Program-made: the position numbers and the translations under genes
The notes under the pieces: model-generated
Seen by the model: only the letters and a program-made list of their open reading frames with translations
Database searches by the model: none
What the model was told of the DNA's origin: nothing
Source: Pseudomonadota bacterium
GTDB taxonomy: Bacteria > Pseudomonadota > Gammaproteobacteria > Burkholderiales > Burkholderiaceae_F
Direction of reading: 5' to 3'
Assembly (NCBI GenBank): GCA_021838715.1
Contig: JAKCCX010000025.1
Location: forward strand, 1-32,639
DNA length: 32,639 bases
Shown here: piece after piece, positions 1-32,639 of the stretch
Layout of the letters: each line of letters opens with the position of its first letter
Position numbering within the stretch: position 1 is the stretch's first letter

Positions 1-57
1 CCGATCTCGCGCAATCGCGCGCCTCCACCTCTGACTCACGGCCCCTGTCCGAGTGCA

Positions 58-74
58 GCGTCCCTTCGGGACGC
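58..74. repeat. Perfect 7-bp hairpin with triloop
   Basis: The arm at 58-64 (gcgtccc) is exactly complementary to 68-74 (gggacgc) around a ttc loop. No T-run follows on either strand, so it is not a classical intrinsic terminator. It may act together with the larger hairpin at 116-140. Confidence 0.55.
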
Positions 75-115
75 GCAACGAGTTGGCCGTGCGCCCCGGC
101 GCCGAGCAGCACAAC

Positions 116-140
116 GCAGTCGGCCCGTAGGGCCGACTGC
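116..140. repeat. Perfect 11-bp inverted repeat (hairpin)
   Basis: The arm at 116-126 (gcagtcggccc) is perfectly complementary to 130-140 with a gta loop. A 25-nt perfect palindrome in non-coding DNA is suggestive of an RNA hairpin or a protein-binding palindrome. No T-tract follows, so terminator function is uncertain. It lies about 240 nt past the end of the sensor kinase gene. Confidence 0.6.
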
Positions 141-377
141 GCCCCGGGGCCGGAACCGGTGCAGGGCGGCCGGATCTCGTTCATGACCTCGTGCGCGACA
201 CTCTTCCCCCGTCCACTGCGCATGGATGACACGCCCCACGAGAACGCCAAGAACTGACGTTCCTGCGCCACATCGATTGACACACGCTGCGCCACAGATC
301 CTGCAGAAAATGATCCACACCAATCTGTAGTTACGTTCCAAACAGAACGAAGCACTACACTAGGAGTCCGCGCCCGC

Positions 378-1703
378 TCAGAACCGCAGGATCGCCGCGA
401 AGCCCCGGTTGCCGACGATCGGCGACCGCAGTTCGAGCAGTGCGCCGCCCTGGCGGGCGATGGCGTTGGTGATCGCCAGACCCAGCCCCGATCCTGCCGC
501 GGCGGTGATGCCCCGTTCGAACGGACGCACGAGCTTGCCCAGCATCTCCGCCGGCACACCCGGGCCGTCGTCGACCACATAGATCGCACCGTCCTCCACC
601 AGGACCGTCACCCAGGCATCCTTGCCGCCGTGCTTGAGCGCGTTCTCGATCAGGTTGCGCAGCGCCACCGCGATCGCGTCGATGTCGCCGACGACCTCGT
701 CGGGGTGACCGCTCACTTCGATGCGCAGGCGCTCGCTGCCGATGGCCTCGGGAAACTCCTCGACCACGAGGCGCGCCACCACCACGAGGTCGACCGGCTC
801 CCGGCGCAGCGTCGCCCCCGACTCGATGCGCGCCACCTGCAACAAGCGGGTCGCGACGCGCGTCAGGCGGTCGAGCTGGCGCACCAGGGCCTCGGCATGA
901 CGCCGCGCGGTTTCTTCGGTCGTGACGTCGAGCAGGCGCTGGGCCTGCGCCCGCGCCGCGGCGAGCGGCGTGCGCAGCTCGTGCGCGGTTTCCGCCGCCG
1001 CGATGCGCTCCATGTCGACCAGGCTGCCGACCCGTGCAATCAGACCGTTGACGCTGGCCAGCCACGGCTGGAGTTCATCCGGCGCACCCTCGGTGGACAG
1101 CGGTCGGCGATCATCGGCGGACCGCCCCGACAATTCCGCGTGTGCCGGCGCCAGCGCATGGAAGCCCTGGCGCAGGATGACCGCAAGCGCCACCGATGCC
1201 AGCGGCAGCACGAACGCCAGGCTGCCGACGAGCCAGAAGAGGATCCGGCTGAACAATTCGACCCGATGCTTGCGGGTTTCCGCCACCTGGATGCGGCGCT
1301 TGCCGTCGCTGCGATTGAGCGTCAACACATGCCAGCCGTGCACATCGCGGAAGCCGTCGCGCGTATCGGGGTCCAGCGGCGTGGCGGGCGCCTGGTGCGA
1401 GTGCAGGTCCATGGACCCCGTCGGCCCGTACACCTGGTACACCACCGATTCCTCGTGCGTGCCGATCGCCATGAACAGGGCGTCCTGCTCGCCATCGCGC
1501 AATGCGGATTCGGGCAAGACCAACAGACGCTGGCCCACCTCCTGCAGCGCGCTGTCGAGCACTTCCGCGGTCTCGTCCTCGACCACGTAGAGCGCCACCG
1601 CCGAACTCAGCACCCACAGGGAGGCGAACGCCACCAGCAGGCGGCGGCGGATGCGTTGCTCGAGGCTCCACCCCTGCGCCAGCGACCCCAGGGAGTCAGA
1701 CAT
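378..1703 (-). CDS. Sensor histidine kinase, QseC/TctE-like
   Basis: Membrane sensor kinase of 441 residues that should phosphorylate the response regulator encoded just upstream. Visible order: cytoplasmic N-terminus, TM1 at about 22-41, periplasmic sensor region about 42-152, TM2 about 154-177, linker, H-box with phospho-acceptor His241 (ETAHELRTPLAA), then an HATPase with N-box (NLIENALKHGG), G1 (DDGPGVP) and G2 (GSGLGLAI). The architecture fits OmpR-partner kinases that sense an extracytoplasmic signal. The ATG overlaps the end of the response regulator by 8 nt, so the two are translationally coupled in one operon. The ligand cannot be read from the sequence. No metal-binding motif or neighbouring transporter identifies the stimulus. 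Confidence 0.93.
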   Translation of the reverse strand: MSDSLGSLAQGWSLEQRIRRRLLVAFASLWVLSSAVALYVVEDETAEVLDSALQEVGQRLLVLPESALRDGEQDALFMAIGTHEESVVYQVYGPTGSMDLHSHQAPATPLDPDTRDGFRDVHGWHVLTLNRSDGKRRIQVAETRKHRVELFSRILFWLVGSLAFVLPLASVALAVILRQGFHALAPAHAELSGRSADDRRPLSTEGAPDELQPWLASVNGLIARVGSLVDMERIAAAETAHELRTPLAAARAQAQRLLDVTTEETARRHAEALVRQLDRLTRVATRLLQVARIESGATLRREPVDLVVVARLVVEEFPEAIGSERLRIEVSGHPDEVVGDIDAIAVALRNLIENALKHGGKDAWVTVLVEDGAIYVVDDGPGVPAEMLGKLVRPFERGITAAAGSGLGLAITNAIARQGGALLELRSPIVGNRGFAAILRF

Positions 1704-2340
1704 CGAGGCGATAACCCAGGCCGCGGTGGGTGCTGATGGCCAGGGGGCCGAGCTTCTTGCGCAACCGGCTCACGATCACTTCGAGCGAGTTGCTGTCGGC
1801 ATCGCCCATGCCTTCATCGGCGAGATGGGTTTCGATTTCGGTGCGGCTGTAGATGCGTCCGGGGTGCCGCGCCAGCAGAGACAGCACGCTCCACTCCATC
1901 GCGGTGAACTCCACGCGCTCCGATCCCCGGCGCGCGGACCGCGAGTTGAGGTCGATCGCGACCCCGCCGATCTTCAGTTGCGCGGGCGGCGCCGTGCGCC
2001 GCGTCACCGCGGAGATCCGCGCCAGCAGTTCGTCGAGATCGAAGGGCTTGACCAGGTAGTCGTCGGCGCCGGCCTGCAGGCCGCGGATGCGGTCGCTCAC
2101 CTGGTCGCGCGCGGTGAGCACGATCACCGGCCGGCGGTTGCCCGCCGCACGCCACTCGCGCAACAGGGAGAGGCCGTCGCCGTCCGGCAGATTGAGATCC
2201 AGCAGCGCCAGATCCGGGTCGACGACGCGCCGCGCCTGGGCCACCAGCTTGCACCAATGCACTTCGTGCCCCGCCGCCTCGAGATGATCATTGACCGCCT
2301 GGCCCAGGTCGATGTCGTCTTCCAAGAGCAGGATTTTCAT
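1696..2340 (-). CDS. OmpR-family response regulator
   Basis: DNA-binding response regulator of 214 residues. The receiver domain (about 1-115) shows the acidic pair Asp8/Asp9, phospho-acceptor Asp48 in LLDLNLPDGDG, Thr76 and Lys98 in LVKPFD. The C-terminal winged helix (about 125-214) ends in the typical RLRKKLG...THRGLGYRL. It is expected to dimerise on phosphorylation and bind tandem promoter repeats. I chose the ATG at 2340 because family members begin M-K-I-L-L-L-E-D-D; an in-frame ATG at 2361 would add seven residues. Its stop overlaps the kinase start, making a regulator-kinase operon. It is closest in layout to QseB/PmrA/TctD-like regulators; the regulon is unknown. Confidence 0.94.
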   Translation of the reverse strand: MKILLLEDDIDLGQAVNDHLEAAGHEVHWCKLVAQARRVVDPDLALLDLNLPDGDGLSLLREWRAAGNRRPVIVLTARDQVSDRIRGLQAGADDYLVKPFDLDELLARISAVTRRTAPPAQLKIGGVAIDLNSRSARRGSERVEFTAMEWSVLSLLARHPGRIYSRTEIETHLADEGMGDADSNSLEVIVSRLRKKLGPLAISTHRGLGYRLDV

Positions 2341-2418
2341 GGGCGCATCGTGCCATGACATCGTGCGCGGCTCCTGAATCGGCGATGAACGGGCGCCGGT
2401 CGTCGTCCCGCCCCTCGC

Positions 2419-3246
2419 CTACTTCGCGACCACCGCGGCGCGGAACGCGCGCAGCCATTTCTTGACGGTCCGCTCGTTTTCCGGCCCCATGCGGATCAGG
2501 ATCTTCTGGCCGGCGGTGAGCGCCTCCAGGTCCGGGTCGGCATACAGGAACATCGCGCTGCTGGTCTGCACGGCCACCGGCGGCTTGGGCTCCGGCGCGT
2601 CGATCATTTCTCCGAGCACCTGCACCAGGCGATCCTGGAAGCGCCGATCCGGATAGCCGAGGTTGCGATACGCCTCCTGGAAGAGGTAGGCGAACCGCTG
2701 GTAGACGTGGGCCGACTGCGCGGCGTTGAACGAGGTCAGCGCGGCGACATAGGGCCTGTAGCGCTCCGCATTGGCGGCGGCGATCCACGTCTGGCTGGCC
2801 GTGGCGGTTACCTGGAACTGCCCGGCGACCGGCTTGGTCGGCATCACCCGCAGGGCCACCTTGTCGCGCCCCAGCGCATCGACCGTGGCAACGAGATGCC
2901 GGATCAGGTCGTGGGGGATCAACAGGTGCAGGATCGACGCACGCCAGCCGGCGATTCCCTGCAGGGCGTCGAGAAACGGCCGGTCGCTGTGGTCGAGGGT
3001 GAGCCGCGGCTGCCCGGTGGGCGGCGCCATCACGATCGCCTGCGGCGGCGCCGGGGGTGCGGGCGCCGGCGTGACCGGCGTCGGCACCGGCGGGGCAACC
3101 GGCGCCGGGGGTGCTTCCGCCACCGGCGCGGCCGGCGTGGCGGCGCGATGGTGAAGCCAGTAATAGCCGCCGACGACTGCAACCGCCGCGACCACGACCA
3201 CGGCGCCGATGGCAACCGGGTTCAATCCTTCACGAGGTTCGTCCAT
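2419..3246 (-). CDS. DUF3014-type membrane-anchored protein
   Basis: Protein of 275 residues with one N-terminal membrane anchor (VAIGAVVVVAAVAVVGGYYW, about 11-30), a Pro/Ala-rich linker (about 36-75) and a soluble domain of about 190 residues. The C-terminal part matches my recollection of DUF3014 proteins in its LDHSDRPFLDAL start, the R-x-V-ATVDALGRDKVALRV strand and the FAYLFQEAYRNLGYPDRRFQDRLVQVL helix. It probably sits in the inner membrane with the domain in the periplasm. The ATG at 3246 is preceded by AGGGTGG at suitable spacing, whereas the upstream in-frame start at 3318 lacks family-like sequence. No function is established. It lies between the decarboxylase and the two-component system on the same strand, with gaps of 87 and 78 nt. 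Confidence 0.82.
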   Translation of the reverse strand: MDEPREGLNPVAIGAVVVVAAVAVVGGYYWLHHRAATPAAPVAEAPPAPVAPPVPTPVTPAPAPPAPPQAIVMAPPTGQPRLTLDHSDRPFLDALQGIAGWRASILHLLIPHDLIRHLVATVDALGRDKVALRVMPTKPVAGQFQVTATASQTWIAAANAERYRPYVAALTSFNAAQSAHVYQRFAYLFQEAYRNLGYPDRRFQDRLVQVLGEMIDAPEPKPPVAVQTSSAMFLYADPDLEALTAGQKILIRMGPENERTVKKWLRAFRAAVVAK

Positions 3247-3333
3247 AGCCACCCTATGTGCCGTTCCGATGTCGGAGGCACCGTCGCGCCTGGCCTGGCC
3301 CGGCGCGACGCTCCGCATTCGATTCCGTCGTTT

Positions 3334-5586
3334 TCATTCCCGCACGCAGTCGAGACAATACTCGATCTTGCCGTCGCGTTCGAGCTTCACCAGTCCGTGG
3401 ATGTCGGTTTCGAATCCCGGGAAACTGGCGTTGAATTCGCGCGCGAACTGCAGGTAATGCACGATCTTGGCGTTGACGCGCTCGCCCGGAATCAGCAACG
3501 GAATGCCGGGGGGATACGGCGTCAGCAGCACCGCGCTCACCCGCCCTTCGACCTGGTCGATCGGCACGCGATCGATCTCGTTGTGCGCCATCTTCGCGTA
3601 GGCTCTGGCCGGGATCATCACGGGCTCCATTTCGGAGACGTACATCTCGGTGGTCAGGCGGGCGATGTCCTTGGCCCGGTAGATCTCGTGGATCGCCTGG
3701 CACAGGTCGCGCAGGCCGAAGGTTTCGTAGCGCGGATGCGCGCGCAGGAATTCCGGCATGACGCGCCACAGCGGCTGGTTGGTGTCGTAGTCGTCCTTGA
3801 ACTGCTGCAGCTCGGTCACCAGGGTGTTCCAACGGCCCTTGGTGATGCCGATGGTGAACATGATGAAGAACGAGTAGAGCCCGGTCTTCTCGACGACGAT
3901 GCCGTGCTCGGTCAGGTACTTGGTGAGGACCGCGGCCGGGATGCCGGTGTCGTCGAACGAACCCTCGACGTCCAGCCCCGGGGTGATGATCGTCGCCTTG
4001 ATGGGGTCGAGCAGGTTGAAGTCGGGCGCGAGATCGCCGAACCCGTGCCAGCGCTCGCCCGCGCGCAGCGTCCAGTAATCGCGGTCCGGCCCACCCTCGG
4101 GCAGCTCCGCGTCCGGGCCCCATACCTGGAACCACCAGGAGTCGCCGTATTCGTCATCGATCTTGCGCATCGCGCGGCGGAAATCCAGCGCCTCGTCGAG
4201 CGATTCCTCGACCAGCGCCGGGCCTCCGGGCGGCTCCATCATCGCAGCGGCGACGTCGCAGGACGCGATGATCGCGTACTGGGGCGAGGTCGACGTGTGC
4301 ATCATGAAAGACTCGTTGAACGTCCAGCGGTCCAGGCTTTCGGTCTTGGAATTCTGGATCAGGATCTGCGACGACTGCGACAGTCCGGCGAGCAGCTTGT
4401 GCACCGACTGCGTCGCGAAGACCATCGAGCTCTGCGTGCGCTCGCGCGGCCCGGCGACGCCGCCGATGGCGTGCATGTTCGTGTAGAACCCGTGGAATGC
4501 CGCGTGCGGCAGCCAGGCCTCGTCGAAGTGCAGCGAATCGACCCGCCCATCGAGGATTTTCTTGATCGTTTCGACGTTGTAGACGACGCCGTCGTAGGTG
4601 CTCTGGGTGATCGTCAACACCCGCGGCTTGCCTTCGTTGCCCTGCAGCAGCGGATGTTCGCGGATCTTCTGCGCGATCGCCTCCCAGCGGAACTCCTCGA
4701 GCGGGATCGGACCGATGATGCCGTAGTGGTTGCGCTTGGGCGTCAGGAACACCGGGATCGCCCCGGTCATCGTGATCGCATGCAGGACGGACTTGTGGCA
4801 GTTGCGGTCGACCACGACGATGTCGCCCTGGGCCACGGTGTAGTGCCAGACGATCTTGTTCGAGGTCGAGGTGCCGTTGGTGACGAAAAACAGATGGTCG
4901 GCACCGAAGATCCGCGCCGCGTTGCGTTCCGCCGCCGCCACCGGGCCGGTATGGTCGAGCAGCTGGCCCAGTTCGTCGACGGCGTTGCAGACGTCGGCCC
5001 GCAGCAGGTTCTCGCCGAAGAACTGGTGGAACATCTGCCCCACCGGACTCTTCAGGAACGCCACGCCGCCGGAATGGCCGGGGCAGTGCCACGAGTAGGA
5101 GCTGTCCTGCGCGTATTGCGTGAGGGCGCGGAAGAACGGCGGCGCCAGCCCGTCGAGGTAATGCCGCGCCTCGCGCGCGATGTAGCGGGCGACGAACTCC
5201 GGCGTGTCCTCGTGCATGTGGATGAAGCCGTGGAGCTCGCGCAGGATGTCGTTGGGCAGATGGCGCGAGGTGCGGGTCTCGCCGTACAGGAAGATGGGGA
5301 TGTCGGCGTTGCGGAAGCGCACTTCCTGGACGAATGCGCGCAGGTCGCCGATGATCGGGCTGCCCTCCGCGGCCAGTTCCTCGTCGTCGACCGACAGGAT
5401 GAATGCCGATGCGCGGCTGTGCTGCTGTGCGAAGCCGCTGACGTCGGAGAAGCTGGTCGCGCCGACGATCTCGACGCCCTCCTCTTCCAGCGCGCGGGCG
5501 AGCGCCCGGATGCCGACGCCGCTGGCGTTTTCGGAACGGAAATCCTCGTCGATGACGATGATGGGAAAGTGGAAGCGCATGGTCAT
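3334..5586 (-). CDS. Orn/Lys/Arg decarboxylase (PLP fold type I)
   Basis: Large 750-residue PLP enzyme of the inducible bacterial basic-amino-acid decarboxylase family. It removes CO2 from arginine, lysine or ornithine to give agmatine, cadaverine or putrescine. An N-terminal receiver-like wing domain (about 1-130, beginning MRFHFPIIVIDEDF) precedes the catalytic domain. The Schiff-base lysine is Lys397 in TQSVHKLLAG, and the cofactor region contains the conserved CPGHSGG and TNGTSTSNK motifs. Substrate choice cannot be decided by eye; close relatives in Burkholderia are annotated as arginine/lysine/ornithine decarboxylases. The ATG at 5586 was chosen because GGAG lies 5 nt upstream and the family N-terminus starts here; an in-frame ATG at 5664 adds an atypical 26-residue leader. 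Likely role: acid stress or polyamine supply. Confidence 0.92.
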   Translation of the reverse strand: MTMRFHFPIIVIDEDFRSENASGVGIRALARALEEEGVEIVGATSFSDVSGFAQQHSRASAFILSVDDEELAAEGSPIIGDLRAFVQEVRFRNADIPIFLYGETRTSRHLPNDILRELHGFIHMHEDTPEFVARYIAREARHYLDGLAPPFFRALTQYAQDSSYSWHCPGHSGGVAFLKSPVGQMFHQFFGENLLRADVCNAVDELGQLLDHTGPVAAAERNAARIFGADHLFFVTNGTSTSNKIVWHYTVAQGDIVVVDRNCHKSVLHAITMTGAIPVFLTPKRNHYGIIGPIPLEEFRWEAIAQKIREHPLLQGNEGKPRVLTITQSTYDGVVYNVETIKKILDGRVDSLHFDEAWLPHAAFHGFYTNMHAIGGVAGPRERTQSSMVFATQSVHKLLAGLSQSSQILIQNSKTESLDRWTFNESFMMHTSTSPQYAIIASCDVAAAMMEPPGGPALVEESLDEALDFRRAMRKIDDEYGDSWWFQVWGPDAELPEGGPDRDYWTLRAGERWHGFGDLAPDFNLLDPIKATIITPGLDVEGSFDDTGIPAAVLTKYLTEHGIVVEKTGLYSFFIMFTIGITKGRWNTLVTELQQFKDDYDTNQPLWRVMPEFLRAHPRYETFGLRDLCQAIHEIYRAKDIARLTTEMYVSEMEPVMIPARAYAKMAHNEIDRVPIDQVEGRVSAVLLTPYPPGIPLLIPGERVNAKIVHYLQFAREFNASFPGFETDIHGLVKLERDGKIEYCLDCVRE

Positions 5587-5756
5587 GGGAGCTCCGTGCG
5601 AAGACGCGCCGCCGAAGGGCGAGGATCCGCGCTCATAGGAGGGGGAAGGAAGGCAGCAGGTCATGAATCAACCCCGGCGGACGGTTGGGTGCTATGTCGG
5701 GTGCAAAACAGGGGTTTCAAGGACGCGGGCGGAAAAACGCATGCAGGCCCGGCGGA

Positions 5757-6770
5757 TCAGTCGGGATATCCCGTCGGGTTTGCCGACTGCCAGCGCCACA
5801 CGTCCTCGCACATCCGGTCGAGGCTGCGCTCCGCGCGCCAGCCGAGTTCCCGCCAGGCCCGTTCCGGATCGGCCCAGCAGCTCGCGACGTCCCCGGCGCG
5901 GCGCGGCGCCACCGCGTGCGGCAATTCGCGCCCGCAGGCGCGCTCGAACGCGCGCAGCACTTCGAGCACGCTGTATCCCTGCCCGGTCCCCAGGTTGTAG
6001 ACATGGACGCCGGGATGCCGGTGGCCGTGCTGCAAGGCCGCGACGTGCCCTTCGGCCAGATCGAGGACGTGGATGTAGTCGCGCACCCCGGTGCCGTCGG
6101 GCGTGGGGTAGTCGTCGCCGAACACCGTCAGCCGGTCGCGGCGCCCCACCGCCACCTGGGCGATGTAGGGGACGAGGTTGTTGGGGATGCCCTGCGGATC
6201 CTCGCCCATCGCGCCGGACGGATGCGCGCCCACCGGGTTGAAATAGCGCAGCAGCGTGATCGACCACGCCGGCTGCGCAACCGCCAGATCGCCCAGGATC
6301 TCCTCGATCATCAGCTTGCTGCGGCCGTACGGATTGGTCGCCTGGGTGGGCGTATCCTCGGCGATCGGCATCGTGCGCGCGTCGCCGTAGACCGTCGCCG
6401 AAGAACTGAAGATCATCGTGCGCACCCCGGCCGCCTGCAGGGCCTCGAGCAGCACGCAGGTGCCATGCACGTTGTTGTCGTAGTACGCCAGCGGCTGCTG
6501 GACCGATTCGCCGACCGCCTTGAGGCCGGCGAAGTGGATCACCGCGTCGATCGGCTGGGCGGCGAGCACGTCGTCCAGGCGCGCGCGATCCCGGATGTCG
6601 GCCTCGAAAAACGGCGGGCGCACCCCCGTCACGCGCTCGATGCGGTCCAGCACGGCGCGCTTGCTGTTGGCGAAATTGTCGAGCAGCACCGGGCGCAGCC
6701 CCAGTTCGATGAGGCGGACGCAGGTGTGGCTGCCGATGTAGCCGGTGCCGCCGGTCAGCAGGACGTTCAT
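5757..6770 (-). CDS. galE: UDP-glucose 4-epimerase
   Basis: Interconverts UDP-glucose and UDP-galactose (Leloir pathway, envelope polysaccharide precursors) in the cytoplasm. At 337 residues it has the usual length. The Rossmann motif GGTGYIGSH lies at 7-15, and the catalytic triad Ser124 (FSSSATVYG), Tyr148 and Lys152 (NPYGRSK) is intact. NFANSK and HFAGLKAVGES are typical GalE segments. Its ATG overlaps the stop of the upstream propeller gene as ATGA, so the two are co-transcribed. The decarboxylase follows after 170 nt on the same strand. Confidence 0.97.
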   Translation of the reverse strand: MNVLLTGGTGYIGSHTCVRLIELGLRPVLLDNFANSKRAVLDRIERVTGVRPPFFEADIRDRARLDDVLAAQPIDAVIHFAGLKAVGESVQQPLAYYDNNVHGTCVLLEALQAAGVRTMIFSSSATVYGDARTMPIAEDTPTQATNPYGRSKLMIEEILGDLAVAQPAWSITLLRYFNPVGAHPSGAMGEDPQGIPNNLVPYIAQVAVGRRDRLTVFGDDYPTPDGTGVRDYIHVLDLAEGHVAALQHGHRHPGVHVYNLGTGQGYSVLEVLRAFERACGRELPHAVAPRRAGDVASCWADPERAWRELGWRAERSLDRMCEDVWRWQSANPTGYPD

Positions 6771-7897
6771 TTTTGCGCTTGCAGCGCCGCCTTCCAGTCC
6801 CGGTACACATCGATGTCGATGCCGTCCGGATTGTTCAGGTACCCCGGCGCCGAGCCTTTCACGTCGGTGTGTCCGTATTGCCAGATGATCTTCTTGGTCT
6901 TGCGGTCGATCACGATGACCCGGTCGCGATAGTCGTCGTTGAGAATCACGTCGCCGTTGGGCAGTTCCTCCGCCAGCGACGGGTGGTTGAGCATGCCCTC
7001 GCCGCGCAGAACGTGATAGTCCCAGGTGATCTTACGGGTCCGGGGGTCGAAAATGATGACGCGGCCCGGCTTGGTATAGCCGGCGACGATCACCTGGCCG
7101 TCGCGGGTCGGCATGGCGTCGGAGGGATATTGCATGCCGCCCGGCGTGTGCATGCTCCACACCACCGTGCCGTCGCGCCGCACTTCGGTGATCCACGACC
7201 CGAGGATTTCGGAGATCAGGATGTCGCCGTTGGGCAGCTCGACGTCGCCGTTGGGCAGGCCGAAGTGGCGCGGCGGATCATGCCGGCACGACGGATCGTG
7301 TGCCCAATGGCCGCCCTGGCGGCTCAGGCCACCCCATTGCGTTTCGATCTTCGACGTCGCCTGATCGATGAACAGGATCCGGCAGTTGCGGATGTCGGCA
7401 ACCATCACCGTCTTGCCGTGGTCGATGAGATGGGCGTCATCCGGGAAGTTCATCTGGCCGGGGCCGTTGCCGGGCTGGTCGGCGATGCCGTAGCTCCACG
7501 CCAGCGTCCCGTCGTAATAGTCGATGAGGTGGATGTCCTGGTTGTCCTCCTCGCTGATGGCCAGCCAGCGGCCGTCGGGCGCGAAGTAGACGTCGTCGTT
7601 GTCGTGGTAGATCTTGAGGTTGGGCGAACCAAACCGCCAGATCACGCGCTTGTCGGGCGCCACTTCCAGCAGGCGGTTGTTGCGACGATCGGCAATCACC
7701 ACGGGATACGGCAAGGGCTTGCCCCAGGACGGAACCGGCTTTTCCCGCGAGCCGGTGACCGGCGGAATCTTCGCGGCCGACTGCACCGGCACTGCGTCCG
7801 GACCGGAAGCGTCGTGCGCCGCGGCGAGCCCGACCGCAAGCCCCAGGGCCAGCGCGACGGCGGTTCGGGCGAAGAGGCGGTTCGAGGGCGAATGCAT
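6767..7897 (-). CDS. Exported beta-propeller protein (PQQ/NHL-like repeats)
   Basis: Protein of 376 residues. An N-terminal signal peptide (basic NRLFAR, then a hydrophobic run of Ala/Leu/Gly, cleavage near residue 27) predicts export. The mature part carries repeated blades ending in Asp-x-x-Thr/Lys-x-x-I-x-W, such as DRKTKKIIWQYG, DPRTRKITWDYH and DGTVVWSMH, alternating with LPNGD turns (ELPNGDILI, ELPNGDVIL). This pattern is typical of PQQ-like, NHL or arylsulfotransferase-like propellers. No catalytic residues can be assigned. The ATG at 7897 has GGAAAGGA upstream; the longer frame to 8011 lacks a signal. Its stop overlaps the galE start as ATGA, suggesting a polysaccharide or envelope link, but this is inference. 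Confidence 0.82.
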   Translation of the reverse strand: MHSPSNRLFARTAVALALGLAVGLAAAHDASGPDAVPVQSAAKIPPVTGSREKPVPSWGKPLPYPVVIADRRNNRLLEVAPDKRVIWRFGSPNLKIYHDNDDVYFAPDGRWLAISEEDNQDIHLIDYYDGTLAWSYGIADQPGNGPGQMNFPDDAHLIDHGKTVMVADIRNCRILFIDQATSKIETQWGGLSRQGGHWAHDPSCRHDPPRHFGLPNGDVELPNGDILISEILGSWITEVRRDGTVVWSMHTPGGMQYPSDAMPTRDGQVIVAGYTKPGRVIIFDPRTRKITWDYHVLRGEGMLNHPSLAEELPNGDVILNDDYRDRVIVIDRKTKKIIWQYGHTDVKGSAPGYLNNPDGIDIDVYRDWKAALQAQK

Positions 7898-8059
7898 TCC
7901 GACATCCTTTCCAGGGCAAGGGGCGAAGGATACCGCCAACAGCAGGCGAGGCGACGACGCGGCGGCGCCCTCCGCCGGCCGAGGACCGCGCCCGAATTCG
8001 CTACACTGCAAGCGGGCTTCGGCTCACCCGAGCCGGCCCGTATGCCAGGAAGCCTGCCC

Positions 8060-9238
8060 ATGTCCGCTGTCGCCGCGACCAAGCCGTCGCTACGCCCCCG
8101 TTCCCCCAACTTCTGCTCCGGTCCCTGCACCAAGCGTCCCGGCTGGTCTGTGGATGCGCTGCGCGCCACGCCCGTCGGCCGCTCGCACCGGGCGGCACTC
8201 GGCAAGAGCCGCCTGCACCGGGTGATCGCGGAAACCAAGGAACTGCTGGAGTTGCCGGCGGACTACCTCGTCGGCATCCTGCCGGCTTCGGACACCGGCG
8301 CCGTCGAAGCGGCCTTGTGGACCCTGCTCGGGCCGCGCCCGGTGGACGTCTTCGCGTGGGAGACCTTCGGCAAGGAATGGGTCACCGACTGCCTGCAGGA
8401 GCTCAAGCCGCTGCAGGTTCGCTCCTTCGTCGCCGAGTTCGGCGTCCTGCCGAACCTGCGCCAGGCGAACTTCGGCCATGACGTCATCTTCCCCTGGAAC
8501 GGCACCACCGCGGGAGTCATCGTCCCCGACGGCGACTGGATCCCCGACGACCGTGCGGGCCTGACGATCTGCGACGCGACCTCCTCGGTCGGCGCCGTGC
8601 CGATGCCGTGGAACAAGCTCGACGTCATCACCTACAGCTGGCAGAAGGTGCTGGGCGGCGAAGCGCAGCACGGCATCCTCATCCTGTCGCCGCGCGCCGT
8701 CGCGCGGCTCGAGTCGCACACGCCGGCATGGCCGGTTCCGAAGATCTTCCGCCTGACCCGGAACGGCAAGCTCCTCCGCGGCATTTTCGACGGCGACACG
8801 ATCAACACGCCGTCGATGCTCTGCGTCGAGGACGTGCTCGACGCGATGGCCTGGGCCCGCTCGATCGGCGGCGCCGCCGGGCTGGCCCGCCGCACCCGCG
8901 CCAACGCCGAAGCGCTGCGGCAATGGGTGGAACGCACGCCCTGGGTGGAATACCTGGCGGTGGACCCGGAGACGCGGTCGCCCACTTCGGTCTGCCTGCG
9001 CCTGCCGCGGGACATGGCGAACGGGGTCGCCACCGAAGCGCAGGCGGCATGGTTCCGGAAGATCACCGCCGCCCTCGAAGCCGAGGGCGTGGCCTACGAC
9101 ATCAACTCCTACCGCGACGCGCCCCCCGGACTGCGGATCTGGTGCGGCGCCACGGCGGAGACCGACGACATCGTGGCGCTGACCCAGTGGCTCGACTGGG
9201 CATACGCGGTGTACGGACCCGAACTGGGCAAGGCGTAA
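8060..9238 (+). CDS. serC: Phosphoserine aminotransferase (Caulobacter/Methanosarcina type)
   Basis: PLP enzyme of 392 residues that converts 3-phosphohydroxypyruvate and glutamate to phosphoserine in serine biosynthesis. The opening segment NFCSGPCTKRPGWS, the RSHRAALGKSRL loop, CDATSSVGAVPM and the Schiff-base Lys196 in YSWQKVLGGEAQHG match the variant family described from Caulobacter, Mesorhizobium and Methanosarcina, rather than the E. coli SerC form. The ATG at 8060 is preceded by AGGAAG about 9 nt away; an in-frame ATG at 8042 is possible but lacks a better ribosome site. It stands alone on the plus strand, converging on the permease gene. No serA or serB is visible in the window. Confidence 0.87.
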   Translation: MSAVAATKPSLRPRSPNFCSGPCTKRPGWSVDALRATPVGRSHRAALGKSRLHRVIAETKELLELPADYLVGILPASDTGAVEAALWTLLGPRPVDVFAWETFGKEWVTDCLQELKPLQVRSFVAEFGVLPNLRQANFGHDVIFPWNGTTAGVIVPDGDWIPDDRAGLTICDATSSVGAVPMPWNKLDVITYSWQKVLGGEAQHGILILSPRAVARLESHTPAWPVPKIFRLTRNGKLLRGIFDGDTINTPSMLCVEDVLDAMAWARSIGGAAGLARRTRANAEALRQWVERTPWVEYLAVDPETRSPTSVCLRLPRDMANGVATEAQAAWFRKITAALEAEGVAYDINSYRDAPPGLRIWCGATAETDDIVALTQWLDWAYAVYGPELGKA

Positions 9239-9247
9239 TCGCGGCGG

Positions 9248-9277
9248 GCGGGCCTACGGGCCCGCGCGGTCGTTTTT
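9248..9277 (+). terminator. Possible intrinsic terminator of serC
   Basis: Stem 9248-9254 (gcgggcc) pairs perfectly with 9259-9265 around a tacg loop. Five T residues (9273-9277) follow after a 7-nt spacer. The spacer is longer than ideal, so termination is plausible rather than certain. It sits in the 38-nt gap between the convergent aminotransferase and permease genes. Confidence 0.4.
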
Positions 9278-10656
9278 CACCCGCCCTGACGCCGCCGCGG
9301 CAGCAGCCATAGCCCGCCCGCCGCCAGCACCACCACGCCGACGACGGCGCCCACCCGCACGAACTCCAGGCTGGCGTACACCATGTACAGGCAGCTCAGG
9401 ATGAAGATCGCCGGGGTGACGGGGTATCCCGGCACGCGGAACGGCCGCGGCACGTCGGGAAACCGCTGCCGCAGGACGATCAGCGCGACCGCGCTCAAGG
9501 TGAGAAAGATCCAGTAGACCGGCGTGAGGTAGTCGACCATCGTCGAGAAGCCGCTGCGGGTGATGCTGCCGAAACCGACCAGGGCGATCGCCACCGCCGC
9601 CATCGCCAGCATCGCGCGCGCCGGCGTGCCGCGCGCGGCGTCCCAGCTGCCGACGTGATCCATGCCCGCCAGGTCGCATGCCGCCGCGTAGGTGGTGCGC
9701 GCGCCGACGATGAGCAGCGCATTGAGCACCGAGATCGCCGCGACCGTGACGGTGCCGACGATCAGCCACTCTCCCGGCCGGCCGAACAGGCGGCGCATGA
9801 GATCCGCCGCCGGCGCGCTGCTGCGCGCCAGTCCATCCAGCCCCAGCACGCGGACATAACCCCAGTTGGCGCCGAGGTAGAGCAGCAGGACGATGGCCAT
9901 GCCCAGGGCCAGGGCGGCGACGATGCCGCGCCGTTCGTCGCGCATTTCCGCCGACAGCGTCGCAGCATCGCTCCAGCCGCCGTAGGCGAGCAGCACGAAC
10001 ACCATCGCCGTGCCGATGGCCGTGCGGTCGACGTGCGACGCCGAAACGGCCATCGGGGTCGCCGACGCCACGCCGTGCCACGCTGCCCAGATCCCGCCGG
10101 CGACCACGCAGCTCAGCCCGAACAGGACCAGGGCCATGAAGCCGATCTGCGTTTCCAGCCCCAGCCGGACGCCCCGCAGATTCAAGGCGGTGAGCGCCAG
10201 GATCGCCGCCACCCCGAAGATCGAACTGCTCCAGGGGCCCAGATGGATGATCTGCGCCAGATAATCGCCGAACACGAAGGCGAGCAACGCCATCGACCCG
10301 GTATGGATCACCGAGAACCGGGACCAGGCGAACAGCAGCGCGACGTTCTTGCCGTATGCGCGCGCAAGAAAGAAATACTCGCCGCCGGCGTGGGGAAACG
10401 CCGACGCCATCTCGGCGAAGCAGAGCGCCCCGATGAGCGACAGCACCCCGCCCGCCGTCCACACGGCGAACAGCGGGCCGGCGCCCATGACGCTGGCGGC
10501 GACGTTCGGCGATGTCCGGAAGATCCCGGCACCGACGACCATGCCGACGCACACCGCCATCGCGTGGCGCACGTCGAGGTGCCGGCGCGGCGCGGAGGGG
10601 GCCCCGGATGCCCCCTCCGCCGGGGCCGACTCGGCGATCGATTCTGTGGACGACAT
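9277..10656 (-). CDS. APC-family amino acid permease
   Basis: Integral inner-membrane transporter of 459 residues with about twelve hydrophobic segments. TM1 contains the unwound GMVVGAGIF motif that binds the amino-acid alpha-carboxylate in the APC superfamily, and TM3 has FAEMASAFPHAGGEYFF, typical of the LAT/YfnA-like subgroup. It should import or exchange amino acids; the substrate is not readable. I start at the ATG at 10656 (MSSTESIAES) because upstream codons in the frame lack membrane-protein character and overlap regB. No strong Shine-Dalgarno is visible there. The gene is divergent from regB with 25 nt between starts, so any shared promoters must reach into coding sequence. Confidence 0.9.
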   Translation of the reverse strand: MSSTESIAESAPAEGASGAPSAPRRHLDVRHAMAVCVGMVVGAGIFRTSPNVAASVMGAGPLFAVWTAGGVLSLIGALCFAEMASAFPHAGGEYFFLARAYGKNVALLFAWSRFSVIHTGSMALLAFVFGDYLAQIIHLGPWSSSIFGVAAILALTALNLRGVRLGLETQIGFMALVLFGLSCVVAGGIWAAWHGVASATPMAVSASHVDRTAIGTAMVFVLLAYGGWSDAATLSAEMRDERRGIVAALALGMAIVLLLYLGANWGYVRVLGLDGLARSSAPAADLMRRLFGRPGEWLIVGTVTVAAISVLNALLIVGARTTYAAACDLAGMDHVGSWDAARGTPARAMLAMAAVAIALVGFGSITRSGFSTMVDYLTPVYWIFLTLSAVALIVLRQRFPDVPRPFRVPGYPVTPAIFILSCLYMVYASLEFVRVGAVVGVVVLAAGGLWLLPRRRQGG

Positions 10657-10681
10657 GACCGCGGTATTGTACGGGGGCACC

Positions 10682-11992
10682 ATGATCCTCTCGGAAATCG
10701 ATCCTTCGAACCGCCTCCAGCGCGTGATCGCCCTGCGCTGGTTCGGCATCGCCGCGGAACTCGGGCTGGTGCTGCTCATGCGCAAGTGGCTGGGCGGCGG
10801 CGCCGCCCTCGGTCCGGTGCTCGGGATTCTCGCCGCCCAGGCGGCGCTGAACATCCACGCAGCGGTTCCGGGCCGGCGCACCCATCCGGTCAGCGACCGC
10901 ATGCTGTTTGCACAGCTGCTGTTCGACGTCGGCGCGCTCACCGGCATCGCCTACCTCGCCGGCGGATCGCGCAACCCGCTCATCAGCCTCTATCTGCCGT
11001 GGATCGCGGTCGGCTCGGCGATGCTCGAGACGCGCCAGGCCGCCGCGCTCGTTGCCGCATCCATCGCCTGCTACACGTTCGTGAATTTCGTGCATGCCGA
11101 CATCCATGTGCACAACCCCGCGAAGGCGTTTCAGATCCACATGGCCGGCATGCTGCTCACCTTCGTCTTCTCGGCGGCGATGATCGGGTGGTTCGTGGCC
11201 CGCCTGACCGCCGCGGTGCGCCAGCGCGACGCGCAGCTGGCGGCGGCGCGGGAGGCCGCGCTGCGCAGCGAACGCCTGCTGGCGCTGGGCAACCTGGCGG
11301 CGGGCGCCGCCCACGAACTGGGCACGCCGCTTGCGACGATGGCGGTGCTCGCCGGGGAAATGCTGCAGGAGCCGGATCTGCCCGCCCCGCTGCACGCCGA
11401 CCTCGACCTGATGCGAACCCAGATCGCGGAGTGCAAGCGCATCATCACCGAACTGGCGACCCAGGCCGGCACCTCGCGCGCGGAAAGCGCGCAACCGATC
11501 GCGCTCGACGCCTGGCTGGCCGAGCTCCTGGGGCGCTGGCGGCGCCAGCGGCCGCAGATCGAGCCCCGCGTAACGCTGGCGGGAACGCGTCCCGGCCCGC
11601 GGATCGCCGCGGAAACGACGCTGGGCCAGGCGCTGCTCAACCTGTTCAACAACGCCGCCGACGCCAGTCCCGACGCGGTGGAAATCGCGGCGGACTGGGA
11701 TGCCGAGGCACTGGATCTGCGCGTCGCCGACCGCGGCGCCGGGATCGCCCCGGAAATCGAAGGACTCCTCGGGCGCGAGCCGGTTTCGACCCGCGGCGCC
11801 GGGCTTGGAATGGGCGTGCTGCTCGCCTATGCGGCAATCGAACGGGCGGGCGGTACGCTCGCATTTTCCGAACGCGCGGACGGCGGCACGCTCGCGTCGG
11901 TGCGGCTGCCGCTGCGGTCGCTGGGCGCGGACGCACTCACCCCCGCCCCAGCCGCAGCGCACGAGCGCCGTTTCCTCGAGCGCACGACATGA
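10682..11992 (+). CDS. regB: Redox sensor histidine kinase RegB/PrrB/RoxS type
   Basis: Membrane sensor kinase of 436 residues. About six hydrophobic segments occupy residues 15-165. The quinone-site heptapeptide known in RegB as GGxxNPF appears as GGSRNPL at 94-100, with Leu in the last place. The H-box AAHELGTPLAT places the phospho-acceptor at His211. Cys251 (AECKRII) lies 40 residues later, the same spacing as His225 and redox-active Cys265 in Rhodobacter capsulatus RegB. The HATPase shows LFNNAADAS, DRGAGI and GAGLGMGVLLAYA. It is expected to monitor quinone redox state and phosphorylate RegA. The ATG at 10682 has GGGGG six nt upstream; an in-frame ATG at 10655 is the alternative. regA follows after 16 nt. 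Confidence 0.93.
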   Translation: MILSEIDPSNRLQRVIALRWFGIAAELGLVLLMRKWLGGGAALGPVLGILAAQAALNIHAAVPGRRTHPVSDRMLFAQLLFDVGALTGIAYLAGGSRNPLISLYLPWIAVGSAMLETRQAAALVAASIACYTFVNFVHADIHVHNPAKAFQIHMAGMLLTFVFSAAMIGWFVARLTAAVRQRDAQLAAAREAALRSERLLALGNLAAGAAHELGTPLATMAVLAGEMLQEPDLPAPLHADLDLMRTQIAECKRIITELATQAGTSRAESAQPIALDAWLAELLGRWRRQRPQIEPRVTLAGTRPGPRIAAETTLGQALLNLFNNAADASPDAVEIAADWDAEALDLRVADRGAGIAPEIEGLLGREPVSTRGAGLGMGVLLAYAAIERAGGTLAFSERADGGTLASVRLPLRSLGADALTPAPAAAHERRFLERTT

Positions 11993-12008
11993 CGGACCCG
12001 ACCCGACC

Positions 12009-12563
12009 ATGACCGACCCGACGCCCCCGATCCACGGCAACCTTCTCCTGGTCGACGACGATCCGGTCCTCGGCCGGGTGCTCGCGCGCGCCCTCGGCCG
12101 CCGCGGCTTCCAGGTATGCGCCGCCGAGTCCGCCGACGCGTGCCTGGAACGCCTCGGGGACGGAGCCCTGCCCGACTTTGCCCTGCTCGACCTCAATCTC
12201 GGCGGCGTTTCGGGCCTCAAGCTGATTCCGGCGATCCTGCAGCGCAATCCCGAATGCGAGATCGTGGTGCTCACCGGCTACGCCAGCATTCCCACCGCCG
12301 TCGACGCCGTCAAGCTGGGCGCCCGGCAGTACCTCGCCAAACCAGTGGACGCGGAAACGATCGTCAAGGCGTTCCTGGAAGACCAGGCGCCCAACCCCGA
12401 CGACGCGCCCGAAGAAACCCTGTCGGTGTCGCGCCTGGAGTGGGAACACATCCAGCGCGTGCTCGGCGAGCACGACGGCAACATTTCCGCCACCGCCCGG
12501 GCGCTCAAGATGCACCGCAGGACCCTGCAACGAAAACTGCTCAAGCGACCGGCCCGGGAATGA
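12009..12563 (+). CDS. regA: Redox response regulator RegA/PrrA/ActR type
   Basis: Response regulator of 184 residues, the standard RegA length. The receiver domain (about 10-125) has the acidic cluster Asp16-18, phospho-acceptor Asp61 in LLDLNLGG, TGYAS and the conserved lysine in YLAKPVD. A short linker leads to a C-terminal Fis-type helix-turn-helix (GNISATARALKMHRRTLQRKL). Unlike NtrC there is no AAA+ domain, which is diagnostic for RegA. It should activate or repress respiratory, carbon- or nitrogen-fixation genes on RegB's signal. It is encoded 16 nt after regB, so they are one operon, and it ends 22 nt from the convergent 161-residue gene with no obvious terminator. Confidence 0.95.
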   Translation: MTDPTPPIHGNLLLVDDDPVLGRVLARALGRRGFQVCAAESADACLERLGDGALPDFALLDLNLGGVSGLKLIPAILQRNPECEIVVLTGYASIPTAVDAVKLGARQYLAKPVDAETIVKAFLEDQAPNPDDAPEETLSVSRLEWEHIQRVLGEHDGNISATARALKMHRRTLQRKLLKRPARE

Positions 12564-12585
12564 GCGGCGCGGCACCAGGTCCGGA

Positions 12586-13071
12586 TTACGAACCCGCGCC
12601 CCAGATGTCGATGTCCACGTCGATCTCCGCGTCCGGGTGGCGCTGTCGATAGACGTCGTACAAGGCATGCAATTCCCGCGACACCATCAGCGGGAAACCC
12701 CGGCGGGAGCCACGGCGGTCGATCAGCAGGTCGGCGAAGATCTCCCGCATCATCCGCGGGTTTTCCCAGTTGCGCGCAATCCGGTTGACGATGCGTGGAA
12801 ACCGCGCCGCGGTCTGGGACGGAACCTCCTCGGGCGGAAGCTGCCGCATCCACGCCTGCGCCGCCAGGTTGAGCGCGGCATCGTATTTCGACGGCGGCTG
12901 ACGCAGCCGGCTCCAATCGACCTCGTCCTGCGCGGGCTCGGGATCCATCGAAAACGGGATCGCCTCGCCATAGAACGCGTCGTCGTCGCGCTTGCGCTCC
13001 AACGAGGCGGTCAATCGGACAGGTCGGTCTGGTTTGTTGCGATTCACGACGACGGTACCCTGAGTATTCAT
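12586..13071 (-). CDS. Conserved hypothetical protein, 161 residues
   Basis: No family or function is recognised. The predicted product is soluble, without signal peptide or membrane segment. It has a charged N-terminus (NRNKPDRPVR, ERKRDDDAFYGEAIPFSMDPE), a helical middle (RFPRIVNRIARNWENPRMMREIFADLLIDRRGSRRGFP, positions about 98-135) and an acidic tail (DAEIDVDIDIWGAGS). The segment with IVNRIA, DLLIDRRG and GFP recalls short conserved hypotheticals I associate with Burkholderiales, but this is memory, not a search. The ATG at 13071 was chosen because GAGGTG lies 6 nt upstream. It lies 94 nt downstream of the TonB-dependent receptor on the same strand and may be co-transcribed. Confidence 0.72.
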   Translation of the reverse strand: MNTQGTVVVNRNKPDRPVRLTASLERKRDDDAFYGEAIPFSMDPEPAQDEVDWSRLRQPPSKYDAALNLAAQAWMRQLPPEEVPSQTAARFPRIVNRIARNWENPRMMREIFADLLIDRRGSRRGFPLMVSRELHALYDVYRQRHPDAEIDVDIDIWGAGS

Positions 13072-13165
13072 GACAGCACCTCGGCACGAGCCTTCCTGAG
13101 CGGTTGGACCGGACCTGCTACCGCCCGGTTCCAATTGCCTCCCATTCCGCGGGATGGGTACCCCC

Positions 13166-15403
13166 TTACAAGGATTTCGTCAGCCCGACGAAAACCCCGC
13201 GCGGGGGGCCGTATTGCGGCGCACCGACCCCGACGCCCGTGCCGTTGCGGATCTCATAGATCCGGTTGAACAGATTGATCAGATCGAGCCGGGCGGTCAA
13301 AGTCCCTTTCGCCGATGTGTGAAACACATGCATCACCCCCGCGTTGACCTGCAGGTAGTACGGCAGGCTCATCCCGTTGGGGATGACTTCGCCGTTGGGC
13401 TGCGTGAGGCTGGCACGCAGGCCGGAGCCGAGCATGAAATCGGCGTTCCAGCGCGTTTCGCCGGTGCGATACGACACCCCGCCGGACGCCGTGATGGTCT
13501 GGGCATGGTCCAGGTAGATGAAGTTGTTGGAAATATAGGCCAATTCTGCCGGCAGAAAATTAAATTGCGCTGAAGTGATGGCGCGGCCGACCGCGTGCTC
13601 CCAAGCGAGATTGCCGTATGCCGTCAGCGCGTCACCGGTGTAGTTGAGCGTCAGTTCGGTGCCGTATTGGCGTCCGTCGGCATAGTTGAACGGCGTCATG
13701 ATGATCGGCGCGCCGAACTGGCCCTCGTCGAGAAGGTTGGTCGAATGCTTGTAGTACTCGTCCAGCCCGACGTTGACCCGGGATGTCAGCTTCTGCAGAA
13801 CGCCGGCATCGAAATAGTTGGCGCGCTCGGCGAAGGGCGCGGTGTCCTGCGTCACCGAACCCGGCGGCAGGGCGCTGGTGTTCGTGAACTGGGCGATCGA
13901 TTGCGTGCCCACCAGTTCGAACGGCGGCGGCGTGAAGTAGCGCGAATAGCCGGCATGGACCGTCGTCGCCTGTTCAGGCCGCCAGACCATGTTGAGGCGC
14001 GGGCTGATCTGGCTCGCGCTGCCGTATGCCGAATACGTGTCGGCGCGCAGGCCGTAGTTCACCGTCAGATGGGGGGTCCACCGCCATTCGTCCTGCACGT
14101 ATGCGCTCATGATGCGCTCCGTCGCCGTGGTGTTGTAGGCAAGGTTCACCGGCGCAGTGCCGATCTGCGCCCCCGTGGTCGGATCGAGCGGCAGGACCTG
14201 GGAATTGGTCATGCTCACCGACTGGTCGACCTGCATGAACCATCCCGCGCGCAGCGTGTGCGTGGCGTTGAGCAGGTAGGAAGAGTCGGTCTGCCACGCG
14301 TAGGCGGTGTTCTTCTTGTACGCCGCCTGGGAGATGCCGCTGAACAGCAGATCGCCGAGCGGACTGGGCGTGAAGTTCAAGGTCGAGGCATGGACGGTGA
14401 GCGAGGACTGCCAGTCCCACGCCCCGTGCGAATGCTGCCAGCTCAGGATGCCGAAGTTCGTCGTCTCGCGCTGGTAGTCGTTCAGGGCCGCGCTGGGATA
14501 GGTGGTCTGGCCGTTGACGTTCCATCCCGCGGTCGGCACGGCCGAGGGCAGGTTCGGGATCTGGAAATTGCCGGTCGAGACCCCGCCGATGACGGCGAGC
14601 CGGTTGTTCGGATCGAGCACGTCCTCCAGATAGCCGAAGCCATGGAGCTGCTTGGTATGGTCGTGCAGGGTTGCGGCGTTGCCGTCGGGAGACTGGATGC
14701 CGAGGTTGCTGGTCAAGGAGTCGGCGGAGAAGAAGTAGTGGATGTTGCCGGCGCCGCCGCCGTAGGTGATGCTGGGTTGCAACGTGTCCTGGCTGCCGCC
14801 GTAGATCGACACGGTGCCTCCCGAATCGAACGCCCCGCTCTTGGTGGTGATGTCGATGATCCCGCCCGTGCGCAGGCCGTACTCGGCGGGCAGCGCCCCG
14901 GTTTCCAGACGCATCGAGGAGATCAGGCGCGGATCGAGCATCTGCCCGAAGCCGACCAGGCCCTCCGGCAGGATGATGCCGTTGATCCGGTACTGCAGCG
15001 CGTTGTGCTCGCCGCGGACATGGATCTGCCCGAACGAGTCCTGCGCCACGCCGGGAGCCTGCAGGACCACCTGGCTGAGCAGGTTGTTGTCGCCGCCGGG
15101 CATGTCCTGGATCGCCTTGGCGTCGATCGTGTAGGTCGACGCGCCCAGGTCCGTCTCCAGGCCGGCGCGTGCGCGGTCGAGGCGTTGGGAAACGACCTGG
15201 ATCGATTCGAGCTGCTGCGTAGCACCGAGGTCCGGCAGCGGCGTTGCATCCTGACCGGCGTCCTGCCCCGCTTCCTGCCCCGCGTCCGGCGGCGCGGCCG
15301 TCGTCGATGCGGCGGGCGCGGCGGGCGCGGCCTCCTGGGAATACGCGAGGGCAGGAGCCAAGGCGACGAGCCCCGCAAGGGAGCGAAGATTCTTCCAATT
15401 CAT
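13166..15403 (-). CDS. TonB-dependent outer-membrane receptor
   Basis: Outer-membrane receptor of 745 residues that should import a scarce ligand (metal chelate, vitamin or sugar) with TonB energy. A signal peptide (MNWKNLRSLAGLVALAPALA) is followed by an Ala/Asp/Gln-rich spacer, a TonB-box-like ESIQVV, then the plug with IDAKAIQDMPGGDNN, QIHVRGEHNALQYRINGI and LPAEYGLRTGGIIDITTKSG. The rest is a 22-strand-type barrel rich in Tyr/Asn/Thr. It ends in Leu instead of the usual Phe. The ligand is not identifiable from sequence. The start at 15403 gives the cleanest signal peptide; an in-frame ATG at 15426 is an alternative and neither has a strong ribosome site. It follows the small Cys-motif protein by 85 nt. 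Confidence 0.92.
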   Translation of the reverse strand: MNWKNLRSLAGLVALAPALAYSQEAAPAAPAASTTAAPPDAGQEAGQDAGQDATPLPDLGATQQLESIQVVSQRLDRARAGLETDLGASTYTIDAKAIQDMPGGDNNLLSQVVLQAPGVAQDSFGQIHVRGEHNALQYRINGIILPEGLVGFGQMLDPRLISSMRLETGALPAEYGLRTGGIIDITTKSGAFDSGGTVSIYGGSQDTLQPSITYGGGAGNIHYFFSADSLTSNLGIQSPDGNAATLHDHTKQLHGFGYLEDVLDPNNRLAVIGGVSTGNFQIPNLPSAVPTAGWNVNGQTTYPSAALNDYQRETTNFGILSWQHSHGAWDWQSSLTVHASTLNFTPSPLGDLLFSGISQAAYKKNTAYAWQTDSSYLLNATHTLRAGWFMQVDQSVSMTNSQVLPLDPTTGAQIGTAPVNLAYNTTATERIMSAYVQDEWRWTPHLTVNYGLRADTYSAYGSASQISPRLNMVWRPEQATTVHAGYSRYFTPPPFELVGTQSIAQFTNTSALPPGSVTQDTAPFAERANYFDAGVLQKLTSRVNVGLDEYYKHSTNLLDEGQFGAPIIMTPFNYADGRQYGTELTLNYTGDALTAYGNLAWEHAVGRAITSAQFNFLPAELAYISNNFIYLDHAQTITASGGVSYRTGETRWNADFMLGSGLRASLTQPNGEVIPNGMSLPYYLQVNAGVMHVFHTSAKGTLTARLDLINLFNRIYEIRNGTGVGVGAPQYGPPRGVFVGLTKSL

Positions 15404-15488
15404 GGCGGCACACGGAAAGCGGAACATGGACGCCATCGCACCCGATGCGTCGGGCGGGATGGCGGCGAGAATTACGACGGGGACGCGC

Positions 15489-15824
15489 TCAGAGGATGAC
15501 GGGCGGATCGCGGCTGCGAGACGTCGGCGCGACTGCCGGCAACCACGCGAAGGCGGTCGCGCGGGCCGACTCGACGCCCGCATCCGGCGCCGCGAACGCG
15601 ATGACCGACGCGGTCGTCAAGCCGGCGATCTGCGCGTACTGAAAGCACTTGTCGCAGGGCGCGGTCTGCGGAATCGACCGGCCGGCATGGACCCGGCCCG
15701 CGGCCGCCACGGAACGCGCAGCCTCCCCGCCCGCCAGTCCATGCCCGATTTCGTGGACGAGCCCGGTGGTCTGCGCCGCCAGGAGCAGGAAGACGAGCGA
15801 CAGGAACAGGGCAGCGCGGCGCAT
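15489..15824 (-). CDS. Small membrane/exported protein, DUF2946-like
   Basis: Protein of 111 residues. The N-terminal hydrophobic stretch (about 4-22) is a signal peptide or anchor, followed by HEIGHGL (His24, Glu25, His28), a CDKC pair (Cys57, Cys60) with FQYAQIAG, and a tail ending SRDPPVIL. The layout of hydrophobic start, His-rich stretch, CxxC and terminal R-x-PP resembles DUF2946-type proteins, which are often near metal-uptake receptors; this is a tentative resemblance. The HEIGH pattern matches HExxH but nothing else of a metalloprotease is present. It is the first gene of a probable operon with the TonB-dependent receptor, so a role in ligand or metal handling for that receptor is inferred. 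Confidence 0.65.
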   Translation of the reverse strand: MRRAALFLSLVFLLLAAQTTGLVHEIGHGLAGGEAARSVAAAGRVHAGRSIPQTAPCDKCFQYAQIAGLTTASVIAFAAPDAGVESARATAFAWLPAVAPTSRSRDPPVIL

Positions 15825-15895
15825 GGCGCAGGGAGTCTACCGAAGGGCGATCGGGAACGCCACGTTTGCACCCGCCGTGTATATTCCTGCGCAAC

Positions 15896-16132
15896 ATGCC
15901 CGGCCGCCCCGAAACCACACCGCCCGTCTGGCGCCAGGAGGATGGCGCGCCGGTCTCCTGCCTGGAAAAAATCAAGGTGCTCAACGACAACTACGCCGAG
16001 CTTCGACAGATGGCGCAGGATGCGTTGGAAGATGGATTGCTGCTCGGATGCAGCGAGGCCCAGTTGCGGGCGGTGCTCCATGCCATGATCGACAGTCTGA
16101 CCAATCCCCATCCGGCGCCGCCGCGCCGATAG
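15896..16132 (+). CDS. Small conserved hypothetical protein, 78 residues
   Basis: Soluble, mainly helical product. The core VSCLEKIKVLNDNYAELR and QMAQDALEDGLLLGC is followed by EAQLRAVLHAMIDSL and a Pro-rich end. I recall near-identical short proteins in betaproteobacteria with the LEKIKVLN...AQDALEDGLL signature, but no function has been assigned to my knowledge. The start at 15896 (MPGRPETTPP) is preferred over the in-frame ATG at 15866, which would add ten non-conserved residues. A tatatt hexamer at 15880-15885 could be a -10 element, which would leave almost no leader; no -35 is clear. It is divergent from the small Cys-motif gene (71 nt apart). Confidence 0.72.
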   Translation: MPGRPETTPPVWRQEDGAPVSCLEKIKVLNDNYAELRQMAQDALEDGLLLGCSEAQLRAVLHAMIDSLTNPHPAPPRR

Positions 16133-16295
16133 CCGCTGCACCGATAGCCGCTCCGCCGCCATCGCAACCCGTACGTGTTGCGGCCTGGGATCAAACATCC
16201 CGCAAATCGTGCGCCGCTGCTTGACGGCCGTCATTTACGCACCGCCGCCGCCGGGCGAACACTGACGCGTGAGGGGAACGGTTCGGGAGCGGATC
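16133..16295. other. Intergenic gap before the lipoprotein gene
   Basis: A 163-nt gap between two plus-strand genes. It contains a short direct repeat (gatagccgct at about 16129 and 16144) but no convincing promoter, hairpin or small gene that I could identify. Confidence 0.4.
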
Positions 16296-18179
16296 ATGCG
16301 GCAAGCACGGCGGAGCGTAATGGCCATGGCGTCATCCGGCCTGGCATTGTTGACGGCCGGCTGCCTCGGCGGCCTCACGGGCAGCAGCAGCGACGGGTTC
16401 ACCTCCGCCGTTCCCTACACGCCCGCCGACGATCAGACCGCCTGCGTTCCCGGCAACGACGTCATCGGAACCTGGAAGGTCCTCGCCGACAACCGCACGT
16501 TCATTCCCGGATCGGCCGACATCTCCTTCTTCAGCTTCAACCCGCCGTCGGTCAACACCAGCGGCCTGGTGGTCTTCCGGGGCCGCGCCAAAGGGGCGAC
16601 CGGCTCCGAGGGCGCGCAGGGTTCCGGTGGCGGTGGCGGGGCCATGAGCCGCGGCGTCTTCGCCATCGATGCCTGCGTCGGTTCGCTGACCCTCTACACG
16701 GTGGCCGACACCACCATGGCGGTTCCGGCGCCCAACAACACCGACGCATCCTTCACCGAATTCCCCTCCTTCCCGCGCATCGACATCGACTCCGGCGTAC
16801 TCGCCACGCGCGGCCAGTCCACGCCGGTGTGGACCCTGCCCGACGGCACCAAGACCGGGACCTCCGGCGTCTACGTGAGCCTGCCCACGGGCCTGACGAC
16901 CGGGATCGGGCAACTCGGCAACGTGTCGGAGTTTTCCTACATGCAGGTGCCGGGAGCCAGCACCCCGGGCCTCCGGTTCGACCAGTTCCCGGGCTCGCCG
17001 ACCCTCACCCAGGGACGCTATCTGGTGTTCAAGGGCAACTACACCGACGGCACGACCGCGAAGACCGGCGTGTACTTCCGCGACCTCAACGCGGCCGGCA
17101 CATCGGTGCAGCGCATTGCCGACACCAACATGCTCATTCCGGACACCGCGACCGCGTTCGGCTCGACTGCGCCGCCCAGCGCGGCCAACGGCAAGGTCGT
17201 CTTCGTCGGCCTCGACAACGAAAGCGCGCCCACCGCCGGCGGCCTCTATATCGCGCCGGTGGCCGACCAGCCTGCGCTGACGCCGCTCGTGCAGATCGGA
17301 CTGACCGTGGTGCCCGACGGCTCGGGCAACCCCCTCCCGGACAACCCCACGTTCAGCGCGATCGGCGAAGGCGTGTCGTTCGACGGCCGCTACGTCGCCT
17401 TCTGGGGCGCATGGAACACCCAGAGTTCCGCGAACCTGCGTCCGATCACGCTGCAGTGCCCGACGGAGGGCAATGCCGCCCTGCAGGCCGCCTGCCTGCA
17501 GCAGTATCCCAGCGGCCAGACGACGATGGACGATCCGATCGACCAGGGCATATTCCTGTACGACACCAGGCAGGGTTCGGTGCGGATGGTGGCGCGCGCC
17601 GGAACCGGAGAAGCGTTCCAGGATTTCCTGTATTGGAACTTCTCCGGCAATGCCGGAGCGACGGGCGGCTCCAGCGGGTCGGGTGGATCGGGCAGCTCCA
17701 GCGGGTCGGGCTCCTCCGGGTCGTCGGGGTCGTCGGGGTCGTCGGGATCATCGGGGTCGTCGGAGGCCAGCGGCCTGGAGCCGCCGCGTTGGCGCGTCTC
17801 GGCGTTCGCAGCGGTCGACGGCGCGCATGGCGTGATCTTCCTGGGATCGCTGCAGCCTGCGGCCAGCGGTTCGACGCCTGCGTCGGGAATCTACGGCGCA
17901 GCGCTGACCGGCAACACCATCGGCCCGGTGTTCAAGGTCGTCGCGATCGGCGACGACATGCTCTCGCTGGACCCGGCCGCGCCGGCGGGCTCGCTCGTGG
18001 CGTCGCTCGCCATCGAGCGCGAATCGCTGCGCGGCGGCTGGATGACCATCACCGCGTCATCGCTCGATCCGGCCGGCGAAAGCTGGGCCGGCGTCTATGC
18101 CACCTTCTTTCCCGGTCCGTTCCATGTGATCCCGGCGGTCGCTCCGGCCACCATCGCCACCCTGGTGCTGGGAAATTGA
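16296..18179 (+). CDS. Putative lipoprotein with repeat domain and Ser/Gly linker
   Basis: Exported protein of 627 residues without a named family. It starts with a signal peptide ending in a lipobox-like LLTAGC (Cys24), so it is probably membrane-anchored. The body (about 40-455) contains several related units of the form G-x-F/V/Y...L-x-x-VADT-x-M-x-VP...F-x-x-F-P, for example GVFAIDACVGSLTLYTVADT, GVYFRDLNAAGTSVQRIADT and GIFLYDTRQGSVRMVARAGT, suggesting a beta-propeller. Residues 457-489 are pure Ser/Gly, encoded partly by 9-nt tandem repeats. A final unit of about 135 residues (490-627) resumes the same style (ASGIYGAALTGNTIGPVFKV). The ATG at 16296 has GGGAGCGG upstream. Function unknown; probably surface or periplasmic. 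Confidence 0.82.
   Translation: MRQARRSVMAMASSGLALLTAGCLGGLTGSSSDGFTSAVPYTPADDQTACVPGNDVIGTWKVLADNRTFIPGSADISFFSFNPPSVNTSGLVVFRGRAKGATGSEGAQGSGGGGGAMSRGVFAIDACVGSLTLYTVADTTMAVPAPNNTDASFTEFPSFPRIDIDSGVLATRGQSTPVWTLPDGTKTGTSGVYVSLPTGLTTGIGQLGNVSEFSYMQVPGASTPGLRFDQFPGSPTLTQGRYLVFKGNYTDGTTAKTGVYFRDLNAAGTSVQRIADTNMLIPDTATAFGSTAPPSAANGKVVFVGLDNESAPTAGGLYIAPVADQPALTPLVQIGLTVVPDGSGNPLPDNPTFSAIGEGVSFDGRYVAFWGAWNTQSSANLRPITLQCPTEGNAALQAACLQQYPSGQTTMDDPIDQGIFLYDTRQGSVRMVARAGTGEAFQDFLYWNFSGNAGATGGSSGSGGSGSSSGSGSSGSSGSSGSSGSSGSSEASGLEPPRWRVSAFAAVDGAHGVIFLGSLQPAASGSTPASGIYGAALTGNTIGPVFKVVAIGDDMLSLDPAAPAGSLVASLAIERESLRGGWMTITASSLDPAGESWAGVYATFFPGPFHVIPAVAPATIATLVLGN
17664..17762 (+). repeat. Ser/Gly-coding tract with 9-nt tandem repeats
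   Basis: Thirty-three consecutive Ser or Gly codons inside the lipoprotein gene. From 17712 to 17762 the DNA is a near-perfect tandem of the 9-nt unit tcgtcgggg (encoding SSG), with two slightly diverged copies at 17739-17756. Because the unit is a multiple of three, slippage would change linker length without breaking the frame. Confidence 0.9.
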
Positions 18180-18292
18180 AGAACGGTGATGTGCGTCATC
18201 GGTCCGGCGCCGATTGATCGGCGCCAATGCGCGGAACGCCGTCGACGCCTATAACGAAAGCACGCCAATCGAGCGTTCCTTGGAGAGTTGTC

Positions 18293-18643
18293 ATGAAGAA
18301 GAACCGGACCTTGAAACGAAGCATCGTGTTTTCCGCGTGTCTGCTCCTGGTCGGCGCGGCCTTTGCCGCTGGTGGCGGTGGCGGCGGTGGGGGCGGTGGC
18401 GGCGGCGGGGGCGGCGGCTTCGGCGGTGGCGGATTCAGCGGCTCGATGGGACAGGGTACGCAAAGCCAGACGCAGTCGCGCGACCGGACCCGGGAGCAGA
18501 CCCAGGACCAGGCCCACGAACGGACACGGGAGCGGAGCGGGGATCAGAATCATGACCGGACCCGTGAGCGCAGCCGGGATCAGACCCGCGACCAGACTCG
18601 GGATCAAACTCGCGACCAGACCCGAACGCAGTCGAATCCGTGA
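18293..18643 (+). CDS. Small exported protein with Gly run and RDQT repeats
   Basis: Product of 116 residues. A clear signal peptide (KKNRTLKR, hydrophobic core, cleavage near AAFA-A at 25/26) is followed by sixteen consecutive glycines (27-42), FGGGGF, and then a hydrophilic tail from about 63 to 112 built of tetrads of the form R-D/E-x-T/S, ending in four exact RDQT copies (95-110). The mature protein is therefore low-complexity, strongly charged and probably disordered or periodic. The ATG has GGAGAG six nt upstream, which with the signal peptide argues that this is a real gene. No function is known to me. It follows the lipoprotein gene by 113 nt on the same strand. Confidence 0.8.
   Translation: MKKNRTLKRSIVFSACLLLVGAAFAAGGGGGGGGGGGGGGGGFGGGGFSGSMGQGTQSQTQSRDRTREQTQDQAHERTRERSGDQNHDRTRERSRDQTRDQTRDQTRDQTRTQSNP
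18371..18418 (+). repeat. Poly-glycine codon run (16 codons)
   Basis: Sixteen Gly codons in a row, mixing ggc, ggt and ggg. The codon mixture suggests selection for the peptide rather than simple slippage of one codon. Confidence 0.9.
18575..18622 (+). repeat. 12-nt coding tandem repeat (RDQT x4)
   Basis: Four consecutive copies of a degenerate 12-nt unit, cgggatcagacc or cgcgaccagact and variants, each encoding Arg-Asp-Gln-Thr. Copies alternate in synonymous codons, so neighbouring units form an imperfect 24-nt higher-order repeat. More diverged tetrads extend upstream to about 18479. Confidence 0.85.
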
Positions 18644-18813
18644 CACCCGGCCGGGGCGCCGCTCCGCGCGTCCCGGCATTTCCTTTTTCACCACAATGCG
18701 CAACACTCGCGCTTCGCGGCGATCGCCGCCGACGGCGCGCGAGTCGATTGCCGTCGGCGTTCGCGTCACCCGCCGCAAAGCACGGCAAACGGCTTCCAGT
18801 GCATCGTGACACC

Positions 18814-19725
18814 ATGAGAATCGGCATCGACGTTGGCGGGACGAAAATCGAAGCGATCGCGCTCGACGAAGACGGCACGGTTCTGCAGCGGCAGCGGGTG
18901 ATGACGCCCAAGGGCGACTATGAAGCGACCCTGGACGCGATCGCGCAGCTGGTTCGGCGCACCGAAGCCGATCTCGGGCAAAGCGGAACGATCGGGGTCG
19001 GGCTGCCCGGCGCCATTTCCTCCCGGACCGGTCTGGTCAAGAACTCGAACAGCACCGTCCTGAACGGACGCACCGTGCCGGAAGACCTCGCGCGCAAATT
19101 GGGGCGGGCGATCCGGACGGAGAACGACGCCAATTGCTTCGCGCTTTCCGAAGCGATCGACGGCGGCGGTGCGGGCCAGGATGTCGTCTTCGGGATCATC
19201 CTCGGGACCGGCGTCGGCGGCGGCCTGGTGGTCGATCGGCGCTGCGTTGTCGGGCGCAACCGGATCGCCGGCGAATGGGGACACAACCCGTTGCCGTGGG
19301 CGCGCGACGAAGAGCGGCCCGGACCGCGTTGTTATTGCGGCAAGACGGGTTGCATCGAAACCTTTCTTTCGGGTGACGGGCTGCAGCGGGAATACCGGAC
19401 CCAGGCCGGGCACACCCGCGGGCACGTCCGGAGCGGAGCGGAAATCGCTGCCGCCGCGCAAGCCGGCGAGGAGGCGGCGCAACGATGCCTGCGCACCTAC
19501 CAGGATCGGCTCGCCCGCAGCCTCGCCGCGGTCATCAACGTTCTCGACCCCGACGTGGTCGTGTTCGGCGGCGGCCTTTCCAACATCGATGCGCTGTACG
19601 ACGGGCTGGTGCCGTGCGTCGCACGGTACGCGTTTTCGGATCACCTCGACACGCAGTTCGTCCGCGCCGCCCACGGCGATTCGAGCGGCGTGCGCGGCGC
19701 GGCATGGCTCTGGCCGCATCCTTGA
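18814..19725 (+). CDS. mak: ROK-family fructokinase
   Basis: Cytoplasmic sugar kinase of 303 residues that phosphorylates fructose (or a related hexose) with ATP. The N-terminal phosphate motif DVGGTKIEAIALD, GLPGAISSRTGLVKNSNST, the catalytic-loop segment ENDANCFALSEA and LGTGVGGGLV identify ROK. The zinc site is complete: GEWGHNPLPW followed by CYCGKTGCIET. The C-terminus DSSGVRGAAWLW and overall order match E. coli Mak (YajF) closely from memory. The ATG at 18814 begins MRIGIDVGGTK as in the family; upstream codons in the frame have no family sequence. It is followed by the nuclease gene on the same strand, possibly overlapping. Confidence 0.94.
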   Translation: MRIGIDVGGTKIEAIALDEDGTVLQRQRVMTPKGDYEATLDAIAQLVRRTEADLGQSGTIGVGLPGAISSRTGLVKNSNSTVLNGRTVPEDLARKLGRAIRTENDANCFALSEAIDGGGAGQDVVFGIILGTGVGGGLVVDRRCVVGRNRIAGEWGHNPLPWARDEERPGPRCYCGKTGCIETFLSGDGLQREYRTQAGHTRGHVRSGAEIAAAAQAGEEAAQRCLRTYQDRLARSLAAVINVLDPDVVVFGGGLSNIDALYDGLVPCVARYAFSDHLDTQFVRAAHGDSSGVRGAAWLWPHP

Positions 19726-19772
19726 GCACCCGCAGCGGCGAAGCCGCCGGCAGCGACGGCGCCCGGTTGCGC

Positions 19773-20687
19773 ATGCGGCGCACCGCCGGGGCGCTGCACC
19801 GCGCGGTTTCGCTTCTGCTGGCATTCGCCCTCGCGGGACTTCCCTGGTGCGCGCAGGCGTGGGGACCGGTCGGACATCGGGCGGTCGGCGCCATCGCCGA
19901 TGCCCTGCTCGATCCGCAGGCCAAGGCGGCCGTCGCCGAGCTGCTGCGCAGCGACCGCGATCGCGAGGGCCGGCCATCGGGGCGCAAGAGCCTGGCGTCG
20001 ATTGCCGATTGGGCCGACCAGATCCGCGGCGGCCCGCAGGATCGTCCGCGCTGGCATTTCGACAACCGGCCGCTATGCGGCGGCGACCGCGACATGCAAT
20101 CCTGGTCCTGGTGTCCGCAAGGCGCGTGCGCGACGGCCGAAATCGGCCGGATGCTGGCGATCCTGCGCGACCGGAGCCGCCCCCCGGCCGAGCGCGAAAC
20201 AGCCCTCAAGTGGATCGTGCACCTTGCCGCCGACATCCACCAGCCGTTGCATGAGGTCGACTACGCCGCGGGCGGCAACCGGATCCGGGTGCGCCTGCGC
20301 GGGCGGCACTTCCGCAGCGCGCGGCACGGCAAGCACGACAGGCTGTCGCTGCATGCCTTCTGGGACAGCCGCGTGGTGGCGCTGGTGCTGCACCCCGAGG
20401 GCACCTGGATCCCGCGGGCATCGCTGCAGCGGTTGATCCGGTCGGCGCGCGCGGAGGATCCGCAGCGGGTGGAGGAGCCGCCGTCGGCATGGGGGCCGGA
20501 GTCGTTCGCGCTGGCGCGCACCGTCGCGCTCGACCTTCCCGGCATATCCTGCGATGCGCCGCCGCCCCGGCGCACGGTCACGCTGTCGCGGGCATACGTG
20601 TTGCGCTCGGAGCAGGTCGCGGAAGCGCAGCTGGCGCTGGCAGGCGCGCGGCTGGCGTATCAGCTGAACGGCGCGCTCGCGCGTTAG
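19773..20687 (+). CDS. Exported S1/P1-type nuclease
   Basis: Zinc-dependent single-strand nuclease family member, 304 residues. The signal peptide (RRTAGALHRAVSLLLAFALAG) is predicted to end at AQA/W, leaving Trp30 as the new N-terminus; in S1/P1 enzymes this Trp is itself a zinc ligand. Other ligand motifs follow in order: GPVGHRAVG, IADWADQIR, RWHFDN, HLAADIHQPLHEVD and LHAFWDS. All three zinc sites therefore look intact. It should act in the periplasm or outside the cell on single-stranded DNA/RNA or as a 3'-nucleotidase. I chose 19773 for its compact signal peptide; an in-frame ATG at 19704 would overlap mak by 22 nt and lengthen the leader by 23 residues. Confidence 0.9.
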   Translation: MRRTAGALHRAVSLLLAFALAGLPWCAQAWGPVGHRAVGAIADALLDPQAKAAVAELLRSDRDREGRPSGRKSLASIADWADQIRGGPQDRPRWHFDNRPLCGGDRDMQSWSWCPQGACATAEIGRMLAILRDRSRPPAERETALKWIVHLAADIHQPLHEVDYAAGGNRIRVRLRGRHFRSARHGKHDRLSLHAFWDSRVVALVLHPEGTWIPRASLQRLIRSARAEDPQRVEEPPSAWGPESFALARTVALDLPGISCDAPPPRRTVTLSRAYVLRSEQVAEAQLALAGARLAYQLNGALAR

Positions 20688-20725
20688 CGGAAGTGTTCGG
20701 CGGGCGGTGCGCGCAGCGCGGCGGG

Positions 20726-22111
20726 TCAGCGGGGCTTCTTTTCCGGCCGGTTCCAGCCCTCGACCGTCACTGCGCGGGCGCGGGCGACGGTGAGCTTGCG
20801 GGCGGGCACGTCGCGCGTGACCGTCGAGCCGGCGCCGATGGTGGCCCCCTCTCCGACGCGAACCGGCGCCACCAGCACCGAGTTGCTGCCCACGTGCACA
20901 TCCGCCCCCAATTCACTGCGGTGCTTGTTGGCGCCATCGTAGTTGGCGAAGATGGTGCCGGCGCCGATGTTGGTGCGCGCGCCGACGTGGGCATCGCCGA
21001 CGTAGGCCAGGTGGTTCGCCTTGGCGCCGCGCTCGAGGTGGCTCGCCTTGACTTCGACGAAGTTGCCGATGTGCACCGCATCGTCCAGGCGCGCGCCCGG
21101 GCGCAGCCGCGCGAACGGTCCGGCGATCACGTCGGCGCCGATGTGCGCGCCATCGAAGTGCGAAAACGCGTGGATGACCGTATCGCTGCCGACGACGACG
21201 TCGCGCAGGACGCAATATGGCCCGACGTGGACGCCATCGGCCAGCGCCACCGTCCCCTCGAACACGCAGCCGACGTCGATGAACACGTCGGCACCCACCG
21301 TCAGGGTGCCGCGCACGTCGATGCGCGCCGGGTCGGCGAGGGTCGCGCCGGCGTCCAGCAGCGATTGCGCCGTGCGCTGCTGGAACACCCGCTCCAGATG
21401 GGCAAGCTGGGCCTTGCTGTTCACGCCCAGCGTTTCGTCGGGATCCGCGACGACGCTCGCAGTGACCTGCACGTGGTCGCGGCGGGCCGCGGCGACGATG
21501 TCGGTCAGGTAGTACTCCCCTTGCGCATTCTGATTCGACAGGCCCGCCAGCCAGTGCCGCAGACGCCCCGTGGGCGCGACGAGAATGCCGGTGTTCACTT
21601 CGGTGATGCGCCGCTGCGCATCGTTGGCGTCGCGCTCCTCGACGATCGCATGAACCTCGCCGCCGCCGTGAATGCTTTCGCGGATGATCCGGCCGTATCC
21701 GGTCGGATCGGCCAGGTTCACGGTGAGCAGGCTCACGCCGTCGCCCGCCGAGTCGAGCAGCGCGGCCAGGGTCTGCGCCCGCACCAGGGGCACGTCGCCA
21801 TACAGCACGAGCGTGGGAACGTCGTCGGCCATCCAGGGCATGGCCTGCAGCACCGCGTGCCCCGTTCCCAACTGCGGCTGCTGCTCGACGAACTGCAGAT
21901 CCGTCTGGGACGCGAAGCTCGACCGCACTTCCTCGGCGCCGTGCCCGACCACCACCACGATGCGCGCGCCGGAGCCGCAGAGATGCGCCGTCTCGCGCGC
22001 TGTTTCGATGACCCGCGCAAGCATGGACTTGCCCGCGATCGGGTGCAGAACCTTGGGGCGCGCGGAGCGCATGCGCTTGCCTTGACCGGCGGCGAGGATG
22101 ACGATGTTCAT
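20726..22111 (-). CDS. glmU: Bifunctional N-acetylglucosamine-1-P uridyltransferase / glucosamine-1-P acetyltransferase
   Basis: Makes UDP-GlcNAc for peptidoglycan and LPS: acetylates glucosamine-1-phosphate, then transfers UMP. At 461 residues it is full length. The N-terminal pyrophosphorylase has [19 protein letters not shown] (about 6-24), [13 protein letters not shown] and YGDVPLV. The C-terminal left-handed beta-helix carries many hexapeptide turns ([17 protein letters not shown]) and the acetyltransferase segment [10 protein letters not shown] with the catalytic His. An AGGAGGAAGG ribosome site sits before the ATG at 22111. It is convergent with the nuclease gene (38 nt gap, no strong terminator seen). 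The often-associated glmS is not in the window. Confidence 0.97.
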
Positions 22112-22172
22112 GGGCTGATCCTTCCTCCTCTCCCGCGGGCGGAAAAGGGACGGGTGCGGTTTCCGGGGGCCA

Positions 22173-23741
22173 TTATCCTGGCAAGGGCAATCCCAGCAAA
22201 TACCATGCGGCCATCGCCGCCATGGTTCCCAGCGCGGCGGCGAGCAGCGCAAGCAGCCTGGTCTGCCGCTCCTGCGCACCGCGCAGCCGGGCGACTTCCG
22301 CCAACAGCGCGGCGCTGTGGTCTTCGCGGGCGAGGGCGTCGTGCACCAGGCGCGGGATCTTCGGCAGCATCTGGCTCCAGGCCGCCGCTTCGGCGATCGT
22401 CCGTTCCCGCAGCCCGCGCCACCCGACCTGCCGATGCATCCAGCTTTCCAGGAACGGCTTGGCGGTGCGCCAGAGATCGAGGTCCGGATCGAGCTGGCGG
22501 CCCAGGCCCTCGATGTTGAGCAGGGTCTTCTGCAGCAGCACGAGTTGCGGCTGGATCTCGATGTTGAATCGCCGCGATGCGTCGAACAGCCGCAGCAGCA
22601 CATGGCCGAACGAGATCTGCTTGAGCGGGCGATCGAAGATCGGTTCGCACACCGCGCGCACCGCGCTCTCGAGTTCATCGACGCGGGTGCCCGGCGGCGC
22701 CCAGCCGGATTCGACGTGCGTCTGCGCCACCGCGCGATAGTCGCGGCGGAAAAAGGCGAGGAAGTTGCGCGCGAGGTAGTTCCGGTCGACGTCGGTGAGC
22801 GTGCCCACGATGCCGAAGTCGAGCGCGATGTAGCGGCCGAAGTCGGCGCCGCCGGTGCCCACCGAGATGTTGCCCGGGTGCATGTCGGCGTGGAAGAAGC
22901 CGTCGCGGAATACCTGGGTGAAGAAGATCTCCACGCCGTCGCGGGAAAGCTTCTTCAGGTCGATTCCGGCGGCGCGCAGCTCGTCGATCCGGCCGATCGG
23001 GATGCCGTGCATGCGCTCCATCGTGATGACGTTGCCGCAGCAATAGTCCCAATACATTTCCGGCACCCGCAGCAGCGTGGAATTCTCGAAATTCCGCCGC
23101 AGCTGCGAGGCGTTCGCCGCTTCGCGGGTGAGGTCGAGCTCGTCGTGCAGAACCTTGCGGAATTCGGCCACGACCTCGCGGGGACGCAGGCGCTTGCCGT
23201 CGTGCCACAGGCGCTCGACGAGCGTGGCGGCGATCTCCATCAACTCGAGGTCGCGATCGATGACCCGGAGCATGTCCGGGCGCAGCACCTTCACCGCGAC
23301 CGGCCGGCCTTGCAGCGGCCCCGGCCCCAGCACGGCGAAATGCACCTGCGCGATCGAGGCGCTCGCAACCGGCGTGCGCTCGAAGCTGGCGAAGATGTCG
23401 CCCAGCGGCCGGCCCAGGCCGCGCTCGATCTCGCGCACCGCCATTTCGGGATCGAACGGCGGCACCCGGTCCTGGAGCTTGGACAGTTCGTCGACGAGAT
23501 CGCCGGGCACGAGATCGCGGCGGGTCGACAGCATCTGCCCGAACTTGACGAAGATCGGTCCCAGGCTTTCGAGCGCCAGGCGCACCCGCACTGCGCGCGG
23601 CGCATCGAGCCGTCGTCCGATGGCCGCGATCCGCGCCCACCGGACGAGCAGCGGATGCCTGAGGTTGGACAGCGCGATCTGATCCAGGCCGTAGCGCAGG
23701 CCGACCCAGGCGATGCGCAACAGCCGCAGCAATCGCCGCAT
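22173..23741 (-). CDS. ubiB: Ubiquinone biosynthesis kinase-like protein UbiB
   Basis: Atypical ABC1/ADCK-family protein of 522 residues needed for ubiquinone synthesis, thought to use ATPase activity to assist the membrane-bound Ubi complex. The KxGQ motif appears as [16 protein letters not shown], followed by the Ala-rich nucleotide loop ([13 protein letters not shown]), [10 protein letters not shown] and the catalytic-loop/metal region [13 protein letters not shown] and LDFGIVG. The C-terminus has hydrophobic segments ([22 protein letters not shown]) that anchor it to the inner membrane. GAGGGG precedes the ATG at 23741. It lies 13 nt after ubiJ, completing the cluster DUF971-ubiE-ubiJ-ubiB. 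Confidence 0.96.
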
Positions 23742-23754
23742 CAGTGGATGCCCC

Positions 23755-24393
23755 TCACCCCTGCCCCGCACCCGGACGGGGCGGGGAATCGTCTTCCCGA
23801 TCCAGCACGCCGGCGCGACGTTCGAGGCGATCGATCCGCTCCAGCAGTTCCGCAAGCTCGATCCGATGCTGGACGAATTCCTGCGTGCCGAGCAGCATGG
23901 GATTCTCGGCGACCAGATAGTCCGCCCCCTGCCGCGCGGCGCGCCATGCGACATCGCGGGCCTGCTCCAGCACCGCCCGCAGCGTGTTGACGATCCGTTC
24001 GGCCGCGATGTCGCCGACGAAGCGCGACAGGTCCTCGGCCGGGTCCGGGCGCAACTTCTGCAGCACGTCGATCAACGCCTGCGCGAAGTCCACATCGCCC
24101 TCGATGCGGAGATCGCGGCGCGCGGAGGACGGATCGGCCCAGACCTGGGCAACGGCCGCCGGGTTCGCCGCGACCGTCACGTCCGGCGCGCGACCCTCGC
24201 CGCCCGCCGCCAGGCCTCCCCCCGGAAGGATGCGCAGTTCGAGACAGGCGAAGCCGATCTCGATGCGCGCCACGCGGCCCGCGTACGCGTCCAATGCCGC
24301 CCGCGCCCAGGATTCCCGGGCAAGCAGACGCTGGTACCAGCCCACGACGGCCTGCGCCGCAAGACGGTCCAAAGGATGGCCCAATGGATTCAT
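23755..24393 (-). CDS. ubiJ: Ubiquinone biosynthesis accessory factor UbiJ (SCP2 domain)
   Basis: Lipid-binding accessory protein of 212 residues for the aerobic ubiquinone complex, where it is thought to present the hydrophobic intermediate. The first about 110 residues form an SCP2-like domain ([57 protein letters not shown]). The second half has the typical [17 protein letters not shown] and a coiled-coil-like end ([22 protein letters not shown]). The ATG at 24393 overlaps the ubiE stop as ATGA, so translation is probably coupled. The sequence is poorly conserved in this family, but context makes the call strong. Confidence 0.92.
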
Positions 24394-25130
24394 ATCCGGG
24401 TTCCGGTGTGCAGCGCGCAGATCCCCGCCGTGAAATTGAACCAGCGCACGCGCGCCAGACCGGCCTCTTCCATCATGCGCGCGAGATCCTGCTGCGACGG
24501 ATGCACGCGGATCGACTCCGCAAGGTAGCGGTAACTCTCCGCATCGCCCGCGATGCGCCCGCCCAACCAGGGCATGATCTTCATCGAATAGGCGTCGTAG
24601 ATCGGCGCGAGCGGCGCCCAGACGCGGGAGAACTCCAGCACCAGGAGCATGCCTCCCGGCTTGAGCACGCGGCGCATCTCGGCGAGCGCGCGATCCTTGT
24701 GCGTCATGTTGCGCAGGCCGAATGCCACGATGACGCGATCGAACCGCCGGTCGGCAAACGGCAACTGCTCGGCGTCGCAGCGCACCGCCTCGGCCACGAT
24801 GCCTTCGTCGAGCAGGCGGTCGCGCCCTTCCGTCAGCATGGCGCCGTTGATGTCGGTCAGCACGACCTCGCCGCCCGGCCCCACCCGGCGCGCGAACGCG
24901 CGCGTCATGTCGCCGGTGCCGCCGGCGACATCGAGGATCCGCATGCCCGGGCGCACCGCGGCCTGGTTGACCGCAAACGCCTTCCAGGCGCGATGCAGGC
25001 CGCCCGACAGGACGTCGTTCATCAGGTCGTAGCGCGACGCGACCGAATCGAACACGCTCGCGACGCGCTGGGCCTTCTCGGCCTCGGGGACCTGGGTGAA
25101 GCCGAAATGGGTGGTGGATTCGTCGTTCAT
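24390..25130 (-). CDS. ubiE: Ubiquinone/menaquinone C-methyltransferase UbiE
   Basis: SAM-dependent methyltransferase of 246 residues that methylates the ring of demethoxyubiquinol (and demethylmenaquinol if present). The N-terminal [21 protein letters not shown] and [19 protein letters not shown] are UbiE signatures. SAM motif I is [15 protein letters not shown], and later blocks include [23 protein letters not shown] and the C-terminal [16 protein letters not shown]. The start overlaps the DUF971 stop (ATGA), and its stop overlaps ubiJ in the same way, so three genes are translationally coupled. Confidence 0.97.
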
Positions 25131-25540
25131 GCGTCGCGGGATGCGCCCGCCGCGGCGAGGCGGTCGAGATAATCCTGCCAGAGGGCATCCTGGTGCAGCC
25201 CCAGGCCGTACAGGTACTCCCAGGAGTACAGGCCCGAATCGTGGCCGTCGGAAAACATCGGTTGCAGGGCGTACAGCCCGACGGTGTCCACCGACTCGAT
25301 CGTCACGTCGCGCTTGCCGGTCTGCAGCACTTCTTCACCGGGGCCATGACCGCGCACCTCGGCCGAGGGGGAGTACACGCGCAGGAATTCGAAGGGCAGG
25401 CGAAACCGCTGGCCGTCATCGAAGGCGATCTCCAGCACCCGCGAGCCCGAATGCACGGTGATTTCCGTGGGACCGGGGGCGCGCGTGCGCGCGGCGGGCT
25501 GCGGTTCCGGTGAGGAAGGTTCGGGGCTGGCAGTGCTCAT
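25127..25540 (-). CDS. DUF971-domain protein
   Basis: Small soluble protein of 137 residues. After a disordered Pro/Ser start (1-25), the rest fits DUF971, the fold found at the N-terminus of gamma-butyrobetaine hydroxylase: [36 protein letters not shown], then [33 protein letters not shown]. Its position directly before ubiE is common in betaproteobacteria. It is the first gene of the ubiquinone cluster here and overlaps ubiE by ATGA. GGAG lies 8 nt before the ATG at 25540. Function is unknown; a link to quinone or iron-sulfur metabolism is only suggested by context. Confidence 0.9.
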
Positions 25541-25648
25541 GTTCCGACTCCGGTTGCAAGCGTCGAAGCATACACGCGGACGCCCCCGGGAGCCTCGCGG
25601 CGGTAACCACGCGGTCACGCGCGCTTGCCACCATCCTCGCCGCACATC

Positions 25649-26416
25649 ATGCTCGTACTCATCAATCTCGAAACCGCCGCCGCCCGGCGCGCCGCGATGG
25701 CGCGCCAGCTCGACAAGCTCGGCCTCTCGTTCGAGCGCGTCGGCGTCGATCTCCGTCACGCCGACGCCGACGGCGTGCAGCGCGAAATCGCCGCCTGCGC
25801 GCCGGGATTCCAGTTCAGCGCCAAGGCGCTGAGCAACGCCGAGATCGGCTGCTGGCTCTCCCATCTGCGCGCCTGGGACCGCCTGCGCCGATCCGGGCAT
25901 CCCGCCTGCGCCGTGATTGAAGACGATCTCCGGCTTGCGCCGCAGTTCGGGCATGCCCTGCACGTCCTGTCGGCGCAGGACCGCTTCGACCTGGTCTACC
26001 TCGGCACGTCCTCCCGCAATGTTTCGCAGCGGCGCTTCGCGCAGTGCAGCGGCCTGCGGATCCACGAGCCCGTCGGGGTGATCCTCAACACCTGGGGATA
26101 TGTCGTGACGCGCGCCTACGTCGCGCGCTTCTTCGCCGAGGGTCCGGACTCCGGCACCGACGGCGGCAAGCCGCTGCGCCGGATCCGGCTGCCGATCGAC
26201 CACTTCCTCGGCGGTCGCGGCGGCCGCCTCCGCCCGCGCATCGGCGTCCTGCAGCCGGCCGTCGTGGAGGAGGATCCGGTCCTGGGGGCGGCCTCCCAGA
26301 TCGGCCCCTATACCCGGCGGCTGGACCGCCTGCACCTGTTGCAGCGCATGCGGCGGCGGGTGCTCACCAGCTCGGTGGGCGAACTCTACTATTCCACCGT
26401 GTACCGGTACCTGTAG
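25649..26416 (+). CDS. Glycosyltransferase family 25 (LPS-type)
   Basis: Predicted cytoplasmic sugar transferase of 255 residues for cell-surface glycan. The N-terminal INLETAAARRAAMARQLDKLGLSFERVGVD, SNAEIGCWLSHLRAWDRL, the metal/nucleotide motif AVIEDDLRLAP and LGTSSRN are typical of GT25 enzymes such as Haemophilus LpsA/Lic2A-type transferases. A later TWGYVVTRAYVARF and LPIDHFL complete the family layout. Donor and acceptor cannot be told. The ATG at 25649 gives the family N-terminus (MLVLINLE); a TTG at 25625 is a possible upstream start, and no clear ribosome site is visible. It is divergent from the DUF971 gene (108 nt). Confidence 0.88.
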   Translation: MLVLINLETAAARRAAMARQLDKLGLSFERVGVDLRHADADGVQREIAACAPGFQFSAKALSNAEIGCWLSHLRAWDRLRRSGHPACAVIEDDLRLAPQFGHALHVLSAQDRFDLVYLGTSSRNVSQRRFAQCSGLRIHEPVGVILNTWGYVVTRAYVARFFAEGPDSGTDGGKPLRRIRLPIDHFLGGRGGRLRPRIGVLQPAVVEEDPVLGAASQIGPYTRRLDRLHLLQRMRRRVLTSSVGELYYSTVYRYL

Positions 26417-26475
26417 CGGCAGCGCCCCGTTTTGTAGCATCATCGGCGCACCGTCTTGCCGCGCGGGATGATTGC

Positions 26476-26676
26476 ATGGGCCGTTTGCTGATCGGGATCG
26501 GGGTGCTCTTCCTCGTGCTGGGCGCGCTCTGGCCGTGGCTGTCGCGGCTGCCGCTCGGTCGCCTGCCGGGGGACATCCACATCCACCGCAACGGGATGGA
26601 CTTCTACTTCCCGCTGGCGACGAGCATCGTCATCTCGATCCTGATCTCGCTGATCCTGTGGCTATGGCGGAGATAG
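26476..26676 (+). CDS. DUF2905 small membrane protein
   Basis: Protein of 66 residues with two hydrophobic segments (about 3-22 and 46-63) separated by RLPLGRLPGDIHIHRNGMDFYFPL, the diagnostic DUF2905 signature. It is an inner-membrane protein of unknown role. The ATG at 26476 fits the family start and no longer frame has support. It follows the GT25 gene by 59 nt on the same strand and lies 18 nt from the convergent tRNA gene. Confidence 0.9.
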   Translation: MGRLLIGIGVLFLVLGALWPWLSRLPLGRLPGDIHIHRNGMDFYFPLATSIVISILISLILWLWRR

Positions 26677-26694
26677 GCGGTCGGGGGATGCGGG

Positions 26695-26770
26695 TGGTGC
26701 GCCCGGCAGGAGTCGAACCTGCGACCCTTGGCTTCGGAGGCCAATACTCTATCCACTGAGCTACGGGCGC
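26695..26770 (-). tRNA. tRNA-Arg (anticodon CCG)
   Basis: Complete cloverleaf on the minus strand, 76 nt including an encoded CCA (26695-26697). The acceptor arms GCGCCCG and CGGGCGC pair perfectly, with an A discriminator. The anticodon stem TTGGC/GCCAA encloses the loop CTCCGAA, giving anticodon CCG, which reads the arginine codon CGG. The T-arm contains GGTTCGACTCC. CGG is well suited to a GC-rich genome. Confidence 0.96.
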
Positions 26771-26911
26771 GCATGATGCGGGCGGGAAAATCGCCGCGCA
26801 AAGGCGAAGTGTACCTGACGCGCCGCAGGGTTCGGTCGCCGGCGGCCGGAACGTCGCGGCATCGGGCGCGGCGGTGCGCACGGGCCGCCCCCGGCAAACC
26901 GGCGCGACCCA

Positions 26912-28924
<2,013 letters not shown>

Positions 28925-29024
28925 CCCATGCTCGGTCAAAATATCGCGCACTTTCTCAAGATTCGCAGCTAACCCATTCTTTTTGCTGAAAGCCCGTAGG
29001 GATTTTTCGGGGCGGCCGGTGTCC

Positions 29025-29033
29025 TGTGGATAA
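29025..29033 (-). promoter_or_regulatory. DnaA box, perfect TTATCCACA
   Basis: The plus strand reads tgtggataa, whose complement is the E. coli consensus R1-type box TTATCCACA with no mismatch. It is 12 nt from a second box in the same orientation. Confidence 0.65.
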
Positions 29034-29036
29034 CTA

Positions 29037-29045
29037 TGTGGAAAA
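29037..29045 (-). promoter_or_regulatory. DnaA box variant TTTTCCACA
   Basis: Plus strand tgtggaaaa; complement TTTTCCACA fits the relaxed consensus TTWTNCACA. It has the same orientation as the preceding box, 12 nt start-to-start, as in tandem origin boxes. Confidence 0.55.
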
Positions 29046-29110
29046 GCGCGGGAAAAGCGCGCCAAGTCCTCGACAGGCCTGGAATTTGGTGGAATCGCCC
29101 CTTCCGGGAC

Positions 29111-29152
29111 GACTCAAAAAATTCCTTTTATTTCAAGCAATTACGAAACAAC
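29111..29152. other. AT-rich patch, possible unwinding element
   Basis: Forty-two bases with 12 G or C (about 29%), inside a region that is otherwise about two thirds G+C. It contains runs such as caaaaaattcc and ccttttatttc. It lies 65 nt from the tandem DnaA boxes, a placement compatible with a duplex-unwinding element. Confidence 0.45.
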
Positions 29153-29178
29153 TCCAGGGGATTTGCCGCATTTCCCGA

Positions 29179-29208
29179 GGGGAAGGCCCCGGAATTCGGG
29201 GTTTCCCC
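29179..29208. repeat. Nested inverted repeat downstream of hemE
   Basis: Outer arms ggggaa (29179-29184) and ttcccc (29203-29208) flank an inner hairpin ccccg-gaatt-cgggg (29187-29201). It lies 49 nt past the hemE stop and could end hemE transcription, but no T-run follows on the minus strand. It also sits 6 nt from the third DnaA box. Confidence 0.45.
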
Positions 29209-29213
29209 AATTT

Positions 29214-29222
29214 TGTGCATAA
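29214..29222 (-). promoter_or_regulatory. DnaA box variant TTATGCACA
   Basis: Plus strand tgtgcataa; complement TTATGCACA fits TTWTNCACA. Third box in the same orientation, at the hemE-proximal end of the gap. Confidence 0.5.
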
Positions 29223-29256
29223 GTCAAGAAGACGCCGCCCGCGGAATCGGCCCGAA

Positions 29257-30348
29257 TCAAGCCCCGCGGCCCCGCAGACCCCGGCTGTGCGCATGCACCG
29301 TTTCGACCAGCGCCGCCACGGCTTCGGGATCGGTGAACTGCGAAATGCCATGCCCCAGATTGAACACGTGGCCATCCCAGGTGCCGTCGCCGCGTTGCGG
29401 ATCGCCGAACGAATCGAGGATCCGGCGGGCTTCGGCGCATGCCGGCTCGGCACCGGCGAGCAGGGCCATCGGATCGAGGTTGCCCTGCAGCGCACAGCGG
29501 CCGCCGATCCGCGCGCGCGCGCGGCCCAGGTCGACCGTCCAGTCCACGCCGACGGCGTCGGCCCCCGTCTGCGCCAGGTCTTCGAGCCAGACTCCGCCGC
29601 CCTTCGTGAACACGATGCAGGGCACCCGCTCGCCCTCCGCCTCGCGCTGCAAACCCTGCACGACGCGCGTCATCGGGTCGAGCGAAAACGCCCGGAAGGC
29701 GGGATCCGCCAGAACGCCACCCCAGGTATCGAAGATCATCACCGCCTGGGCGCCGGCGCGAATCTGGGCGTTGAGATAGTCGGTGACGGCCCGGACATTG
29801 ACGTCGAGGATCCGCTGCATCAGGTCCGGCCGCCGGTAGAGCATTTCCTTGACCGTGCGGAAGTCGTCCGATCCGCCGCCCTCGACCATGTAGCAGGCCA
29901 GGGTCCACGGACTGCCCGAGAAGCCGATCAGGGGAATGCGACCGGCCAGCGCGCCGCGGATCGAGCGGACCGCATCCATCACATAGCGCAACCGGTCTTC
30001 GGGATCCGGCGCCGCCAGCGCGGCAACATCCGCCTCGGAGCGCACCGGACGCGCGAACCGCGGTCCCTCGCCATCGACGAAATGCAGGCCCAGGCCCATG
30101 GCGTCGGGAACCGTGAGAATGTCCGAGAACAGGATCGCCGCATCCAGGGGATAGCGATCGACCGGCTGCATGGTGACCTCGGTTGCCAGATCCGGAGACT
30201 GGGCCAGCGCAAGGAAACTGCCGGCGCGCTTGCGCGTCGCGTTGTATTCCGGGAGATAACGCCCCGCCTGGCGCATCAGCCAGATCGGGGTGTATTCGGT
30301 CGGCTGGCGCAACAGGGCGCGCAGAAAGGTATCGTTCGTAGGTTTCAC
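29257..30348 (-). CDS. hemE: Uroporphyrinogen decarboxylase
   Basis: Heme-pathway enzyme of 363 residues that removes four carboxyl groups from uroporphyrinogen III to give coproporphyrinogen III. Conserved segments are [29 protein letters not shown] (with the substrate-binding Arg residues), [19 protein letters not shown] with the catalytic Asp, [25 protein letters not shown] and NLGHGI near the end. The start is a GTG at 30348: the family N-terminus (K[14 protein letters not shown]) begins exactly here and no in-frame ATG lies close. GAACGAG upstream is a fair ribosome site. It is divergent from the DUF167 gene with only 19 nt between starts. Confidence 0.96.
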
Positions 30349-30367
30349 GCGCGCTCGTTCACGACAA

Positions 30368-30718
30368 ATGGAAAAACCCGATTTTCGCACGACGACGCTG
30401 CCGATCTGGGCACGCCAGGACGGCAATTTCGTGGTTCTGTCGCTGCGCGTGCAACCGGGCGCCAAACGCACCGCGGCGGCGGGCCCCTACGGCGACCGGC
30501 TGAAGATCGCCCTGCACGCGCCGCCGGTGGACGGCAAGGCCAACGCCGAGCTGCTTCGCTTCCTCGGCGATGCGCTGCACCTGCGGGCCCGGCAGCTTGC
30601 ACTCGCCGCAGGCGCGGCCAGTCGCGACAAGCAGGTCCGCGTATCCGGACTGGAGGAAGCCGGCGCGCTGGCCGAACTCGCCCGCCGGCTCGCCGCCCTG
30701 GGGGCGCCGGCCCCATAA
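30368..30718 (+). CDS. DUF167 (YggU) family protein
   Basis: Small soluble protein of 116 residues. The core [44 protein letters not shown] and the following helix, then [16 protein letters not shown], match DUF167/YggU, a compact alpha/beta fold whose function is not established. The ATG at 30368 lacks a strong Shine-Dalgarno; the frame extends upstream to 30290 over hemE, but family members start near here. It ends two bases before a strong terminator hairpin. Confidence 0.92.
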
Positions 30719-30720
30719 AA

Positions 30721-30746
30721 AAAGGCAGGCCTCGCGGCCTGCCTTT
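30721..30746. terminator. Bidirectional intrinsic terminator
   Basis: Perfect 11-bp stem aaaggcaggcc (30721-30731) and ggcctgccttt (30736-30746) with a tcgc loop. On the plus strand the stem ends in tttcttt; on the minus strand it runs into a T-tract complementary to the A-run at 30717-30723. It separates the convergent DUF167 and His-rich genes and can serve both. Confidence 0.93.
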
Positions 30747-30766
30747 CTTTGCGGGGAGTCCCCGGC

Positions 30767-30970
30767 TTAGTGCTTCTTGGCGGCCTTCTTGGCAGCGTGG
30801 TGCGCAACGCGATGGCCGTGACGATGGCCATGATGGTGGCTGCGGGCATGGTGGCGAACGACGTGGTGCGCAGCCGGCTTCTTGGCAGCAGCGGGCTTGG
30901 CAGCGTCAGCCGCATACGCGGTACCGGCGGCGAACATCGAGGCGATCATCAAAGCAAGCAGTTTCTTCAT
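30767..30970 (-). CDS. Small exported His/Lys/Ala-rich protein (Asr-like)
   Basis: Product of 67 residues. A clean signal peptide (MKKLLALMIASMFAAGTAYA) leaves a mature part of about 47 residues with 13 histidines (HHVVRHHARSHHHGHRHGH) plus Lys/Ala blocks (AKKAAKKH). No enzyme motif is possible. The composition resembles acid-shock protein Asr and other periplasmic His-rich peptides that buffer or bind metal ions such as Ni, Cu or Zn; the assignment is compositional only. GGAAG lies 7-8 nt before the ATG and a terminator follows, both arguing for a true, separately transcribed gene. Confidence 0.83.
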   Translation of the reverse strand: MKKLLALMIASMFAAGTAYAADAAKPAAAKKPAAHHVVRHHARSHHHGHRHGHRVAHHAAKKAAKKH

Positions 30971-31254
30971 TTTGGCTTCCGTGGATTAATTGAAAAATCC
31001 GATATCGTTCGCAGAGTGCCCCCGCCGGAATTGGCGGTTCAGCGTTCTGCGCTCTGGAGCGATAACGTCGGAGCGCTCGCAGCCGTTGACAGAGGTCTTC
31101 GAAGGAACCCCCGGCGACGTTGCCGCTTCCGCAACTCCACCCCCTCATCGGGATCGGGATTGCGGATGTCCACGTCTCGAGCATGGTGCCGCAACAGATC
31201 CGCGTCGATTATGCACCAAAATTGCGCGGTCGCCGATATTTTGCGAAGAAGATG
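30971..31254. other. Divergent intergenic region before mnmE
   Basis: A 284-nt gap between the divergent His-rich gene and mnmE. The His-rich side (30971-31015) is AT-rich, as expected for a promoter region. A ttgaca hexamer at 31086-31091 points toward mnmE but has no matching -10 at 16-18 nt. A near DnaA box (ttatgcacc, one mismatch) is at 31209-31217. No small gene or riboswitch could be recognised. mnmE transcription would carry a long leader if started near 31100. Confidence 0.4.
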
Positions 31255-32634
31255 ATGAATTTCGATGCCGATCCGATCGTCGCGATCGCCACGGCGCCCG
31301 GGAAGGGCGGGGTTGGGGTCGTCCGCATCTCGGGACCCCAGCTCGACCCGTTCATCCAGGGTCTGCTCGGCCCCGCCCGGGCCGCGCACCTGCGTCCCCG
31401 CGTCGCGCTGCATGCCGATTTTTGCGATGACCACGGCCGCGCCATCGACTCGGGGCTCGCGCTGTGGTTTCCCGCGCCCCACTCCTACACCGGCGAATCG
31501 GTGCTCGAACTCCAGGGACATGGCGGCCCCGCCGTGCTGCAGATGATCCTCGCCCGTTGCCTGCAGGCGGGAAGCGGGGTCGGTGCGCGCATCGCGCGTC
31601 CGGGGGAATTCACGCAGCGGGCCTTCCGCAACGGCAAGATCGACCTCGCCCAGGCGGAGGCGGTGGCCGACCTCATCGACGCCGGCACCGCCGCCGCCGC
31701 GCGCGGCGCCCTGCGGTCCCTGCAAGGGGAATTTTCCCGCGCCGTGCAGGCGTTGGCGGCCGATCTTCTGGAACTGCGGGCGCTGACCGAAGCCACCCTC
31801 GACTTTCCCGAAGAGGAAATCGAATTCCTGCGGGCGGCGGACTGCCGGCGCCGGCTGGCGCGGGCGGGCGATGCCCTCCACGCGCTGCTGCACCGGGCGC
31901 GCCAGGGGGCCCTGCTGCGCGAAGGCATCCATGTCGTGCTCGCCGGCTCGCCCAATGTCGGCAAGTCCAGTCTGCTCAACGCGCTGGCCGGCGAGGAGGT
32001 CGCGATCGTCACCGAACACCCCGGCACGACCCGCGACCGCATCGAGCGCCGGATCGCCATCGACGGGGTCGTGCTCAACGTCATCGACACCGCCGGATTG
32101 CGGGAGACGACCGACCCGGTGGAGGCGATCGGCATCGCGCGCACGCGCGGAGCGCTTGCCAGCGCGGATATCGTGCTGCATCTCGTCGACGACCGGCAGC
32201 CCGACGACCCGGGCGACGCGGCGATCGCCGCCGGCGCCGCCGCCGGAGTGGCGGTTCTGCGCGTACGCAACAAGATCGACCTCACCGGGTCGCCGCCGGG
32301 CCTGCGGGACGGATGCGTCCGGATTTCGGCCCGCAGCGGGGCCGGGCTCGACGTCCTGCGCCGGGAGATCCTCCGCATCGCGGGCTGGGAGGGGGCGAGC
32401 GAAACGGGCGGCGAGACCACGTTCCTGGCCCGCGCGCGGCACGTGCATGCGCTCGAGCGCGCCCTCGCCCATCTCGACGCCGCCCGCGCGCAGGCGGATC
32501 AGAACTACGCGCTGCCGGAGTTGATGGCCGAGGAACTGCGCCTTGCCGGCGACGCCCTGGGCGAGGTCACTGGAGCGGTGACCCCGGATGACGTGCTCGG
32601 CGAGATCTTCGGGCGGTTTTGTGTCGGAAAATAG
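31255..32634 (+). CDS. mnmE: tRNA modification GTPase MnmE (TrmE)
   Basis: With MnmG it installs the 5-carboxymethylaminomethyl group on wobble uridine of several tRNAs. Full length at 459 residues: an N-terminal formyl-THF-binding domain ([39 protein letters not shown]), helical domain ([26 protein letters not shown]), then the inserted G domain with G1 GSPNVGKS (231-238, Lys237), G2 PGTTRD, G3 DTAGLRET and G4 NKID. It ends in FCVGK with the catalytic Cys456 (commonly FCIGK). I start at the second of two tandem ATGs (31252, 31255), which gives a GAAG ribosome site 4 nt spacing. The usual rpmH-rnpA-yidC neighbours are absent upstream. Confidence 0.96.
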
Positions 32635-32639
32635 TGTCG

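Follow-up and report, generated by a model that had tools for sequence, protein, structure and literature searches.

A putative DnaA-binding control element with an IHF-consensus site, resembling Escherichia coli datA, in the hemE–priA gap of Burkholderiales

Sites that switch DnaA on or off are known mainly from E. coli and, as far as their accessible parts go, the datA and DARS papers cited here all concern that species. At datA, which lies downstream of glyV-X-Y (PMC10950094, in the part available), boxes 2, 3 and 7 and an IHF site are described as essential, the boxes share one direction and their spacing to the IHF site is important, while looping is thought to join boxes 2 and 3 (PMC5742627 and PMC10380432, in the sections available). 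DARS2 also requires IHF (PMC4245941), and its boxes 1 and 2 are described as crucial (PMC4585315), each according to the accessible portion of the paper. The available text of one review has the DARS2 spacing conserved in beta- or gamma-proteobacterial species (PMC5742627), where that of a paper it cites speaks of gamma-proteobacteria (PMC4245941); DARS-like sequences are said to occur in many proteobacteria in the accessible part of another review (PMC10380432).

We measured these sites in the E. coli K-12 record, with datA located by its neighbours. There, box 2 (TTATCCACA) is followed after 65 nt by an inverted IHF site, after another 97 nt by box 3 (TTATTCACA) and 12 nt further on by an inverted box; we infer that TTGTAAACA, 12 nt before box 2, is box 7. 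The two regions that we take to be DARS1 and DARS2, by their matching box register, each contain a tandem pair of boxes at a 12-nt interval, followed 14 nt beyond by an inverted third box. The original DARS paper is reportedly Fujimitsu 2009. The IHF consensus is WATCARNNNNTTR, with nine fixed positions.

The window, by which we mean the whole stretch of 32,639 bases analysed here, contains three matches to the DnaA-box pattern TTWTNCACA, and all three lie on the minus strand within the gap between hemE and priA. The features of this region are as follows.

26912–28924, minus strand: priA, replication restart helicase (TIGR00595 and NF004067), the downstream neighbour
29011–29019, plus strand: position at which some relatives have a fourth box, inverted, in the register of DARS box I (C+14); no box in the window
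29025–29222, minus strand: the element in full, from box A through the IHF site to boxes B and C, with a geometry conserved in relatives, reading from hemE to priA
29025–29033, minus strand: DnaA box C, TTATCCACA, in the same orientation as B and 12 nt after it
29037–29045, minus strand: DnaA box B, TTTTCCACA
29114–29155, no strand: AT-rich patch, 28.6% G+C, containing the IHF-consensus site
29131–29143, plus strand: IHF-consensus site TTTCAAGCAATTA, matching eight of the nine fixed positions of WATCARNNNNTTR, similarly placed in relatives
29214–29222, minus strand: DnaA box A, TTATGCACA, a TTWTNCACA match 34 nt past the hemE stop
29257–30471, minus strand: hemE, uroporphyrinogen decarboxylase (TIGR01464), the longest open reading frame and the upstream neighbour

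The gap (28925–29256) measures 332 nt from the hemE stop (29257) to the priA start codon (28924) and has a G+C content of 53%. The earlier note on this DNA had described three boxes in one orientation, two of them 12 nt apart, together with a 42-nt patch of about 29% G+C, and our scan of the window bears out both descriptions. The boxes span 198 bp, and the IHF-consensus site, oriented opposite to the element, lies 79 nt from the start of box A and 98 nt from box B. Across the genome, a 2.6-Mb draft in 146 contigs, the pattern has 24 matches against 20 for the same pattern read backwards, so the 9-mer is not enriched. The cluster stands out because boxes are this rare: a simple Poisson estimate gives about 4e-5 clusters of three boxes in 200 bp per genome. 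Conservation is a stronger argument against chance than this estimate.

Six genomes of the same genus were searched, and hemE was found in four of them. All four keep the box trio: G001, G002 and G005 have it as it stands, and box C of G004 carries a single mismatch. More widely, a search of 61 genomes located hemE in 56, and the 30 best loci were excised for comparison of the gap. Automatic alignment of whole gaps was of little use, since their leading lengths differ, but anchoring on box A or box C worked. Of the 30 gaps, 26 had an assignable box A. In 23 of them a single IHF match outscored all others and lay on the opposite strand, 67–79 nt past the start of A; in G021 and G039 the opposite-strand match at that distance tied for best, and G057 is the exception. 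Further conserved bases between the IHF site and box B gave weak signals. A second set comprised 80 loci from named genomes, the best of 593 confirmed matches. Going by record titles, boxes A and C are in place in loci of Burkholderia, Paraburkholderia, Ralstonia, Pandoraea, Janthinobacterium, Collimonas, Duganella, Hydrogenophaga, Acidovorax (one of two), Thiomonas, Dechloromonas and Azoarcus.

Once duplicates were removed, the two sets gave 107 distinct hemE gaps. Conservation statistics were confined to hemE gaps found by protein, as sequences found by a pattern favour that pattern. All three spaced features accompany the C box in 59 gaps, two do so in 25 and one in 2, while 21 gaps have no C box, a figure that counts against reading the site as an IHF–DnaA element; among the 18 named loci that contribute to these 21 gaps, priA was detected downstream in 3 and not in 15. 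At least two of the three features are present in 84 of the 107 gaps and in none of 10,700 resampled gaps (first-order Markov copies of the real ones), in a count that treats related genomes as independent, with kinship uncorrected.

The geometry inside the element is rigid. The B–C tandem occurs in 79 of the 107 gaps, and in 76 of these an IHF match scoring 8/9 or better lies 30–160 nt upstream on either strand; in approximately 61 of the 76 (ties split) the best match is on one and the same strand, 107–112 nt before C. From the IHF site to box B the spacing in relatives is usually 97 nt. The distance from box A to the IHF site, measurable in 57 gaps, is 65–70 nt in 24, 77–79 nt in 30 and 88 nt in 3, with nothing between, forming a ladder of classes that differ by about one turn of DNA; kinship is uncorrected in these counts too.

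These distances invite comparison with datA. Both sites lie just downstream of a gene, and in both a single inverted IHF site (in the window, a consensus match) is flanked by DnaA boxes that point the same way. The 97 nt from the IHF site to the next box in datA corresponds to 98 nt in the window and mostly 97 nt in relatives, while the 65 nt from box 2 to the IHF site compares with 79 nt in the window and with 65–70, 77–79 or 88 nt in relatives. This partly matching spacing, and the fact that all three boxes point in the same direction, as do the essential boxes of datA, suggest a datA-like function. Several differences count against it. The window has 79 nt, not 65, between box A and the IHF site; there is no box-like 9-mer 12 nt before box A in the window, the presumed register of datA box 7, and so no box 7 equivalent; the second same-direction box, C, stands where datA has its inverted box 4; and the neighbouring genes are different. 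The B–C tandem and the inverted box seen at +14 in some gaps also resemble the core of DARS.

Judged from sequence, we give about an even chance to the reading that the hemE–priA gap holds an IHF-dependent DnaA-binding control element, most like datA, rather than an origin. Such an element may help to set the timing of replication start. We infer that IHF would bind at 29131–29143 and, as predicted, bend the DNA there, that the bend would form a loop juxtaposing box A-bound DnaA with DnaA at the B–C tandem, and that DnaA would hydrolyse ATP. Both IHF subunit genes score above cut-off in the window's genome, which also encodes an Hda-like protein slightly under its cut-off (188.3 versus 194.8 bits). 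No published description of a DnaA–IHF element between hemE and priA was found in the literature searched, in the parts accessible; in view of the review statements cited above, an earlier mention of a beta-proteobacterial site is possible. A site with this geometry, shared by many Burkholderiales at one junction, would open DnaA control to testing in a second, distant group.

A DARS-like site is a related possibility, in which the B–C core together with IHF would promote ADP release from DnaA and so regenerate ATP-DnaA before initiation. The tandem at 29025 and 29037 matches the 12-nt register of DARS boxes II and III, as found in both DARS1 and DARS2. An inverted box (up to two mismatches) is present at exactly C+14, the register of box I, in 20 of 78 hemE gaps, and in 49 of 127 modules, a set that includes modules found by pattern, compared with 0–3 at each of 12 other offsets tested. 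In DARS2, which requires IHF, the IHF match agrees with that of the element in side and orientation, and the window's genome contains two tandem-plus-IHF modules. On the other hand, box I is absent from the window, and boxes 1 and 2 are the crucial ones in the accessible account of DARS2 (PMC4585315). The DARS2 IHF match lies 87 nt from box III where the element has 97–98 nt, about one helical turn further, and DARS2 has no same-direction box at the place of box A, so that the element carries an extra box beyond the IHF site. We regard DARS-like action as possible though doubtful; for the window, datA-like action is the better guess because A, the IHF site, B and C are present and DARS box I is not. 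A combination of the two is conceivable from the sequence but unlikely: an undivided element ancestral in Burkholderiales that would join a datA-type half to a DARS-type core and shift the nucleotide state of DnaA in either direction, with E. coli datA and DARS2 derived from it by division of labour.

The module is not confined to this junction. We searched 300 genomes of the order for the B–C tandem with its IHF site and found it in 106, against 0 of 300 for the backwards pattern, a control that leaves some base-composition biases unmodelled. At least two matches were present in 25 of the 106, although in G043 and G212 these share one place. A stricter pattern with three boxes was found in 52 of the 300 genomes, and a looser box–IHF–box pattern in 24 of 274 genomes of the class, each with a control of 0. 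Thirty three-box loci were examined: 23 lie beside hemE, 22 of these also with priA, and seven lie beside neither gene. Five of the seven were inspected by eye; two lie between xseA and an exbB/tolQ-type gene, two beside parE and one between other genes. In the window's own genome, a second tandem-plus-IHF module (C31:7028-7145) lies between a TolQ/ExbB-type gene, whose best score is under the family cut-offs, and a divergent xseA.

This distribution bears on the suggestion in the earlier note that the boxes serve autoregulation of priA. Control of priA transcription by DnaA and IHF would fit the presence of box C in 61 of the 64 named loci with priA detected downstream of hemE versus 1 of 16 without, the sole exception sitting near a contig end. 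However, box C stands anywhere from 28 to 318 nt from priA, with no fixed value across 51 loci, and a search of 28800–29400 for sigma-70-like promoters returned no match. The seven three-box loci away from both hemE and priA speak against priA control, as do G045, G051 and G060, in which hemE and priA are not tandem neighbours and the modules found are not beside priA. An arrangement that is rigid and helically phased inside but loose outside argues for a looped protein–DNA complex over a priA operator. The case for priA regulation is thus weakened, and we consider it quite improbable.

The earlier note had also proposed a displaced oriC. DnaA boxes plus an IHF site are indeed common to the element and to oriC, whether of the E. 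coli type or as in the origins of this order; the gap has an AT-rich patch besides, the element is within approximately 22 kb of dnaA and mnmG in G001, and the exact origin of chromosome 1 in B. cenocepacia is described as unclear in the available part of PMC4948915. Nevertheless, relatives contradict the proposal, most directly the complete genome G040, which carries the element intact in its hemE–priA gap at 142846–143042. In sampled stretches its GC skew is negative from 3.45 Mb across the zero coordinate to 1.70 Mb and positive between 1.70 and 3.17 Mb, which puts the switch at about 1.70 Mb and the element, at 0.143 Mb, well away from it. At the switch there is a cluster of six boxes of at most one mismatch (1695210–1695399), four of them exactly TTATCCACA and two differing by one base. 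Its distance is 1.55 Mb to the element, 0.41 Mb to dnaA and 0.12 Mb to mnmG, and it is apparently an origin distant from both of these genes; in the 30-locus comparison, G040 had no box of at most one mismatch after dnaA. The cluster adjoins a YlqF-type GTPase gene.

In two further relatives the sampled skew minimum is closer to dnaA than to hemE. One is G001, a same-genus genome that is complete and in which the element and dnaA are approximately 22 kb apart: the cumulative minimum of the sampled stretches, which omit parts of the region beyond 3.105 Mb, falls near 2.995 Mb, roughly 18 kb past dnaA (2.977 Mb) and 40 kb from the element (2.955 Mb). In G043, where dnaA lies at the start of the record, cumulative skew keeps falling through hemE and dnaA and is lowest approximately 25 kb into the record, in sampling that left out 37 kb before the record end. 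Skew was weak in G014, where KOPS-like counts point to neither dnaA nor hemE, and showed no clear minimum in G057; neither genome was counted in the origin argument. The region after dnaA contains a box of at most one mismatch in 20 of 30 loci and a 40-mer of at most 30% G+C in 24 of 30, and boxes with an AT-rich 40-mer after dnaA are the more usual origin layout. By contrast, in six relatives that carry the element (G011, G012, G014, G016, G028 and G031) the gap contains no 40-mer under 40% G+C, the lowest values being 0.40–0.42.

Nor does the element form a dense box cluster with an AT-rich unwinding element, as an oriC would: it offers three boxes in 198 bp, and its AT patch coincides with the IHF site and is inconstant. 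Unlike an origin, then, it is few-boxed, has no constant AT-rich unwinding element and lies away from the skew minimum where this is testable, at a distance from the origin that ranges from tens of kb (G001) to 1.55 Mb (G040). We judge it very unlikely to be the replication origin. The dnaA–dnaN gap is a candidate origin for the window's genus; in the window's genome this gap (L001 2490-2730, on contig C83) combines an AT-rich run with one perfect box and several partial boxes of the TTATCC type. An IHF–DnaA control element would explain why box searches can point to the hemE–priA region without finding an origin there, and it cautions that DnaA boxes plus an AT-rich patch are insufficient for calling one.

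What stands of the earlier interpretation is a second DnaA-binding locus, which the conserved IHF site and the likeness to E. coli datA and DARS both support and sharpen. The note had framed this locus as a titration site, and boxes that simply tie up DnaA, leaving its nucleotide unchanged, would be in keeping with three consensus-type boxes and with their place approximately 22 kb from dnaA in G001. But titration would work without helical phasing or an IHF site at a set place, and both are conserved in the element, which moreover lies far from the origin in G040; we think passive titration alone improbable. The 1.55 Mb between element and origin in G040 implies that early duplication is no part of the action of the proposed control element there, and since the distance varies so widely between genomes, a gene-dosage role would not be general.

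Some minor observations concern other sites. At the second module of the window's genome (G000:C31:7028-7213), the two boxes stand 12 nt apart and their spacing to the IHF-consensus site is almost that of the window; a weak box-like 9-mer (two mismatches, by eye) lies about one turn nearer than box A would. Two perfect TTATCCACA boxes in opposite orientations, 14 nt apart, occur near the start of a parE-type gene (G000:C115:1928-1950), and by eye a three-box module also stands near parE in G082 and G125. Finally, a run of several TCCACAGGG-like repeats that includes two copies of TTTTCCACA is found at G000:C11:7241-7273 and is unlike the element.
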